A stretch of DNA of 64,000 bases. It comes from Paracoccus yibinensis. GTDB taxonomy: Bacteria > Pseudomonadota > Alphaproteobacteria > Rhodobacterales > Rhodobacteraceae. Made by a program: the position numbers and the translations under genes. The notes below the pieces were generated by a model. It did no database searches. It was given only the letters and a program-made list of their open reading frames with translations, and was not told the DNA's origin. The stretch spans positions 248,001-312,000 of the forward strand of contig NZ_JAVCWH010000004.1 in NCBI RefSeq assembly GCF_030846195.1, read 5' to 3'. Below are positions 1 through 64,000 of the stretch, piece after piece (position 1 is the stretch's first letter; each line of letters begins with the position of its first letter).

Positions 1-639
1 TTCCTGCGCGCGCTGCGGGCGATCTGCGACCGCCATGGCATCGTGCTGATCGGGGACGAGGTGCAGGCCGGCATGGCGCGCACCGGGCGCATGTTCGGCT
101 TCGACCATGCGGGCGTGGCGCCCGACCTGGTGACGATGGCCAAAGGCCTGGCGGGCGGCTTTCCCCTGTCGGCCGTGACGGGCCGGGCCGCCATCGTGGA
201 CGCCCCCGACCCGGGCGGCATCGGCGGCACCTATGCGGGCAATCCGCTGGCGGTGGCTGCGGCCCATGCCGTTCTGGACGTGATCGCCGAGGAACGCCTG
301 TGCGACCGCGCGGCGGAAATCGGCGAAGCGATCCGGTCCCGCCTGACGCAGATTGCCGCCCGGCAGGGGATGGAGTGCATCGGCGAGGTGCGCGGCCTGG
401 GCGCGATGAACGCCTTCGAGCTTGTGACCGACCGCGCCACCAACGCCCCCGACGCCGCCCTGGCCAGCGCCATCGTGGCCGAGGCCGAGGCACGCGGCCT
501 GATCCTTCTGTCCTGCGGCACCCGCTACAACGTGATCCGCCTGCTGCCGCCCTTGACCATCCCGATGGCGCAACTGGACGAGGCGCTGGACATCATCGAA
601 GCCTCGGTCGAGGCGGCGACGATGCGGCAGGCCGCCTGA
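1..639 (+). CDS. gabT: Class III aminotransferase, GABA transaminase-like (5' truncated)
   Basis: C-terminal part of a PLP-dependent class III aminotransferase; the reading frame is open from base 1, so the start lies outside the window. Visible family signatures are IGDEVQAG (the Asp that pairs with the PLP pyridine nitrogen) and TMAKGLAGGFP, which carries the Schiff-base Lys. The C-terminal small domain, with RLLPPLTIP near the end, is intact. The best assignment is 4-aminobutyrate:2-oxoglutarate transaminase, giving succinate semialdehyde, because a semialdehyde dehydrogenase gene follows 63 bp downstream on the same strand. Other omega-aminotransferases of this class cannot be excluded from the visible portion. 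Confidence 0.85.
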   Translation, partial: FLRALRAICDRHGIVLIGDEVQAGMARTGRMFGFDHAGVAPDLVTMAKGLAGGFPLSAVTGRAAIVDAPDPGGIGGTYAGNPLAVAAAHAVLDVIAEERLCDRAAEIGEAIRSRLTQIAARQGMECIGEVRGLGAMNAFELVTDRATNAPDAALASAIVAEAEARGLILLSCGTRYNVIRLLPPLTIPMAQLDEALDIIEASVEAATMRQAA

Positions 640-702
640 TCCCCCGGAGGGCGCGCCTGCGGGCCTGCCGTCTTCCCATTCCCTCTGTCAAAGGCCAGGC
701 CC

Positions 703-2142
703 GTGTCCGACATCCGTCCCCACCTGATCAACGGCCGCTGGGTTCACGGCGGCGAGGCGGTCGAAAACCGCAACCCCTCGGACCTGTCCGACCTGATCGG
801 GCTTTACGCCGCGGGCACCGCCGATGACGTGGCGCAGGCCGCGTCGGCGGCGTCAGCGGCGCAACCCGCCTGGTTCGCCGCAGGCCCGCAGGCGCGCGCC
901 GACCTGCTGGACCGCGTTGCCGCCGGGATCGAGGCGCGCGCGACCGAGATTGCCACCATGCTGGCGCGCGAGGAAGGCAAGATCCTGCCCGAGGCCCGGG
1001 CCGAGCTGCGCCGGTCGGCCCAGATCTTCCGCTTCTTCGCCGGAGAGGCGCTGCGCGTCACTGGCGAGGCGCTGGCATCGGTTCGCCCCGGCGTGGACAT
1101 CGAGGTCACGCGAGAGCCGGTGGGCGTCGTGGGCCTGATAACCCCCTGGAACTTTCCCGCCGCCATCCCCGCCTGGAAGGTCGCGCCCGCACTGGCCTTC
1201 GGCAACGCGGTCGTGCTGAAGCCCGCCGAGCTGGTGCCCGGCACCGCGCACCTGCTGGCGCAGGTCATCCAGGATGCGGGCTGCCCTGCGGGGGTGTTCA
1301 ACCTGGTCATGGGGTCGGGGCGCGTCGTCGGCCAGGCCATCGTCGAGGCGCCCGAGATCGCCGCCCTGTCCTTTACCGGATCGGTCCCCACCGGCCGCGC
1401 CATCGCCGCCACCGCCATCCAGCGCATGAAGAAGCTGCAACTGGAAATGGGCGGCAGGAACCCCATGCTGGTGATGGATGACGCCGACCTGGACCAGGCG
1501 GTCGAGGCCTGCCTGAACGGTGCCTTTTATTCCACGGGACAGCGTTGCACCGCGTCCTCGCGGCTGATCGTGCAGGCGGGCATCCATGACGCCTTCGTTG
1601 ACCGGCTGTTGCGCGCGATGCTGGCCTTGCGGGTCGGCCCCGCCCTGGATCCTGCCAGCCAGGTCGGGCCGGTGGTGTCGGGCGCGCAGCTGGAGGGCAA
1701 CCTGGGCTATGTCGCCCTGGCCCGCGCCGAGGGCTGCGAGGTGATCGGCGGCGAACGCCTGGACGGCCCGGCCGAGGGCTTTTACCAGCGCCCCGCCCTG
1801 TTCCTGGGCGCCCATAACGGGATGCGCTGCGCGCGCGAGGAAATCTTCGGCCCCTGCGCGGCGGTCATCCGCGTCGATGATTTCGACCAGGCGGTCACGG
1901 TGGCCAATGACAGCGACTTCGGCCTGTCGGCGGGCATCTGCACCACGTCGCTGCGCCAGGCGCGCGAATTTCGCAGGCGGGCGCGGGCGGGCATGATAAT
2001 GACGAACCTGCCCACCGCGGGCGTCGATTACCACGTCCCCTTCGGAGGCACCAAGGGCAGCTCCTATGGACCGCGCGAACAGGGCCGCCACGCGGTCGAG
2101 TTCTATACGACCGTCAAGACCTCCTACTGCCTGGCAGGTTAG
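703..2142 (+). CDS. gabD: NAD(P)-dependent succinate-semialdehyde / aldehyde dehydrogenase
   Basis: Full-length aldehyde dehydrogenase superfamily protein (479 aa) oxidising an aldehyde to the acid in the cytoplasm. Catalytic residues are visible: Asn150 in TPWN, Glu248 in LEMGG and nucleophile Cys282 in TGQRCTASSR. The start is GTG at 703, which gives the family-typical N-terminus ending LINGRWV. It lies just downstream of a GabT-like aminotransferase, so succinate semialdehyde is the likely substrate and the pair would finish the GABA shunt. The sequence also resembles 2,5-dioxovalerate (ketoglutarate semialdehyde) dehydrogenases, so the substrate is inferred from context. Confidence 0.8.
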   Translation: MSDIRPHLINGRWVHGGEAVENRNPSDLSDLIGLYAAGTADDVAQAASAASAAQPAWFAAGPQARADLLDRVAAGIEARATEIATMLAREEGKILPEARAELRRSAQIFRFFAGEALRVTGEALASVRPGVDIEVTREPVGVVGLITPWNFPAAIPAWKVAPALAFGNAVVLKPAELVPGTAHLLAQVIQDAGCPAGVFNLVMGSGRVVGQAIVEAPEIAALSFTGSVPTGRAIAATAIQRMKKLQLEMGGRNPMLVMDDADLDQAVEACLNGAFYSTGQRCTASSRLIVQAGIHDAFVDRLLRAMLALRVGPALDPASQVGPVVSGAQLEGNLGYVALARAEGCEVIGGERLDGPAEGFYQRPALFLGAHNGMRCAREEIFGPCAAVIRVDDFDQAVTVANDSDFGLSAGICTTSLRQAREFRRRARAGMIMTNLPTAGVDYHVPFGGTKGSSYGPREQGRHAVEFYTTVKTSYCLAG

Positions 2143-2160
2143 ACAATGGACTGATCCCAC

Positions 2161-2520
2161 ATCCTGACCATCAATCCGGGCACCACGACCATGCGGCTTG
2201 GCCTGTTCCGGGCCGAAGGCGCCCAGGTTACGGCCATAGCCGAGGATACGATCGAACATGACGAGTCGGTGATGGCCCGCTTCGGCACCATCGCCGAACA
2301 GCTTCCCTTCGGGGCGCGGCGGGATGCTGGCACCGGTTCCGGCGAGGGTGAGAGAGATCTCGCCCTTTTCGCGCGAACGGGCGGGCGGGCTGTCGCCGAT
2401 GTCGCTGATCGACCTGTGCTATTCCGGCGCCTATGACAAGGACAGGCTGAAGCGGCGGCTTTACGGGCAGGGCGGCGTCTTCGCCTATCTGGGCACCAAG
2501 GAGATGCGCCGGGTGGAGTT
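2161..2520 (+). pseudogene. Butyrate kinase relic (frameshifted, internally deleted)
   Basis: Two pieces of a butyrate kinase (ASKHA fold) can be read in different frames. Frame 1 from 2161 gives ILTINPGTTTMRLGLF, the N-terminal phosphate-1 loop of acetate/butyrate kinases, and runs to about 2310. Frame 2 then gives SPFSRERAGGLSPMSLIDLC followed by YGQGGVFAYLGT, which is the family's ERAGxLPxxxLIDLC and GKGGLxAYLGT region. A normal butyrate kinase has about 360 residues; here roughly 120 codons remain and the central portion is missing. The gene cannot make an active enzyme. It follows the semialdehyde dehydrogenase by about 20 bp, so an intact copy may once have belonged to that operon. Confidence 0.75.
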
Positions 2521-2808
2521 GCGAGCGCTGGAGCAGGACGGCATCCTTCGGCCCCCCACGCGCCTTCCCGGGGCGCGGCTCCGTTGGCTCGAGGCGGATG
2601 GAAAGGCACTGGCCGACGAATTGAACGCCTGGCAGTTACCGAGCCCGGCGAGGTGAGGTGAGAGACCATCCAGAAGGCTCAGGCCAATAGCGGGATTTCT
2701 GTCGGGCGCATCATCGCCGCAATCCGGTCGGGGAAGATTCGTGCCCATGCGCACCCGGCAACCGGCCCTATCACGGTTTCATGGTCTGTCGTGGTGAGTT
2801 CGGCGTAA
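2521..2808 (+). pseudogene. Unidentified helix-turn-helix-like gene fragment, frame broken
   Basis: Directly fused in frame to the butyrate kinase remnant is a segment beginning VELRALEQDGILRPPTRLPG and ending in a TGA at 2654-2656. After a frame change, a second segment (ETIQKAQANSGISVGRIIAA and onward) runs from 2662 to TAA at 2806-2808. The pattern of a short helix, a GIL-P-RLPG turn, a RWLEADGKAL helix and a second AQANSGISVGRIIAAI helix resembles the tandem DNA-binding C-terminus of TniQ-like transposition proteins. That resemblance is my reading and has not been tested. Either way the piece is a truncated remnant without its own start. Confidence 0.4.
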
Positions 2809-3047
2809 TCGAATAGGCAAGACGGACCCTGGCAGCAGGGTAAAAAGCCGCGGCACCAAATCCGGCCAGGTTGCTGCCGGAACCCGCGCTTGCGCAGGAC
2901 GCGGGAGTCTCCGCAGCGAGAATTCCTTTTGCAGCAGCTATTTAGGCGATCACAGGCGGCTTGCCCCTGCAAAACCCTTGCCAGGGGGCGTGCACGCGAA
3001 GGCTGAAACGTGCACGCTTATGCCTCATTCGCACACCGTGAATTCAC
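2809..3047. other. Non-coding stretch between relics and tRNA-Arg
   Basis: No convincing gene is seen on either strand. Two GTGCAC palindromes lie 21 bp apart (2988-2997 and 3009-3016), just 3' of the tRNA on its own strand. Composition is less GC-rich than the neighbourhood. Together with the relics upstream it looks like a decayed insertion zone. Confidence 0.5.
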
Positions 3048-3124
3048 TGGTGACCCCGACAGGACTTGAACCTGTAACCTGCCCCTTAGGAGGGGGCTGC
3101 TCTATCCAGTTGAGCCACGGGGCC
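3048..3124 (-). tRNA. tRNA-Arg (anticodon CCT)
   Basis: Read on the minus strand the sequence folds as a cloverleaf. The 7-bp acceptor stem is GGCCCCG with CGGGGTC (one G-T pair). The D arm is GCTC/GAGC. The anticodon stem GCCCC/GGGGC encloses loop CTCCTAA with anticodon CCT. The T arm is ACAGG-TTCAAGT-CCTGT. Discriminator A is followed by an encoded CCA (3048-3050). It decodes the rare arginine codon AGG. tRNA-Arg genes are common integration sites, and the adjacent 0.9 kb of relic DNA lies at its 3' end. Confidence 0.95.
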
Positions 3125-3222
3125 GCCTTTGCCCTTTTGACCCCTGGCAGGGCGTTTGGCAAGGTTGTAGCGGCGTCAGACGAACGCTAACATCGGGGAA
3201 AGACCTGACCGACCGGTGCCCG

Positions 3223-4242
3223 ATGAACGTCCCCAGACCCCGCCGCCCGCTGACCCTACGGGATGTGTCCGAAGCATCGGGCGTGTCCGAAATGACCGTC
3301 AGCCGGGTTCTGCGCAACCGGGGCGACGTGTCGGCCGCCACGCGGGAAAAGGTTCTGACGGCGGCCAAGACGCTGGGCTATGTCCCCAACAAGATCGCTG
3401 GCGGACTGGCCAGCCAGCGGGTGAACCTGGTTGCCGTGGTCATTCCGTCGCTGTCGAACCTGGTCTTTCCCGACGTGCTGGGCGGGGTATCCGCCGAACT
3501 GGACGATACCGGCCTGCAACCCGTGATCGGCGTTACCAACTATTCCCCCGCGCGGGAAGAAATGGTGCTCTACGACATGCTGTCCTGGCGCCCGTCCGGC
3601 GTGATCCTGGCAGGGCTGGAACACAGCAAGGCGTCCCGCGCCATGCTCGCCAATTCCGGCATCCCGGTGGTCGAGATCATGGATATTGACGGCGAGGGGA
3701 TCGACACGGTCGTGGGTATCTCGCACCGCCGCGCGGGGCGGGAAATGGCCGCGCGGATCCTTGCCGCGGGCTATCGCCGGATCGGCTTTGTCGGCACCCA
3801 CATGCCCGAGGATCACCGCGCCCGAAAACGCCTTGCGGGGTTCGAGGAGGGTCTGGCCGAGGCGGGCGTCGCGCTGGAGGCGCGCGAATATTACCAGGGC
3901 GGATCGTCGCTGCTGAAGGGGCGCGAGCTGACCGAGCGGATCCTGACCCGCGCGCCGGATCTGGATTTCCTTTACTTCTCGAACGACATGATCGGGGCAG
4001 GGGGGCTGCTGCATTGCCTGGACAGGGGATACGACATTCCGGGCCGCATCGGGCTTGCGGGCTTCAACGGCGTCGATCTGCTGGACGGGTTGCCGGTGCG
4101 GCTGGCTACGACCGACGCGCGGCGCGTCGATATCGGGCGGCGGGCGGCGCGGCTGGTCGCGGGCAAGGACGCCATTCCCGAAGACCGGATCGTCGCGCTG
4201 ACCCCCACCTTCCTGCCGGGCGACACGATCCGGCATGGCTGA
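3223..4242 (+). CDS. LacI-family transcriptional regulator (GntR-type sugar repressor)
   Basis: A 339-aa LacI/GalR repressor. Residues about 10-35 form the LacI helix-turn-helix (LTLRDVSEASGVSEMTVSR) with the hinge following; residues about 65-335 form a periplasmic-binding-protein-like effector domain. It is closest in character to gluconate-operon repressors, but the effector is not deducible. No sugar catabolic genes flank it: tRNA-Arg lies upstream and an S49 peptidase gene 38 bp downstream, so its targets are probably elsewhere. The ATG at 3223 places the HTH at the usual distance from the N-terminus; the ribosome binding site is weak. Confidence 0.85.
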   Translation: MNVPRPRRPLTLRDVSEASGVSEMTVSRVLRNRGDVSAATREKVLTAAKTLGYVPNKIAGGLASQRVNLVAVVIPSLSNLVFPDVLGGVSAELDDTGLQPVIGVTNYSPAREEMVLYDMLSWRPSGVILAGLEHSKASRAMLANSGIPVVEIMDIDGEGIDTVVGISHRRAGREMAARILAAGYRRIGFVGTHMPEDHRARKRLAGFEEGLAEAGVALEAREYYQGGSSLLKGRELTERILTRAPDLDFLYFSNDMIGAGGLLHCLDRGYDIPGRIGLAGFNGVDLLDGLPVRLATTDARRVDIGRRAARLVAGKDAIPEDRIVALTPTFLPGDTIRHG

Positions 4243-4280
4243 CGCTTGCGGCAGAGGCTTGGGGTGATTAACTCTGCCTC

Positions 4281-5090
4281 ATGCGTATTCCCTATCTCGA
4301 CCGTCTGACGAACAAGGGTCCCCGCGTGTCGGTGATCCGCCTGCATGGCGCCATCGGCATGGCCGGGCGCGGCGGCGCCTTGTCCGACGCGGTGCTTGCC
4401 CCCGTGATCGAACGTGCCTTCCGCAAGGGCAGGCCCGTGGCCGTGGCGCTTTCGGTCAACTCGCCCGGCGGGTCGCCGGTGCAATCGTCGCTGATCGCTG
4501 CCCGGATCCGGCGGCTGGCCGAGGAAACGAAAACCCCCGTCCATGCCTTTGTCGAGGATGTCGCGGCATCCGGCGGATACTGGCTGGCCTGCGCGGGGGA
4601 CCGGATCTGGGCCGACGAAAGCTCGATCCTGGGGTCGATCGGGGTGATCTCGGCGGGCTTCGGCTTCCAGGACCTGATCGCCCGCTGGGGGATCGAACGG
4701 CGGGTGCATACGGCGGGCCGGTCGAAATCGACGCTGGACCCGTTCCGCCCCGAGCGTGCCGAGGATGTGGAACGCCTGCACAACGTGCTGGAACCAATCC
4801 ACCAGGCCTTCAAGGATCACGTCACCGCCCGGCGCGGCGACCGGCTGGCCGCGGACCGCGATCTGTTCACTGGCGAATTCTGGGCCGGGCGGCAATCGGT
4901 TGCTCTGGGCCTGGCCGACGGCATCGGCCATCTGGTGCCGCAGATGAAGGCGCTTTACGGCGACAAGACGCGCTTTGTCGTCCATGCCCCGCGCCAGTCG
5001 CTGTTCCGCAGGCTGGGCTTGTCTGCGGGCACGGTGCTGGATGCCGCCCAGGAACGCGCGGCCTTTGCCCGCTTTGGTGCCGGAGGATGA
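4281..5090 (+). CDS. S49 family serine peptidase (SppA/SohB-like)
   Basis: A 269-aa ClpP-fold peptidase. The S49 motifs are present: VNSPGGS near residue 60, nucleophile Ser97 in VAASGGYW, and general base Lys149 in GRSKSTLDPF, as in the Ser/Lys dyad of SppA. It has no N-terminal transmembrane segment, unlike SohB and long SppA. A small membrane protein gene overlaps its stop codon (ATGA) and could tether or assist it. The likely role is degradation of membrane or signal-peptide fragments. Confidence 0.88.
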   Translation: MRIPYLDRLTNKGPRVSVIRLHGAIGMAGRGGALSDAVLAPVIERAFRKGRPVAVALSVNSPGGSPVQSSLIAARIRRLAEETKTPVHAFVEDVAASGGYWLACAGDRIWADESSILGSIGVISAGFGFQDLIARWGIERRVHTAGRSKSTLDPFRPERAEDVERLHNVLEPIHQAFKDHVTARRGDRLAADRDLFTGEFWAGRQSVALGLADGIGHLVPQMKALYGDKTRFVVHAPRQSLFRRLGLSAGTVLDAAQERAAFARFGAGG

Positions 5091-5215
5091 GCGTCCGTAT
5101 CGTCATCCTGTTCCTGATGGTGATGGTTGCCTTGGCGCTGATACGCGGTCCGGCCTTTCGCCGCGGCATCCGCCGCCTTCTGGGTATTCCCCCGTCCCGT
5201 CGCAACCGCAGGTGA
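5087..5215 (+). CDS. 42-aa single-span membrane protein
   Basis: A short gene translated MSVRIVILFLMVMVALALIR and then a basic tail rich in Arg, ending RRNRR. One hydrophobic helix (residues 3-19) is followed by about 20 positively charged residues, which predicts an N-out/C-in orientation. Its ATG overlaps the TGA of the S49 peptidase gene and a strong Shine-Dalgarno (CGGAGG) sits just upstream, so translational coupling is likely. Function unknown; a partner or membrane anchor for the peptidase is a guess from position. Confidence 0.65.
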   Translation: MSVRIVILFLMVMVALALIRGPAFRRGIRRLLGIPPSRRNRR

Positions 5216-5497
5216 CTGACGTTGTCCCCGTTCAGGTAAGATTCGTTAAACAAGGGCCTGAAACTGCGCAAGTTTCGGCGCCCCACGCTGGCCGCAATAA
5301 ATTTCCAAAAGATAACAAAGACTTGCTTTTCTGCTTAAAAATTAGACAAAGTCATCATTCTGTAACGATTGCTGGTGGGGAATGCTCTGCCTCACAGGAC
5401 TCTCACAGAATTATCCACAGCGGCGGTGGACAGCTTTGACCTTGTAATTCCTGCCCCGAACTTGCAGCCCGCGACGGGAATCACCTATCTGACGGAT
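5216..5497. promoter_or_regulatory. AT-rich region upstream of uvrC with SOS-box-like site and DnaA box
   Basis: A 282-bp gap whose middle (about 5290-5365) is far more AT-rich than anything nearby. It holds GTTC-N7-ATTC at 5230-5244, one base off the alphaproteobacterial SOS box GTTC-N7-GTTC. It also holds an inverted repeat GAAACT/AGTTTC (5260-5276) and a perfect DnaA-box consensus TTATCCACA at 5411-5419. It probably carries the uvrC promoter; none of the sites is proven. An upstream start extending uvrC into this region (ATG 5369) is possible but adds unrelated sequence. Confidence 0.45.
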
Positions 5498-7360
5498 ATG
5501 ACCCAGGACACGACACCCAAGACCGGCCATGCGCTGATCCAGGACTATCTGCGCCAGCTTGACCGCAGCCCCGGCGTCTATCGGATGCTGGATGCGCAGG
5601 GGGCGGTTCTCTATGTCGGCAAGGCGCGCGACCTGCGCGCGCGGGTGTCGAACTATGCCCGGCCTTCGGGCCATTCGGCGCGGATCGCGCGGATGATCCG
5701 CGAAACCGCCTCCATGATGTTCCTGACCACGCGCACGGAAACCGAGGCGCTGCTCTTGGAACAGAACCTGATCAAGCAGCTGAAGCCGCGCTACAACGTG
5801 CTGCTGCGCGACGACAAATCCTTCCCGAACATCCTGGTCGCCAAGTCCCACGCCTATCCCCAGATCAAGAAGCACCGCGGGGCCAAGTCGGAAAAGGGTG
5901 ACTATTACGGCCCCTTTGCCAGCGCGGGGGCGGTGAACCGCACCCTGACGCAGTTGCAGCGGGTGTTCCTGCTGCGCAACTGCACGGACGCCACCTTCGA
6001 ATCGCGCACGCGGCCCTGCCTGCTGTTCCAGATCAAGCGGTGCAGCGCGCCCTGCGTCGGGCGCGTCTCGCCCGAGGATTACAACGCCCTTGTGGCCGAT
6101 GCCGAACGCTTTCTGCAGGGCAAGACCACCGTGATCCAGGCGAACCTGGCCCGCGACATGGCGCAGGCAGCGGAAAACATGGAATACGAACGCGCCGCCG
6201 CGCTGCGCGACCGGATCAAGGCGCTGACCGCCGTGCAGTCGGTCCAGGCCATCAACCCCAAGCGCGTGGCCGAGGCCGATATCGTCGCCCTCCACATGGA
6301 AAGCGGGCAGGCCTGCGTGCAGGTCTTCTTCATCCGCGGCAATCAAAGCTGGGGCAACCGCGACTTCTATCCGCGCCTCGGCGGCGTCGAGTCGCCGGCC
6401 GAGGTGATGCAGGCCTTTCTGCTGCAATTCTATGACGACAAGCCGCCGCCCCGGATGGTCCTGCTGTCGCACGCACCCGATGAGCCTGATCTGACGCAGC
6501 AGGTCCTGTCCGAACGCGCCGCCCGCCGCATCGTCATCGGCGTGCCGCAACGGGGCGAAAAGTTCGACCTGGTGGAAAACGCCCTGCGCAATGCCCGCGA
6601 AAGCCTGGCCCGCCGCATGTCCGAAAGCGCCACGCAACTGCGCCTGCTGGAAGGCGTGGGCGAGGCCTTCGACCTGCCCGCCGCCCCGCGCCGGATCGAG
6701 GTCTATGACAACAGCCACATCATGGGCACCAATGCCGTGGGTGGCATGATCGTCGCGGGCCCCGAAGGCTTCATCAAGAGCCAGTATCGCAAGTTCAACA
6801 TCAAGGGGACCGAGATCACGCCGGGCGACGACTTCGGCATGATGAAGGAGGTGCTGTCGCGCCGCTTCACCCGCCTGCTGAAGGAAGACCCCGACCGCAA
6901 CACGGAAGCTTGGCCCGACCTGCTGTTGATCGACGGCGGCGCGGGGCAGGTCTCGGCCGTCGATGGCATCCTGGCGGAACTGGGGGTCGAGGACATTCCC
7001 ATCGTGGGCGTCGCCAAGGGCATCGACCGCGACCAGGGGAAAGAGGAGTTCCACCGCCCCGGCCGCGCCCCCTTCGCGCTGCGCATGAACGACCCGGTCC
7101 TGTATTTCATCCAGCGCCTGCGCGACGAGGCGCATCGCTGGGCCATCGGCACCCACCGCGCCAAGCGCGCCAAGTCGGTGATGGCGAACCCCCTGGACGA
7201 AATCGCGGGCATCGGCGCGGCCCGCAAGCGTGCCCTGCTGGCCCATTTCGGCAGCGCCAAGGCCGTCAGCCGCGCGGGCCTGGCCGATTTGCAGGCGGTC
7301 GAGGGGATCTCGGCGGCCATGGCGCAGAAGGTTCACGACCATTTCAACGCCCGCGGCTGA
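5498..7360 (+). CDS. uvrC: UvrABC excinuclease subunit C
   Basis: A 620-aa nucleotide excision repair endonuclease subunit that makes both incisions around bulky DNA lesions. The N-terminal GIY-YIG nuclease domain is seen at SPGVYRML...VLYVGKA. A Cys-containing region follows ([13 protein letters not shown]), then a UvrB-binding UVR motif ([14 protein letters not shown]), the RNase H-like second nuclease domain (IEVYDNSHI...LLIDGGAGQ), and C-terminal helix-hairpin-helix repeats ending [15 protein letters not shown]. The chosen start MTQDTTPK fits the family; a longer frame exists upstream but is not conserved-looking. Confidence 0.95.
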
Positions 7361-7429
7361 GACGGGGAATGACGTTCCAAACTTGACCGGCCCAAGGGAA
7401 CGGAGATCCCACCCAAAAACCTGCGCCAT

Positions 7430-7444
7430 TGCGGAAATTCCGCA
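7430..7444. promoter_or_regulatory. 15-bp palindrome between uvrC and DUF6152-like gene
   Basis: TGCGGAA-A-TTCCGCA is a perfect 7-bp inverted repeat around one base, about 140 bp upstream of the following ATG. Size and symmetry suit an operator for a dimeric regulator; no regulator is identified. Confidence 0.35.
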
Positions 7445-7584
7445 GAAGCAGGCACTTGCACAGCCTTGCAGGATTGCCCCGCCACCCCGCGCCGCGTCCG
7501 ATCGCCGCGCGGTATCATGGCACCACTGTCTGAGGGCTGGATCGCGCTATGGTTGCCGCTTCTCAACAAGGGAAAGAGGCTATC

Positions 7585-7953
7585 ATGACCCGTTTGCCCG
7601 AACCCGGCATCGTTGCCCCGCGGTTCCTGCCTGCCGGCCTGCCAAAATCCGCTCGGGGGGATGAATTCAAGCCGCATCTGATGGAACTGACCGGGACCGT
7701 CACCGACAACTACAGCACCGGCAGCGATCCGGTGCTGTGCGTCAGCGATGCGGATGGACGCAACTGGACGGTGGAACTGGCAAGCCGCGTCCGCAACGCC
7801 GAAGTCGGCCTGTCCAGGGCGGTTGCCATGCCCGGCGATCCCATCCGGGTGATCGGCCACCGCACCCGCCGCTTTGGCGAACAGCGCATCAAGGCGGTCC
7901 ACCTGACCATCGCCGGACGCGGCTTTGCCCTGGTCGAGGGCGCCCTGGGCTGA
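7585..7953 (+). CDS. DUF6152-like protein without an obvious signal peptide
   Basis: A 122-aa protein of unknown function. Residues about 30-115 follow the pattern of DUF6152: an ELTGTVTDNY strand, then WTVELASRVRNAEVGLSRA, GDPIRVIGH, and a final IKAVHLTIAGR strand. That pattern suggests a small OB-like beta barrel. Members of this family are normally exported, but here neither the chosen start (good RBS GGGAAAGAGG upstream) nor the longer frame from 7549 gives a signal peptide. It is monocistronic as far as spacing shows. Family assignment is from motif memory, not a search. Confidence 0.6.
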   Translation: MTRLPEPGIVAPRFLPAGLPKSARGDEFKPHLMELTGTVTDNYSTGSDPVLCVSDADGRNWTVELASRVRNAEVGLSRAVAMPGDPIRVIGHRTRRFGEQRIKAVHLTIAGRGFALVEGALG

Positions 7954-8032
7954 TCCGCGGCGCAATCCGGGCGCGGCGCATTTCGCCGCGCCGCCTCTTT
8001 CCAAGTCCGGCGGCACGGTCTAGCTTGCCCCT

Positions 8033-8665
8033 ATGCGCTGGACCGTCCCCAATATCCTGACCCTTCTCCGGTTGATCGCGGCCCCCGCCGTGCCGCTGAT
8101 GTTCCTGTATTTCAGCCGCCCCTGGGCCGACTGGGCCGCGCTGGCGCTGTTCCTGGTCGCCGCCGTGACCGACTGGATCGACGGCTATCTGGCACGCAGC
8201 TGGCAACAGGAAAGCCGCTTCGGCGCGGCCATGGACCCCATCGCCGACAAGGCCATGGTGGTGATCGCCATCGTGGTCATCACCGGCTATTCCGGCATGA
8301 ACCCCTGGCTGATCCTTCCCGCGACGCTGATTCTGTTCCGCGAGGTCTTCGTGTCGGGCCTGCGCGAATTCCTGGGATCGAACGCGCGGCTGCTGAAGGT
8401 GACGAAGCTGGCCAAATGGAAGACCACGACGCAGATGGTCGCCATCTCGGTCCTGTTCCTCGGCACGGGGCTGGCCTATGTCGAACACGGCCGCCCGCCG
8501 CGCGTGGGTGAACCGGGATTGCCTTTTTCCCTCTCCTGGGCGGATCTTGCAACACAGGTCGGCTTGCTGCTGGTCTGGATCGCCGCTGCCCTGACAGCCT
8601 GGACCGGTTGGGATTATTTCGTGAAGGCGCGCCCCTATCTGCGCGAACCCGGCCATGACGCTTGA
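8033..8665 (+). CDS. pgsA: CDP-diacylglycerol-glycerol-3-phosphate 3-phosphatidyltransferase
   Basis: A 210-aa integral membrane enzyme that makes phosphatidylglycerol phosphate, the committed step to phosphatidylglycerol and cardiolipin. The CDP-alcohol phosphatidyltransferase signature D-x2-D-G-x2-A-R-x8-G-x3-D-x3-D is exact: Asp47, Asp50, Gly51, Ala54, Arg55, Gly64, Asp68, Asp72. About four to six transmembrane helices are predicted. Its 3' end overlaps moaD by 11 bp, so the three genes pgsA-moaD-moaE form one unit, an arrangement common in Rhodobacterales. Confidence 0.95.
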   Translation: MRWTVPNILTLLRLIAAPAVPLMFLYFSRPWADWAALALFLVAAVTDWIDGYLARSWQQESRFGAAMDPIADKAMVVIAIVVITGYSGMNPWLILPATLILFREVFVSGLREFLGSNARLLKVTKLAKWKTTTQMVAISVLFLGTGLAYVEHGRPPRVGEPGLPFSLSWADLATQVGLLLVWIAAALTAWTGWDYFVKARPYLREPGHDA

Positions 8666-8906
8666 CGTGCTGTATTTCGCCTGGCTGCGCGAACGCATCG
8701 GCCAGCCGCGCGAACGGGTGGAAACCGACGCCGCCACCGTCCGCGACCTGATCGCCGACCTGTCCGGGCGGGACGACTGGCACGCGGCGGCATTCGCAGA
8801 CCTTGCCGCCGTCCGCTGCGCCGTGGACCAGCAGCTTGCCGATCTGGACGCCCCCCTGGCGGGCGCCCGAGAAGTCGCCTTCTTCCCCCCCATGACCGGC
8901 GGCTGA
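8655..8906 (+). CDS. moaD: Molybdopterin synthase sulfur-carrier subunit
   Basis: An 83-aa ubiquitin-fold protein ending in the diagnostic Gly-Gly (MTGG) that is adenylated and thiocarboxylated to donate sulfur for molybdopterin synthesis. It overlaps pgsA by 11 bp and is followed 2 bp later by its catalytic partner moaE. Length and C-terminus match the family fully. Confidence 0.93.
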   Translation: MTLDVLYFAWLRERIGQPRERVETDAATVRDLIADLSGRDDWHAAAFADLAAVRCAVDQQLADLDAPLAGAREVAFFPPMTGG

Positions 8907-8908
8907 CC

Positions 8909-9343
8909 ATGACGGCCCGCGTCCAGACCGCGCCCTTCGACCTTGCCGCAGAACTGGCGGGCTTCGGTGCGGGCGCGGGGGCCATCGTCACCTTCACCGG
9001 CGTGGTGCGCGACGACACCGGGACCATGGCCGCGCTGGAGATCGAGCATTACCCCGGCATGACCGAACGCGCGCTGACCGATTACGGCACCCAGGCGGCA
9101 GAACGCTTTGCCCTGACCGACTGGCGCATCGTCCACCGCCACGGGCGTCTGGCCGTGGGCGAGCCGATCATGATGGTCGCCACCGCCGCGCGCCACCGCC
9201 ATGCGGCCTTCCGGGCGGCGGATTACCTGATGGACTGGCTGAAATCCCGCGCCCCCTTCTGGAAGCGCGAGATCGGCCATGACGGCGCCGCCCACTGGGT
9301 CGATGCCAAGCCCAGCGACGAAGACGCCTTGTCGCGATGGTAG
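8909..9343 (+). CDS. moaE: Molybdopterin synthase catalytic subunit
   Basis: A 144-aa large subunit of molybdopterin synthase, converting precursor Z (cPMP) to molybdopterin with sulfur from MoaD. Recognisable features are FTGVVRDD near residue 30, EHYPGMTE, the HRHGRLAVGE strand, and the C-terminal FWKREIG containing the active-site Lys. It starts 2 bp after moaD. An intergenic repeat copy follows the stop at once. Confidence 0.93.
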   Translation: MTARVQTAPFDLAAELAGFGAGAGAIVTFTGVVRDDTGTMAALEIEHYPGMTERALTDYGTQAAERFALTDWRIVHRHGRLAVGEPIMMVATAARHRHAAFRAADYLMDWLKSRAPFWKREIGHDGAAHWVDAKPSDEDALSRW

Positions 9344-9370
9344 GCTTCTTCTTCACTCAAATATCCATCC
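9344..9370 (-). repeat. Dispersed GGATATTT intergenic element, copy 1
   Basis: On the minus strand the core reads GGATATTTGAGTGAAGAAGA. It shares this with five other intergenic copies in the window (near 20421, 24021, 36961, 43272 and 57869). This copy lacks the GC-rich hairpin arm. Confidence 0.7.
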
Positions 9371-9383
9371 CCGCTTGCCGCCC

Positions 9384-9890
9384 ATGATCCGGCCCGACCT
9401 GCGCGCCTGGCTTGCCACCCGGTCCGAAGCCCTGGTCGCCGGAGCCATCCTGCTGGCCGGGCTGTGGCTGGCCCTGCGCGGCGGCTGGTTCTTTGCGGCC
9501 GTGGGCGGGCTGGTCCTGCTGGTGGGCCTGTCCCTGCTGGTCGGCGCCTTGCGCAGGCTGCCCTTCCGCCGCCAGGTCGCCGCCCCCGGCGTGGTCGAGG
9601 TGGACGAAGGCGCCATCCGCTATTACGGCGCGGCGGTCCTGGGCGGGGAAATCGCCCTGCGCGACCTGGTCGAAATCCGCCTGCTGCGGCTCAAGGGCCA
9701 GGGCCACTGGCGTCTGCGCAGCGCCAGTGGCGAGGCGCTGCTGGTCCCCGTCGATGCGGCGGGCGCCGAGGCGCTGGCCCATGCCTTTACCGCGCTGCCG
9801 GGCCTTGACATGGGGGCGGTGTCCGCCGCGCTTGCCCATGTCGCGGACCAGCCTGACGCCGTGCGCACCGTTTGGCGTAGGGCGTCTTGA
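9384..9890 (+). CDS. Hypothetical membrane protein, two N-terminal helices
   Basis: A 168-aa protein of unknown function. Residues about 14-32 and 38-56 are hydrophobic helices in a hairpin. The remaining 110 residues are soluble and begin with a beta-rich segment containing GVVEVDEGAIRYYG and EIALRDLVEIRLL, which resembles PH-like domains of small bacterial membrane proteins. The start at MIRPDLRAW is preferred, since the upstream extension overlaps moaE. It probably closes the pgsA-moaD-moaE run but is separated from it by the repeat copy. Confidence 0.65.
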   Translation: MIRPDLRAWLATRSEALVAGAILLAGLWLALRGGWFFAAVGGLVLLVGLSLLVGALRRLPFRRQVAAPGVVEVDEGAIRYYGAAVLGGEIALRDLVEIRLLRLKGQGHWRLRSASGEALLVPVDAAGAEALAHAFTALPGLDMGAVSAALAHVADQPDAVRTVWRRAS

Positions 9891-9913
9891 GGCGGGTTGA
9901 CTTGGCCCCCGCC

Positions 9914-9933
9914 GCGCGTCACCTGTGACGCGC
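9914..9933. promoter_or_regulatory. Perfect 9-bp inverted repeat upstream of gshA
   Basis: GCGCGTCAC-ct-GTGACGCGC ends 22 bp before the gshA ATG. With a 2-bp centre it is better suited to binding a dimeric regulator than to forming an RNA hairpin. Confidence 0.45.
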
Positions 9934-9955
9934 GAACCCAGAAAGGCCCCGCCTC

Positions 9956-11326
9956 ATGTCGATACCACAACAGGGCGGAGGCCCGATCGAAAGCCGCGAC
10001 CAGCTTGCCGCATATATCGCCAGCGGTGAAAAGCCCCGCGACGCTTGGCGCATCGGGACCGAGCATGAGAAGTTCGGCTATGACAAGGCCAGCCTGATGC
10101 CCTTGCCCTATGAAGGCGCCTGTTCGGTCCATGCCATGCTGTCGGGCCTGCAGGAACGCTTTGGGTGGAACCCGGTGATGGAGCAGGACAAGCTGATCGG
10201 CCTGGAACGCAACGGCGCGAACATCAGCCTGGAACCCGGCGGCCAGCTTGAACTGTCAGGCGCGCCTCTGGAAACCATCCACCAGACCTGCGACGAGGTG
10301 AACGGGCACCTGGCCGAGGTGAAGGAGGTCGCCGATCGCATCGGCGCGGGCTTCATAGGCCTGGGCGCCGCGCCGATCTGGGGCCAGGACGACATGCCGA
10401 TGATGCCCAAGGGGCGCTATCGGCTGATGACCGACTACATGGACCGCGTGGGCACCCTGGGCAAGCAGATGATGTACCGGACCTGCACGGTGCAGGTGAA
10501 CCTGGATTTCGGCAGCGAAGCCGACATGGTCCAGAAGATGCGGGTGGCCCTGTCGCTGCAGCCCGTGGCCAATGCGCTGTTCGCCAACTCGCCCTTCCTG
10601 GACGGCAAGCCCAACGGCTGGAAAAGCTGGCGCGCGCATATCTGGCAGAACCTGGACGCCGCGCGCACCGGGATGCTGCCCTTCGTGTTCCAGGATGGCT
10701 TCGGCTATGACGCCTGGGTGGACTATGTCCTGAATGTGCCGATGTATTTCGTCTATCGCGACGGGAAATACATCGACGCTTTGGGCCAGTCCTTCCGCGA
10801 CTTCCTGGATGGTCGCCTGCCCGCCTTGCCGGGCGAGGTGCCGACCCTGTCGGACTGGGCCGACCATATGACCACGGTCTTCCCCGAGGCCCGCGTCAAG
10901 AAATACATCGAGATGCGCGGCGCCGATGGCGGCCCTTGGCGGCGGCTGTGTGCGCTGCCTGCGCTGTGGGTGGGGCTGATCTATGACCAGGGGGCGCTGG
11001 ATGCCGCCTGGGATCTGGTCAAGGACTGGGACGACGAAACCCGCGAAGGGTTGCGCCGCGAGGCCGGGCTCCACGGCCTGCAGGCCAGCGTGAACGGCGT
11101 TCACATGCAGGACCTGGCGCGCGAGGTCGTAGCCATCGCCGAACAGGGCTTGAACCATCGCGCCCGTCCCGGCGCGGGGGGCCTTGTCCCGGACGAGACG
11201 CATTTCCTGAACGCGCTCAAGGAAAGCCTGGACAGTGGCAAGGTGCCGGCCGACGAACTGCTGGAAAAGTACCACGGCGAATGGAACGGCGACCTGACGC
11301 CGATCTATCGCGAATATTCCTATTGA
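9956..11326 (+). CDS. gshA: Glutamate-cysteine ligase (plant/alphaproteobacterial class)
   Basis: A 456-aa enzyme for the first step of glutathione synthesis, ATP-dependent ligation of L-glutamate and L-cysteine. The sequence is of the plant/alphaproteobacterial type (COG3572) rather than the E. coli GshA type. Signatures are RIGTEHEKFGYD near residue 32, ISLEPGGQLELSGAP, and MYRTCTVQVNLDF. A palindrome lies just upstream of its RBS (AGAAAGG). Downstream the next gene is convergent with only 4 bp between the stops. Confidence 0.93.
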   Translation: MSIPQQGGGPIESRDQLAAYIASGEKPRDAWRIGTEHEKFGYDKASLMPLPYEGACSVHAMLSGLQERFGWNPVMEQDKLIGLERNGANISLEPGGQLELSGAPLETIHQTCDEVNGHLAEVKEVADRIGAGFIGLGAAPIWGQDDMPMMPKGRYRLMTDYMDRVGTLGKQMMYRTCTVQVNLDFGSEADMVQKMRVALSLQPVANALFANSPFLDGKPNGWKSWRAHIWQNLDAARTGMLPFVFQDGFGYDAWVDYVLNVPMYFVYRDGKYIDALGQSFRDFLDGRLPALPGEVPTLSDWADHMTTVFPEARVKKYIEMRGADGGPWRRLCALPALWVGLIYDQGALDAAWDLVKDWDDETREGLRREAGLHGLQASVNGVHMQDLAREVVAIAEQGLNHRARPGAGGLVPDETHFLNALKESLDSGKVPADELLEKYHGEWNGDLTPIYREYSY

Positions 11327-11330
11327 TGCG

Positions 11331-12050
11331 TCAGAACCGCCATGTCAGGCCCAGCAGCGGGCCTGACATCGTGGCATCCACCCGCGTCCCGCCGCTGCGG
11401 TAATCCACGTCCAGCCGCCGATAACCCGCCGAGACATAGGCCCGGTCGGTCATCTGGTAATTGACCGTGGCGACGACCTGCGTGGTGCTGTCCGAGCCCA
11501 TGCCGGTGATGCCGTGGTCGATATAGGCGATGGCGGACCAGCGGGGCGCCAGGGTGTAATTCGCCCGCAGCGCAATGATCGGATCGACGAAATCCTTGTC
11601 CCCCGACCGGCTGACGGCCCCGCCCGCGACCGACACCTCGGCCTTGATCTTCCAGGCGCGCACCCCGCCCAGCACGTCCAGGGCCAATCCTTCGTTGTCG
11701 ATGGCCCGCCAGCCTGCCGCCAGCGTCAGGGACCGCTGGGTCAGTTCCCCCTCGGCAGGCAGGCCCGGAGGGATCAGGCCGGATTTCGAACTGGCCGAAT
11801 AGCTGAGATCGCCCAGGACGACAAAGCGGTCCTTGCGCGCGTAAGCCGACAGGAAGAAGGCTGCGTCCAGATCCTCCAGCACCTCGGAGAAGCTCTTGTC
11901 GAAGGACAGCGTGGGCGCGCCGGTAAAGGGGGTGACATCCCCTCCCAGGCCCGAGGCCCAGACATAGGGCGTGATCTGGGCATTCCAGTCCTGGGCCATG
12001 GCAGGGGGCGCGGCCAGCAAGGCGGCAAGGGCGGCAAGCAGCCTGATCAT
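11331..12050 (-). CDS. Outer membrane beta-barrel protein
   Basis: A 239-aa exported protein. Residues 1-19 are a signal peptide (cleavage after AMA). The mature part alternates short amphipathic strands with turns and ends in an aromatic C-terminal residue (GLTWRF), the usual beta-barrel assembly signal. The start overlaps the end of the upstream amidohydrolase gene by 4 bp (ATGA), so the two are translationally coupled. It may give the exported hydrolase's substrate or product passage across the outer membrane; that is inference. Confidence 0.75.
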   Translation of the reverse strand: MIRLLAALAALLAAPPAMAQDWNAQITPYVWASGLGGDVTPFTGAPTLSFDKSFSEVLEDLDAAFFLSAYARKDRFVVLGDLSYSASSKSGLIPPGLPAEGELTQRSLTLAAGWRAIDNEGLALDVLGGVRAWKIKAEVSVAGGAVSRSGDKDFVDPIIALRANYTLAPRWSAIAYIDHGITGMGSDSTTQVVATVNYQMTDRAYVSAGYRRLDVDYRSGGTRVDATMSGPLLGLTWRF

Positions 12051-13510
12051 ATCGAGTCCCCCGATAATTCGTTCTTGAACAGGCGGCCGTTCTTCATGAC
12101 CAGCCGCAGGTTGCCCGGATCGCCCAGCCAGTCGAGGCTCTGCTCGGGCTCTCCGTCGATGACCAGCAGGTCGGCAAGCGCGCCTTCCGCGATCACCCCC
12201 AGCCGACCGTCATAAGGTGCCCGCGCGCCCGACAGCGCCAGCATTTGTCCCGCGGCCCCCGTCGCGCGGTGCAGCGCGGACAGCGGCGACATGAAGCGCG
12301 CCAGCTTGGCCAGTTGCCGCCCCTGGCTTTCGCCGCCGCCATACAGGATGTCGCTGCCGAAGGCCCAGTTGACCCGGTGCTTGTCGGCCCATTCGAAGGC
12401 CCGCGCCGTGCCCTCGGCCACCTGCCGCTGGGCGGCGATGGCCTTGGGGTCGGTGTACTGGTTTGCGTCCTCGTCGGCCAGGAAGGGCTGGATCGACCAC
12501 CAGGTGTCGCTGTCGGCCATCAGCCGGACGGTATCTTCGTCGGCAAGCTGCCCATGCTCGATGGACTTCACTCCGGCGGCGATGCAGCGACGGATGCCGG
12601 GCGAGGTATAGACATGGGCGCAGACATAGGTGCCCCAGTCGCTGGCTGCATCCACCGCCGCGCGCATCTCACCTTCCGTGAACTGCAGCGATTCCAAGGG
12701 GTCGTATTGCGACGCCACCCCGCCGCCGGCCGTGATCTTGATCTGGCTCGCGCCCTTCATCAACTGCTCGCGGGTGCGGCGCAGCACCTCGGGGACGCCG
12801 TCGGCAAGCGCGGACATGCCTTGCTGGCTTGCGTAATCGGCCGGATCGCCCGGCATCATCGGCAGGCTGTTCTGGAAGCGGAAATCCCCATGCCCCGAGG
12901 TCTGCGAGATGATCGCCCCCGCCGGAAAGATCCGCGGCCCCGTGACCACGCCCCGGTCGATGGCGGCCTTGAGGCCAAAGGCCGGGCCGCCCACGTCGCG
13001 CACGGTGGTGAAGCCGCGCATCAGCGTGGCCCCGGCCTCTTGCCCCGCGATCAGGTGCAACAGGCCGATATCCTGGGTCATGGCGGCGATCTGGCTGACC
13101 GAGGCCAGGGTGGCGTGCCAATGCGTGTCGATCAGGCCGGGAATGACCGCGCGCCCGCCGCAGTCGATCACCTGCGCATCCTGCGGGCCTTGGCCGGGGG
13201 CGGGCAGGGCGGCGATGCGTCCGTTTTCGATCAGGATGCCAACGCCCTCGCGCAGGGACAGGGCCTCGCCGTCGAACAGCCGCAGGTTGGTCAGCAGGAC
13301 AGGCCGCCCCGGGGTCTGGGCCTGGGTTTCACGAGGCGCCAGGCCGAAGCCCGCGAACATGCCCACGACCGCAGCCATGCCGCCCAGCATCTGGCGGCGG
13401 GAAATGTCGGCCTCGATCCGGCGCATGATGGCCAGGGTGGTCGGGCTGCCGCAATGGCAGAAATGCACCGCCCCGGATACGGGATCAGGGTGGAAGCAGA
13501 CCTGACACAT
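12047..13510 (-). CDS. Exported metal-dependent amidohydrolase with Cys-rich N-terminus and Tat signal
   Basis: A 487-aa amidohydrolase-superfamily protein of the imidazolonepropionase/prolidase-like group. Metal ligands His130 and His132 are seen in IDTHWH, with later family motifs including GGGV and a conserved Asp in GSDILYGG. A twin-arginine signal (ISRRQML, Arg38-Arg39) and a hydrophobic stretch precede ETQAQ, predicting export by Tat. Unusually, about 35 residues carrying Cys2, Cys5, Cys18 and Cys20 precede the Tat motif. The alternative start at Met29 would remove them but has no RBS, while the first ATG has GGGTGA upstream. The substrate is unknown, perhaps a peptide or cyclic amide. 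Confidence 0.78.
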   Translation of the reverse strand: MCQVCFHPDPVSGAVHFCHCGSPTTLAIMRRIEADISRRQMLGGMAAVVGMFAGFGLAPRETQAQTPGRPVLLTNLRLFDGEALSLREGVGILIENGRIAALPAPGQGPQDAQVIDCGGRAVIPGLIDTHWHATLASVSQIAAMTQDIGLLHLIAGQEAGATLMRGFTTVRDVGGPAFGLKAAIDRGVVTGPRIFPAGAIISQTSGHGDFRFQNSLPMMPGDPADYASQQGMSALADGVPEVLRRTREQLMKGASQIKITAGGGVASQYDPLESLQFTEGEMRAAVDAASDWGTYVCAHVYTSPGIRRCIAAGVKSIEHGQLADEDTVRLMADSDTWWSIQPFLADEDANQYTDPKAIAAQRQVAEGTARAFEWADKHRVNWAFGSDILYGGGESQGRQLAKLARFMSPLSALHRATGAAGQMLALSGARAPYDGRLGVIAEGALADLLVIDGEPEQSLDWLGDPGNLRLVMKNGRLFKNELSGDSI

Positions 13511-13652
13511 GGCGAATCACCCAAAGCGATGGAACCGGCTACATCCCATGCTTGTAGCATGGCACGCCCGCATCAAGAAAAGCGTTTTCTTTCCGCAGGA
13601 TCATCCATCCGTTGTTTGCGGGGCGCTGCCATGGCAGCGCCCCTCGGTCCGT

Positions 13653-14711
13653 TCAGGCAGCCTTGCGGCGGCGCAGCAGCGCCAGCCCGCCCAGGCCCGC
13701 CAGCAGCAAGGGGGCTGCGGCAGGCAACGGCACCGGCGCGGGGTGCTGGGCATCGACCACGGTGCGTCCGAAATCGGTGTAATCGGTGAAGAACCCGTCC
13801 AGGCCCCAGTTCAGCATCGGCTGGATCATGGCAAAGGCCTCGTCCTCGCTGAGGGGGCGGAAGGTATAGGCATGGACCTTCAGGCCAAGACCGTGGGCGG
13901 CCTGGATGAACGACTGGGTGATGCCGCCATAGCTGACGCCGACGCCTGTCGCGACCGACGCGATCTGGTCCAGCGTCCTGAACCCGTCGCTGCCGTTCAC
14001 GCCATAGATGCCGTCCTCCAGGCGCACTGACCCGAGTTGCGCCACCTCGGCTTCCATCCCGTTGGTTTCCAGCAGGCTGGTCAGGTTGATGATGGATTGA
14101 TGGGCGAAGGATTGCAGGATCACCTTGTCGGCCGCCGTGTCAAAGCCGTTGCTTTTCAGCGAAGCGATGATCTTTGCTTCCTTTTCCGCGTCGAAGGGGG
14201 CCTTTGCCTCGGGATAGATGCCGACGGATGTGCCGTTCGCGGCGTTCTGGGCGTTCAGGAACACCAGCACCTCGTCCAGGGTCGGCACCTTGTAGGGATC
14301 GGGCATGCTGGGCGTGAAGCCGGGATAGGTCGAATCGGGCCGCGACAGCGCGCCGGTGGGCTTGACGGTCAGCGTCTTGATCTCGGCCAGGGTGAAGTCC
14401 TTGACGTTGTAGGTGCCGTTCCGGGGTTCGAACAGGGCCGCGACGTCGGTGGTGCGGGTCAGCGTCGTGTCATGCATGGCGACCAGATGGCCGTCCTTGG
14501 TCATCTGCACGTCGGGTTCGATGTAATCCGCGCCCAGCTTGATCGCGAGTTCATAGCTGCCCAGCGTTTCCTCGGGCAGATAGCCGCTGGCGCCGCGATG
14601 CGCGACGACGATGGGCGCCTCGCCCGTCAGGGTGTTCCAGGTCGCGGCATGGGCTGCAAGGGGCAGGGCCAATGACGAAAGGGCCGCAAGGGCGGCAAGC
14701 TGCATCTTCAT
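13653..14711 (-). CDS. Glycerophosphodiester phosphodiesterase with VPLPA-CTERM anchor
   Basis: A 352-aa exported GDPD hydrolysing glycerophosphodiesters to glycerol-3-phosphate and an alcohol. It has a signal peptide (residues 1-22, AHA-A). The TIM-barrel catalytic set is visible: His38-Arg39 in VAHRGASGYLPEE, Glu65 and Asp67 in YIEPDVQM, and His80 in AMHD. The C-terminus VPLPAAAPLLLAGLGGLALL plus RRRKAA is a textbook VPLPA-CTERM sorting signal, predicting processing by an exosortase-type enzyme. The start MKMQ is chosen for its signal peptide; the frame runs on upstream without meaning. The protein encoded 0.7 kb away carries the same type of tail. Confidence 0.88.
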   Translation of the reverse strand: MKMQLAALAALSSLALPLAAHAATWNTLTGEAPIVVAHRGASGYLPEETLGSYELAIKLGADYIEPDVQMTKDGHLVAMHDTTLTRTTDVAALFEPRNGTYNVKDFTLAEIKTLTVKPTGALSRPDSTYPGFTPSMPDPYKVPTLDEVLVFLNAQNAANGTSVGIYPEAKAPFDAEKEAKIIASLKSNGFDTAADKVILQSFAHQSIINLTSLLETNGMEAEVAQLGSVRLEDGIYGVNGSDGFRTLDQIASVATGVGVSYGGITQSFIQAAHGLGLKVHAYTFRPLSEDEAFAMIQPMLNWGLDGFFTDYTDFGRTVVDAQHPAPVPLPAAAPLLLAGLGGLALLRRRKAA

Positions 14712-14936
14712 AAAAGCGTTCCCGATCTTTGGATCATCATGCCTGCGCAGCCGGCCGGCGCGCAGCCAGGCGAGGGTGCCCAAGATGGTTAACGGTTTTG
14801 CGACGCTTTTGTTCTGGTTCGACAAAATCTTTGCGTCTTCCGCCTTTCGGATCCACCGCACGACAATATGACCATGGGGCATCTTGCGCGGACCCCGCCC
14901 TGGTGGCACGCGTGGGCAAAGCGAAAGGGGAAGGCG
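14712..14936. promoter_or_regulatory. Divergent intergenic region with nested inverted repeat
   Basis: A 225-bp region between the GDPD gene (minus) and a small membrane protein gene (plus), presumably holding both promoters. It contains a nested inverted repeat GACGC-TTTTGT ... ACAAAA-TCTTT-GCGTC (14802-14837). No promoter boxes can be assigned with confidence. Confidence 0.3.
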
Positions 14937-15326
14937 ATGAAGGTGGATGCGATGGTGTGGGTGCAGCGGATCATGGGCGCGGTCTTCGCGGTCGGCGTCG
15001 TGGCCCTGATCGGGGCCATCGTCACCCAGGTCGGCCAGGCCGAAGGACTGCCGCCGCTGCCGATCTTCGTGGGGCTTCTGGGGATCGTGGTGCTGATCCT
15101 GCTGTCGGGCGCCTGCCTGGCGCTGATCTCGCTGGCGATCTCGGCGCGACGCGGGGCCGAGGCACTGCGCCGCATCGCAGGGCAGGGCGGGGCCGCGCCT
15201 GTGGCCGCCCCGGTGCGGGTCTTCAACCAACCCTCGCTGCGCGAGGTGGTTTCCGAACCGCAGCCCGAACCCGCCCAGGCCCGTCCCTCGCGACCGGCAG
15301 GCCGGACGCTGGTGGCCGAACGCTGA
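14937..15326 (+). CDS. Small two-helix membrane protein, Ala/Pro-rich tail
   Basis: A 129-aa protein with hydrophobic segments at about residues 10-32 and 44-70, a short Arg-rich linker (SARRGAEALRRIAG) and a disordered C-terminal tail rich in Ala, Pro and Glu. The start at MKVDAMVW has RBS AAGGGGAAGG; a longer frame from 14868 lacks one. Not recognised. It sits between two genes for VPLPA-CTERM hydrolases. Confidence 0.6.
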   Translation: MKVDAMVWVQRIMGAVFAVGVVALIGAIVTQVGQAEGLPPLPIFVGLLGIVVLILLSGACLALISLAISARRGAEALRRIAGQGGAAPVAAPVRVFNQPSLREVVSEPQPEPAQARPSRPAGRTLVAER

Positions 15327-15426
15327 CACGGCAACCCCGGCCGGTCGCAACCGGGAATTTTGGAAAATCTTCGTTGTCCCCAAGCCCTTCCTGCATTTAG
15401 CCTGAAGTGATGCATTCGGGGGGATC

Positions 15427-16461
15427 ATGCGTAAATTTTTCCTGGCTATTGTTGTCATCGCAGCACCGTTGACGGCGCAAGCATCGGTCGTGACCGATAC
15501 CTTCACCAGCTTCTGGGCCTTGGGGGACAGCCTGACGGACAACGGCAACCTGCCGCTTCCCGTCTTTGCGGCGGGCCGTCCAAGCGCGCCGATTTCGCCC
15601 GAGGCGGGCAAGGCGGCTTACTATGCGCCCGCGAACGGGCCGCGCTTTTCGAACGGCCGGACCTTCGCGGAATACGTTGCGGCCGAATTCCAGGCCGCGG
15701 GCCGGCCAACCGCCAATCTCGCCCATGGCGGAGCGGAGGCAGCCGAGCCGATCGATCCAACCGATCCGACGCCCGGCCTGTTCGCGCAGCGTCAGCAACT
15801 GGCCGCAGCTTCCGCAGGCTTCGGGACGCGGCCCCTGGTGTCGATCCTGATGGGGGCGAACGACATCTTCGCAGGACTTGCCAGCGGCGATCCGCTTGCA
15901 AATGCAATCGGCGGGGCGATAAGGGCTGCCGACGCCGTTGCGGAAACGGCAAGCTTTCTTGGCACCTATGGGGTGCGCGATTTTCTGATCGCCAATCTGC
16001 CCGACCTTGGTGCGACGCCGGCCTTTGCCCTGTTCCAGCCCCAGGCCCGGCTTCTGGCCAGTGCGGCCAGCTCTGCCTATAACGCCCGGCTTGCGGGGAA
16101 TGTCGCTGCGCTCGAAGCGGGCGGACTGAATGTCATCAGCCTGGACATCCATGCCCAGTTGAACGGCATTCTGGCCGATCCTGCTGCCTTCGGCTATGGC
16201 AACACGGTGCTGCCCTGCCTGTTTCCCAGTCCGGGCGTGGCCGCTGCGTTCGGACAGGCGCCTGTCTGCAGCGACACGGAATCGCTGTCGCGATTGTTCT
16301 TCGACCCGGTTCATCCCAACCTTCTGGCTCATGCCCAGTTCGGGCAAACCGCGTTGGACCTGATCGAGGCGGATCTGGCACCCGTCCCGCTGGCGGGCGG
16401 CCTGCCCCTTCTGCTGACCGGCTTGGGGGCGTTCGTCGCCCTGCGCCGCCGCCGGACCTAG
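15427..16461 (+). CDS. SGNH/GDSL-family esterase with VPLPA-CTERM anchor
   Basis: A 344-aa exported lipase/esterase. Signal peptide residues 1-19. Block I GDSLTDNGN supplies nucleophile Ser35, block III is MGANDIF, and block V is FDPVHPN with the Asp-His pair. This is the layout of GDSL lipases such as thermolabile haemolysin and autotransporter esterases. The C-terminus VPLAGGLPLLLTGLGAFVAL plus RRRRT is a VPLPA-CTERM-type sorting tail. RBS GGGGGG lies upstream. Its TAG stop shares the palindrome CTAG with the TAG stop of convergent plsY. A lipid substrate is likely but unproven. Confidence 0.85.
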   Translation: MRKFFLAIVVIAAPLTAQASVVTDTFTSFWALGDSLTDNGNLPLPVFAAGRPSAPISPEAGKAAYYAPANGPRFSNGRTFAEYVAAEFQAAGRPTANLAHGGAEAAEPIDPTDPTPGLFAQRQQLAAASAGFGTRPLVSILMGANDIFAGLASGDPLANAIGGAIRAADAVAETASFLGTYGVRDFLIANLPDLGATPAFALFQPQARLLASAASSAYNARLAGNVAALEAGGLNVISLDIHAQLNGILADPAAFGYGNTVLPCLFPSPGVAAAFGQAPVCSDTESLSRLFFDPVHPNLLAHAQFGQTALDLIEADLAPVPLAGGLPLLLTGLGAFVALRRRRT

Positions 16462-17039
16462 CGCCGGCCGATCCGCGGCTCGGACCCGTCCATCAGGCGG
16501 ACGATGTTCGGGCGGTGCCGGACGAAGATCAGCACTGCCATGAACAGGCTGACGGCGATCAGGTCGCCGCGGCCCAGGCCCCAGGCGAAAATCGGAGACA
16601 GCGCCGCCGCCAGAAGGGCGGACAGGCTGCTGATCCGGCTGACGATTGCCGTCAGCAGCCAGACGGCGCAGGCGATCAGGCCCAGCGGCCAATGCAGCGC
16701 GATCAGCGTGCCCAGGAAGGTCGCGACGCCCTTGCCGCCCTTGAAGCCCAGCCAGACCGGGAAGCAATGGCCCAGGAAGGCCGCGCCGCCCGCCAGCACC
16801 GCCGCCGCATCGCCGCCAAGCTGGCGCGCGACAAGCACCGCGATGGCGCCCTTGCCCGAATCCAGCAGCAGCGTGGCAAGCGCCGCGCCCTTGTTGCCGG
16901 TGCGCAGCACATTGGTCGCGCCGATATTGCCCGACCCGATCTTGCGCAGGTCGCCCAGGCCAAGCGCCCGCGCGATCACCAGCCCGAAGGGGATCGAGCC
17001 GAGAAGATAGCCGAAGACGGTCCACAGGATCAGGGTCAT
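16458..17039 (-). CDS. plsY: Acyl-phosphate:glycerol-3-phosphate acyltransferase
   Basis: A 193-aa polytopic membrane enzyme that acylates glycerol-3-phosphate at sn-1 using acyl-phosphate, the first step of phospholipid synthesis. The three family motifs are visible: GSIPFG near residue 13, SGNIGATNVLR at about 38, and GFKGGKGVAT at about 100. The start overlaps the pyrC stop by 4 bp (ATGA), making it the last gene of the pyrB-pyrC unit. Confidence 0.95.
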   Translation of the reverse strand: MTLILWTVFGYLLGSIPFGLVIARALGLGDLRKIGSGNIGATNVLRTGNKGAALATLLLDSGKGAIAVLVARQLGGDAAAVLAGGAAFLGHCFPVWLGFKGGKGVATFLGTLIALHWPLGLIACAVWLLTAIVSRISSLSALLAAALSPIFAWGLGRGDLIAVSLFMAVLIFVRHRPNIVRLMDGSEPRIGRR

Positions 17040-18310
17040 GGCTGGCCTCCGAACACGCGGTGCCCAGCGACCCAGGTGCCCAGGACGCGCCCTTCCATCC
17101 GGGCGCCGTCGAAGGGTGTGTTCTTCGATTTCGACAGCAGCGAGAAGCGGTCCAGCACGAAGGGCGCGTCCGGGTCGAACAGCACCAGATCGGCAGGCGC
17201 GCCCGCCGACAGGCGCCCGCCCGGCAGGCCCAGCCGTTTCGCCGGGTTCAGCGACATGGCGCGCCACAGTTGCGGCAGGCTCAGCCCGCCCTGATGATAC
17301 AGCCGCATCGCAGCCGGCAGCAGCGTCTGCAGGCCCACCGCGCCGGGGGCGGCAGCCTCGAAGGGCAGGCGCTTGGATTCCTCGTCCTGCGGCGTGTGGA
17401 AGCTGGCGATCACGTCGATCACGCCTTCGGCCACCGCCTCCACCATGGCCAGCCGGTCGTCCTCGGACCGCAGGGGCGGGGTGAAGCGGAAGAAGGTGCG
17501 GTAATCGCCCACGTCGTATTCGTTCAGCGTCAGGTGGTGGATCGAGATCCCGGCCGTCACGTCCAGACCCGCATCCCGTGCGCGGCGCAGGGCGGGCAGG
17601 GCGCGCGCCGTGGTGATCTGGTCGGCGTGCCATCGGCAGCCGGTCATCTGGACCAGGGCTAGGTCGCGGTCCAGCCCGATCACCTCGGCCATGGGCGAGA
17701 CGGCAGGAATGCCATAAATCGAGGCGAACTTGCCGCCCGTGGCCGCCGCCCCGCGCGACAGGCCAGCATCCTGCGGATGGCCCACGATCAGCGCGCCCAG
17801 ACCGCGGGCATAGGTCATGCAGCGCGACAGCAGGCGCGTGTCGGTCACCTGCCGCACGCCATCGGTAAAGGCCACCGCGCCCGCATCGGTCAGAAAGCCG
17901 ATCTCGACCATCTCGCGGCCCTCGCGGGCCTTGGTCAGGGCGGCCATGTGGCGGATGTTCACGGGCGCGTCAGCGGCGCGGCGAGTCACGAATTCCAGCG
18001 ATTCCGGCGTGTCGATGGGCGGCAGGGTGTCGGGGCGGGCGACGATGGTGGTCACGCCTCCCGCTGCGGCGGCAAGACCCGCGCTGCGGAAGCTTTCCTT
18101 GTGCCGCTCGCCTGGCTCGCCGATCTTGACGCCCCAGTCGATGATCCCCGGCGCCAGCGCGCGGCCGTTGCAGTCGATGACGGTGGCGCCTTCGGGGGCG
18201 TCGATGTCGATGCCCTTGATCACGCCGTCGCGGACCAGCAGGTTGCCCAAGGCATCGGTCTGCGCCTCGGGGTCGATCAGGCGGGCGTTGGTGAATAGAG
18301 TAAGCGTCAC
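17036..18310 (-). CDS. pyrC: Dihydroorotase
   Basis: A 424-aa amidohydrolase of the PyrC class found beside PyrB. The usual HxH metal motif is replaced by WGVKIGEPG, with no His at either position, so this is the divergent, probably non-catalytic or weakly active PyrC/PyrX type; whether a second dihydroorotase exists elsewhere cannot be seen. It has LFTNARLIDPEAQ at the N-terminus and ALAPGIIDWG before the barrel. The start is GTG at 18310, overlapping the stop of the upstream DUF4268 gene (GTGA). PyrX-type proteins support assembly of aspartate transcarbamoylase. Confidence 0.82.
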   Translation of the reverse strand: MTLTLFTNARLIDPEAQTDALGNLLVRDGVIKGIDIDAPEGATVIDCNGRALAPGIIDWGVKIGEPGERHKESFRSAGLAAAAGGVTTIVARPDTLPPIDTPESLEFVTRRAADAPVNIRHMAALTKAREGREMVEIGFLTDAGAVAFTDGVRQVTDTRLLSRCMTYARGLGALIVGHPQDAGLSRGAAATGGKFASIYGIPAVSPMAEVIGLDRDLALVQMTGCRWHADQITTARALPALRRARDAGLDVTAGISIHHLTLNEYDVGDYRTFFRFTPPLRSEDDRLAMVEAVAEGVIDVIASFHTPQDEESKRLPFEAAAPGAVGLQTLLPAAMRLYHQGGLSLPQLWRAMSLNPAKRLGLPGGRLSAGAPADLVLFDPDAPFVLDRFSLLSKSKNTPFDGARMEGRVLGTWVAGHRVFGGQP

Positions 18311-19299
18311 TCCTTGGCCTCTTCGGGCAAGTTGCCTGTATTTTCTCGCGGCAGATTCAAAATCAACGGCTTGAATATAATGTGCATTTTTTCTGCCATT
18401 GAGACCAGCCAATCATGTTGGCGCGACCAATCCTCTTCGTTTGTGGGGTCGGCATTTTCTAATACACAAGAGATGCGTGATTCTGTTGCCTCAGGCAGTA
18501 GTTGCCAGAATAAAGCTGAACCAATTTTCTGCTCTATATTATCCCGGAGCTTCTCAAGAAGTCGGTAGCGCCCCTTGGCAAATGGTCCGCTCAGTGATAT
18601 ATCAACCCTTACCCATTTGGATCGTGTATTCATCGCCAAGCTTAATCCTGTGCCTGTGCGTCCCAATCCATGCATAATCCATGACTGCGCAAGAGGCTTG
18701 ACTGAGCGAAGTGACTTGCATCTTTCCAGAATTAGGTTTTCGACAGCGGTCCAATATTCAAGCTGCTGCTGACGACCTGCAGTAAGTCCTAACTCGTCAA
18801 TCTTCGTCTTCGCGGAAGCAACGGATCGCGACCAATTGTTAGGCTGGGATACTATATTAAACTTAGGCGCAGATGGGCTGGAACCAATCCGCCATAACTC
18901 GACCTCTATTCCAAAGACTCGTACATTATCGTTAGTCACTTCATTCAGCCAATCGCAGGCTGCACGATGTTCCTCTGCAAATTTTGCTGCAATCCAGACG
19001 ATCGTAGCTGCCTTTAGTCCAGCGGCATAGGTGATCAACTGACCAAGATGAGTATGATCTGTCCGTTCCAATTGATTTTCAATAAGCACCCAGGTGCTGT
19101 AATCCTTGTCCTTGCAAACAAGGTCAGCACGGAACGGGCCAACGGAACGTTCTTGAGCCTCTAACTCAAGGTCAATACCTAAGGTTTCACCAAGCAATGC
19201 AAGATTTTCCTCTTGCGCCAACCACGGAGTAAAATCCCTTGGTTCGCTTATCCAGCCATTGCGAAGATCGACCCGTTCGAGCCGCCCAAAGTTGCTCAT
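18307..19299 (-). CDS. DUF4268 / PD-(D/E)XK nuclease-like protein inserted between pyrB and pyrC
   Basis: A 330-aa protein of strikingly lower GC than its neighbours. The N-terminal half looks like a PD-(D/E)XK nuclease core: Asp59 in [11 protein letters not shown], then Glu74-x-Gln76 in [18 protein letters not shown], followed by a YAAG...VWIA strand. The C-terminal part matches the DUF4268 pattern. It overlaps the pyrB stop by 4 bp (ATGA) and the pyrC GTG start by 4 bp (GTGA), so it sits seamlessly in the operon. Family members are scattered and often near mobile or defence genes. The role is unknown; a DNA-processing or anti-invader function is inference. Codon use (AAT, ATA, TTA) indicates recent transfer. 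Confidence 0.75.
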
Positions 19300-20258
19300 A
19301 CCATCACCCCCGCCGCCGCCCGGCCGCGTTCCGCCCGCAGGTTCCGCGCCAGCAGGTCCAGCGCGGCCATGCGGACGGCCACGCCCATTTCCACCTGGTC
19401 CTGGATCACCGAGCGGTTGATGTCGTCGGCGATGGTGCCGTCGATCTCGACGCCCCGGTTCATCGGGCCGGGGTGCATGACGATGGCGTCGGGGGCCGCA
19501 GCGGCCAGCTTTTCGGCGTCCAAGCCGAAACGGTGGAAATATTCGCGCTCGGACGGGATGAAGCCGCCGTCCATGCGCTCTTTCTGAAGGCGCAGCATCA
19601 TCACCACGTCGGCCCCCTTCAGGCCCTCGCGCATGTCCTCGAACAGTTCCACGCCCATCTCGCCCGCGCCCGCTGGCATCAGGGTCGCGGGGCCGATCAG
19701 GCGCAGACGATTTTCCATCTTGCCCAGCAGAAGCAGGTTCGACCGCGCCACGCGGCTGTTGGCGATGTCGCCGCAGATCGCGATGGTCAGGCGGTGCAGC
19801 CGCCCCTTGGCGCGGCGGATCGTCAGCGCGTCGAGCAGCGCCTGCGTCGGGTGTTCGTGCCGCCCGTCGCCCGCGTTGATGACGGCGCAGTTCACCTTTT
19901 CCGCCAGCAGGTTCACCGCGCCGCTGTTCGGGTGGCGGACGACCAGCAGGTCGGGCTGCATCGCATTCAGCGTCAGCGCCGTATCGATCAGCGTCTCGCC
20001 CTTCTTCACGCTGGAATGCGCCACGGCCATGTTCATCACGTCGGCCCCAAGCCGCTTTCCCGCCAGTTCGAAACTGGCCTGCGTGCGGGTCGAGTTCTCG
20101 AAAAACATGTTGATCTGGGTCATCCCCTCCAGCGCGTCGGCGTGCTTTATCGTGCGGCGGTTCAGGGCGACGTAATCCTCGGCCAGATCCAGAAGGGTGA
20201 CGATTTCGGGCGGGGAAAGGTGGTCGATGCCAAGCAGGTGGCGGGCGCGGAAGGTCAT
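19296..20258 (-). CDS. pyrB: Aspartate carbamoyltransferase catalytic subunit
   Basis: A 320-aa enzyme condensing carbamoyl phosphate with aspartate in pyrimidine synthesis. The carbamoyl-phosphate site [13 protein letters not shown] (Ser56-Thr57-Arg58-Thr59), the SSVKKGE loop, the HPTQALLD region and the C-terminal HPGPMNRG are all present. The start [10 protein letters not shown] fits the family; an open upstream extension of 59 codons runs into an intergenic repeat and is discounted. No pyrI regulatory gene is adjacent, consistent with the PyrB/PyrX class. Confidence 0.95.
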
Positions 20259-20321
20259 GGCGGGCCTCTGGGTCGGGTCGGTCGCTCTATCGCAGATGGC
20301 CCGCCATGCGGCAAGCGGGCA

Positions 20322-20440
20322 GGGGGCTGCCTGCCCCCGCCGCGCGTTCCGCGCCTGGGCTTTGCCCGTTCGCCGCTGAAAAAGGTCCACTGGACCTTTT
20401 TCCGGGCGCGTCTCACCCCAGGGATATTTGGGCACAGAAG
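20322..20440 (+). repeat. Dispersed GGATATTT intergenic element, long composite copy 2
   Basis: Composite intergenic repeat between DUF1289 and pyrB. It starts with a GGGGGC/GCCCCC hairpin (20322-20338). Next is a perfect inverted repeat GAAAAAGGTCCA-c-TGGACCTTTTTC (20378-20402), A-rich before and T-rich after, so it could end transcription in either direction. It ends with the core GGATATTTGGGCACAGAAG (20422-20440). Confidence 0.7.
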
Positions 20441-20445
20441 ATGGA

Positions 20446-20613
20446 TCAGCCCGGGGGAAGCCTGCGGGCGGGCAGGTCGGCCATGATCCGGCGGCGGATT
20501 TCGGGCGGCAGCGTGGCCCAGGCGGCGATCTCGTCCAATGTCCGCAGGCAGCCGGTGCAAAGGCCCGATGCGGGGTCGATCACGCAGACCTTGATGCAGG
20601 GGCTGAGGGTCAT
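20446..20613 (-). CDS. DUF1289 family small Cys-rich protein
   Basis: A 55-aa protein matching DUF1289: [19 protein letters not shown] supplies four cysteines in a compact, probably metal-binding knot, followed by a TLDEIAAW helix. It overlaps the ruvX stop by 4 bp, so it belongs to the ccmI-ruvX unit. Function unknown; DUF1289 proteins are widespread and often sit beside housekeeping genes. Confidence 0.85.
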
Positions 20614-21080
20614 CGCGCCAGATACCGCAGCCGGTCGAGGGCGCCCTGCAGGATGTATCCCGCCGCGACCTGGTCGATGACCTCGGCCCGGCGCTTGCGC
20701 GAAGTGTCGGCCTCCAGCAGCGCGCGCTCGGCGGCCACCGTGGACAGGCGCTCGTCCCAGAAGCCGATGGAGAGATCCGTCAGCCGTTCCAGGTTGCGGG
20801 CGAAGGCGCGGGTCGATTGCGCGCGCGGGCCTTCGCTGCCGTCCATGTTGCGCGGCAGGCCCAGGACCAGCCCCACCAGCCCGCGATCCTTCGCAATCGC
20901 CAGCAACTCGGCCGCATCCAGCGTGAACTTCTGCCGCCGGATCACGGTCAGCGGAGAGGCCACCTGCCGCAGCCCGTCGCTGACCGCGACGCCGATGGTC
21001 TTGGTGCCCAGATCCAGCCCGGCGATGGCGCCGACCGAAGGCAGGCTGGACGCGAAGTCGGCGATTTCGGCGCGGATCAT
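20610..21080 (-). CDS. ruvX: Putative pre-16S rRNA nuclease / Holliday junction resolvase YqgF
   Basis: A 156-aa RNase H-fold protein. The catalytic Asp is in [15 protein letters not shown], followed by [16 protein letters not shown] and [11 protein letters not shown] with the second acidic residue. YqgF proteins process pre-16S rRNA ends in E. coli and were earlier named RuvX resolvases. The ATG overlaps the ccmI stop (ATGA), and its own stop overlaps the DUF1289 start. Confidence 0.92.
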
Positions 21081-22285
21081 TCGACAAGCCCTGCCTCGAT
21101 GGCGGCCTGCCGCACGATCTCCAGGGCCTCGGGCTGGGCTGCGAACCGCGTCTGGGCCTCGGTCCAGATCTCGCGCGCGTGGTCCGCATTGCCGATCACC
21201 ACCAGCGAGGAAATCAGCCGCGCCCATTCCTCGGGCGTGCCCCCTTGGCTGGCCAGCCGGGATTCCAGCTGGCTGACCATGCCCGCGATCATCTGCTGGC
21301 GCTCCTCGGGGGTCATGTCCTCGGCTGCTGCCATGGCGTTTGCATCGGGTCCCGGCATGGAGGCAGGCGGGACGTAATCGGGCTGGCCCGCCAGCCAGGC
21401 CAGATCGGCAATGGCTGTGCGGATGGGCGAGATCCAGGGCGCGTCCTCGGGGCCTTCCTCCAACAGGGTGCGCCAGATCGGAAAGGCGCGGTCGGGACGG
21501 TCGTTCTGCAATTGGAGCATCCCCAGAAGATAGCGCGCCTGCGGATGGGTGGGTTCCCGGGTCAGGGCGCGGGCAAGCATCTCCTCGGCCTCGGGGGTGA
21601 TCAGACCGCCTGCGGCCTCGATCATCAGGGCCGACAGGCGGACCAGTTCATCGGCGCTTGCATCTTCGCCGCGCAGTTCGACCAGACGCTGCTGCGCCTC
21701 GCGCGCGGCAGCCAGGTTGCCCAGCCGGATCTCGTTCGTGGCCAGCAGGGCAAGGCCTTGCGGATCGTCGGGATTCTTAGCAACCGCTTCGCGCAATTGC
21801 TGGATCAGCGCCGCAAATTCCTCGGGCACCTCGGGGACGACGGGGGCAGGGGCCTTGGCCTCGGCCTCGGCCTGGCTGGGGCGGCTTTCGTAAATTTGCC
21901 GTGCGTTGGCGATCCGCTGCGCGATGGGAAGGTCGTCGCGCCCCGGCTGACCCTCGTACAGATAAAGCATCACCGCCCCCGCGAACAGCAGCGCCAGCAG
22001 GCCCAGGGCCAGCAGCCCGCGCCCGCCCGCCTTGTCTGCCGTGTCCTGCGACAGCCGGCGATCCGCATCCAGGACCTTTCGCCCGATCTCGGTCCGCAGG
22101 CGGGCGGCGTCCTCGGCCGCGATCACGCCGCGTTCCAGGTCGCGCTCGACCTCTTGCAACTGGTCGCGATAGACCCGCAGGTCGAAGGCCGCAGCGGGTT
22201 CGCCCGTTCCACGGTTGCGCAGCAACGGCGCGATGATGGCAAAGCCGACCGCGCCCGTCAGCACGGCGCAGATGATCCAGAACAT
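21077..22285 (-). CDS. ccmI: Cytochrome c maturation protein CcmI
   Basis: A 402-aa membrane protein that binds apocytochrome c C-termini and delivers them to CcmF/CcmH for haem attachment. Two transmembrane helices flank a cytoplasmic loop (about residues 1-20 and 95-115); the loop contains the leucine-zipper-like [17 protein letters not shown]. The periplasmic remainder is TPR-like. First gene of a minus-strand unit ccmI-ruvX-DUF1289. RBS GGAGGG lies at a good distance. Confidence 0.9.
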
Positions 22286-22294
22286 TCAAGCCCT

Positions 22295-22327
22295 CCGGTT
22301 AAAGCCCTTCTAGGGCGATTTGACCGG
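22295..22327. promoter_or_regulatory. Imperfect stem-loop in the ccmI/soxB divergent region
   Basis: Arms CCGGTTAAAGCCCT and AGGGC-GA-TTTGACCGG enclose a 3-nt loop, with one wobble and a 2-nt bulge. On the ccmI strand the last CCGG of the stem abuts the ribosome binding site GGAGGG. It could be an operator for the divergent genes or a leader hairpin. Confidence 0.4.
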
Positions 22328-22431
22328 CGCGGAAAGCGTCAGCCTGTCGCATTTTGCCGTGATCGGGCGCAACACGGCTTGAGCCTGCGCCCCGGTCTGG
22401 TCATCCTGTCCGCAAATCGAACGGAGGTTTC

Positions 22432-23685
22432 ATGCCGTCACGCCGTTATTCGGTCTTCGCCATCGCGCGAGAGGCGCTGCGCCAGCACAGCGGCTGGAGC
22501 CGCGCCTGGGCCAGTCCCGAACCGCGCGACCGCTATAAGGTGGTGATCGTCGGCGCGGGCGGGCACGGGCTGGCGACGGCCTATTACCTGGGCAAGAATC
22601 ACGGCATCACCGATGTCGCGGTGATCGAGAAGGGCTGGCTGGGCGGCGGCAACACGGGCCGCAACACCACCATCATCCGGTCGAACTATCTTCAGGATCC
22701 GTCGGCGGCGATCTATGACAAGGCGCTGAAGCTGTATGAAACGCTATCGCAGGACCTGAACTACAACGTGATGTTCAGCCCGCGCGGGCTGATCATGCTG
22801 GCCCAGACCGAACACGAGGTAAGGGGATACAGGCGCACGGTCCATGCCAACAACCTGCAGGGCGTGGCGACCGAGTGGGTCGAGCCTGCGCGGGTGAAGG
22901 AACTGGTGCCGATCATCAACATCGACGGGCCGCGCTATCCGGTGCTGGGGGGGCTGTATCAGGCCCGCGGCGGCACGGCGCGGCACGACGCCGTGGCCTG
23001 GGGCTATGCGCGGGCGTGTTCGGACATGGGCATGCATGTCATCCAGAATTGTGAGGTCACGGGGATCGAGACCGCGAACGGACAGGTCCAGGCGGTCAAC
23101 ACCACCAAGGGCCGCATCGGCTGCGACAAGCTGGCGCTGGTGGTGGCCGGTCATTCCAGCCAGCTGGCCGAGATGGCGGGCTTCCGCCTGCCTATCGAAA
23201 GTGTGCCGTTGCAGGCGATGGTCAGCGAGCCGATCAAGCCCTGCATGGACGTGGTGGTGATGGCGAACACCGTCCACGGCTACATGTCCCAGTCCGACAA
23301 GGGCGAGATGGTGATCGGCGGCGGAACCGACAGCTACAACGCCTTCACGCAGCGCGGATCCTGGCACCATATCGAGGAAACCGTCCGCGCCCTGATCGAA
23401 ACCTTCCCGATGATCTCGCGTCTGAAGATGCTGCGGCAATGGGGCGGGATCGTGGACATGACGGGCGACCGTTCGCCCATCCTGTCCACCACGCCGGTTG
23501 GCGGGATCTTCGTGAACTGTGGCTGGGGCACCGGGGGCTTCAAGGCCATTCCAGGATCGGGCTGGGCCATGGCCGAACTGGTCGCCCAAGGTAGGCCCGG
23601 TCCCCTGGCTGCCGCCTTCGGGATGAACCGTTTCCGCGAGGGGCGCTTCATCGACGAATCCGTGGCCGCCGGTGTGGCGCATTAG
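22432..23685 (+). CDS. soxB: Sarcosine oxidase subunit beta
   Basis: A 417-aa FAD-dependent subunit of heterotetrameric sarcosine oxidase, which demethylates N-methylglycine to glycine with transfer of the one-carbon unit to tetrahydrofolate and release of hydrogen peroxide. The FAD-binding fold starts VVIVGAGGHGLATAYYLG (residues about 37-54). His185 in GTARHDAVAWG corresponds to the His that carries covalent FMN in characterised enzymes. The C-terminal WGTGGFKAIPGSGW motif is intact. RBS ACGGAGG. First of the soxB-soxD-soxA-soxG cluster. Confidence 0.95.
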   Translation: MPSRRYSVFAIAREALRQHSGWSRAWASPEPRDRYKVVIVGAGGHGLATAYYLGKNHGITDVAVIEKGWLGGGNTGRNTTIIRSNYLQDPSAAIYDKALKLYETLSQDLNYNVMFSPRGLIMLAQTEHEVRGYRRTVHANNLQGVATEWVEPARVKELVPIINIDGPRYPVLGGLYQARGGTARHDAVAWGYARACSDMGMHVIQNCEVTGIETANGQVQAVNTTKGRIGCDKLALVVAGHSSQLAEMAGFRLPIESVPLQAMVSEPIKPCMDVVVMANTVHGYMSQSDKGEMVIGGGTDSYNAFTQRGSWHHIEETVRALIETFPMISRLKMLRQWGGIVDMTGDRSPILSTTPVGGIFVNCGWGTGGFKAIPGSGWAMAELVAQGRPGPLAAAFGMNRFREGRFIDESVAAGVAH

Positions 23686-23776
23686 TCATGGAGTGCACCT
23701 TGCAGCATCGTCCGGGAACCCAACGGGCATCGGCTTCATTGTCCGATTATCAAGGGTTGAACCGAAAGGGAAAAGC

Positions 23777-24001
23777 ATGGCCGAACCCAACAGCAATCGC
23801 ATGTATATCATCATCGGGGCCATCGTCGTCGTGGTGGCTCTGCTGTTCTTCTTCATGTCCGGCGGCGACGATCCCGCAGTCGACGCGACGGCAACGGACG
23901 ACGCAGCCACGACCGCTCCGGCCACCACGGCCGATCCTGCCGTCGATGACGCTGTCGAAGTCGAACCGGCCACGCCCGGAACCACGGCCCCGGCGAACTG
24001 A
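23777..24001 (+). CDS. 74-aa membrane-anchored Thr/Ala/Asp-rich protein within the sox cluster
   Basis: A short protein with one transmembrane helix (residues about 9-27, MYIIIGAIVVVVALLFFFM) and a low-complexity acidic tail rich in Ala, Thr, Asp and Pro that would project from the membrane. It starts 91 bp after soxB with RBS GAAAGGGAAAA. It is not a known sarcosine oxidase subunit. It lies before a strong terminator-like hairpin, so soxB and this gene may form one transcript. Function unknown. Confidence 0.65.
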   Translation: MAEPNSNRMYIIIGAIVVVVALLFFFMSGGDDPAVDATATDDAATTAPATTADPAVDDAVEVEPATPGTTAPAN

Positions 24002-24020
24002 CCGCGCCAGACTTCACGTT

Positions 24021-24069
24021 TCTTCTTCACTGAAATATCCGCGGGGGTCCGGGGGCAGCCAGCCCCCGG
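24021..24069 (-). repeat. Dispersed GGATATTT intergenic element, copy 3, with hairpin
   Basis: On the minus strand the core is GGATATTTCAGTGAAGAAGA; on the plus strand a hairpin CCGGGGGC-agcca-GCCCCCGG (24049-24069) follows. It lies inside the sarcosine oxidase cluster. Confidence 0.7.
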
Positions 24070-24081
24070 CCTTCCCGCCTG

Positions 24082-24116
24082 AACCACCCGCAGCCTTTCC
24101 GCGCGGGTGGTTTTCG
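24082..24116 (+). terminator. Rho-independent terminator between soxB/small gene and soxD
   Basis: Perfect 10-bp stem AACCACCCGC / GCGGGTGGTT (24082-24091, 24103-24112) with an 11-nt loop, running into TTTTCG. The soxD ATG is only 30 bp further on, so readthrough or a very compact promoter would be needed for soxDAG. Confidence 0.7.
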
Positions 24117-24145
24117 TCGTTGATCCCCCACCTGCCGAGCCTGTC

Positions 24146-24496
24146 ATGCTGATCCTCACCTGCCCCTATTGCGGCGTCAAAGCCGAGGAAACCGAACTGT
24201 CCCCAGGGGGAGAGGCGCATCTGAAACGCATCGGCCCAGACGGCACGGCCGAGGAATTCGAGGCCTATCTGTTCGCCCGCAAGAACATCAAGGGCGTGCA
24301 TTTCGAACGCTGGCGGCACGCCTATGGCTGCGGCAAGTGGTTCCTGGCCGCACGCGATACGCATACGATGCAGGTCTATGGCACCTACAGGGCGCAGACG
24401 GCGCACGCGACCGATGAGATCGTAGCCAATGCCCGCCAGGCCCGCGCGGAATGGGTGCCCGATTGGCCCCAGGCATCCGAGGCGGTGGTCGGATGA
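24146..24496 (+). CDS. soxD: Sarcosine oxidase subunit delta
   Basis: A 116-aa zinc-binding subunit of heterotetrameric sarcosine oxidase. The zinc ligands are Cys6 and Cys9 (TCPYCG) and His58 and Cys62 (RHAYGCGKWF), as in known delta subunits. An ATG 39 bp upstream adds a Pro-rich stretch and is less likely. The stop overlaps the soxA ATG by 4 bp. Confidence 0.93.
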   Translation: MLILTCPYCGVKAEETELSPGGEAHLKRIGPDGTAEEFEAYLFARKNIKGVHFERWRHAYGCGKWFLAARDTHTMQVYGTYRAQTAHATDEIVANARQARAEWVPDWPQASEAVVG

Positions 24497-27423
24497 GCCG
24501 CACACCCCCCTTCCGCCTGCCGCGCGGCGGTCGCCTGATCGACCGCGCCTTCCAGCTTGGCTTCCGCTTCGACGGCCGCCACCTGCGCGGTGTGCAGGGC
24601 GACACGCTGGCATCCGCCCTGCTGGCCAATGGCCAGATGCTGGTGGGCCGGTCCTTCAAGTATCACCGCCCGCGCGGCCCCCTCGCCTCGGGCGCCGAGG
24701 AGCCGAACGCGCTCTTCGGCCTGGGCCAGGGTGGCCGGTTCGAGCCGAACCAGCGCGCCAGCACCACCGCGCTTGTGGCGGGCATGGTGCTGCGCAGCCA
24801 GAACTGCTGGCCCTCACTGGACGCGGATGTCGGCGCGATCAACAACTGGCTGTCGCCGCTGCTGCCGGCGGGCTTCTACTACAAGACCTTCATCCACCCG
24901 CGACCCTTCTGGAAGCATGTGTTCGAGCCGATCATCCGCCGCAGCGCGGGGCTGGGCCGCGCGCCGGTCGATCCTGATCCCGACCGCTATGAACAGGCCT
25001 ATGCCTTTGCCGAGGTGGTCGTCGTCGGCGGCGGCATCGCCGGGCTGACGGCGGCGCGCGATGCCGCCGACAAGGGCGGGCGCGTGATCGTGCTGGAGCA
25101 GAACCCGGTCTGGGGCGGGCGCACGCCTGTCGACCACGACGGCGGCCAGGCCGCCATCGACGCGCTGCTGGCCGACCTGCGCGGGCGCGGCAACGTGACC
25201 CTGCGCCGCAACACCATGGCGACCGGGCTTTACGACCACGGCTATCTGCTGGCCCGCGAAGCCTTGGCCGACCACGACCCGAACCAGGGCATCCCCCGCC
25301 AGCGGTTGTGGCGGATCCGTGCGGGCCATGTGATCACGGCGACCGGCGCGCTGGAGCGTCCGCTGTCCTTCGCCTGCAACGACGTGCCGGGGGTGATGCT
25401 GGCCTCTGCCGTGCGCGATTTCATCACCGATTACGGCGTGGCGCCCGGCCAGCGGATCGTGGTCGTCACCAACAACGACGACGCCTATCGCACCGCCCTG
25501 ACCGCCCAGGCGGCGGGGCTGGAGGTCGTGGCCGTCATCGACGCCCGCCCGCAGGCGAGTGGCGACCTACCGCAGGCGGTGCGGGCGGCGAATATCCCCG
25601 TGATGACCGGCAAGGCCGTGGCGAAGGTCAAGGGCAGCCATCACGTCGAGGGCGTGGCGCTCTGCGATCAGGCAGGCAATGGCCGCGTCACCGGCACGCT
25701 TGATTGCGACGTGGTCGCCATGTCGGGCGGCTGGTCTCCGGTTGTTCATCTTTACAGCCATTGCGGCGGCAGGATCACCTGGGACGAACCCGAGGCGATG
25801 TTCCGTCCCGACCCCTCGCGCCCGCCTTTGGGCGCGGATGGCAAGGCCATGGTCACGGTCCTTGGCGCCGCCAATGGCGATCTGCGCTGCGCGGGCGACC
25901 TGGAACGCTCCGAGGCGCCCACCATGCCGGTCTGGGTCATGCCGCAAAACGCGCCCTACAGGCTGCGCGCCAAGATGTGGCTGGATTTCCAGAACGACGT
26001 GAAGGTCAGCGACGTGGAACTGGCTGCGCGCGAGGGCTATGCGTCCGTCGAACATGCCAAGCGATACACGACGCTGGGCATGGCGACCGACCAGGGCAAG
26101 GTCAGCAACATCAACGGCTTGGCGGTGCTGTCGAAGGCCCTGAACCAACCGCTGGAAACCACGGGCACCACCACCTTCCGCCCGCCCTATACGCCCCTGA
26201 CCCTTGGCACCATCGCGGCCGAGGCCAAGGGCGATACCTTCCAGCCGCTGCGCAAGACGCCAATCCACGCCTGGCACGCCCGCAACGGTGCGTCGTTCGA
26301 GCCCGTCGGCCACTGGCGCCGCCCCTACAGCTATCCCCGCGCGGGCGAGGACCGGCATGACGCCGTCAACCGCGAGATTTTGGCGGTGCGCAAGTCCGTC
26401 GGCACGCTGGACGCCTCGACCCTGGGCAAGATCATCGTCAAGGGACCGGATGCCGGGCGGTTCCTGGACATGATGTATACCAACATGATGTCCACGCTGC
26501 CGGTCGGCAAATGCCGCTATGGCCTGATGTGCAACGAAAACGGCTTCCTGATGGATGACGGGGTCGTCGCCCGCCTGTCCGCCGACACCTGGCTTTGCCA
26601 CACCACAACCGGCGGGGCAGACCGTATCCATGGGCATATGGAGGATTGGCTGCAATGCGAATGGTGGGACTGGCAGGTTTATACCGCCAACCTGACCGAG
26701 CAATACGCCCAGATCGCCGTGGCCGGACCCAAGGCGCGCGAATTGTTGCAGCGGCTGCCCGGCACCATCGACCTGTCGCAGGACGCCTTGCCCTTCATGC
26801 AATGGGCCGAAGGCGAGCTGGCGGGCATCCCCGCGCGCATCTATCGCATCAGCTTCTCGGGCGAGCTGTCCTATGAGATCGCCGTGCCCGCGGGCCGCGG
26901 GCTGGAGTTGTGGGAGAAGCTGCACGCCGAGGGCCGCGACCTGGACATCACCCCCTATGGCACCGAGGCGATGCATGTCATGCGTGCCGAAAAGGGCTTC
27001 ATCATGATCGGGGACGAAACCGACGGCACGGTGATCCCGCAGGACCTGGGGCTGCATTGGGCGATCTCGAAGAAGAAGCCGGACTATATCGGCAAGCGTG
27101 CGCAGGCCCGCAGCTTCATGAAGGATGGCAGCCGCTGGCAGCTGGTGGGGCTGGAAAGCCTGGATGGTCAGGTGCTGCCCGACGGCGCCTATGCGGTCGA
27201 ACCGGGCGTGAACGCCAACGGACAGCGCAAGACGCAGGGGCGCGTCACCTCCTCCTATCACTCGCCGACGCTGGACCGCCCCATCGCCATGGGACTGGTG
27301 CGCCACGGCCCGGCGCGGATGGGGCAGGAACTGGAATTCCCCCTGCCATCGGGCGAGGTGATGAAAGCGCGGATCGTCGATCCGGTCTTCTACGACAAGG
27401 AAGGAACCCGTCTGAATGGCTGA
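24493..27423 (+). CDS. soxA: Sarcosine oxidase subunit alpha
   Basis: A 976-aa subunit that binds NAD+ and channels the methylene group to tetrahydrofolate. An N-terminal ferredoxin-like fold (residues about 15-110) is followed by a Rossmann domain with VVVVGGGIAGLTAARDAADK (about 172-191) and VWGGR, and a long C-terminal aminomethyltransferase (GcvT-like) domain from about residue 600 containing GEAR-like folate-site segments such as FSGELSYEIAVP. Start ATG overlaps the soxD TGA. Full family length, no lesions. Confidence 0.95.
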   Translation: MSRTPPFRLPRGGRLIDRAFQLGFRFDGRHLRGVQGDTLASALLANGQMLVGRSFKYHRPRGPLASGAEEPNALFGLGQGGRFEPNQRASTTALVAGMVLRSQNCWPSLDADVGAINNWLSPLLPAGFYYKTFIHPRPFWKHVFEPIIRRSAGLGRAPVDPDPDRYEQAYAFAEVVVVGGGIAGLTAARDAADKGGRVIVLEQNPVWGGRTPVDHDGGQAAIDALLADLRGRGNVTLRRNTMATGLYDHGYLLAREALADHDPNQGIPRQRLWRIRAGHVITATGALERPLSFACNDVPGVMLASAVRDFITDYGVAPGQRIVVVTNNDDAYRTALTAQAAGLEVVAVIDARPQASGDLPQAVRAANIPVMTGKAVAKVKGSHHVEGVALCDQAGNGRVTGTLDCDVVAMSGGWSPVVHLYSHCGGRITWDEPEAMFRPDPSRPPLGADGKAMVTVLGAANGDLRCAGDLERSEAPTMPVWVMPQNAPYRLRAKMWLDFQNDVKVSDVELAAREGYASVEHAKRYTTLGMATDQGKVSNINGLAVLSKALNQPLETTGTTTFRPPYTPLTLGTIAAEAKGDTFQPLRKTPIHAWHARNGASFEPVGHWRRPYSYPRAGEDRHDAVNREILAVRKSVGTLDASTLGKIIVKGPDAGRFLDMMYTNMMSTLPVGKCRYGLMCNENGFLMDDGVVARLSADTWLCHTTTGGADRIHGHMEDWLQCEWWDWQVYTANLTEQYAQIAVAGPKARELLQRLPGTIDLSQDALPFMQWAEGELAGIPARIYRISFSGELSYEIAVPAGRGLELWEKLHAEGRDLDITPYGTEAMHVMRAEKGFIMIGDETDGTVIPQDLGLHWAISKKKPDYIGKRAQARSFMKDGSRWQLVGLESLDGQVLPDGAYAVEPGVNANGQRKTQGRVTSSYHSPTLDRPIAMGLVRHGPARMGQELEFPLPSGEVMKARIVDPVFYDKEGTRLNG

Positions 27424-27934
27424 GGCGCTTGCAGACATCGCCCGTGTCGATGGGCTTGGCATGGTCACGATCCGGGCCGGCCTGGACCGCACAGGCAACA
27501 CGATTGCCGAGGCCGCGGGCCTGGCGATTCCCGGACAAACCCGCATCGTGACCGATGGCAGCCGGTCGCTGGGCTGGATGTCGCCCGACGAATTGCTGCT
27601 GATCCTGCCTGCGGCGGAACTGGACGACGCGATCACGACGCTGACCGATGCCCTGGCTTCCGAACATGCGCTGGTCGCCGATGTGTCGGACGCCCGCGCG
27701 GTTTTCGACGTGACCGGTCCCCATGCGGGTGACGTGATCGGGAAGCTGATGCCCGTCGATCTGGACGACCTGCCGTCCGACGGATTGCGGCGCTCTCGCG
27801 CGGCCCAGACGGCGGCGGCGCTGTGGCGCATCCCCGGCGGCTTCCGGCTGATCGGTTTCCGGTCGACGGCGGATTACCTGCGCCTGGTCCTGGAAAACGC
27901 GGCCATTCCCGGCAGCGGGCTGGCCCCGCGCTAG
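27416..27934 (+). CDS. soxG: Sarcosine oxidase subunit gamma
   Basis: A 172-aa GcvT-C-like subunit completing the alpha-beta-gamma-delta enzyme. SLGWMSPDELLLILP and the C-terminal LIGFRSTADYLRLVLENAA are typical. It overlaps soxA by 8 bp. Downstream lies sodB after 87 bp; no folate or serine genes follow, unlike in many glycine-betaine loci. Confidence 0.9.
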   Translation: MAEALADIARVDGLGMVTIRAGLDRTGNTIAEAAGLAIPGQTRIVTDGSRSLGWMSPDELLLILPAAELDDAITTLTDALASEHALVADVSDARAVFDVTGPHAGDVIGKLMPVDLDDLPSDGLRRSRAAQTAAALWRIPGGFRLIGFRSTADYLRLVLENAAIPGSGLAPR

Positions 27935-28021
27935 GAACCCGGCCCGCACCCCTTGCGTTTGGCCCGCGAATGCGGGACCGTGCGCCCGACCAAGGCTCAA
28001 CCCCTTCTGAAAGGACAGAAA

Positions 28022-28621
28022 ATGGCTTTCACGCTTCCCGATCTTCCCTATGCGCATGATGCACTGGCCGAAGGCGGCATGTCCAGGGAAACGCTGGAAT
28101 TCCACCACGACAAGCACCACAAGGCCTATGTGGACAAGCTGAACGAACTGGTGGCAGGCACCGAATGGGACGGCAAGTCGCTGGAGGACATTGTCAAGGG
28201 CACCTACCAGAAGGGCGCGGTCGCGCAGAACGGCATCTTCAACAATGCCAGCCAGCATTGGAACCACGCGCAGTTCTGGGAAATGATGGCGCCGAAGCCG
28301 GGCGCCATGCCGTCGGAACTGGAACGCGCGATCACCGAATCCTTCGGCTCGGTCGATGACTTCAAGAAGAAGTTCACCGAAGGCGGCGTGGGCCAGTTCG
28401 GCTCGGGCTGGGTCTGGCTGGTCAAGAACGCCGACGGCGGGCTGGAAGTCACCAAGACCGAAAACGGCGTGAACCCGCTGTGCCACGGGCAGACCGCGCT
28501 TCTGGGCTGCGACGTGTGGGAACACAGCTATTACATCGATTTCCGCAACGCACGTCCGAAATACTTGGAAAACTTCCTGTCGAACCTGGTGAACTGGGAA
28601 AACGTCGCCTCGCGCATGTGA
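28022..28621 (+). CDS. sodB: Superoxide dismutase [Fe]
   Basis: A 199-aa cytoplasmic Fe/Mn-family superoxide dismutase. Metal ligands: His28 (EFHHDKHHKAY), the His in NASQHWNH, and the Asp and His of CDVWEHSYY. Gln in FNNASQHWNH at the position typical of iron enzymes argues for FeSOD, although cambialistic forms exist. RBS AAAGGACAG. A strong terminator follows. Confidence 0.93.
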   Translation: MAFTLPDLPYAHDALAEGGMSRETLEFHHDKHHKAYVDKLNELVAGTEWDGKSLEDIVKGTYQKGAVAQNGIFNNASQHWNHAQFWEMMAPKPGAMPSELERAITESFGSVDDFKKKFTEGGVGQFGSGWVWLVKNADGGLEVTKTENGVNPLCHGQTALLGCDVWEHSYYIDFRNARPKYLENFLSNLVNWENVASRM

Positions 28622-28641
28622 TCCTTGCCCCATCGGCAAAA

Positions 28642-28673
28642 GGCCCGGCGGATCCGTTCCGCCGGGTTTTTTC
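28642..28673 (+). terminator. Rho-independent terminator after sodB
   Basis: Stem CCCGGCGGA / TCCGCCGGG (9 bp, 5-nt loop) followed directly by TTTTTTC. Confidence 0.9.
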
Positions 28674-28749
28674 TTGTGATCGGCGCGGCATTGGCTTTCC
28701 GCCGCGTGCCGGTATAAGACAGGGCGCAAGACGGTTGCGGAAGGCAAGG

Positions 28750-29418
28750 ATGGCCAATCAGAACGACAACTTCATCGACGAGGTGTTCGAGGATCTGCGC
28801 CGCGAGCGCCTGTTCCGGCTGTTTCGCCGCTGGGGCTGGGTCGCGGGCCTGCTGATCCTGGGCATCGTCGCGGGCGTGATCTGGCGCGAATACAGCCAGT
28901 CGCGCGCCGAAGCCCAGGCGCGTGCCTGGGGCGATGCGATCCTGGCGGCCCAGGCAGGCGACGATCCGGCGGCGATCATGGCGGTCGATCCGCAGGGCGC
29001 CGAATCCCGCCGCGTGCTTGCGGCGCTTCTGGCGGCCTCGGAATGGTCCGAGGGCGACAGCGACGATGCGGCGGCCGATGCCCTGCGCGATGTGGCGGGC
29101 GATGCCGCCGCGGGCACGGTGCTGCACGACCTGGCCGAATTGAAGCTGGTCATGCTGCAGGGCGAGACGATGGATCCCGCGCAGCGCGACGAAATCCTGT
29201 CCCGGCTGTCGCGTGCGGGCGCTCCGTTCGAACTCTTGGCGCTGGAACAGAAGGCCATCGCCCTGATCGGGGCGGGCCGGACGGAAGATGCCGTAAACCT
29301 GATCCGCCAGATCCAGGAAAAGGACGGCATGACCGAGGCCTTGCGCCTCCGCCTGTCCGAGATGATGATCGCCTTGGGCGTCGAGCCGGAACCATCCGAA
29401 AACATGCCCGCGGGCTGA
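28750..29418 (+). CDS. YfgM-like membrane-anchored TPR protein
   Basis: A 222-aa inner-membrane protein. A cytoplasmic N-terminus (DEVFEDLRRERLFRLFRRWG) is followed by one transmembrane helix (about residues 28-45) and a periplasmic helical TPR-like domain. The start MANQNDNFIDEV is typical of the family. It lies 39 bp upstream of bamB, the usual position of YfgM, which works with SecYEG and periplasmic chaperones. The degree of TPR repeat conservation is low. Confidence 0.85.
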   Translation: MANQNDNFIDEVFEDLRRERLFRLFRRWGWVAGLLILGIVAGVIWREYSQSRAEAQARAWGDAILAAQAGDDPAAIMAVDPQGAESRRVLAALLAASEWSEGDSDDAAADALRDVAGDAAAGTVLHDLAELKLVMLQGETMDPAQRDEILSRLSRAGAPFELLALEQKAIALIGAGRTEDAVNLIRQIQEKDGMTEALRLRLSEMMIALGVEPEPSENMPAG

Positions 29419-29457
29419 TCCAGCGGGCCACCGAACGATACGAGGGAGAGGCGAGGA

Positions 29458-30783
29458 ATGACCGCCACGCTGCGACTGACCCTGGCCCTGGCGGCCGCCC
29501 TTGGCCTGCAAGCCTGCGGCGAACGGGAAGTGATCCTGCCGGGGCAGCGGCTGGACCCGCTGGCCGTGACCTCGCCCGACGGGCCGGCGATCGAAGGCCC
29601 GGCACCCGTCACCTCGACCGCGCTGCGGCTTGCGGCGCCCGTCACCAATGCCGAATGGACCCACCGCGCGGGCAATGCCGCGCATCAGCCGGGCCACCTG
29701 ACCGTGGGGCAGGGCACGACCCGCATCTGGACGGCCAATATCGGCGAAGGCAGCGACAAGCGCCACCGCATCAGCGCCGACCCGGTCGTGGGCGGCGGGC
29801 TGGTCTTCACGCTGGACAGCCGCACGCGTGTGACGGCCACCACCACCGGCGGAGCAACCGCCTGGACCAGCGACATCGCCCCCGCGCTGGAAACGCGCGA
29901 CAGCGTGTCGGGCGGCGGCTTGGCCTATGAGGCGGGCCGGGTCTATGCAACCAGCGGCTTTGGCGAACTGGTCGCGCTTGACGCCGCGTCTGGCCGGGTG
30001 CTGTGGCGCCAGCGGGTCGATGCGCCGATCGGCGGCGGTCCGGCGGTGCAGAACGGCGTTGTCTATGTCCTGGGCCGCAACGACATCGGCTGGGCGGTGC
30101 GCGCGTCCGACGGCAAGGTGCTGTGGCAGACCTCGGGCACGCCCTCGACCGCGGGGGTGATGGGCGTGTCGGTTCCGGCGATCCAGGGCAGCACGGTGAT
30201 CTTCCCCTTCGCCTCGGGCCAGCTTCTGGCAGCCGACCGCGAAACCGGCGCGACCCTGTGGACCGCGCAGATCGGTGGGCTGCGGATCGGCCGCGCCATC
30301 GCCAATATCCGCGACGTGACCGGCGATCCGGTCATCTCGGGCAACATCGTCTATGGCGGCACGTCGTCGGGCCGCATCAACGCGGTCGAACTGGACAGCG
30401 GGATCCAGGCGTGGTCGGCCAAGGACGGGGCCAACAGCCCGGTCGTCGTGGCGGGCGGGTCGGTCTTCGCCGTCAACGACCAGGCCGAGCTGATCCGCCT
30501 GGACGCCGCGACCGGCGGCGCGATCTGGCGCGTCCAGCTTCCCTATTACACGACCGAGCGTGTCCGCAGGCAGGACCGCATCCACGCACATTTCGGCCCG
30601 GTCCTGGCGGGGGGGCGCCTGTTCGTCGTCTCTTCGGACGGGGTGATGCGGGTGTTCGACCCCAATTCCGGCGCCCTGGTGGGCCAGGCCGAAATCCCCG
30701 GTGGTGCCGCCACCGCCCCCGCCGTTGCGGGCCAGACGATCTATGTCGTCTCGCGCAACGGCCAATTGCACGCATTCAGATGA
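29458..30783 (+). CDS. bamB: Outer membrane protein assembly factor BamB
   Basis: A 441-aa lipoprotein of the BAM complex, which inserts beta-barrels in the outer membrane. The lipobox LQAC (Cys18) ends the signal peptide. The mature part is an eight-bladed PQQ-like beta-propeller with repeats such as [12 protein letters not shown], and ATGGAIWR near the C-terminus. RBS GGGAGAGGCGAGG. Its TGA overlaps the der ATG. Confidence 0.93.
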
Positions 30784-32264
30784 CATTCACCCTCGCCATT
30801 GTCGGTCGGCCCAATGTTGGCAAATCGACCCTGTTCAACCGCCTCGTCGGCAAGAAACTGGCCTTGGTCGACGACCAGCCGGGCGTTACGCGCGACCTGC
30901 GCGAAGGCGCGGCGCGTCTTGGCGACCTGCGCTTTGTCGTGATCGACAGCGCCGGCCTGGAAATGGCCGATGATGACAGCCTTCAGGGCCGGATGCGTCG
31001 CCTGACCGAACGGGCCGTGGACGAGGCCGACATCTGCCTGTTCGTGATCGACGCCCGCGTGGGCGTCACCCCGGTCGACGAATACTTCGCCGACATCCTG
31101 CGCAAGCGCGCGAAACACGTGATCGTCGCCGCGAATAAGGCCGAGGGCCGGGCTGGGGAGGCGGGCGCGATGGAGGCCTATGGCCTTGGCCTGGGCGAAC
31201 CCTTGCGCATCAGCGCCGAACATGGCGAAGGCATGGACGATCTTTACCGTGCCCTGGTCCCGCTGTCCGACCAGATCGAGGCCGAGCGCCCGTCGCCGGT
31301 GGCGGCGGAAACCGACATCGACATCTCGGACGAGGATGCCGAAAGCGGGGCAGGGGCCGAGGACTGGCGCCCATCCGCCGCGCGTCCCTTGCAACTGGCC
31401 GTCATCGGGCGTCCCAATGCGGGCAAGTCCACGCTGATCAACAAGATCATCGGCGAGGATCGGTTGCTGACCGGACCCGAGGCGGGAATCACCCGCGATT
31501 CGATCAGCGTCGCGACGACCTTCATGGGCACGCCCATGCGGATCTTCGACACCGCCGGGATGCGCAAGCGCGCCAAGGTCACGGACAAGGTGGAAAAACT
31601 TTCCGTGGCCGACGGCCTGCGCGCCGTCCGCTTTGCCGAGGTCGTGGTGGTCCTGCTGGACGTGGCCATCCCGTTCGAGCAGCAGGATCTGCGCATCGCC
31701 GATTTCGCGGAAACCGAGGGCCGAGCGGTCGTCGTCGCCGCGAACAAGTGGGATCTGGAAGACGACAAGCCCCAGAAGCTTAACGAATTGCGGGCGAATT
31801 TCGAAAAGCTTCTGCCGCAGTTGAAGGGTGCGCCGCTGGTCACCGTGTCCGCGCGCACCGGCAAGGGGCTGGACCGGCTGCATTCCGCGATCCTGAAGGC
31901 GCACGAGGTCTGGAACCGCCGCATTTCCACCGCGCGGCTGAACCAGTGGCTTGGGGCGATGACCGAAAGCCACCCGCCCCCCGCGCCGGGCGGGCGGCGA
32001 ATCCGGCTGCGCTACATGACCCAGGTGAAGACCCGGCCACCGGCCTTTGTGGTGAAGGCCACGCATACCGACAAGCTGCCTGACAGTTATCAGCGGTATC
32101 TGGTCAACGGGCTGCGGCAGGATTTCGACATGCCCGGCACGCCGATCCGGCTGTTCTTCCGCGACCAGGGGGGTGACAACCCCTACAAGGAAAAGGCAAA
32201 CAAGATCAGCCAGTCTGGCGCGCTGTCCAAGCACAAGAACCGGCAGAAGCCCAAGGGCGCCTAG
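30780..32264 (+). CDS. der: Ribosome biogenesis GTPase Der
   Basis: A 494-aa protein with two tandem GTPase domains and a KH-like C-terminus, needed for 50S assembly. Walker A motifs are GRPNVGKST (residues 8-16) and GRPNAGKST (about 208-216); the G3 motifs are DSAG and DTAG, and NKWD is the second G4. ATG overlaps the bamB stop. The stop TAG lies in the palindrome CTAG shared with the convergent membrane protein gene. Confidence 0.96.
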
Positions 32265-33007
32265 GTTGCAGCCCGCACCAGCACGACGCCCATCCCCGAT
32301 ATCCCGATGATCGCGGCCAGGGCGACACCCGGATTGCTGCCCATGGTGGAAATGGCGACTGCGCAGAAGGCCCAGATGATCGCCAGCGAGAATCCCAGCG
32401 TTCGGCCCAGCCGTTCCTGGGCGATCATGCCGATGACAGCGCCGGGCAGGATCGCCAGGATCGCGGTCTGCGGCGTGGTCAACTCCAGGGGCGCGCCGAT
32501 CAGCGTGGCGACGGTGCCGGTGCCAAGCGCGACGCTCCACCCCGCCAGGAAGCCCAGGGCAGGGCGGCGCTGGCCCCGCCCGCGGATCGCCCCCGACAGG
32601 GCCGCAGTCAGCATCAGCAGCGCGCCAAGTGTGGCCAGCGGCTTGTGCAGATCGGCCAGCCAGGGCCAGGCCGCGCCCACAGCCAAGGCCAAGGTCAGAG
32701 GATGCCAGGCAGGATGGGGGCCATGGTCGGACGGATCCAAGTATTGCCCAAGACCGTCCAGCAGCAGCAGCAACCACAATGCAATCAGCAAGGCCCACAT
32801 CAGCGGGGTCTGCGGCTGGACATAAAGCTGCGGCAACGTCGCGATCGGCCCTGCCGGATTGCCCCCAAAAGCCTCGTAGCCCAGTCCCGGAGACAATGTA
32901 GGCGCGGCGATTTGCAGGGCGGGACGCCCCATGGTTGAAAGCAGTAACCCGCTGGCAACGAACATTGTCACCGATCCCAGGTAAAGGATGTCCGCTGCGC
33001 GTGCCAT
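32261..33007 (-). CDS. Hypothetical polytopic membrane protein
   Basis: A 248-aa protein with about seven hydrophobic segments and short loops (for example [17 protein letters not shown] and a C-terminal [14 protein letters not shown]). Not recognised. An in-frame TTG at 33016 is an alternative start; neither has a good RBS. It lies between der (convergent) and serS (same strand, 57 bp upstream). Confidence 0.6.
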
Positions 33008-33064
33008 GCAGGACAACGCAGCGATCGGCGGGCAGTTTCTGTGCCAGGCGGAAAGTTGGGCCGA

Positions 33065-34357
33065 TCAGGCCAGCTTGCCTTCGGCGGTCAGGGTCGTCGC
33101 CCCGCCCAGATAGGGATGCAGCGCGGCGGGCAGGACCACCGACCCGTCGGCCTGCTGGCCGTTTTCCAGCACCGCGATCAGCGTCCGTCCCACGGCCAGG
33201 CCCGATCCGTTCAGCGTATGGACGAATTCCGGCTTTCCGGTTCTGTCGGACCGATAACGCGCGTTCATCCGCCGCGCCTGGAAATCCCCGCAATAGCTGA
33301 CGCTGCTGATTTCACGATACTTGTCCTGGCCGGGCAGCCAGACTTCCAGGTCATGGGTGATCCGCGCGCCAAAGCCCATGTCGCCGGTGCACAGGACGAT
33401 TGTGCGATAGGGTAGTTCCAGCGCCTCCAGGACCGCCTCGGCGCAGCGGGTCATGCGGTCATGTTCCGCCACGCCCGTGTCGGCATCGGTGATCGAGACC
33501 ATCTCGACCTTTTCGAACTGGTGCTGGCGCAGCATCCCGGTGGTATCGCGGCCCGCGCTGCCGGCCTCGGACCGGAAGCATTGGCTGTGCGCGACCATGC
33601 GGCGGGGCAGGCTGGCGTGATCCACCAGATCGCCGTTGACGGTATTGGTCAGCGTGACCTCGGACGTGGGGATCAGCCAATAGCCTTCGCGGGTCAGATA
33701 GCTGTCCTCGCCGAATTTCGGCAGTTGCCCGGTGCCGACCATCATGTCCTCCAGCACCAGGACGGGGGTCCAGGTTTCCTGAAGGTCGTGCTTGGTCACA
33801 TGCAGGTCCAGCATGAACTGGGCCAGCGCGCGGTGGATGCGCGCCACGCCGTCCTTCAGGACAACGAAGCGGCTGCCCGACAGCTTTGCGGCGGTTTCGA
33901 AATCCATGCCGGGACGCACGCCCGCGATCTCGAAATGCTCGCGCGGGGTGAAGTCGAAGGCGCGCGGGTTGCCCCAGCGGCGCAGCTCGACATTGTCGTT
34001 CTCGTCTCGGCCGTCCGGCACGCTGTCCAGCGGCAGGTTCGGGATCTCCATCAGCAGATCGCGGAGCCGACCATCCAGAAGCGAGGCCTCGGCCTGCATC
34101 CGGGTCACGTCGGCCTTCTTTTCCGCGATCATGGTGCGCAGGCGGTCGAACTCGGTGTCATCGCCGCGCGCCTTGGCGGCGCCCACGTCCTTGCTGGCGC
34201 GGTTCTGGTCGGCCTGGGCCGTCTCGGCGGCGACGATGCGGGCGCGGCGGTCGGCGTCCAGCGACAGGATGCGGTCTGACATGGCGGCAAGACCGCGGCG
34301 CGACAGGGCGGCGTCAAAGGCTGCGGGGTTTTCCCGGATGGCACGGATGTCATGCAT
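33065..34357 (-). CDS. serS: Seryl-tRNA synthetase
   Basis: A 430-aa class II aminoacyl-tRNA synthetase. The N-terminal coiled-coil arm (about residues 25-105) binds the long variable arm of tRNA-Ser. Motif 2 is at [20 protein letters not shown] and motif 3 at [17 protein letters not shown]. The TSEVTLTN loop recognises serine. Start ATG at 34357 ([14 protein letters not shown]) is the family norm and has AGGTG upstream; a GTG 9 bp earlier is possible. Confidence 0.96.
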
Positions 34358-34423
34358 GATCGTCACCTGGACTGAAAGCGTTGCCCGGTGACTAGCCGAT
34401 GCGCGGGGCGTGGGAAAGCCCGC

Positions 34424-34765
34424 TCAGCGGACCCGGTCCAGCAGGGAGGACAAGGCGGGCCAGAACTGCGCCGCCGTCATGTGGCCTTCCAGGCGCCCGA
34501 CCTCGGACCCGCCGTCCAGCAGGATGAAGGTGGGCGTGACGAAAGGGCGCCGCGCGAGGGCCAGCCCGTCGGGATAGGGGCCGTGGATGTCCACGCGCAT
34601 CAGCGGGGCGGCGCGACCGGCGTCTGATGCGGCATAGCCCGGTCCGATGTTGCGGTCCCAGGCCTCGCAATAGATGCAGCCGTCCTTCTCGACCATCAGC
34701 AGGCGCAGGGGGTCGGCGGCGGCGGGCAGCGTCATCAGGGCAAGGGCGGCAAGGAAGCGGATCAT
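34424..34765 (-). CDS. Periplasmic thioredoxin-like protein (SoxS-type)
   Basis: A 113-aa exported thioredoxin-fold protein. Signal peptide residues 1-17 (PAAA-D); redox motif Cys-Ile-Tyr-Cys in EKDGCIYCEAWDRN. A cis-Pro is present in VTPTFILLD. It resembles SoxS of Paracoccus sulfur-oxidation loci, but no sox sulfur genes are here, so the partner is unknown. It lies just upstream of serS on the same strand. Confidence 0.8.
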   Translation of the reverse strand: MIRFLAALALMTLPAAADPLRLLMVEKDGCIYCEAWDRNIGPGYAASDAGRAAPLMRVDIHGPYPDGLALARRPFVTPTFILLDGGSEVGRLEGHMTAAQFWPALSSLLDRVR

Positions 34766-34828
34766 GGCGGCATTATCGGGTGGCGGCGGTGGCTTGGCAA
34801 TCGCCCCCTGGCCCCCTATCCCTTCCTC

Positions 34829-35797
34829 ATGGACGAGCTTCTGGAACCCCTGGTTGCCAAGGACCGCCGCGCGCTGTCGCGGGCGATCACGCTGATCGAA
34901 TCGACGCGGCCCGATCATCGCGCCCGCGCGGTGGCGCTGCTGGCGGACCTGCCCGACGGCCAGGCGCTGCGGATCGGTCTGTCGGGCACCCCCGGCGTCG
35001 GCAAGTCCACCTTCATCGAGGCCTTCGGGACCATGCTGACCGAACAGGGCCTGCGCGTGGCGGTGCTGGCGGTCGATCCCTCGTCCACGCGGTCGGGCGG
35101 GTCGATCCTGGGCGACAAGACGCGGATGGAGACGCTGTCCCGGAACCCCATGGCCTTCATCCGGCCCACGCCGTCCAATGCCCAGCTTGGCGGCGTGGCG
35201 CGCCGCACGCGAGAGGCGATCCGGCTGTGTGAGGCGGCGGGTTACGACGTGGTGCTGATCGAGACGGTGGGCGTCGGCCAATCCGAAACGCTGGTAGCCG
35301 AGATGTGCGACCTGTTCGTGCTGCTGCTGGCGCCGGCCGGGGGCGACGAATTGCAGGGCGTCAAGCGTGGCATCATGGAGATGGCCGACCTGATCCTGGT
35401 CAACAAGGCCGATGGCGAGTTGCTGGGCACCGCCCGGCGCACGGTCGCGGATTACGCGGGCGCGCTGCGCCTGTTGCGCAAGCGCCCACAGGACCCGCAA
35501 GGATTTCCCAAGGCGCTGCCGGTATCCGCTGCGACCGGCGATGGTTTGGCAAAGGCGTGGGACGACATGCAGGCCTTGGCCGAATGGCGGCGCGCGCAGG
35601 GGCATTTCGCGGCCAACCGGGCCGAACAGGCGCGGCACTGGTTTCTGGCCGATGTGCGCGCGGGCCTGCTGGCGCAGCTGGAAACGCCCGCCGCGCGGGA
35701 CCGGCTGATGCAGTTGGGCGATGCCGTGGCCCATGGTCATGCCGTTCCCGCCGAAGCCGCGCAGGACATGCTGGATTGGCTGGCGGCGCAGAAATAG
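34829..35797 (+). CDS. meaB: MeaB-type GTPase chaperone of methylmalonyl-CoA mutase
   Basis: A 322-aa G3E-family GTPase that guards cobalamin-dependent acyl-CoA mutases from inactivation and assists cofactor loading. P-loop GLSGTPGVGKST at residues about 50-61, the VDPSSTRSGGSILGDKTRM switch region, ETVGVGQSE and the NKAD guanine-specificity motif. No mutase gene is adjacent. Confidence 0.93.
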   Translation: MDELLEPLVAKDRRALSRAITLIESTRPDHRARAVALLADLPDGQALRIGLSGTPGVGKSTFIEAFGTMLTEQGLRVAVLAVDPSSTRSGGSILGDKTRMETLSRNPMAFIRPTPSNAQLGGVARRTREAIRLCEAAGYDVVLIETVGVGQSETLVAEMCDLFVLLLAPAGGDELQGVKRGIMEMADLILVNKADGELLGTARRTVADYAGALRLLRKRPQDPQGFPKALPVSAATGDGLAKAWDDMQALAEWRRAQGHFAANRAEQARHWFLADVRAGLLAQLETPAARDRLMQLGDAVAHGHAVPAEAAQDMLDWLAAQK

Positions 35798-35849
35798 ACG
35801 CCCGATTTTGCGGCCCGTGCTGCCCCGCGAATCGGGTAGGATCGAAGGC

Positions 35850-36914
35850 ATGGATAGGGTGAACGACATGCTGGACCTGCCTGATCACGATACGCTTTAT
35901 GCCGCGCTTGTGGCGCGCGACCCCGCCTGGGAAGGGCGCGCCCTGGTGGGCGTTGCCACCACCGGCATCTTCTGCCGCCTGACCTGCCCGGCCCGCAAGC
36001 CGCTTGCCAGGAACTGCCGCTGGTTCGCATCCGCGAAGGACGCGCAGGCCGCAGGCTTTCGCCCCTGCCTGCGCTGTCACCCGCTTGGCGCGACTGCCGA
36101 AGGCGATCCGCTGGTCCGCGACCTGCTGGCCCGGCTGGAGGAAACCCCGGACCGCCGCTGGTCCGAATCCGACCTGCTGGCGCTTGGACATGACCCTTCG
36201 ACCGTGCGGCGGGCCTTCAAGCGGCATTTCGGGCAAAGCTTCCTGGAGATGGCGCGCGCGGCACGGCTGCGCAGCGGCATGTCCAGCCTGGTGAAAGGAT
36301 CGGCGATGATCGAGGCGCAGCTGGACGCGGGATTCAATTCGGCGTCAGGCTTCCGGGCGGCCTTCGCGCGGCTGTTCGGCCATGCGCCGCACCAGTTGCG
36401 GCAGGGGTCGGACCTGCTGGCCGACTGGATCGACACGCCCCTGGGCGGCATGATTGCCATTGCCGACGACCAGGCGCTGCATCTTTTGGAGTTCATCGGC
36501 CGCAAGGCGCTGCCCGAAGGCCTGCGCCGCCTGTCCGCGCATGTGGACGGTCGCGTCGGCCTGGGCCGCACACCCGTCCACGACCTGACCGAGGCGCAGT
36601 TGGCGGCTTATTTCGCGGGCCGGGCGCCGCGTCTGGAGGTGCCCGTAACCCTGCACGGCACGCCTTTCCAGCAGCAGGTCTGGCGCGCGCTGCAAGCGAT
36701 CCCGGCGGGCGAGACGCGCAGCTATCTGCAATTGGCCGCCGCCATCGGGCGTCCCACGGCCATCCGCGCCGTTGCCCGCGCCAATGCCACGAACCGCATC
36801 GCCCTTGTGGTGCCCTGCCATCGGGTGATCGGCGCGGACGGCACCCTGACCGGCTATGCGGGCGGGCTGTGGCGCAAGGAAAAGCTGATCGCGATCGAGC
36901 GCGGCTATGCCTGA
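35850..36914 (+). CDS. ada: Bifunctional Ada: methylated-DNA methyltransferase and transcriptional activator
   Basis: A 354-aa adaptive-response protein. The N-terminal AdaA zinc domain holds Cys42, Cys46, Cys73 and Cys76; Cys42 (GIFCRLTC) is the methylphosphotriester acceptor. An AraC-type helix-turn-helix follows (about residues 95-190). The C-terminal O6-methylguanine methyltransferase domain carries the acceptor Cys in VPCHRVIG. The start at 35850 has a weak RBS; Met7 is an alternative. No alkA or alkB is adjacent. Confidence 0.92.
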   Translation: MDRVNDMLDLPDHDTLYAALVARDPAWEGRALVGVATTGIFCRLTCPARKPLARNCRWFASAKDAQAAGFRPCLRCHPLGATAEGDPLVRDLLARLEETPDRRWSESDLLALGHDPSTVRRAFKRHFGQSFLEMARAARLRSGMSSLVKGSAMIEAQLDAGFNSASGFRAAFARLFGHAPHQLRQGSDLLADWIDTPLGGMIAIADDQALHLLEFIGRKALPEGLRRLSAHVDGRVGLGRTPVHDLTEAQLAAYFAGRAPRLEVPVTLHGTPFQQQVWRALQAIPAGETRSYLQLAAAIGRPTAIRAVARANATNRIALVVPCHRVIGADGTLTGYAGGLWRKEKLIAIERGYA

Positions 36915-36930
36915 TTGCGTCCCGCGAGCG

Positions 36931-36978
36931 CCGGGGGCGCTTCGCCCCCCGGACCCCCCGAGGATATTTGAACCAAGG
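36931..36978 (+). repeat. Dispersed GGATATTT intergenic element, copy 4, with hairpin
   Basis: Hairpin CCGGGGGCG / CGCCCCCCGG (36931-36952), then ACCCCCCGAGGATATTTGAA. Located 17 bp after the ada stop and likely acting as its terminator. Confidence 0.7.
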
Positions 36979-37004
36979 CAAAACGGCAGGGGGGTGATTC
37001 CGGC

Positions 37005-37033
37005 TTGACGGCCCGCGCGGCTTCCATTAGGGA
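37005..37033 (+). promoter_or_regulatory. Predicted sigma-70 promoter of rpmB
   Basis: TTGACG (37005-37010), a 17-bp spacer, then TAGGGA (37028-37033), about 100 bp upstream of rpmB. A leader hairpin GGGCGC/GCGCCC (37051-37071) follows, with CTTTCACTTT after it. Confidence 0.5.
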
Positions 37034-37135
37034 CGCGCAAACGGAATTCCGGGCGCTGCCTCGCGGCGCCCTTTCACTTTGGGCCGGAACCCCCTGCCGG
37101 GACCGCCCGCATAGCAAAGACGAAGGATCAACACC

Positions 37136-37426
37136 ATGTCGCGCGTCTGCGAACTGACCGGCAAAGGCCCGATGACCGGCAACAATGTGAGCCACGCCAA
37201 CAACAAGACCCGTCGCCGGTTCCTGCCGAACCTGAACGAGGTCACGCTGATGTCCGACGCCCTGGGCCGCAGCTATTCGCTGCGCATTTCGGCCGCGGCG
37301 CTGCGTTCGGTCGATCACCGGGGCGGCCTGGACGCCTTCCTGGCCAAGGCGAAGGATGCCGAACTGTCGGACCGTGCCCTGAAGATCAAGCGCGAGATCG
37401 CCAAGGCCGACGCGCCCCAGGCCTGA
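37136..37426 (+). CDS. rpmB: 50S ribosomal protein L28
   Basis: A 96-aa ribosomal protein beginning [20 protein letters not shown], the L28 signature, with [11 protein letters not shown] following. Length is normal for alphaproteobacteria. Monocistronic: a predicted promoter lies about 100 bp upstream and a clear terminator 26 bp downstream. RBS ACGAAGGA. Confidence 0.97.
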
Positions 37427-37451
37427 TCCAGCCGATTGACTGCGGCATTAT

Positions 37452-37480
37452 GCCCCGTCGTTTCCACGGCGGGGCTTTTG
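37452..37480 (+). terminator. Rho-independent terminator after rpmB
   Basis: Stem GCCCCGTCG / CGGCGGGGC (9 bp with one T-G pair, 6-nt loop) followed by TTTTG. Confidence 0.85.
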
Positions 37481-37523
37481 CATGTCGGTTGCCTTCGTCC
37501 GCCGCTTGGCTGATGGTCCCCCC

Positions 37524-37874
37524 ATGCGACACCCGGTCCATCTTGCGCTGATTCTGTGCCTTGCCATCACCGGCATCGGCCTGGGCGGGGCGCGCGGCAC
37601 CGTTATCCCCGCCGAACAGGTCGTGCTTTGCACCGGCCATGGCGTCGTGGTCGTCGATCACCCGGATGCGCCCCGATCCCTGCAGATCTGCCCGGACATG
37701 GCCTTGGCCCTGCTGGCCGCGCTGCAAGATGCGCCCTTGGATGGACCTGTCATCCGCGGCTTCGGCACGCTGGCGCGCTCCGTGTCGGCCTTGCCCCTGC
37801 GGGACCAGCAATCCCCCCGGCCCGCGGCGCGCGATCCTCCTCGGTCACGGTTTTCCGCAATCAGAACCGTTTGA
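37524..37874 (+). CDS. Small exported protein upstream of the copper chaperone
   Basis: A 116-aa protein with a signal peptide (MRHPVHLALILCLAITGIGL) and a VVLCTGHGVVVVDHPD...ICPDMA segment with two cysteines. This recalls DUF2946-like small proteins found beside PCuAC genes, although the usual second CPxC is CPDM here. An ATG at 37482 would add 14 residues before the signal peptide. Positioned 17 bp before the PCuAC gene, so a shared copper-related role is likely but unproven. Confidence 0.6.
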   Translation: MRHPVHLALILCLAITGIGLGGARGTVIPAEQVVLCTGHGVVVVDHPDAPRSLQICPDMALALLAALQDAPLDGPVIRGFGTLARSVSALPLRDQQSPRPAARDPPRSRFSAIRTV

Positions 37875-37891
37875 CACGAAGGACAACACAG

Positions 37892-38347
37892 ATGATCCGC
37901 ATGACCCTGGCCGCCCTGGCGGTCCTTTCCCCCGCAGCCGCGCTTGCCGATGACGGGCTGATGATCCGCGACGCCTATGTGCGCAGCACCAATCCCAAGA
38001 CCGCCGCCGCCTTCATGGTGGTGGAAAACCAACAGGATGCCGAATGCCGCCTGACGGGCGTGTCGTCGGACGCGGCCGAAGTGGTCGAATTGCATACCCA
38101 TGCCGAGGTGGACGGCGTGATGAAGATGCAGAAGGTCGAGGGCGGCATCGCCATCCCGGCCGGGTCCGAACATGCCCTGGCGCGGGGCGGCGACCATGTG
38201 ATGCTGATGGGGCTGACCAAGCCTCTGGCCGAAGGTGACACCGTCGCCCTGACGCTGGATTTCGGAGACTGCGGCACCCATCCGGTCGAGGCGGTGCTGG
38301 ACAACGACCGTGCCGAGGAAAGCCACGGAGGCCATCAGGGCCACTAG
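37892..38347 (+). CDS. Periplasmic copper chaperone PCuAC family
   Basis: A 151-aa exported protein (signal peptide residues 1-20). PCuAC proteins deliver Cu(I) to the CuA centre of cytochrome oxidase. Copper-binding His and Met residues appear in ELHTHAEVDGVMKMQ and GDHVMLMGL; a His-rich tail (ESHGGHQGH) adds further ligands. RBS AAGGACAACACAG. Its TAG stop shares CTAG with the convergent esterase gene. Confidence 0.9.
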   Translation: MIRMTLAALAVLSPAAALADDGLMIRDAYVRSTNPKTAAAFMVVENQQDAECRLTGVSSDAAEVVELHTHAEVDGVMKMQKVEGGIAIPAGSEHALARGGDHVMLMGLTKPLAEGDTVALTLDFGDCGTHPVEAVLDNDRAEESHGGHQGH

Positions 38348-38973
38348 CCCGCCAGCATTTCCCGGACCTTCGGTCCAAGCGCGGCCGTCATCAGCCGGAC
38401 GCCAGCGGCGTTCGGATGGATGCCGTCAGCCAGCAGATAGTCGCGGTGCCGAACCTTGGGCAGGGCGGCAAGCGGGGCGTAAAGGCTGGGCAGCAGCACC
38501 GCGTCGTGACGGGCGGCCAGGCGCGGCCAGATGGCGCGCCAGGCCTGTCTCCAGCGGGCTTCGCCTGGAATGGGGTTCAGCCCGACCAGCAGCAGGGGGC
38601 GGCCGTCCGCCCCGGCCTGGGTCAGGATTGCGTCCAGGTTCGCCTCGGCCCGAGCGGCGGACCAGCCCAGCAGCATGTCGTTGCCGCCAAGCTCCACCAT
38701 GACGGCATCGGGACGGTGGCGGCGCAGCGAAAATCCGATGCGCACCCGCCCGCCATAAGTCGTTTCGCCCGACAATGCCGCCGGGATGATCGTGGCGGGC
38801 GTTTCGTCGCGGTCAAGCCAGGCCTGCAACTGGGGCACCATCCCCTGATCCTGCGCCAGGCCATAGCCTGCGAACAGGCTGTCCCCGAAGGCCAGCACGC
38901 GGGGTCGCGGCGGGGCAGCCCCAGCCAGGGCAATCGCGCCTGCCCCGGCCAGGACGCCCCGCCGCCCGATCAT
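38344..38973 (-). CDS. tesA: Arylesterase / lysophospholipase TesA-like (SGNH hydrolase)
   Basis: A 209-aa exported SGNH hydrolase. A twin-Arg-like n-region ([18 protein letters not shown]) suggests a Tat or Sec signal. Block [13 protein letters not shown] has the nucleophile Ser, block III is [10 protein letters not shown], and block V is DGIHPN. TesA-like enzymes hydrolyse acyl-CoA and aryl esters. The start overlaps the copA stop (ATGA), so it is co-translated with the copper ATPase, with no obvious functional link. Confidence 0.88.
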
Positions 38974-41213
38974 CGCACGCCCCGCAGGCGCAGGGCGTTG
39001 CCCACCACGCAGACCGAAGACAGCGCCATGGCCCCGGCCCCCAGCATGGGCGACAGTTGCGGCCCGCCGAAGGGCACCAGCACGCCCATGGCGATGGGGA
39101 TCAGCGCGGTGTTATAGGCGAAGGCCCAGAACAGGTTCTGGCGGATGTTGCGCATGACCGCTCTCGACAGGCGGATGGCGCGCGGCACCCCTGCCAGATC
39201 GCCGGACATCAGCACCAGATCAGCTGATTCGATCGCGATGCTGGTGCCGGTGCCGATGGCGATGCCGGTTTCCGCAGCCGCAAGCGCCGGGGCATCGTTG
39301 ATCCCGTCGCCCACGAAGACGGAACCTGCGCCCATGTCGCGGATCGCCTCCAGCTTGTCGCCGGGCATCAGGCTTGCCCGCACGTCGTCGATCCCCAGCC
39401 GCCGGGCCACGGCGCCCGCAGTGCCCGGAACGTCGCCGGACAGCATCGCCGTCTTAAGGCCCATGCCGTGCAGGGCCGCGATCAGGTCGGGCGCGTTGTC
39501 GCGAATGGGGTCGGCCAGGGCGAAGCTGGCGACATGGCGGCCATCGACGGCCAGATGGACCGGGGTCGCGCCTTGCGCCGCGGCTTCCTCGGCCGCCGTG
39601 CGAAGGGCGGGGGCAGGGGAGATCCCGGCGTCGGACAGGGCGGGCAGGTTGCCGATCAGCAACCGGCGCCCCTCGACCACGCCCGACAGGCCGCGCCCGG
39701 CTGTGGCCTGGATGTCGCTTGCCGGGGGCAGGTCCAGCCCGCGTGCGGCCGCACCGGCGACGATGGCCGCGCCAAGGGGATGTTCAGACCGCGCCTCGGC
39801 GGCGCCGGCAAGGCGCAGGGCCTCGTTCTCGGCAATGCCGTCGGTCTGGATCGCGACCAGTTCCGGGCGCCCGCGCGTTAGGGTGCCGGTCTTGTCGAAG
39901 GCGATCAGCCGGGCGTTCGACAGGCGCTGCAGGGCCTCGCCCCGCCGGAACAGCACGCCCAGTTGCGCGCCGCGCCCGGTGCCGACCATGATGGACACCG
40001 GCACGGCCAGCCCCATCGCACAGGGGCAGGCGATGATCAGCACGGCAACCCCCGCGACAACCGCATGGGCCAGGTCGGGGCCGAAGACCAGCCACAGTGC
40101 GAAGGTCAGCGCCGCCAGCCCGATCACCACGGGCACGAAGACGCGGGTGATGCGATCCACCAGGGCCTGCACCGGCAGCCGGGCGTTCTGCGCGCCCTCG
40201 ACCATCGCGACGATCCGCGACAGCGTGGTTTCCGCGCCCGTGGCGGTCACGCGATAGGTCAGCGCGGCGGTGCCGTTCACCGTGCCGCCCGTCACCGGGT
40301 CGCCGGGGGATTTCTCGACGGGCAGGGGCTCGCCGGTCAGCATGGATTCGTCCACATGACCCCGGCCTTCGGTGACGACGCCGTCGACGGCCACCCGTTC
40401 GCCGGGCGCCAGCAGCACCAGATCGCCCGGCCACAGATCGGCCACGGCCACGGGGACAGGCTTGCCGTCGCGCAGGATGGTCGCACGATCCGGGGCCAGT
40501 TCGATCAGCGCGCGAATCGCGGCGCCGGCCTGGCCCTTGGCCCGGGCTTCCAGCCAGCGGCCCATCAGGATCAGGGTGACGATGACCGCCGCAGCTTCGA
40601 AATAGACATGGCGGGACGCGGGCGGGATCACACCGGGGGCCAGCACCACTGCCGCCGAGAACAGGAACGCCGCCCCGGAGCCAAGCGCGACAAGGCTGTT
40701 CATCTCGGGTCCGCCGCGCAGCAGGGCGGGAATGCCGGTGGTGAAGAACCGCCGCCCCGGCCCGGCCAGGACAAGCGCCGTCAGGACCATCTGCATCCAG
40801 TTCAGCGGCGCGGTGCCGACCTGCGCGTGCAGCCAGTGGTGAAAGGCGGGAACCAGATGGCCGCCCATTTCCGCCGCAAAGACCGGCAGGGTCAGGACAA
40901 GCGCCGTCAGGAAGGCGCGCTTCAGGGTCGCGGCCTCGTCGGTCCTGGTGACCGGAGCGGCGTCCTGGGGAACGGTCGCCGGATAGCCCAGCCTGGTCAC
41001 GACCTCGGCCAGGTCGGCGGGGGACAGGGTGGCGGCGTGGCGGATGCTTGCAGTTCCTGCCAGCAGGTTGACCTGCGCGTCCGCGACGCCGGGACGGGCT
41101 GACAGGGCACGCGCGACGCGGCCGGAACAGGCGGCGCAACTCATGCCTTCGACGGACAGGCGGGTGGTGATCAGGTCGCCCGGAACGGGCAGGTCAGATG
41201 ATTGAACGGTCAT
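38970..41213 (-). CDS. copA: Copper-exporting P1B-type ATPase CopA
   Basis: A 747-aa heavy-metal ATPase. One N-terminal metal-binding domain (GMSCAACSG, Cys26 and Cys29), eight membrane helices with the CPC ion site ([13 protein letters not shown]), TGE in the actuator domain, the phosphorylated Asp in DKTGT, the SEHPLG motif and [11 protein letters not shown]. It exports Cu(I) from the cytoplasm. The start at 41213 has RBS AGGAAA; a start 27 bp upstream is less likely. That RBS lies within the 3' arm of a 10-bp inverted repeat. Confidence 0.93.
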
Positions 41214-41220
41214 GATGCTT

Positions 41221-41258
41221 GTTTCCTGAATTCGTGCCAAGGGACGGGTTCAGGAAAC
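41221..41258 (-). promoter_or_regulatory. Hairpin pairing the copA ribosome binding site
   Basis: On the copA mRNA strand, GTTTCCTGAA and TTCAGGAAAC form a perfect 10-bp stem with an 18-nt loop. The 3' arm contains the Shine-Dalgarno AGGAAA, and the stem ends 7 nt before the AUG. Formation would hide the RBS. Confidence 0.5.
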
Positions 41259-41610
41259 GGGGCGGCGCCTGGGGGCGCAGGGGCGCCCGGCGGGGGAACT
41301 GCGCGGCGATCAGCGCGCGCGGATCACGGCGCGGGGCGCAAAGGGGGCGTGCCAGGCCTGGGCGCGCATCCTGGTGGCAGCGGCAGGCCCGATCGCCCCG
41401 ACCCCTGCACAGATGCGCGGGCCGCCGCGGCGGGCGGCGCTTCGCATGGCAGCAGGGGGGGCGCACGGAAACCATATCCAGCAGATGTGTGCCAGAAGGA
41501 TCGGGGTCAAGGGCTATTTCCCGCCGAAACGCCGTCGTGAGTTGCAACAAGGGGCCGTCCCTTGCTATGGCGGGGCGAGAGCAGAAGAACACCAGACCCA
41601 CAGGATCACC
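41259..41610. other. Divergent intergenic region copA / L,D-transpeptidase
   Basis: About 350 bp without a convincing gene on either strand. It is very GC-rich, with GGCGCC-containing inverted repeats near 41265-41290. No clear CueR palindrome was found by eye. A 66-codon minus-strand frame with a TTG start (41310-41510) is not supported. Confidence 0.45.
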
Positions 41611-42183
41611 ATGAATCGCCGTGAGATGATGTCGCTGGCGGTGCCGCTGATGGCCGCCGCCTATTTCGCCCCCTCGCTGGCCTTCTCGCAGGAAGCCGCC
41701 CCACAACAGGCCCGCGATCCCTATGCCCCGACCGAAGTCGCCATCCGCGAGGATTTCGAGGTCGGCAGCATCGTCGTGGTCAGCAAGGACTTCTTCCTTT
41801 ACCATGTCATCGCACCGGGCCGGGCCGTTCGTTACGGTGTGGCCGTGGGCACGGCCGAACTGGTCTGGAAGGGCCGCGCGACCGTGGGCCGCAAGGTCGA
41901 ATGGCCGTCCTGGACGCCCACGCCGGACATGATCAAGCGCAAGCCCCAGCAATACGCAAAATGGGCCAACGGGATGCCCGGCGGTCCGCAGAACCCGCTG
42001 GGGGCACGGGCGCTGTATCTTTACAACGACAAGGGCCAGGACACCGCGATCCGCATCCACGGCACGACCGAGCCGGGATCCATCGGCCGCGCCGTATCGA
42101 ACGGCTGCCTGCGGATGCGCAACGAGGCGGTGATGGCCTTGTATGACCAGGTGCCCGTCGGAACGCCCGTCTACGTCTATTGA
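41611..42183 (+). CDS. L,D-transpeptidase (YkuD family)
   Basis: A 190-aa exported enzyme (signal peptide residues 1-26, FSQ-E region) that makes 3-3 peptidoglycan cross-links or anchors proteins to peptidoglycan. The YkuD catalytic motif is seen as IHGTTEPGSIG...VSNGCLRM with the nucleophile Cys. The preceding GMPGGPQNPLGARALYLY is typical. RBS CACAGGATC. mnmH starts 1 bp after the stop. Confidence 0.92.
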   Translation: MNRREMMSLAVPLMAAAYFAPSLAFSQEAAPQQARDPYAPTEVAIREDFEVGSIVVVSKDFFLYHVIAPGRAVRYGVAVGTAELVWKGRATVGRKVEWPSWTPTPDMIKRKPQQYAKWANGMPGGPQNPLGARALYLYNDKGQDTAIRIHGTTEPGSIGRAVSNGCLRMRNEAVMALYDQVPVGTPVYVY

Positions 42184-42184
42184 T

Positions 42185-43234
42185 GTGCCCCTGAGACTGA
42201 CACAGGTTGCGGACCCTGCCATGGCTGGGTTCGACGACATCATCGATGTGCGGTCGCCCGCCGAGTTTGCCGAGGATCACCTGCCCGGCGCGATCAACCT
42301 GCCCGTGCTGGACGATGCCGAACGGGCGCGCGTCGGAACCATCTACAAGCAGGTTTCCCCCTTCGATGCCCGCAAGATCGGCGGCGCCCTGGTGGCTGCC
42401 AATGCGGCGCGCCATATCGCCGGGCCTTTGGCCGACCGCGACGGAAGCTGGCGGGGGCTTGTCTATTGCTGGCGCGGCGGGCAGCGGTCGGGCAGCTTCA
42501 CGACCATCCTGTCGCAGATCGGCTGGCGGGTGGACCGGATCGACGGCGGCTACAAGGCTTGGCGCGCGCTGGTGGTGGACCGGGTGCAGAACCAGCCCGT
42601 CGCCGCGCCCGTGATCGTGCTGGACGGCAATACCGGCAGCGCCAAGACGGCAATCCTGGGGCGGCTGGCCGCGCGCGGCTGGCAGGTGATCGACCTGGAG
42701 GGCCTCGCCAACCATCGCGGCAGCCTGTTCGGCGGCCACCCCGAGGGCCAGCCCAGCCAGAAGCTGTTCGAAGGGCGGCTGGCCCTGTCGCTGGAAGCCC
42801 TGGATCCCGCCCGCCCAGTCCTGGTCGAGGCCGAAAGCAGCCGCATCGGTCGCGTGACGGTGCCCAAGGCCATGTGGCAGGCGATCTGCGCCGCACCCCG
42901 GCTGCGGCTGGAGGTGCCGGTCGCCGCCCGTGCGGCCTATACCGCAGGCGCCTATGAGGACATGGTGGAGGACCCCGCCCGGGTCGAGGCGATCGTGGCC
43001 GCGCTGTCGCCGCTGCATCCCGCAGAGCGGATCGAGGCCTGGCAGGCTGCGGTCGCGGCGCGCGATTGGCGCGGCCTGGCCGAGGGGCTGCTGCGCGACC
43101 ATTACGACCCGCGCTATCTAAAGCACCGGCTGCGCTATGCCGAGCGTGAACAGGCGGTCGTCACGCTGGACGACCTGCATGACCTGGAGGCAGCGGCGGG
43201 ACAGGTCGAGGCGGCACTGGCGCGCCTGGCCTGA
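42185..43234 (+). CDS. mnmH: tRNA 2-selenouridine synthase
   Basis: A 349-aa enzyme (SelU/MnmH) replacing sulfur by selenium, via a geranylated intermediate, at the wobble 2-thiouridine of tRNAs. The N-terminal rhodanese domain has catalytic Cys95 in YCWRGGQRS; the C-terminal domain has a P-loop-like LDGNTGSAKTA. The GTG start at 42185 follows the upstream stop by one base; an ATG at 42143 would overlap that gene. Use of selenium by this organism is implied but selD is not in the window. Confidence 0.9.
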   Translation: MPLRLTQVADPAMAGFDDIIDVRSPAEFAEDHLPGAINLPVLDDAERARVGTIYKQVSPFDARKIGGALVAANAARHIAGPLADRDGSWRGLVYCWRGGQRSGSFTTILSQIGWRVDRIDGGYKAWRALVVDRVQNQPVAAPVIVLDGNTGSAKTAILGRLAARGWQVIDLEGLANHRGSLFGGHPEGQPSQKLFEGRLALSLEALDPARPVLVEAESSRIGRVTVPKAMWQAICAAPRLRLEVPVAARAAYTAGAYEDMVEDPARVEAIVAALSPLHPAERIEAWQAAVAARDWRGLAEGLLRDHYDPRYLKHRLRYAEREQAVVTLDDLHDLEAAAGQVEAALARLA

Positions 43235-43261
43235 AGCCCCTGCACCGGTGGCGGAGACAGG

Positions 43262-43296
43262 AGCCTCCGGCGGGGATATTTGGGTGAAGAAGAAGC
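43262..43296 (+). repeat. Dispersed GGATATTT intergenic element, copy 5
   Basis: GGATATTTGGGTGAAGAAGA at 43274-43293, preceded by AGCCTCCGGCGG. It fills the gap between convergent mnmH and punA. Confidence 0.7.
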
Positions 43297-44097
43297 TTAG
43301 GCGTTGCGCAGGAAACGGCGGAGGATGCGTTCCAGCTTGGCGGCGCCCAGGGGGGCCATGGCCTTGGTGTGGTCGTGGCTGATCGATTCGTCCGACAGAC
43401 CCGCGCCCATGTTGGTGACGACCGAGATGGCCGCACAGCGGATGCCCAGGAAGCGGGCCAGGATGATTTCCGGCACCGTGGACATGCCGACGGCGTCGGC
43501 ACCAAGGATTTTGGCCGCGCGGATTTCGGCGGGGGTTTCGAAGCTGGGGCCCGAGAACCAGCAATAGACGCCCTGGGGCAGGGCGATCCCCTCGGCAACG
43601 GCGGCGGCGGACAGGGCTGCACGCATGGCGCTATCATGGGCGTCGGTCATGGGCACGAAGCGGGCGTCGGTCACCTCTCCGATCAGCGGGTTGGTTCCTG
43701 CGAAGGCGATGTGGTCGTTCAGCATCATCAGGTCGCCGGGCGGGATGTCGGGGCGCAGCGATCCGGCGGCATTGGTCAGGATCAGTTTGCGGGTGCCCAG
43801 GGCCGCCAGCACCTCCAGCGGCAGGCGCATGGCATCGGCACGGCCCGATTCGTAGTAATGCGACCGCCCGCCGAACACGGCGACGCGGCGGCCTTCCAGC
43901 TGGCCGATCACCAGCTGCGGCACATGGCCCGACACGCCCGCATGGGGAAAGCCCGGCAGGTCGTCATAGGGGATCGCCACGCCATCTACGGTGCCCGACA
44001 GGTGCCCCAGGCCGGATCCCAGGATCAGCCCATATTCCGGGGCGGCATCGCCCGCGCGGGCGCGGATGATGCGGGCAAGCTCAACGCTCTTTGACAT
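43297..44097 (-). CDS. punA: Purine nucleoside phosphorylase
   Basis: A 266-aa trimeric-type (PNP/MTAP family) phosphorylase splitting purine nucleosides to base and ribose-1-phosphate. Motifs: GLILGSGLGHL, GRSHYYE, TNAAGSL, SGPSFETPAEIRA and GMSTVPEIILA. The start with RBS GGGAGGAGA overlaps the upstream permease gene end by 17 bp. It is last in the BMP nucleoside transporter operon, which fits uptake followed by cleavage. Confidence 0.93.
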   Translation of the reverse strand: MSKSVELARIIRARAGDAAPEYGLILGSGLGHLSGTVDGVAIPYDDLPGFPHAGVSGHVPQLVIGQLEGRRVAVFGGRSHYYESGRADAMRLPLEVLAALGTRKLILTNAAGSLRPDIPPGDLMMLNDHIAFAGTNPLIGEVTDARFVPMTDAHDSAMRAALSAAAVAEGIALPQGVYCWFSGPSFETPAEIRAAKILGADAVGMSTVPEIILARFLGIRCAAISVVTNMGAGLSDESISHDHTKAMAPLGAAKLERILRRFLRNA

Positions 44098-45136
44098 AGG
44101 GTTCTCCTCCCGCGCGCGGGGGGATGGCGCGGCCGACAAAGCCCGCCAGAATGATCACGGTCAGGATATAGGGCAGGGCGTTCATGAACATCGACGGCAC
44201 GGTGACGATGCCCAGATCCAGGTTCGGATAGCGGTTGGCGACGGCTTCCAGCAGCCCGAACAGGAAGGTCGCGCCAAGCGCCCCCCAGGGCCGCCACTTG
44301 GCGAAGATCAGCGCGGCAAGCGCGATGAAGCCGCGCCCGGCGGTCATTTCCTTGACGAAGCCCGCCGACAGCCCGGTCGCAAGGTAAGCCCCCGCCAGCC
44401 CGCAGAGCAGCCCGGCGATCGCCACGGCGGCAAAGCGCAACCGCGTCACGGACACGCCCGCCGTATCGACCGAGGCGGGGTTTTCGCCGACCGCCCGCAG
44501 CCGCAGCCCGAAGCGCGTGCGATACAGCACCCACCAGGTCAGCGGCACCATCCCGAAGGCCACATAGACCAGGATCGTGTGGCCCGAGATCACCTCGGCA
44601 TAAAGCGGGCCGATCACCGGCACGCCCCGCAGCGTCTCGGCCAGCGGCAGGGTGATTTCGCCAAAGCGCGGCGTGGCCGTCAGGGCCGCCGCGCCATCGG
44701 GTCCGGTCACGCCCGACAGCCAGGTGCGGAACGGGTTGACCTGCGCCTCAAGTTCGGCCCCCGGCGTCAGGCTGGGGGTGCGCCCGCCCAGGCCGAAGAT
44801 CTTCTGGCCCAGCAGCACTGTCAGCCCCGAGGCCAGGAAGTTGATCGCCACGCCGGAAATCAGCTGGTTGCCCCGGAAGGTGATCGAGGCGATGCCATGG
44901 ACCGCCGACAGCATCAGCGCGCCCAGCAGGCCCGCCAGCAAGCCCAGCCAGACATTGCCGGTCAGCGCGGCCACCGTGGCGGCGGAAAAGGCCGCCATCA
45001 GCATCTTGCCTTCCAGCCCGATGTCGAAGACGCCCGCGCGTTCGGAATAAAGCCCGGCCAGGCAGGCCAGCAGCAGCGGCGTCATCAGACGCACCGCGCT
45101 GTCCAGGATTTGCAGGACGGTGTTCAGATCCATCAT
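44081..45136 (-). CDS. Nucleoside ABC transporter permease 2
   Basis: A 351-aa inner-membrane permease (BPD_transp_2 family) with about nine to ten helices. The GVFDIGLEGKMLMAAF segment is characteristic of the second permease of BMP-type (NupP/NupQ-like) purine nucleoside transporters. It starts MMDLN, overlapping the stop of permease 1 by 4 bp. Confidence 0.9.
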   Translation of the reverse strand: MMDLNTVLQILDSAVRLMTPLLLACLAGLYSERAGVFDIGLEGKMLMAAFSAATVAALTGNVWLGLLAGLLGALMLSAVHGIASITFRGNQLISGVAINFLASGLTVLLGQKIFGLGGRTPSLTPGAELEAQVNPFRTWLSGVTGPDGAAALTATPRFGEITLPLAETLRGVPVIGPLYAEVISGHTILVYVAFGMVPLTWWVLYRTRFGLRLRAVGENPASVDTAGVSVTRLRFAAVAIAGLLCGLAGAYLATGLSAGFVKEMTAGRGFIALAALIFAKWRPWGALGATFLFGLLEAVANRYPNLDLGIVTVPSMFMNALPYILTVIILAGFVGRAIPPRAGGEPYVKER

Positions 45137-46227
45137 GCGCCCCTTTTCCGCATCGCCATGAACATCCGTTCCAGCGGCACCCGCACCATGTTGTCCAAGG
45201 CGCCCGTGAACAGGATGACAAGCGCCTGGATCACGATGATCAGTTCGCGCGGGATCGAGGTCCACAGCGCCAGTTCGCCACCGCCCTGATACAGGAAGCC
45301 GAACAGCAACGCGGCCAGGAAGACGCCCAGCGGGTGATTGCGGCCCATCAGCGCGACTGCGATGCCGATGAAGCCCGCGCCTTCGACCGCGTTCAGGACC
45401 AGGCGCTCAGCCTCTCCCATCACGTTGTTGATGGCCATCAGCCCGGCAAGCCCGCCCGAGATCAGCATGGCGATGATGGTGATGCGGACGGGGCTGATGC
45501 CCGCGTAAAGCGCGGCGGGCTCGGACTTGCCGAAGGCGCGGATCTCGAAACCCAGGCGGGTGCGCCAGATCAGCAGCCAGACCAGGATGCAGGCGATCAC
45601 GGCCACGAAGAAGCTGATGTTGACGGGGGTGTTGTCGCCCCATTCGAAACCCAGGGCCAAGGCCATGTCGGACAGCTTGGGCAGGTGCGTGGATTCGGGA
45701 AAGCGGGCCGAGGCCGGGTCCATGCTGCCCACAGGGCGCAACAGGTTCACCAGGATATAGTTCAGCGCGGCGGCGGCGATGAAGTTGAACATGATCGTGG
45801 TGATCACGATATGGCTGCCGCGCTTTGCCTGGAGCCAGGCGGGGATCAGCGCCCAGGCCGCGCCGAACGCTGCGGCCCCGATCATGGCGGCGGGCAGGGC
45901 CAGCGCCCAATGCGGCAGGGGCAGGGACAGCAGCACCAGGGCCACGCCCAGGCCGCCCATCGCCGCCTGGCCCTCGCCGCCGATGTTGAACAGGCTGGCG
46001 TGATAGGCGACCATCACCGCAAGCCCGGTGAAGATGAAGTTCGTGGCATAATACAGCGTGAAGCCCCAGCCATAGCTGGACCCCAGCGCGCCGTCGATCA
46101 TCGTGGTCAGCGCCTCGGCCGGGCTTTCGCCGATGGCCAGGATCACAAGCGCCGAAATCGCCATCGCCAGCACCAGCGAGATCAGCGGTGTCAGCAACAC
46201 ATCGGCCCATTTCGGCATCTTTTCCAT
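45133..46227 (-). CDS. Nucleoside ABC transporter permease 1
   Basis: A 364-aa permease of the BMP-type importer, about ten helices. FNIGGEGQAAMGGLG is the permease signature and GRNHPLGVFLAALLFGFLYQGG the C-terminal region. It forms the channel with permease 2. A lipoprotein gene ends 4 bp before its start. Confidence 0.9.
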   Translation of the reverse strand: MEKMPKWADVLLTPLISLVLAMAISALVILAIGESPAEALTTMIDGALGSSYGWGFTLYYATNFIFTGLAVMVAYHASLFNIGGEGQAAMGGLGVALVLLSLPLPHWALALPAAMIGAAAFGAAWALIPAWLQAKRGSHIVITTIMFNFIAAAALNYILVNLLRPVGSMDPASARFPESTHLPKLSDMALALGFEWGDNTPVNISFFVAVIACILVWLLIWRTRLGFEIRAFGKSEPAALYAGISPVRITIIAMLISGGLAGLMAINNVMGEAERLVLNAVEGAGFIGIAVALMGRNHPLGVFLAALLFGFLYQGGGELALWTSIPRELIIVIQALVILFTGALDNMVRVPLERMFMAMRKRGA

Positions 46228-46231
46228 CGGC

Positions 46232-46795
46232 TCAGCCTTTCATGCCTTGGCACAGCGCCAGGAAGGCGCGTGGATCGGCGATCTGGTCCCAGGTGATCGG
46301 ATCGCCATTGCCCGCCATGCGTGCCAGGCTGCGGGCGCGGGGGACCGCGCCGCCCGCGCCGGGAAAGCCGCGCACGACCAGCAGGTTTTCCTCGGCCCGC
46401 GTGGCGCCTTGGCGCGCCTCTCCGGTGCAGCGGCTGCCGTCGGCAAGCGTCGCAAAGGCGATGGCCACGCGGCCCGTGACCTGGGGCGCGGTCGCGGCCT
46501 CGGCAGGCATCTCGACCGGGGCGTGGTCGGCGCAGGCGGTGCCCTGCGCGGCGGTCACGCAGTTGGCCGCAAAGTCGTTTTCATAGTCCGATTCCCGGAC
46601 AGGATCGGCCACGGCCCAGCTGCCGTCGGGATTGCGGGCGCGGGTCTGGGCGCGGGCCTCGGCGGCCATGATCAGGCGGTCAGGGGCTTCGCCATCGGGC
46701 CAGATGTCCATCTTGGGCATCCGGGGCATCGCGCCGCTGCTGCATCCGGCAGCCAAGGCAAGGGAAACAAGGCAGGCAATTCGGGCAGGCGTCAT
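46232..46795 (-). CDS. Hypothetical lipoprotein within the nucleoside transporter operon
   Basis: A 187-aa protein with a lipoprotein signal (lipobox LAAGC, Cys18). The mature part contains four further cysteines (NCVTAAQGTACADHAP, SRCTGEARQG, LALCQGMKG), possibly two disulfides. Not recognised. It sits between the ATPase and permease genes: its ATG directly abuts the ATPase TGA, and its stop is 4 bp before permease 1, so it is co-expressed with the transporter. Confidence 0.7.
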   Translation of the reverse strand: MTPARIACLVSLALAAGCSSGAMPRMPKMDIWPDGEAPDRLIMAAEARAQTRARNPDGSWAVADPVRESDYENDFAANCVTAAQGTACADHAPVEMPAEAATAPQVTGRVAIAFATLADGSRCTGEARQGATRAEENLLVVRGFPGAGGAVPRARSLARMAGNGDPITWDQIADPRAFLALCQGMKG

Positions 46796-48394
46796 TCAGG
46801 ATTCTCGGGAAGGATTGTCTTGGGTCTGGGGTGCGGCGTCCACGCCTGCCATCAGCAGGCCCAGATCGCCGGTCGTGGTGTCGCCCGGCAGGCGTTCACC
46901 CATGATGCGGCCGTCGAACATCACGGCCATGCGGTCCGACAGCGACATGATCTCGTCCAGTTCCACGGACACCAGCAGGATCGCCTTGCCCGCGTCGCGC
47001 AGTTCCACGATGCGCTTGTGGATGAATTCGATCGCGCCGATGTCCACACCGCGCGTCGGCTGGCCTATCAGCAGCAGGTCGGGATTGCGTTCGATTTCTC
47101 GGGCCACCACGATCTTCTGCTGGTTGCCGCCGGAAAAGTTGCGCGCGGCCAGGTCGCAACTGGGCGGGCGGACGTCGAAGCGGGCGATCTTGCCTTCGGC
47201 GTCGCGGCGGATGGCCACGCGGTCCATCAGCGGGCCGCGCCCGTATTCCGGCGCGTCGTGATAGCCAAAGGCGACGTTTTCCCAGGCCGAGAAATCCATG
47301 ATCAGCCCCTCGGCCTGCCGGTCTTCGGGAATGTGGCCCAATCCCTGACGGCGGCGTTCGGCCGCGTTGCAGGCTGCGCCGCCCAAGGGCAGGGGCGCGC
47401 CGTTCACCCGCACCTCGCCCGATACGGTGCTGCCCTTTGGGGGATAGCCGCCCAGGATTTCCAGAAGCTGCGTCTGGCCGTTGCCCGACACGCCGGCAAT
47501 CCCCAGGATCTCGCCCGCGCGGATGTCCAGATCGATGCCCCGCAGCCGTTCGACGCCCGCCGCATCGACCAGGCGCAGGTTGCGGATCTCCAGCACGGGC
47601 TTGCCGGGCTGCGCGAGCGCCTTCTCGACGTTCAGCAGCACCTTGCGCCCCACCATCAACTCGGCCAGTTCCTCGGGACTGGTTTCCGCAGTCTTGACGG
47701 ATGCCACCATCTCGCCGCGCCGCATGACGGATACGGTGTCGGTGATCTCCATGATCTCGCGCAGCTTGTGGGTGATCAGGATGATCGTCTTGCCCTCGGC
47801 CCGCAGGCCTTCCAGGATGCGGAACAGGTGGTCGGCCTCGGCCGGGGTCAGAACGCCAGTCGGTTCGTCCAGGATCAGGATGTCGGCCTGGCGATACAGC
47901 GCCTTGAGGATCTCGACCCGCTGCTGGTGGCCGACCGAGAGGTTTTCCACCACCTCGTCGGGATCGACGTTCAGTTCGTATTCCTGGGCCAGTTGCCGCA
48001 ACACGCCGCGCGCCTTGGACAGGGACGGGCGCAGCAGACGGCCTTCCTCGGCCCCCAGGATGATGTTTTCCAGGACGGTGAAGTTCGGGACCAGCTTGAA
48101 ATGCTGGAACACCATGCCGATGCCGGCGCGGATCGCGGTCTGGCTGTCGGTAATGGTCAGGGGACGCCCGCCCACCAGGATTTCGCCCGCGTCGGGTTTG
48201 TAGAAGCCATAGAGGATTGACATCAGCGTCGATTTACCCGCGCCGTTCTCGCCGATGATGCCGTGGATCGTGCCGCGTTCGACGCGCAGGTGAATGTCGC
48301 GGTTGGCCTGCACGGGACCGAAGGCCTTGGAAATGCCGCGCAGTTCGATGGCCGCAGGGGCGGCCGTTTCCAGCCGCCCCTGTGTCTGCGTCAT
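46796..48394 (-). CDS. Nucleoside ABC transporter ATP-binding protein (two NBDs)
   Basis: A 532-aa ATPase with two fused nucleotide-binding domains, as in simple-sugar/BMP-type importers. The first Walker A is IIGENGAGKST (residues 46-56), followed by the signature LSVGHQQRVEILKAL and Walker B ILILDEPT. The second P-loop is degenerate (GVSGNGQTQ), with NFSGGNQQK as signature. Start ATG 48394; an upstream GTG (48403) is possible. Confidence 0.93.
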   Translation of the reverse strand: MTQTQGRLETAAPAAIELRGISKAFGPVQANRDIHLRVERGTIHGIIGENGAGKSTLMSILYGFYKPDAGEILVGGRPLTITDSQTAIRAGIGMVFQHFKLVPNFTVLENIILGAEEGRLLRPSLSKARGVLRQLAQEYELNVDPDEVVENLSVGHQQRVEILKALYRQADILILDEPTGVLTPAEADHLFRILEGLRAEGKTIILITHKLREIMEITDTVSVMRRGEMVASVKTAETSPEELAELMVGRKVLLNVEKALAQPGKPVLEIRNLRLVDAAGVERLRGIDLDIRAGEILGIAGVSGNGQTQLLEILGGYPPKGSTVSGEVRVNGAPLPLGGAACNAAERRRQGLGHIPEDRQAEGLIMDFSAWENVAFGYHDAPEYGRGPLMDRVAIRRDAEGKIARFDVRPPSCDLAARNFSGGNQQKIVVAREIERNPDLLLIGQPTRGVDIGAIEFIHKRIVELRDAGKAILLVSVELDEIMSLSDRMAVMFDGRIMGERLPGDTTTGDLGLLMAGVDAAPQTQDNPSRES

Positions 48395-48404
48395 GGCCGC
48401 CACG

Positions 48405-49388
48405 TTACTGGACCGGGCAGGTGTTGTCGGTCATGTAATCGTGGACCGTGATCTCTCCGCTGGCAATCTTGGCCTTGGCCTCGTCCACGGCCGCCTGCAT
48501 CTCGGGGGTGACCAGCGGCTTGTTGTTGTCGTCGATGGCCACGTCGACGCCGCCCGCCTCCAGGTCCATGACCTTGACGCCCGGCTCCACGCCGTTCTTG
48601 AAGGCGTCATAGACCGCATTGTCCACGCGCTTGACCATCGAGGTCAGGACCTTGCCTGGGTGCAGGTGGTTCTGGTTGCTGTCCACGCCGACCGACAGGA
48701 TGCCCTCGTCGGCGGCCGCTTGCAGGACGCCGATGCCGGTGCCGCCCGCCGCGGCATAGATCACGTCGGCGCCCTGGCTGATCTGGGCCTTGGCAAGCTC
48801 TCCTCCCTTGACCGGGTCGTTCCAGGCGGCGGGCGTCGTGCCGGTATAATTGATCAGCACCGTGCCGTCGGGCCTGGCGGCCTTGAAGCCCTGGGCGAAC
48901 CCGCATTCGAACTTGTGGATCAGCGGGATGTCCATGCCGCCGATGAAGCCGACCGTCCCCGACTTGGACGCCATCGCGGCCATGATCCCGGCCAGGTAGC
49001 TGCCCTGTTCCTCGGTGAAGACGATGGATTGGACGTTGGGCTGTTCCACGACCATGTCGATGATGGCGAAATCGGTGTCGGGGTAGTCCGGGGCCACCTG
49101 GTTCAGCACGTCGCCGAAGGCGAAGCCGGTCATCACGATGGGATTGGCGCCCGTTTCGGCCAGGCGGCGAAGCGCCTGTTCGCGCTGCGCCTCGGACTGC
49201 ATCTCCAGTTCCTTGTAGGTGCCCCCGGTTTCCTCGGCCCAGCGTTGCGCGCCGTTGAAGGCGGCTTCGTTGAAGGACTTGTCGAACTTGCCGCCAAGGT
49301 CGAAGATCAGCGCCGGTTCCGCCAAGGCGGCGGCACCCGTCAGGGCCGTCAGCGCCACGCCCGCAAGCAGCGATTTCGTCAGGGACAT
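48405..49388 (-). CDS. BMP-family ABC transporter substrate-binding protein
   Basis: A 327-aa periplasmic binding protein of the basic membrane protein (Bmp/PnrA) family, which binds purine nucleosides. Signal peptide residues 1-23 (ALA-E). IFDLGGKFDKSFNEAAFNGA is the family signature; VGFIGGMDIPLIHKFECGF and IYAAAGGTGIGVLQAA follow. First gene of the operon binding protein, ATPase, lipoprotein, permease 1, permease 2, punA. Confidence 0.93.
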   Translation of the reverse strand: MSLTKSLLAGVALTALTGAAALAEPALIFDLGGKFDKSFNEAAFNGAQRWAEETGGTYKELEMQSEAQREQALRRLAETGANPIVMTGFAFGDVLNQVAPDYPDTDFAIIDMVVEQPNVQSIVFTEEQGSYLAGIMAAMASKSGTVGFIGGMDIPLIHKFECGFAQGFKAARPDGTVLINYTGTTPAAWNDPVKGGELAKAQISQGADVIYAAAGGTGIGVLQAAADEGILSVGVDSNQNHLHPGKVLTSMVKRVDNAVYDAFKNGVEPGVKVMDLEAGGVDVAIDDNNKPLVTPEMQAAVDEAKAKIASGEITVHDYMTDNTCPVQ

Positions 49389-49469
49389 AAGGAAACCTCA
49401 TCCTGTTGTTTGCAGGCGATTCAAGCCGCCTGCGAGATGGCCCGATTAGGGCGCATCGACTGCGGTCGG

Positions 49470-49889
49470 TCAACCGCCTTGTTGGACAGGCGGCAACGCA
49501 AGGGTCATCACGATCGCGTCCAGATCGGGACCATAGTAACGCCGCCTGCGCCCGGATTCCCCCCAGCCTGCCGCACGATAGAGCGCCCGCGCGGTGCCAT
49601 TGTCGGCGGCGACCTCCAGAAAGGCGCGGGTGGCGCCGCGTTCTTGTGACGTGGCGGCAAATTCCGCCAGCAGGTCGCGGGCGATCCCCCGGCGGCGGGC
49701 CTCGGGGGCGACGGCCAGCGTCAGCAGCTCGGCTTCGTCCGCGACGGTGCGCCCCAGCAGGAAGCCCTGGGGGCGGGTCAGCAGGAAGGCATGGGGGCTG
49801 TTCAGCAGATCGGCGAACTCCGCGCCGCTCCATGGGCGAGGGTGGACGAAGCAGCGGGCGTGCAGGGCAGCAAGCCCGTCAGGGGTCAT
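49470..49889 (-). CDS. rimI: Ribosomal protein S18 alanine N-acetyltransferase-like GNAT
   Basis: A 139-aa GNAT acetyltransferase. The acetyl-CoA binding motif A is LLTLAVAPEARRRGIARDLL (residues 56-75), and motif B EVAADNGTARALYRAAGW is typical of RimI. Its ATG overlaps the tsaB stop by 4 bp; tsaB-rimI is a common bacterial pairing. Confidence 0.87.
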   Translation of the reverse strand: MTPDGLAALHARCFVHPRPWSGAEFADLLNSPHAFLLTRPQGFLLGRTVADEAELLTLAVAPEARRRGIARDLLAEFAATSQERGATRAFLEVAADNGTARALYRAAGWGESGRRRRYYGPDLDAIVMTLALPPVQQGG

Positions 49890-50473
49890 GGCAGGATCAG
49901 CGGGGCTGCCTCGCGCGCGGGCGCGGCATCGGCGGGGCGCAGATAAAGCGGGGCAGGACGCGGGCCGGGATCGGCGTGGCGTTGCAGGGCAATGCGGGCA
50001 ATCGCCACGGCGGTCGGAAGCATGGGCATCGCCGGGGCGGGGCCGGGCGGCAGCATGTCGGACTGTTCCTGCTGCGGGCGGGATTCCAGCCCGCCGAAAT
50101 CCTGCCACACGACCTGACCCGCACGCAGCGGCAGCACCACCCGGCAGGGGCGGGGCAAGCCGAAGGCGGCGGCCTCGGTCGCCGTGACGCCGACCGCCGG
50201 AATGCCCAGCGACAGCGCCAGCCCGCGCGCCGCGGCGACGGCGATGCGGATGCCGGTGAAGTTGCCCGGTCCGATCCCCACGCCGATCACGGCCAGATCC
50301 TGCCAGGACAGGCCAGCATCGGCCAGCAATCCGTCCAGCAGCGGAAAAAGCCGTTCCGCCTGCCCCTTGGTCATGTCTTCGGATGCTTCCGCCAGGACGG
50401 CATCGCCCCGCAGCAAAGCGGCCGCGCAATGCGCGGCCGATGTGTCGAAGCCCAGGGCGATGGGGTCAGGCAA
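49886..50473 (-). CDS. tsaB: tRNA threonylcarbamoyladenosine biosynthesis protein TsaB
   Basis: A 195-aa ASKHA-fold partner of TsaD for t6A37 synthesis in ANN-decoding tRNAs. The N-terminal phosphate loop is ALGFDTSAAHCAAAL; GVGIGPGNFTGIRI is the dimerisation/signature region. The start appears to be TTG at 50473, which overlaps the nfuA stop by 8 bp and gives the family N-terminus. tsaD lies about 9 kb away on the same strand. Confidence 0.9.
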   Translation of the reverse strand: MPDPIALGFDTSAAHCAAALLRGDAVLAEASEDMTKGQAERLFPLLDGLLADAGLSWQDLAVIGVGIGPGNFTGIRIAVAAARGLALSLGIPAVGVTATEAAAFGLPRPCRVVLPLRAGQVVWQDFGGLESRPQQEQSDMLPPGPAPAMPMLPTAVAIARIALQRHADPGPRPAPLYLRPADAAPAREAAPLILP

Positions 50474-51023
50474 CGGGCCGGACCTCGACCACCTCGGGGA
50501 TGTAATGACGCAGCAGGTTCTCGATCCCCATCTTCAGCGTCAGGGTGGATGAGGGGCAGCCCGCGCAGGCGCCCTGCATGTGCAGATAGACGATGCCCCG
50601 GTCGAAACCGTGGAAGGTGATGTCGCCGCCGTCCTGCGCCACCGCCGGACGGACGCGGGTGTCCAGCAGTTCCTTGATCTGGGTGACGATCTCGGTATCG
50701 GGGCCGTCATGGCTGGCATGGCCCGACTGTTCCGCCACACCCTCGATGGCGGGGGCGCCGGACTGGAAATGCTCCATGATCGCGCCCAGGATCGACGGCT
50801 TGAGGTGATCCCAGGGCTGGTCGTCGGCCTTGGTCACGGTCACGAAGTCGCGGCCCAGGAAAACGCCCGTCACGCCGTCCACGGCAAAGATGCGTCGCGC
50901 CAGGGGGGATTTCGTGCCGGACTGCGCGTCGGGAAAATCGGCGGTGCCGGTTTCCAGAACGATGTCGCCGGGAAGGAACTTCAACGTCGCGGGGTTCGGT
51001 GTGGTTTCGGTCTGGATGAACAT
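50466..51023 (-). CDS. nfuA: Fe-S cluster carrier NfuA/NifU-like
   Basis: A 185-aa scaffold/carrier. The Nfu N-terminal domain (MFIQTETTPNPATLKFLPG) precedes a NifU C-terminal domain with Cys-x2-Cys in GACAGCPSST, which holds a 4Fe-4S cluster between subunits. ATG 51023 has AAGGAG 11 bp upstream; the TTG three codons earlier is too close to it. Confidence 0.93.
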   Translation of the reverse strand: MFIQTETTPNPATLKFLPGDIVLETGTADFPDAQSGTKSPLARRIFAVDGVTGVFLGRDFVTVTKADDQPWDHLKPSILGAIMEHFQSGAPAIEGVAEQSGHASHDGPDTEIVTQIKELLDTRVRPAVAQDGGDITFHGFDRGIVYLHMQGACAGCPSSTLTLKMGIENLLRHYIPEVVEVRPVA

Positions 51024-51086
51024 TTTGGCCAAGGCTCCTTTGGACGGGATATGGCGATGCGGGGCCTGCGGGTCAAGCGGGCGGCA

Positions 51087-51545
51087 TCAGGTGATCGCTT
51101 CCAGCCGTTCCTTGGAGATGTCGGCGGGCACGATGGTGATGGGGCAGGGCAGCGATGCGGCGTCGCGCAGCAGCCGCGTCAGCACCGGGTTCTGGTCCGA
51201 CCGGTCCGATCCCAGGCCCATGGCGACGATGCCGACCTCGGGGTCCTCGTGCAGATAGGCCAGCAGTTGCTCGGCCGGGTCGCCTTCGCGGATGACCAGT
51301 TCCGGTTCGACTTTAGGACGCATTCTCATCCACTTGGCGAAAACCTCGAAATGCGCCTCGATCCGTTCATAGGCTTCGGCGCGCATCACCTCGGCCACGC
51401 CGAAGCCATGCTGGATCTCGTCGGGGGGGACGACCGCAAGCACCGTCACCGCGCCGCCGGAATTGGACGCCCGCATCGCGGCAAAGCGCATCGCGTTCAG
51501 GCATTCCCGGCTGTCGTCCAGCATGACAAGAAATTTCCGCATCAT
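51087..51545 (-). CDS. Universal stress protein UspA family
   Basis: A 152-aa USP-fold protein with the KFLVMLDDSRECLNAMRFAA N-terminal strand-helix and the nucleotide-loop-like region GIVAMGLGSDRSDQNPVLTR. The canonical ATP loop Gly-x2-Gly-x9-Gly-Ser is poorly kept, so ATP binding is doubtful. Two adjacent ATGs (51545, 51542) are possible starts. Divergent from the glycan islet. Confidence 0.82.
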   Translation of the reverse strand: MMRKFLVMLDDSRECLNAMRFAAMRASNSGGAVTVLAVVPPDEIQHGFGVAEVMRAEAYERIEAHFEVFAKWMRMRPKVEPELVIREGDPAEQLLAYLHEDPEVGIVAMGLGSDRSDQNPVLTRLLRDAASLPCPITIVPADISKERLEAIT

Positions 51546-51692
51546 CGCCCTTGCATTGCCGTTCCGGGCCGACAGTGACCCCTTTGCCATGGTCGCGCAA
51601 GTCATTCGGCGGATTGCCGCGGGGGGCGGTTTTCATATGTGCCGTCCTATGCTACCGGGCAGAAAAGAGTTAATTGTTGCAGGGCAGGCATC

Positions 51693-52436
51693 GTGACGAT
51701 CCACCATGACTGGGACAAGACCAAGGCAGCGTATCTTCCGGCCACCAGCCTGACCTGGCTTATGCAGCAGGCCAATCTGGCCGACGTGAAGCCGTTGCCT
51801 CGTCGTAAGCGCCTGTTCGATATCGTTCTTGCCCTGATCCTGCTGGTCCCGCTGTCCATGGTCATGGCTGTCGTGGCCGTCTTGCTGCTGGTGGTGCAGG
51901 GCAGGCCGATCTTCTATGCTGCCCCCCGGATGCGCACTCCGACCGAGACTTTCCTGCATCTCAAGTTCCGCACAATGCTGCAGGAAGACAAGGATTCGGG
52001 TGTGACTGGCGCACACAAGAACTGGCGGATCACGCCGTTGGGCCATTTCCTCCGCCGCAGCCGCATCGACGAAATGCCGCAGCTGTTCAACATCCTCAAG
52101 GGCGACATGAGCTTTGTCGGCCCGCGTCCCACAATCCGCGAATATGTCGATCGTTTCCCCGCCGTCTATAGCCAGGTCCTTAAGAACCGGCCTGGCGTGA
52201 CCGGCCTCGCCACCCTGATTTATCACCAGCACGAGGGCAAGATACTGTCCTGCTGCCGCAGCGCAGAGGAAACCGAGCGCGCCTATGCCCGCCGCTGTCT
52301 GCCGACCAAGCTGAAGATCGACCTGATTTATCAGAAGAATCGCACCATGGCGCTTGATCTTTGGATCATGTGGCAGACCCTGGTCGTCGTGTTGGGCAAG
52401 GGCGCGCGGCCGCGCAGAGGCAATCGCGGCAGCTGA
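51693..52436 (+). CDS. Membrane sugar-1-phosphate transferase (PglC/WcaJ-like)
   Basis: A 247-aa bacterial sugar transferase that would attach a sugar phosphate to undecaprenyl phosphate to start an exopolysaccharide or glycan. A 45-residue N-terminal extension precedes the basic PRRKRLFDIVLALILLVPLS re-entrant helix; the catalytic core has HLKFRTM and LRRSRIDEMPQLFNILKGDM-SFVGPRP. The GTG start at 51693 has RBS AGGGCAGG. GC content is a little lower than in flanking genes. Paired with an epimerase gene 79 bp downstream. Confidence 0.88.
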   Translation: MTIHHDWDKTKAAYLPATSLTWLMQQANLADVKPLPRRKRLFDIVLALILLVPLSMVMAVVAVLLLVVQGRPIFYAAPRMRTPTETFLHLKFRTMLQEDKDSGVTGAHKNWRITPLGHFLRRSRIDEMPQLFNILKGDMSFVGPRPTIREYVDRFPAVYSQVLKNRPGVTGLATLIYHQHEGKILSCCRSAEETERAYARRCLPTKLKIDLIYQKNRTMALDLWIMWQTLVVVLGKGARPRRGNRGS

Positions 52437-52515
52437 CAGTTGCTGCAACTTACGGGATTTTCGACAAAAGGATATTTTCCCGTCCTGCAGACGCGATAGG
52501 CGGGGGATAGTCGCA

Positions 52516-53448
52516 GTGGGCAAGTTTCTTATTACCGGGGGAGCCGGCTTCATCGGAAGCCATCTGGTCGACCGTCTGATCGCAAGGGGCGATGAGGTGG
52601 TGATCCTTGACGACCTCTCATCGGGGCAGCGTCGAAACATTCACAAGGGCGCGCGCCTGGTGCAGGGCACCATCCTCGACGGACCGCTGGTGGACCGGCT
52701 GGCGGCGGGAACCGACGGCATCTTCCACCTGGCGGCACAGGTTTCAGTGCAGGCCTGCATCGACGACTGGATGGGCGCGCATCGGATCAATCTGGATGGT
52801 GCGCTGACCGTATTCCTGGCGGCGCAACGGAATGGCAACCTGCCTGTCGTCTTCACCTCAACCGCCGCCGTTTACGGGGATTCGCCGAACGAGTTCTGCC
52901 GGGAAACGGATGCGGCCCTTCCTGTTTCGCCATATGGAGCGGACAAGCTGGCCGCCGAACTTCACCTGCGCGCCTTGTTCGCAACGCGGGGGCTGCCCTC
53001 GGTCAGCTTGCGGCTGTTCAACGTCTATGGCGACCGGCAGGATCCCCGGTCGCCCTATGCGGGCGTCATTTCCAAGTTCTTTTCCGATGTGCGCGAGGGG
53101 CGCCCCCATACGGTCTATGGCGACGGCCAGCAGGTCCGCGACTTCATCTATGTCAATGACGTGGTCAGCGGTTTGCTGGATGCCTTTGCGTTCATCACCA
53201 CTCAACCCGGTGCGCATTGCTTCAACCTCTGCACCGGAAAGGCGACAAGCGTGATCGATCTGGCCCGCAGGATCGATGCCGTCTGCGCTGAGGGGTTGGT
53301 GGCCATCAGGCACGTCCCGGCACGCAAGGGCGACATCCGCGTATCGAGGGGCGCCGGAGACGCTGCACGGTCCGCATTCGGGTTCTTGCCTGCCTTCACG
53401 GTGGACCAGGGGTTGTCCGATCTGCACCGCGCAATGGGACGGGACTGA
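52516..53448 (+). CDS. NAD-dependent sugar epimerase (GalE/WbpP-like)
   Basis: A 310-aa extended short-chain dehydrogenase acting on nucleotide sugars. Glycine motif GGAGFIGSHLVDRL (residues about 7-20), catalytic Ser-Thr in TSTAAVYG, and Tyr-x3-Lys in SPYGADK. The start is GTG at 52516 with GGGGGATAG upstream. It presumably supplies the activated sugar for the adjacent transferase; the sugar cannot be read from sequence. The C-terminus (RVSRGAGDAARSAFGF) is typical of UDP-hexose 4-epimerases of this subgroup. Confidence 0.85.
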   Translation: MGKFLITGGAGFIGSHLVDRLIARGDEVVILDDLSSGQRRNIHKGARLVQGTILDGPLVDRLAAGTDGIFHLAAQVSVQACIDDWMGAHRINLDGALTVFLAAQRNGNLPVVFTSTAAVYGDSPNEFCRETDAALPVSPYGADKLAAELHLRALFATRGLPSVSLRLFNVYGDRQDPRSPYAGVISKFFSDVREGRPHTVYGDGQQVRDFIYVNDVVSGLLDAFAFITTQPGAHCFNLCTGKATSVIDLARRIDAVCAEGLVAIRHVPARKGDIRVSRGAGDAARSAFGFLPAFTVDQGLSDLHRAMGRD

Positions 53449-53453
53449 ACCGG

Positions 53454-54230
53454 TCAGGCGAACGGATCCTGCGGATAGCCGACGCCGCACAGGTAAAGGC
53501 CATGCGGCGGGCAGACCGGCCCACAGGCCGCGCGGTCGCACGCGGCCAGGACATCGGCCACCCGGTCCGGGGACCAGGAACCCGCGCCGACCCGTTCCAA
53601 TGTCCCGACGATCGAGCGGACCTGGTTGTGCAGGAACGACCGCGCCCGCAGGTGAAACCGGTATTCGCGCCCGTGGGGGATCTCGACCTCGCTGATATGG
53701 ATCTCGTCCAGGGTTTTCACCGGGCTGGCCGACTGGCAGATCGAGGACCGGAAGGTCGTGAAATCATGCCGCCCCACCAGATGCGCCGCCCCTTGCCGCA
53801 TGGCATCAGCGTACAGCGGGTGCAGCACCTGCCAGACCAGGCCCCGGTCATGCGTTGCAGGCGCGCGGCGGGCCTGCAGGCGGAACAGATAGCGCCGTTC
53901 GGTGGCGGAAAAGCGGGCGTGGAAATCGTCGGGAACGCGGGCGGCTGCAAGCACCGCCACGGGGGCGGGCTTCAGATGGAAATTCAGCGCCTCGGCCAGC
54001 CGGAAGGGATCCCAGTCACGCGCCAGATCGGCATGGGCGACCTGCGCGGTGGCATGGACGCCCGCATCCGTGCGCCCCGCAGCCGCGATCCGCGCACCTG
54101 CCGCGAAACCCGCGTCCAGCCGGGCAAGGGCCCCTTCAATGGCCGTCTGGACTGACGGCTGGTCGGCCTGCGCCTGCCATCCGGCAAAGGGGCGCCCGTC
54201 ATATTCGATCTTCAACGCAAAACGCGGCAT
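53454..54230 (-). CDS. truA: tRNA pseudouridine synthase A
   Basis: A 258-aa enzyme isomerising uridines 38-40 in the anticodon stem. The catalytic Asp55 is in [22 protein letters not shown] and [17 protein letters not shown] are conserved TruA segments. Convergent with the epimerase gene 5 bp away. Confidence 0.95.
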
Positions 54231-54237
54231 CGGAGGA

Positions 54238-55200
54238 TCAGCGCGCCTTGTCCCGATCGGGGGTCAGCAGGCCGTCAAGGAACTGCGCGGTTTCCGTGCG
54301 CGGCGCATCAAGGGCCGCCGGTTCGCTGGCCCGCACGCCTTCGCGCGCCAACCGTTCGCGCAAGACCGAGATCTCGATCTCCAGGTCGGTCTTCCCCCCT
54401 TCAAGCAATCGTCGGGACTTGGCGCTGAAATCCTTTTCCAGATCGTCCAGAAAGGTCTCATAGGACAACCGTGTCGCCGGATCCTGGGTCTGGCGATACA
54501 GGTCGGCGAACTTCACCGTCGCGTCGCGGGCGCCCATCAGATAGACGCCCAGATAGCGACGGGCGGCGGACAGATCGCCCGGATTGCTGCGCACCCGGTC
54601 GAACAGGTCGCCGACCGTCGCGGCAAAGCGATCCACGCGCGCCTCCAGCCAGCGGTCGTCCAGGCGGCGGATCGCATCGCGCATCTGATCAAGATGCGCC
54701 TCGGCGTCCTCGATCATCTTCTGGGCGCGTTCGCCCTGGAACCCCTCGGTCCCGGACATGCCCTTGTCGCGCATGGGATCCGCGCCGAAGGCCAGCCAGT
54801 GCAGCACCATGCCGGTGGCACCGACGACGCCCGCCCCGGCCAGGCTGCCCGGTTCGGCCATTCCCAGGCCCAGGCCCAGCCCGGTCATGACGCTGCCGAA
54901 CAGCTTGCGCGGGATGGCCGGGCGGCGGGCGACGCGGCGCACCTGATAGGCGGCCTCGGCGGCCAGGCCTTCGCCGGTCATCCACATGGCGCTGGCGATC
55001 ACGCCGAAGGCCGCAAGGCTGCCGGCCATGCCCGCCGGTTCCTGGAAGAAGGCGCCGAACAGAAAGGGCAGGGCCGCGAAGGTGACGTATTTGGGGCGCC
55101 CGGCCAGCGGGTGCCGGATCGGCGCCGCGGGCACGGGGTTGAGATTGCCGTCCTGCGGTCCAAGGCCGGGCGAATAGCGCCCGCCAAAGCGTTTTGCCAT
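54238..55200 (-). CDS. XpaC-like 5-bromo-4-chloroindolyl phosphate hydrolysis family protein
   Basis: A 320-aa protein with three or four hydrophobic segments in the N-terminal half (about residues 40-145) and a helical cytoplasmic C-terminal half ([20 protein letters not shown] and onward), the layout of XpaC/TelA-associated proteins. The molecular function is unknown despite the historical name. Start MAKRFGGRY at 55200; a 26-codon membrane peptide gene lies just upstream. Confidence 0.72.
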
Positions 55201-55204
55201 GACC

Positions 55205-55285
55205 TTACCCCGCCCCGAAGGACGCATAAAGCGTCACCAGAACCAGCAGATAGAAGCTGAGCCGCTGAATGGCCTTCTGCGACAT
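55205..55285 (-). CDS. Candidate 26-aa membrane microprotein
   Basis: Reads MSQKAIQRLSFYLLVLVTLY followed by ASFGAG and TAA. A basic N-terminus and one helix of about 15 hydrophobic residues predict a single-pass inner-membrane peptide. A good Shine-Dalgarno (AAAGGACAGG) precedes the ATG, and it ends 4 bp before the XpaC-like gene. Function unknown; too short for standard gene callers. Confidence 0.5.
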   Translation of the reverse strand: MSQKAIQRLSFYLLVLVTLYASFGAG

Positions 55286-55356
55286 GCCTGTCCTTTCCCT
55301 GGGGCCGCGGTGGCCCGTCCCGCCCTATATCGGGATTGTGCGCCCGATTGCAAAGA

Positions 55357-56343
55357 TCAGGGGCGCGGAAACAGCCGGTTAAGCGCCTGGTCCAGGGGCG
55401 CCGGATCCTCGATGGCCAGCCGCACCGGCAGGGTCATCACCCTTGGCCGGAAGGACCGGGGCAGGCGGGCCGCGTCCTTTTCGGTGGTGACAAGCTGCGC
55501 GCCCAGCAGCCGCGATTCGGTTTCCAGCCGGGTCAGCAGGGCGGGGGTGAAGGGCTGGTGATCCTCCAGCGCCTCGGCCCGGACCAGGTCGGCGCCCAGG
55601 GTCGCCAGGGTGGCGAAGAACTTTTCGGGGTGCCCGATGCCCGCAAAGGCCAGGACGCGATGGCCTTGCCAGTCCATGCCCATTTGCAGGGGCGCCAGAT
55701 GCCCGCGCAGATGCGGCGGGGCGTTCGGGGGCGCGGCAAAGCGCGCCTGCGCATCCGGCGGGCCAATGGACAGCAGCAGGTCGGCGCGCGCAAGACCGGC
55801 GGCGACGGGTTCGCGCAGCGGTCCGGCGGGAATGCACAGACCGTTTCCGAAGCCCTTGGCGGCATCGACGACCACCAGCGACAGGTCATGGGCCAAGGCC
55901 GGATCCTGGAAGCCGTCGTCCAGGATGATCGCCTGCGCGCCGTCTGCAACGGCCGCCCGTGCGCCCGCCAGACGGTCCTTGGCCACCCAGACCGGCCCGA
56001 ACGCCGCCATCAGCAGCGGCTCGTCCCCCGTCAGCGCGGCCTCGTGGCGGGCTTCGATCACCCGCAGGGGGCCTTCCGCGCTGCCGCCATAGCCACGCGA
56101 CACAACATGGGCGGCGATGCTGCGCGCCTGCAGCGCCTGTTGCAGATGGACGACGGTGGGGGTCTTGCCGGTGCCGCCCGCGTTCAGGTTGCCCACGCAG
56201 ATCACCGGCACGCCCACCCGCGCGCGCGCCCCACCAGCCAGCCGCCGGGCGGTGGCGCGCGCATAGGCCGCGCCCAGCGGCGACAGCAGGCGCGCGGTGA
56301 AAGCAGGCGGGTCTTGATACCAGAAGGCAGGGGCGCGTCTCAT
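55357..56343 (-). CDS. lpxK: Tetraacyldisaccharide 4'-kinase
   Basis: A 328-aa inner-membrane-associated kinase phosphorylating lipid A disaccharide at the 4' position. The P-loop is in [12 protein letters not shown] (residues 51-62), followed by [18 protein letters not shown] and TTEKDAARL. Start [10 protein letters not shown] overlaps the waaA stop (ATGA). The gene order DUF4170-waaA-lpxK is common in this group. Confidence 0.95.
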
Positions 56344-57497
56344 GGCTCGGCCTTTCCGATGGCGTCCAGGACGGGCGCGCAGATCCGCATGGTGACATCC
56401 GCCCCGCCGGTGCTGACCGTCCAGGCGTTGCTGGCCAGCGTGGCGATCAGATCCGGCTGGGACAGTTCGGCGATGGCGGCGGCCAGATCCTCGGCCGAGT
56501 TGACCTGCCGCGCCGCGCCCGCGCCGCCAAGCTGCTGCCATTCGGTCGCATGGCGTTCCGTATGGGGGCCGTGAACGATGGCCGATCCCAGGGCGGCGGG
56601 CTCGAAGGGGTGGCGCGCGGCCGCGTCATCGCCCGACAGGGTGCCGCCCAGATAGGTGACGGGCGCCAGGCGATACCACAGCCCCATTTCGGTTGGGCCG
56701 TCGGTCAGCATGACCTGGACATCGTCGGTCGGATCCTCGTCCAGCGACCGGCGCGCGACGACAAGGCCGCTGGCCTCGATCTCGTCGGCCAGGGGATCGA
56801 TCCGATCGGGGTCGCGGGGGGCCAGGAACAGCAAGGCGCGGTGGGATTGCGCCAGGGCCGCGTGATGGGCGGCCAGCACGGCGTGTTCCTCGGACGGGGG
56901 GACGGATGCGGCAAGCCAGGCATGGCGGCCGCGCAGAAGCTGGGCCAGGGTGCTGCGCTCGGCTTCGGAACAGGGCAGCGGGTCGCGGATCTCGGCAACC
57001 GGCCCGGTCATTGTCGCGCGCCTGCGGTCGACGCCCATGCGCAGGACGACCGAATGGCTGGCCGGATCGGTCACGAGGACCGCGCGCATCTGGCGCAGCA
57101 GGGCGCGGCGCGCACTGGCCCGCAGCGCCCAGCCGAGGTCGTCGGACGCAAAGCGTCCTTCGGCCAGGAAGATGGGCAGGTCGCGGCGGGCCGCCGCCTG
57201 GATCAGCGCGGCGGGCAGGTCCGATCCCAGCAGCAGCAGGGCGGCGGTACCGGCCTGCATCAGCGTCTCGGCCGCGGCGGGCGCGGGATCGCCCGCGTCC
57301 AGGATGCGCAGATCCGGCCTGCCGCGCATCAGGCGCCGCTGGACCTGGCCAAAGGCCGCACGGGCTTCAGGCGCGACCTGGACCAGAAGCAGGGGGCCTG
57401 CGCCCGGTGGGATGTCGGGCAGGGGGGTATCGGCTTGCGCGACCCGGCGGCGCTGCCACCAAAGGCCAAGCTGGCCGATGCCGGTTCCCCTGATCAT
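56340..57497 (-). CDS. waaA: Kdo transferase (divergent WaaA/KdtA)
   Basis: A 385-aa glycosyltransferase adding Kdo to lipid IVA. The C-terminal GT-B half is recognisable: [38 protein letters not shown], and [17 protein letters not shown]. The N-terminal half is shortened and altered: there is no hydrophobic anchor, and the usual SVGE catalytic motif reads VAPEARAAF, retaining the Glu. It is shorter than typical family members (about 420 aa). Assignment relies on the C-terminal motifs and on the lpxK and DUF4170 neighbours. Confidence 0.82.
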
Positions 57498-57520
57498 GCG
57501 CCTGCGCCCGTTCGGCCCGA

Positions 57521-57772
57521 TCAGTCCCTGACTTCCAGTTCCTCGGTCGAACTGGCGGCCGCTTCCTCGTCCCGCAGGCGGTGCAGGTGCGCGATGAAGT
57601 AGCGGGTGTGGGCGCTGTCCACCGTCCGCTGCGCCTCGGCCTTCCAGGCGTCATAGGCGGACTGGTAGTTCGGGAAGATGCCGACGATGTGGATGTCGTC
57701 GGTGTTTCGGAATTGGGTGCCCTGCGGGTCGATCAATTCGCCGCCGAAGACAAGGTGCAGGCGTTGGCTCAT
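57521..57772 (-). CDS. DUF4170 family protein
   Basis: An 83-aa soluble protein matching DUF4170: LVFGGELIDPQGTQF, IVGIFPNYQSAYDAWKAEAQ, and TRYFIAHLHRLRDEE. Nearly always encoded just upstream of waaA in alphaproteobacteria, so a link to Kdo/lipid A synthesis is suspected. Function unknown. Confidence 0.88.
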   Translation of the reverse strand: MSQRLHLVFGGELIDPQGTQFRNTDDIHIVGIFPNYQSAYDAWKAEAQRTVDSAHTRYFIAHLHRLRDEEAAASSTEELEVRD

Positions 57773-57839
57773 GAGTGGTTTCCCCTGGTTGTTTCGGCGC
57801 GGACCTTAGACCGGCGGCGCGCCAAGATGAAGCGGAAGG

Positions 57840-57887
57840 CCGGGGGTTTCACACCCCCGGTCCCCCGTGGGATATTTCTGCCAGAAT
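57840..57887 (+). repeat. Dispersed GGATATTT intergenic element, copy 6, with hairpin
   Basis: Hairpin CCGGGGGT-ttcac-ACCCCCGG (57840-57860), then TCCCCCGTGGGATATTTCTG. Lies between the EVE-domain and DUF4170 genes. Confidence 0.7.
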
Positions 57888-57897
57888 GAAGGACCCG

Positions 57898-58311
57898 TCA
57901 CAGTCCCGCCAGCTTCAGGATCGCGGCCCATTCGGCCTCGGTCACGGGCTGCACCGAAAGGCGCGAATTGTTGACCAGCACCATGTCCCTCAGCGCCGGT
58001 TCCTGCTTGGCCTGATCCAGCGAGAGAGGCCGGGGCAGGGGCTTTAGGGCCTTGATGTCCACGCATTCCCATTTCGGATCATCGGCCGTGCTGTCGGGAT
58101 GGGCCTCGGCGATGACCTGGACGATGCCCACGGCTTCCTTGCCGATGTTGGAATGATAGAACAGGCCCAGATCGCCCACCTTCATGGCGCGCATGAAGTT
58201 GCGGGCCTGATAGTTGCGCACCCCGTCCCATTCCTCGCCCGCGTCGCCCTTGGCGACCAGGTCGTCCCAGCTGAAGACGTCGGGTTCGGATTTGAACAGC
58301 CAATAGGCCAT
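57898..58311 (-). CDS. EVE domain-containing protein
   Basis: A 137-aa PUA-like fold protein: [32 protein letters not shown] and LFYHSNIGKEAVGIVQV are EVE signatures. EVE proteins bind modified bases in nucleic acids. ATG at 58311 overlaps the YciI stop by one base (TGATG), the usual coupling in this group. Confidence 0.9.
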   Translation of the reverse strand: MAYWLFKSEPDVFSWDDLVAKGDAGEEWDGVRNYQARNFMRAMKVGDLGLFYHSNIGKEAVGIVQVIAEAHPDSTADDPKWECVDIKALKPLPRPLSLDQAKQEPALRDMVLVNNSRLSVQPVTEAEWAAILKLAGL

Positions 58312-58586
58312 CAGCCGATCACCTTCTTCCATTCGATGACTTCCACGCTGTCAAACAGCCCGGCCGACTTGTAGGGGTCGTTCGCGGCCCAGTCCTGCGC
58401 GGCGGCCAGGTCGTCGGCTTCCAGGATCAGCAGCGATCCGCGCATCTCGCCGTCCTGGATCAGCGGGCCGGCCATGCGGACGATCCCGCTGTCGCGGATG
58501 AAGCCCAGATGCGCCTCGCGCGTGTCGAGACGGGTTTGCAGGGCGCCGGGCTTGTCCCGGCAGATCACGGCGAACAGGGGCATCAT
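58311..58586 (-). CDS. YciI family protein
   Basis: A 91-aa ferredoxin-like fold protein with [19 protein letters not shown] and the His-Asp-type YciI pattern ([35 protein letters not shown]). Putative enzyme of unknown substrate. Overlaps gpsA by 4 bp and couples to the EVE gene. Confidence 0.9.
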
Positions 58587-59524
58587 TCCTCCTTCAGGGG
58601 GCGGGTCATCAGCATCTCGGCCGCGTTTTCGATGGAAACCCTGCCTTCGGCAAGGGCCGCGACCATGGCGGCGATGGGCATGTCGCAGCCGATCCGCTGC
58701 GACAGGGCGGCGACGGCGCGGGCGGTGGCCGCGCCTTCCACGGTGGTGTCGGCGTCGAAGGGTTGATGGGCACCAAGCGCCTGGCCAAAGCGGAAGTTGC
58801 GCGACTGCGCCGAGGTGCAGGTCAGCGTCAAATCGCCCAGCCCCGACAGCCCGGTCAGCGTTTCCGGGCGGGCGCCCAGCCGGGCGGAAAGGCGGGTCAT
58901 CTCGGCGAAGCCGCGGGTGATGATGGCGGCGCGCGCGCTGTCGCCCAGGCCCGCGCCGATGACCACGCCCGCCGCGATGGCGATGACGTTCTTCAGCGCG
59001 CCGCCCAGTTCCGCGCCGATCACGTCGGTGGTTCGGTAAAGCCGCAGGACAGGCGTGGACAGGTCATGTTGCAAGGCCTTGCCCGCCACGGGATCCGCGC
59101 AGGCCAGGGTCAGGGCGGTGGGCAGGCCGCGCGCGATATCGGCGGCGAATGACGGGCCGGTCAGGACGGCGACTGTCGCCGAAGGGCAGGCATCGGCCAG
59201 CAGAACGGATGGTCCTGTCAGCCGGGACAGATCTATGCCCTTGGCGGTGCTGACCAGGTTCTTGCCGTCCAGAAGCGCCGCGCGGTCGGCCAGAAACCCG
59301 CCAAGCGCCTGCGCGGGCAGGGCCAGCAGCAGCGTGTCGGCCTTCGTGGCCGCGTGCAGGTCGTCGGTGATGCGCACGGCGCCGGGCAGCACCACGCCGG
59401 GCAGGCGGGGATTGTCGCGGCCCCAGCTTGTGTCCCGCGCCCAGAGCGTCACCGGGCCGTTCGCCGACAGCGCCACCGCCAGTGCCGTTCCAAAGGCGCC
59501 CGCGCCCAGGATCGCGATGCTCAT
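58583..59524 (-). CDS. gpsA: Glycerol-3-phosphate dehydrogenase [NAD(P)+]
   Basis: A 313-aa cytoplasmic enzyme reducing dihydroxyacetone phosphate to sn-glycerol-3-phosphate for phospholipid synthesis. N-terminal Rossmann motif [30 protein letters not shown], the catalytic Lys in [13 protein letters not shown], and [13 protein letters not shown] overlaps the tsaD stop. Confidence 0.95.
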
Positions 59525-60591
59525 GCCTTGGCCCCCTTCTTGCCGCCGCCCAGCATCGGCGCGGCGCTGCCGTCCAGCGGCCAGCGGGGGCGGGCGGCCA
59601 GGTCCATGCCGTCGCGCTGCCCCAGGGCAAAGCGTTCGGCCCCGGCCCATGCGATCATCGCGCCATTGTCGGTGCAAAGCGCCAAGGGCGGGGCCAGGAA
59701 GCGGGCGCCCGCATCCTGCGCGACCTGCTGAAGCGCCGCGCGGATGGTGCGGTTGGCCGCCACGCCGCCCGCGACGGCCAGGATGGGGACAGGGCTGGCG
59801 GCCAGGGCGCGGCGGGATTTTTCGGCCAGAACCTCGGCCACGGCTTGTTGGAAGGCGGCGCAGAGGTCGGCGCGATCCCCCTGCCGCAAGCCGCCCTGTT
59901 CCGCAATCAACTGGTCGCGCAGACGCAGCGCGGCGGTCTTCAGGCCCGAGAACGACATGTCGCAGCCCGGCCGGTCCAGCAGCGGACGGGGCAGGGCGAA
60001 GCGGTCGGGATCGCCGGTCGCGGCCTCGGCCTCGACCGAAGGACCGCCTGGCTGGGGCAGGGCCAGCAGCTTGGCCAGCTTGTCGAAAGCCTCGCCCGGG
60101 GCGTCGTCGATGGTGCCGCCAATGCGGGTGAAATCCTGCGCGCCGTCCACGCGCAGGAACTGGCAATGCCCGCCCGAAACCAGCAGCATCAGATAGGGAA
60201 AGCCGATCCCGTCGGTCAGGCGCGGGGTCAGCGCGTGGCCCGCCAGATGATTTACGCCGATCAGCGGCAGGCCTGCGCCCGCGGCGATGCCCTTGGCGCA
60301 CATCACGCCCGCCATCACGCCGCCGATCAGCCCCGGCCCCGCCGTGACCGCCACCGCCGTGACGTCGGACAGCGCGACCCCTGCTTGCGAGAGCGCCTGT
60401 TCCACCGCCAGATCCAGCCGTTCCGCATGCGCGCGCGCGGCGATTTCCGGCACCACGCCGCCGAAATCGGCATGCAGCGCGGTCTGGCCGTGAACCACCG
60501 AGGACAGGATCCGACGGCCGCCCGTCACCAGGGCGGCGGCGGTGTCGTCGCAACTGCTCTCGATGCCAAGGAAAATCTGGTGGTCGTCCAT
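59521..60591 (-). CDS. tsaD: tRNA N6-adenosine threonylcarbamoyltransferase TsaD
   Basis: A 356-aa Kae1-type ASKHA enzyme transferring threonylcarbamoyl to A37. [15 protein letters not shown] at the N-terminus; the metal-binding His pair lies in [22 protein letters not shown] and [12 protein letters not shown] follow. Works with TsaB (about 9 kb upstream on this strand). gpsA follows, translationally coupled. Confidence 0.96.
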
Positions 60592-60656
60592 GCTCTTGCC
60601 GGGCGGGGGAATGGCGCTTAGGCGTTAGGCCCTAGCATCGGTCATGGGGTTTGCCA

Positions 60657-61319
60657 ATGTCCAGTCCCGCGCGGCCTGTCCTGTTGCTGACACGCCCGCT
60701 GCAAGATTCGCGACGCTTCGCGGCGATGCTGCCGGACTGGGATGCCGTGATCTCTCCGCTGCTGGAAATCAAGGCCGTGGATCACGACAGCGCGCCCCTG
60801 CACGCGGCGCCGGGGCTGGTCTTCACCTCGGCCCATGCTGTGGCTTCGGCGGGGCCTGGACGCGGGCGGCTGGCGCTGTGCGTGGGCGGGCACACGGCGC
60901 AGATGGCGCGCGAGGCCGGGTTCGACGTGCGCGAAGGAAACGGCTTTGCCGAGGGTCTTTTCCCGCTGATCAAGGCGGCAGACGTGCCGCTGATCCACCC
61001 GCATGGCCGCCATCTGGCCAAGCGCCTGCCGGTGCCGGGGGTGATTGTCTATGACCAGCAGGCCCTGCCCTTGTCCGACCGGGCGCGAGCGCTGCTGGCG
61101 GGTGACGCGCCTGTGGTGCTGCCGCTGTTTTCGCCACGCAGCGCCCGGCTTGCCTCGGATGCCGCGCGGGGCGCAAGGGCGGCGTTGTGGCCGGTGGCGA
61201 TCAGCGACGCGACCTTGGCTGCCTGGGATGGGCCTTCCACCGGCCACGAGGTGGCCGACCGGCCCGAGGCTGCGGCCATGGTTGCGGCCATTCGCCGGCT
61301 TGCCTTGGCGGAACAATGA
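60657..61319 (+). CDS. hemD: Uroporphyrinogen-III synthase
   Basis: A 220-aa HemD-fold protein. HemD is poorly conserved, but the VLLLTRPLQDSRRFA start, LVFTSAHAVASAG in the linker, and VVLPLFSPRSARL are typical. It cyclises hydroxymethylbilane with ring-D inversion in tetrapyrrole synthesis. Context supports it: it is divergent from tsaD and followed by the COG4223 and hemY genes, the standard alphaproteobacterial order. ATG 60657 preferred over TTG 60651. Confidence 0.87.
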   Translation: MSSPARPVLLLTRPLQDSRRFAAMLPDWDAVISPLLEIKAVDHDSAPLHAAPGLVFTSAHAVASAGPGRGRLALCVGGHTAQMAREAGFDVREGNGFAEGLFPLIKAADVPLIHPHGRHLAKRLPVPGVIVYDQQALPLSDRARALLAGDAPVVLPLFSPRSARLASDAARGARAALWPVAISDATLAAWDGPSTGHEVADRPEAAAMVAAIRRLALAEQ

Positions 61320-61407
61320 TGCGCAGGGCGGGTTGAGAAGCAGCCGCGGTCTTATTAGGCTGCAGGCCAGACGCGGCTATGCTGCTGCCGCGAGACGGGG
61401 ACAAGAC

Positions 61408-62748
61408 GTGAAAAAGCCAAACAAGACGAAAAGCTCCAGCCCTTCCGAGACTGCGCAGGACACGCCGCCCCTGATGCTGAAGAAGAATCCGGCCGAACCG
61501 GGCATCATCGCCCAGACCGACATCGCCCCGGGCGAACCTGCCGCCCCTGCCGGGTCGGGGACCGAGATCAGGCCGGTGGAATCCACCCTGCTGGGGGATG
61601 GGACGGACCAGCACCCCCCCGCTGCGCGCAAGGCCCAGGATGCCCCCGAGGACAAGCCAGCCGAACCCGTTGTGCGCGATGCCCCGGCACTGGATACGGC
61701 CACGGTCTCGACTCCGGTCTCGACCGCTGCCCCGGCGCAGAAGGTGACCGTGCGGAAGACCGGCTTCTGGCCCGTGTTCCTGGGCGGGGTGGTTGCAGCG
61801 GGACTGGGATCGGCCGCGACCATCTGGGCGCTGCCGCACCTGCCCGCAGGCTGGCTGCCCGAACAGCCCGAATCCCAGGTTGTCGCCACGGCAGCCCCCG
61901 AGATCGATGTCGCTGCCATCCGCAGCGAGGCTGTGGCCGCCGCCCAGGCCGCGACGTCTGAGCAGATCGACGCCCTGCGCGCCGAAATAGCCCAGGCCCC
62001 CGCGGCCCCGGAGACACCCGCCGGCCCTTCGGCCGAGGATCTGGCCGCGCTGCGCCAGCAGGTCGAATCGCAGGCTGCGCGGATCCAGGAACTGGCCGCC
62101 CGCCCGCAGATCGACCCCGACATTGCCGCGCGCGTGCAGACCCTGGCCGAGCAGGCCGACACGCTGGAGCAGCAGCTTCAGACCGCAGCCCAGGCCGCGC
62201 AGGCCCGGATCAACGCAGCCCAGGCCGAGGCGCAGCAGTTGCAGGAAGCCGCCGCGGAAAGCACCCGCCGGGCCGAAGCCGTCGCCGCCGTTGCGGCGCT
62301 GCAAGCCGCCCTTGACCGGGGCGTGACCCCGGACGAGGCGCGCCAGACCCTGGAAGGCGCGGGACTTGAGGCGCCCGAGGCGCTGACGCGCGAGGTTCCC
62401 AGCCTGGACAGCCTGCAGGCGTCCTTCCCTGAAGCGGCGCGGGCGGCCCTGCGCGCATCCCTGCGCCAGGACAGCGCGGCGGGCAATGGCAGCCTGTTCG
62501 GCAACTTCATCCGCGCCCAGACCGGCGCCCGATCGGTCGAGCCGCGCGAAGGCACGGACCCCGATGCGATCCTGTCGCGCGCCAACGCGGCGGTCGAGGA
62601 AGGCCGCATCGGTGATGCCGTGACGGAAATCGAGGCGCTGCCGGAACCGGGCAAGACCGCCACCGCCATGGCCGAATGGCTGGCCGGGGCTACCGCCTAT
62701 CGCGACGCGCAGGCGGCCCTGTCCGACCTGTCCGCCCCTGCAAACTGA
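61408..62748 (+). CDS. Mitofilin-like COG4223 membrane protein
   Basis: A 446-aa protein: a disordered Pro/Glu-rich cytoplasmic N-terminus (about 125 residues), one transmembrane helix (FWPVFLGGVVAAGLGSAATI, about 123-142), a long periplasmic Ala/Gln-rich coiled coil (about 165-310) and a helical mitofilin-signature C-terminus. Alphaproteobacterial homologues are the ancestors of mitochondrial Mic60 and shape intracytoplasmic membranes. Start GTG at 61408. It lies between hemD and hemY, as in relatives. Confidence 0.85.
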   Translation: MKKPNKTKSSSPSETAQDTPPLMLKKNPAEPGIIAQTDIAPGEPAAPAGSGTEIRPVESTLLGDGTDQHPPAARKAQDAPEDKPAEPVVRDAPALDTATVSTPVSTAAPAQKVTVRKTGFWPVFLGGVVAAGLGSAATIWALPHLPAGWLPEQPESQVVATAAPEIDVAAIRSEAVAAAQAATSEQIDALRAEIAQAPAAPETPAGPSAEDLAALRQQVESQAARIQELAARPQIDPDIAARVQTLAEQADTLEQQLQTAAQAAQARINAAQAEAQQLQEAAAESTRRAEAVAAVAALQAALDRGVTPDEARQTLEGAGLEAPEALTREVPSLDSLQASFPEAARAALRASLRQDSAAGNGSLFGNFIRAQTGARSVEPREGTDPDAILSRANAAVEEGRIGDAVTEIEALPEPGKTATAMAEWLAGATAYRDAQAALSDLSAPAN

Positions 62749-62758
62749 GGTCCGGGCA

Positions 62759-64000
62759 ATGCTGCTGTCCCTGTTGAAAATCCTGTTCTTCTTCGCCTTC
62801 GTGCTGCTTGTTTCCCTGGGCGCCATGCGCCTGTCGGAAACCGGGCAGATGCTACGCCTGGAATATGCCGGCACCGAATACGCGCTGACACCCGTCAAGG
62901 CGGTCGTGGCGCTGCTGATCCTGATGGTCCTGGCCTGGCTGGTCTTCAAGCTGCTGGGGCTGTTTGTGGCCTTTCTCCGCTTTCTGGCCGGGGATGAAAC
63001 CGCCATCGACCGCTATTTCGCGCGGTCCCGCGAACGCAAGGGCTATCAGGCCCTGGGCGAGGGGATGCTGGCCGTCGCGTCGGGCGAAGGCAAGCTGGCC
63101 CAGGACAAGGCCGCCAAGGCCGAGAAATACCTGAACATGCCCCATATCACCAACCTGCTGTCCGCCCAGGCGGCCGAGGTGGCGGGCGACAAGGCGCGCG
63201 CGGGTCAGGTGTATCGCACGCTGCTGGAAGACGACCGCACGCGGTTTGTCGGCATCCGGGGCCTGATGCGCCAGAAGATCGACGAAGGCGACACCGCGAC
63301 GGCGCTGCTGCTGGCGCAAAAGGCCTATGCCCTGAAGCCCAAGCACCGCGAATTGCAGGACACGCTGCTGACCCTGGAAATGCGCGAGCATGACTGGAAG
63401 GGCGCGCGGCAGCTGCTGAAGGACAAGCGCCGCCAGGGCGACCTGCCCAAGGACGTGCATATCCGCCGCGACGCCGTGCTGGCACTGCAGGAAGCCAGCG
63501 AGGTCCTGGCCCACGGCAATTCCATCAGCGCGCGCGAAGCCGCGATTTCCGCCAACAAGGCTTCGCCCGACCTGATCCCGGCGGCAGTGCTGGCGGCGCG
63601 CAGCTATATCGCGCAAAAGGATTACCGCAACGCCTCGCGCGTGCTGGAAAAGACCTGGTCGGTGCGCCCGCATCCCGATATCGCGGCAGCCTATGCCGAG
63701 ATCGTGCCGGACGAGACGCCGTCGGCCCGGCTGACGCGCTTCGAGCGGCTGATCGCCAAGAACCCCAACGACGAGGAATCGCGCCTGCTGCGGGCCGAAC
63801 TGCTGCTGGCGGCCGAGGATTTTCCGGGCGCCCGCCGCGCGCTTGGCGATCTGGCGGAAAAGCATCCGACCGTTCGGACCCTGTCGATTATGGCGGCGGT
63901 GGAACGCGGCGAAGGGGCCGACGACAGCGTCGTGCGCGGCTATCTGGCGCGCGCTCTGACGGCCTCGCGGGGGCCGCAATGGGTCTGCGACAAGTGCCAC
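62759..64000 (+). CDS. hemY: HemY N-domain TPR membrane protein (3' truncated by window)
   Basis: An open frame of 414 codons running off the window. Two N-terminal transmembrane helices (residues about 3-22 and 42-70) precede a TPR-rich periplasmic or cytoplasmic domain (ARAGQVYRTLLEDD, YALKPKHRELQDTLLTLEM, ASRVLEKTWSVRPHP). This matches HemY N-domain proteins, whose role in late haem synthesis is ill-defined. It starts 10 bp after the COG4223 gene. The last residues seen are WVCDKCH, which often belong to a C-terminal zinc-binding knuckle. Confidence 0.88.
   Translation, partial: MLLSLLKILFFFAFVLLVSLGAMRLSETGQMLRLEYAGTEYALTPVKAVVALLILMVLAWLVFKLLGLFVAFLRFLAGDETAIDRYFARSRERKGYQALGEGMLAVASGEGKLAQDKAAKAEKYLNMPHITNLLSAQAAEVAGDKARAGQVYRTLLEDDRTRFVGIRGLMRQKIDEGDTATALLLAQKAYALKPKHRELQDTLLTLEMREHDWKGARQLLKDKRRQGDLPKDVHIRRDAVLALQEASEVLAHGNSISAREAAISANKASPDLIPAAVLAARSYIAQKDYRNASRVLEKTWSVRPHPDIAAAYAEIVPDETPSARLTRFERLIAKNPNDEESRLLRAELLLAAEDFPGARRALGDLAEKHPTVRTLSIMAAVERGEGADDSVVRGYLARALTASRGPQWVCDKCH

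Follow-up and report, generated by a model that had tools for sequence, protein, structure and literature searches.

The window analysed here is a 64,000-nt stretch of Paracoccus yibinensis (contig NZ_JAVCWH010000004.1, positions 248,001 to 312,000 of the forward strand), and coordinates are counted from its first letter. On its minus strand lies copA (38970..41213), which encodes a copper-translocating P1B-type ATPase of 747 amino acids (TIGR01511, 554 bits, cut-off 397) and starts with an ATG at 41213-41211. This start is overlapped over 20 nt by a leader ORF of 93 codons plus a stop (41194..41475, minus strand), which is read in a different frame from copA and is recognized by profile matches and by variation biased toward third codon positions. 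The leader carries the codons of a Cys motif, CRGRGDRACRCH (residues 23-34; 41374..41409, minus strand), with conserved Cys, R and H, which is the proposed metal site. Further along are its Q-A-P-P codons (residues 69-72; 41260..41271, minus strand), the proposed site of ribosome arrest with the first Pro in the P site and the second in the A site. The ORF then runs through a hairpin, which forms its 3' end: a 5' arm complementary to the Shine-Dalgarno region (anti-SD arm), GTTTCCTGAA (41249..41258, minus strand), inside the leader codons for R-F-L-N; an 18-nt loop (41231..41248, minus strand); and a 3' arm, TTCAGGAAAC (41221..41230, minus strand), which includes the copA Shine-Dalgarno sequence AGGAAA (41222-41227) and is separated from the ATG by 7 nt. 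Convergent with copA, on the plus strand, is an ORF at 37556-38347 whose C-terminal part looks, by eye, like a PCu(A)C periplasmic copper chaperone; translated in full, this ORF matched nothing in NCBIfam. The same genome also holds a broken relative of the P-type ATPase (G000:C11:367963-369112, part of it in L008), with a TGA and a TAG within one match.

The leader was followed through the genus with two profiles, A1 built from the 13 closest leaders and A2 from 28 diverse ones, which match in 80/125 and 87/125 Paracoccus genomes respectively. The 80 leaders are those used below, and the seven matched by A2 only are outside all statistics. Ten A1-negative genomes of the genus were examined: four carry a leader (G027, G098, G107 and G039, all among the seven of A2), three have copA placed straight on a promoter, and three (G036, G067 and G080) have neither. 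Among 394 genomes of the family, A1 gives two matches, both in the own genus, and A2 gives five, namely the same two and three weak ones in other genera (E ~7e-4). The latter were read as chance, since they contain stop codons inside the match and no copA was seen adjoining. The sole motif match among 79 copA loci of other genera (L043) was also put down to chance, as it lacks the Cys motif and sits at the copA start, and none of these loci, a few of which have less than 500 nt of upstream DNA, fits a second rule of at least two Cys plus the arrest motif. Plasmid searches gave no match, using a low-complexity filter that may hide such peptides. The family genomes thus yield a convincing match only in two members of the own genus. 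The leader family matched nothing in Pfam or NCBIfam; with the limit set at E 10, no Pfam family is listed for any of 28 representative leaders, the filters dropping most matches above about 0.1. Among the open-licence PMC papers listed, no title names a Paracoccus copA leader. A CopA match is listed beside 77/80 leaders, and in 79/79 readable cases the leader is followed by a CopA-type start that has a Cys-rich metal-binding motif in frame.

In the 13 closest leaders the translated block upstream of copA contains conserved RRPAHLCRGRGDRACRCHQDAR, DPRALIAAQFP and RPQAPPRFL, and ends within copA. Across the genus, all three Cys of CX7CXC are present in 80/80 leaders, followed by H in 77/80, with R between the last two Cys in 80/80; P-Q-[AG]-P-P is likewise found in 80/80 (A in 72, G in 8). 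The leader of G039, which is beyond the 80, has Q-Q-A-P-P, which suggests that Q-A-P-P may be what is essential. The distance from the last Cys to PP is 36-51 residues over the 80 leaders and 38-46 in 68 of them. Because the search profiles contain the motifs, their presence in the matches is partly ascertained; profile ascertainment is no explanation for the synonymous pattern. Codon positions 1/2/3 differ by.07/.12/.44 across the Cys block, by 0/.04/.50 across PQ[AG]PP, and by.66/.64/.65 in the four codons past PP. Change in the two motifs is thus mostly synonymous, which argues that the peptide is under selection, and from these codon patterns we regard this as almost certain. Conservation of the peptide extends as far as the arrest motif and stops there, at the beginning of the stem.

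The leader peptide is about 20% Arg and Pro-rich, and its N-terminus is not hydrophobic: the maximum 12-residue Kyte-Doolittle mean within the first 45 amino acids, which we took as the measure in place of a signal-peptide predictor, reaches 1.6 in 0/80 leaders (maximum 1.29). The leaders come in two layouts. In 27/80 the stop codon lies 2-5 codons past PP, in the region of the 5' arm; in 53/80 the leader and the start of copA share 14-58 nt. The leader studied here has the overlapping layout, with 21 residues after PP, the other long leaders having 20-33.

A promoter can be proposed directly upstream of the leader. Its putative -35 element TTGACC (41505..41510, minus strand), in a geometry recurrent among relatives, is separated by 17 nt from a -10-like element CATCTG (41482..41487, minus strand), which ends 6 nt before the leader ATG. 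In 45/80 leaders TTGA[CA]-N18 leads into CATCT or a sequence close to it, placed 12 or 13 nt upstream of the leader ATG, and this geometry predicts an mRNA on which the leader ORF starts at or close to the 5' end; judged by spacing, the leader mRNA is probably leaderless. An SD-like tetramer is found in 12/46 leaders first counted with the promoter geometry (one at another spacing) versus 31/34 of the remainder. Three genomes without the leader, G047 (L202), G048 (L201) and G096 (L209), have TTGACN-N17-CATCTG directly on the copA ATG, and copA itself may be leaderless in them. The same geometry on these copA genes supports the promoter site and indicates that copA can dispense with the leader. 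Further upstream, a block like GCAACTCACGACGGCGT at 41529-41545 recurs upstream of other leaders, and AACTCA or ACTCAA is present 40-100 nt before the leader start in 66/80; the block may be an operator, or may belong to the promoter of the divergent L,D-transpeptidase gene.

The sequence-only reading had described a perfect 10-bp stem with an 18-nt spacing and a Shine-Dalgarno sequence AGGAAA in its 3' arm. Read from the minus strand, the stem is present as described, and AGGAAA is found at 41227-41222. A perfect 10-bp stem alone is unexceptional in the window, which contains 13 perfect hairpins of at least 10 bp with loops of 3-30 nt; the chance level, obtained from 20 dinucleotide shuffles, has a mean of 5.35, a standard deviation of 2.9 and a maximum of 13. 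With up to three mismatches allowed, TTTCCTGAA-N18-TTCAGGAAA is a single site in the 4.33-Mb genome, and Rfam gave no match above the gathering score for window positions 36000-46000. The part that is above chance is comparative: the pairing of each leader's own arms, the folding z-scores, and the near-constant place of the stem after the PQAPP codons of the leader.

The 13 closest copA leaders have the hairpin and a long upstream block in common. The 18-nt loop is found also in G001, and in the remaining 11/13 it is 24 nt, a difference of 6 nt that is in frame. The 5' arm is almost invariant within this clade, which by itself would, on this alignment, show no covariation. Between lineages the sequence of the stem diverges widely and its register also differs. 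We used 79 of the 80 leaders, leaving out G086, which has no copA on its contig, and compared each 5' arm with its own 3' arm and with those of other leaders. The mean RNAduplex energy is -17.4 kcal/mol for own arms versus -10.5 kcal/mol for swapped arms. For 31 mutually dissimilar leaders, own arms give -17.2 kcal/mol against a permutation mean of -10.3 kcal/mol (sd 0.57), and 0/20000 permutations are as low. The own-arm duplex is beyond -12 kcal/mol in all leaders except one, and the folding z-score has a median of -3.9 and is below -1 in 78/79. The own arm ranks in the top 5% of partners in just 39/79 leaders and in the top 10% in 49/79.

Compensatory change, by which the sequence-only reading would have had the RNA model judged, can be looked for in a looser and a stricter form. 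In the looser form, own versus swapped arms across the 79 leaders, it is apparent. In fixed columns over all pairs, 45% of two-sided changes stay paired versus 32-43% with the partner slid, a slight excess in a comparison that is blurred because the register of the stem shifts between lineages; where the leaders are most alike (pairs 70-97% identical), pairing survives in 30% of 84 two-sided changes, which is inside the 21-55% of the slid controls. A separate count of 584 two-sided and 142 one-sided changes took in only base pairs present in both predicted structures, and is no test of covariation. Taken together, the comparison supports an RNA structure that is kept while its sequence is rewritten, and we hold it very probable that an RNA hairpin covers the copA Shine-Dalgarno sequence. 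This is the part of the earlier RNA model that the arm swaps and z-scores bear out. Of the agents proposed for opening the stem (copper, a protein, a small RNA or coupling to an upstream leader), only the last has anatomy behind it.

That anatomy can be expressed as distances from the arrest motif. In the leader studied here the anti-SD arm begins one nucleotide past the PP codons, and a ribosome arrested at PP should therefore cover the arm and free the copA Shine-Dalgarno sequence. The leading edge of a ribosome is usually 16 nt away. With the first Pro of PP in the P site, as published toeprints of RQH-type peptides (PMC10987492) and the arrest of CruR (PMC12992588) would place it, the predicted footprint would thus extend to approximately base 25, counting the first base of PQAPP as 0; this is the end of the own arm, which occupies bases 16-25. 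Over the leaders, pairing in the 5' arm begins at base 12-20, and the copA ATG is 44-51 nt past the last PP codon in 79/79, where the ATG was chosen as the in-frame ATG nearest a set distance and was the single candidate in 72/79. Folding with the bases of the predicted footprint left out raises the probability that the own Shine-Dalgarno sequence is unpaired from 0.001 to 0.47. Averaged over the 79 leaders the rise is from 0.16 to 0.50, exceeding 0.2 in 63/79 and not in the other 16. Of the bases that pair in the 5' arm, a mean of 74% are inside the predicted footprint, and just 17/79 leaders reach 80% or more, so that in many relatives the opening would be partial at most. On balance, arrest at Q-[AG]-P-P is likely to open the stem.

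These elements suggest a switch. Transcription would start at or beside the leader AUG, and a ribosome arrested at Q-A-P-P would have its leading edge over the anti-SD arm, to about its last base, releasing the Shine-Dalgarno sequence and allowing a second ribosome to begin copA. In 68/80 leaders the last Cys is 38-46 residues before PP, which would place the Cys motif approximately at the end of the exit tunnel upon arrest. There it could bind Cu(I) and stabilize or permit the arrest, so that cytosolic copper would turn CopA synthesis on. Without arrest, ribosomes would cross the stem and terminate inside copA in leaders of the type studied here (53/80), or terminate 2-5 codons past PP in the others (27/80); the stem would then re-form and copA would stay low. 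We lean towards the view that the leader is a translational attenuator of CopA, in which a Cys-rich and probably Cu(I)-binding nascent peptide arrests the ribosome and thereby turns CopA on. The choice of copper as the metal is a guess from the Cys motif and the downstream copA, and for copper as the ligand together with the copper-ON polarity we see an even chance, or one slightly better.

The polarity could be reversed, as in CruR, where in the authors' model the arrest at RAPP is relieved by copper (PMC9426467). Arrest would then be the default and copper binding would release it, so that copper either lowers copA translation or raises it via run-through and reinitiation at the overlapping start, for which the 14-58 nt shared by leader and copA in 53/80 cases would leave room. 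Repression of an exporter by its own substrate would be senseless, and by the geometry it is the arrested state that frees the Shine-Dalgarno sequence. In the 27/80 leaders that stop 2-5 codons past PP, moreover, ribosomes never arrive at the 3' arm, although there too the 5' arm would be covered briefly by a terminating ribosome. We consider this reversal unlikely. Plain translational coupling, in which there is no sensor, the stem is opened by translation of the leader, copA output is a fixed fraction of that translation and copper control is transcriptional only, is suggested by the same overlapping ORFs and by the stem on the Shine-Dalgarno sequence. Coupling of this kind requires that the arm be translated and makes no demand on the peptide. 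Change in the Cys block and PQ[AG]PP is nevertheless mostly synonymous, with free variation in the codons just past PP, and coupling alone seems to us less probable still than the reversed polarity.

The signal may also be something other than copper, such as another thiophilic metal (Zn, Ag or Hg), thiol oxidation, or the supply of charged Pro, Arg or Cys tRNA. The site is, after all, just a CX7CXCH motif, and the peptide is rich in Arg and Pro. The downstream gene is nevertheless a copper-type P1B-ATPase, a close relative of which is found at 77/80 leaders, and a different signal is in our judgement improbable to about the same degree as the reversed polarity. Finally, a perfect inverted repeat near a start codon could serve a copper regulator as a DNA operator whose half-sites lie far apart; such an operator was an alternative raised by the sequence-only reading. 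The repeat is more than 200 nt downstream of the putative promoter, inside the leader ORF, and has no second copy in the genome. Its spacing is 18 or 24 nt among close relatives, and across the genus the arms are rewritten together with their own pairing kept, which a fixed protein site would not need. The variable spacing and the joint rewriting of the arms disfavour the operator, which we regard as very improbable.

Copper export and import systems are described as transcriptionally controlled in the literature on CruR (PMC9426467). If the attenuator reading is correct, much of the genus would gauge copper on the ribosome, with an arrest motif opening the start site of the exporter, and a nascent-chain copper device without detectable similarity to DUF2946 (CruR) would be added beside CruR and CutF. 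The system would also lend itself to clean testing: about 265 nt contain the sensor, the arrest site and the output, the geometry is preserved in dozens of natural variants whose stem sequence is rewritten, and some relatives are without the leader. A more specific version would make the leaders a family of arrest peptides specific to this lineage, which sense copper and by nature have no export signal. In it, Cu(I) on CX7CXCH just outside the exit tunnel would set the arrest at Q-[AG]-P-P, and the ribosome would mask the anti-SD arm and so switch translation of the main cytosolic copper exporter directly ON. Such a solution would have evolved separately from CruR and CutF, in a genus that has CruR-like proteins as well. 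We put this version forward tentatively, as a possibility of somewhat less than even weight.

The general principle has a precedent in ermC-type attenuators, in which stalling on a leader peptide uncovers a ribosome binding site that is otherwise sequestered. There the inducer is a drug bound in the ribosome, whereas for the Paracoccus leader we propose that the nascent chain itself has a metal site. The arrest motif is of the RQH type, (R/Q/H)-(A/G/D)-(P/G/S)-(P/G), for which arrest is reported when the P site is occupied by the third codon (PMC10987492). Known peptides of this RQH/RAPP type are ApdA, ApdP, SecM and uA_RQH_Myxococcales. Q-[AG]-P-P fits the motif in 80/80 Paracoccus leaders, in 53 of which it is 20-33 residues from the end. 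In uA_RQH_Myxococcales, QAPP arrests in vitro and Q86A weakens the arrest; the same paper counts its QAPP peptide with those arresting less well in vivo than in vitro, and reports that most RAPP-like sequences tested from E. coli and B. subtilis do not arrest (PMC10987492). The RQH-type families described there were chosen with localization signals and are upstream of sec or yidC, in contrast to the Paracoccus leader with no hydrophobic N-terminus and CopA downstream.

CruR of Bordetella pertussis (DUF2946, PF11162) is a protein of 145 amino acids that is predicted to be exported, with a dispensable signal, and contains CXXC and RAPP (PMC9426467). It is followed by a 162-bp intergenic region and a TonB-dependent transporter, and its output is Rho termination (PMC9426467); ribosome arrest and its site, at RAPP, are described separately (PMC12992588). 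As in CruR, a short ORF heads a copper operon, a Cys motif precedes a RAPP-type C-terminal arrest motif, and the product would act as a nascent peptide. The differences are CXXC versus CX7CXCH, RAPP versus QAPP or QGPP, Rho termination versus sequestration of the Shine-Dalgarno sequence, and a TonB-dependent transporter versus an exporter downstream; in the published model copper relieves the arrest (PMC9426467), opposite to the direction proposed here. Descent of the leader from DUF2946 finds no support: a profile-profile comparison with 17 Paracoccus DUF2946 proteins gives a probability of 0.2% over 4 columns. The Kyte-Doolittle mean of 1.6 is reached in 15/17 of the DUF2946 fragments. DUF2946 matches occur in 30/125 genomes of the genus at E up to 0.001 and in 18/125 over the cut-off. 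The genome studied here has a DUF2946 protein of the CruR kind (G000:C62:31891-32217, L216), with a hydrophobic N-terminus, CPLC and a C-terminal RGPP, and downstream of it a gene that we take to be PepSY-like. Since this genome carries the Paracoccus leader as well, both kinds coexist.

CutF of Rhodobacter capsulatus (cutFOG) has a Cys metal motif and a Pro-rich C-terminus, and a stem-loop hides the Shine-Dalgarno sequence of a copper-detoxification gene that Cu turns on (PMC9973294). It is exported cotranslationally by SRP/Sec and senses periplasmic Cu via CxxxC, stalling not being seen directly in the work described, and its family lists admitted only proteins with a signal peptide and with PP at most 15 residues from the end (PMC9973294). 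The likeness is in a leader with a Cys metal motif and a Pro-rich C-terminus followed by a predicted stem-loop on the Shine-Dalgarno sequence of the next gene. A PP position like that of CutF is found in the 27/80 leaders with 2-5 residues after PP, and not in the leader studied here (21) or the other long ones (20-33). CutF has a Sec signal peptide, whereas a signal-like N-terminus is found in 0/80 Paracoccus leaders, and the target here is the exporter CopA. CruR and CutF are the known systems closest in their proposed working to the Paracoccus leader.
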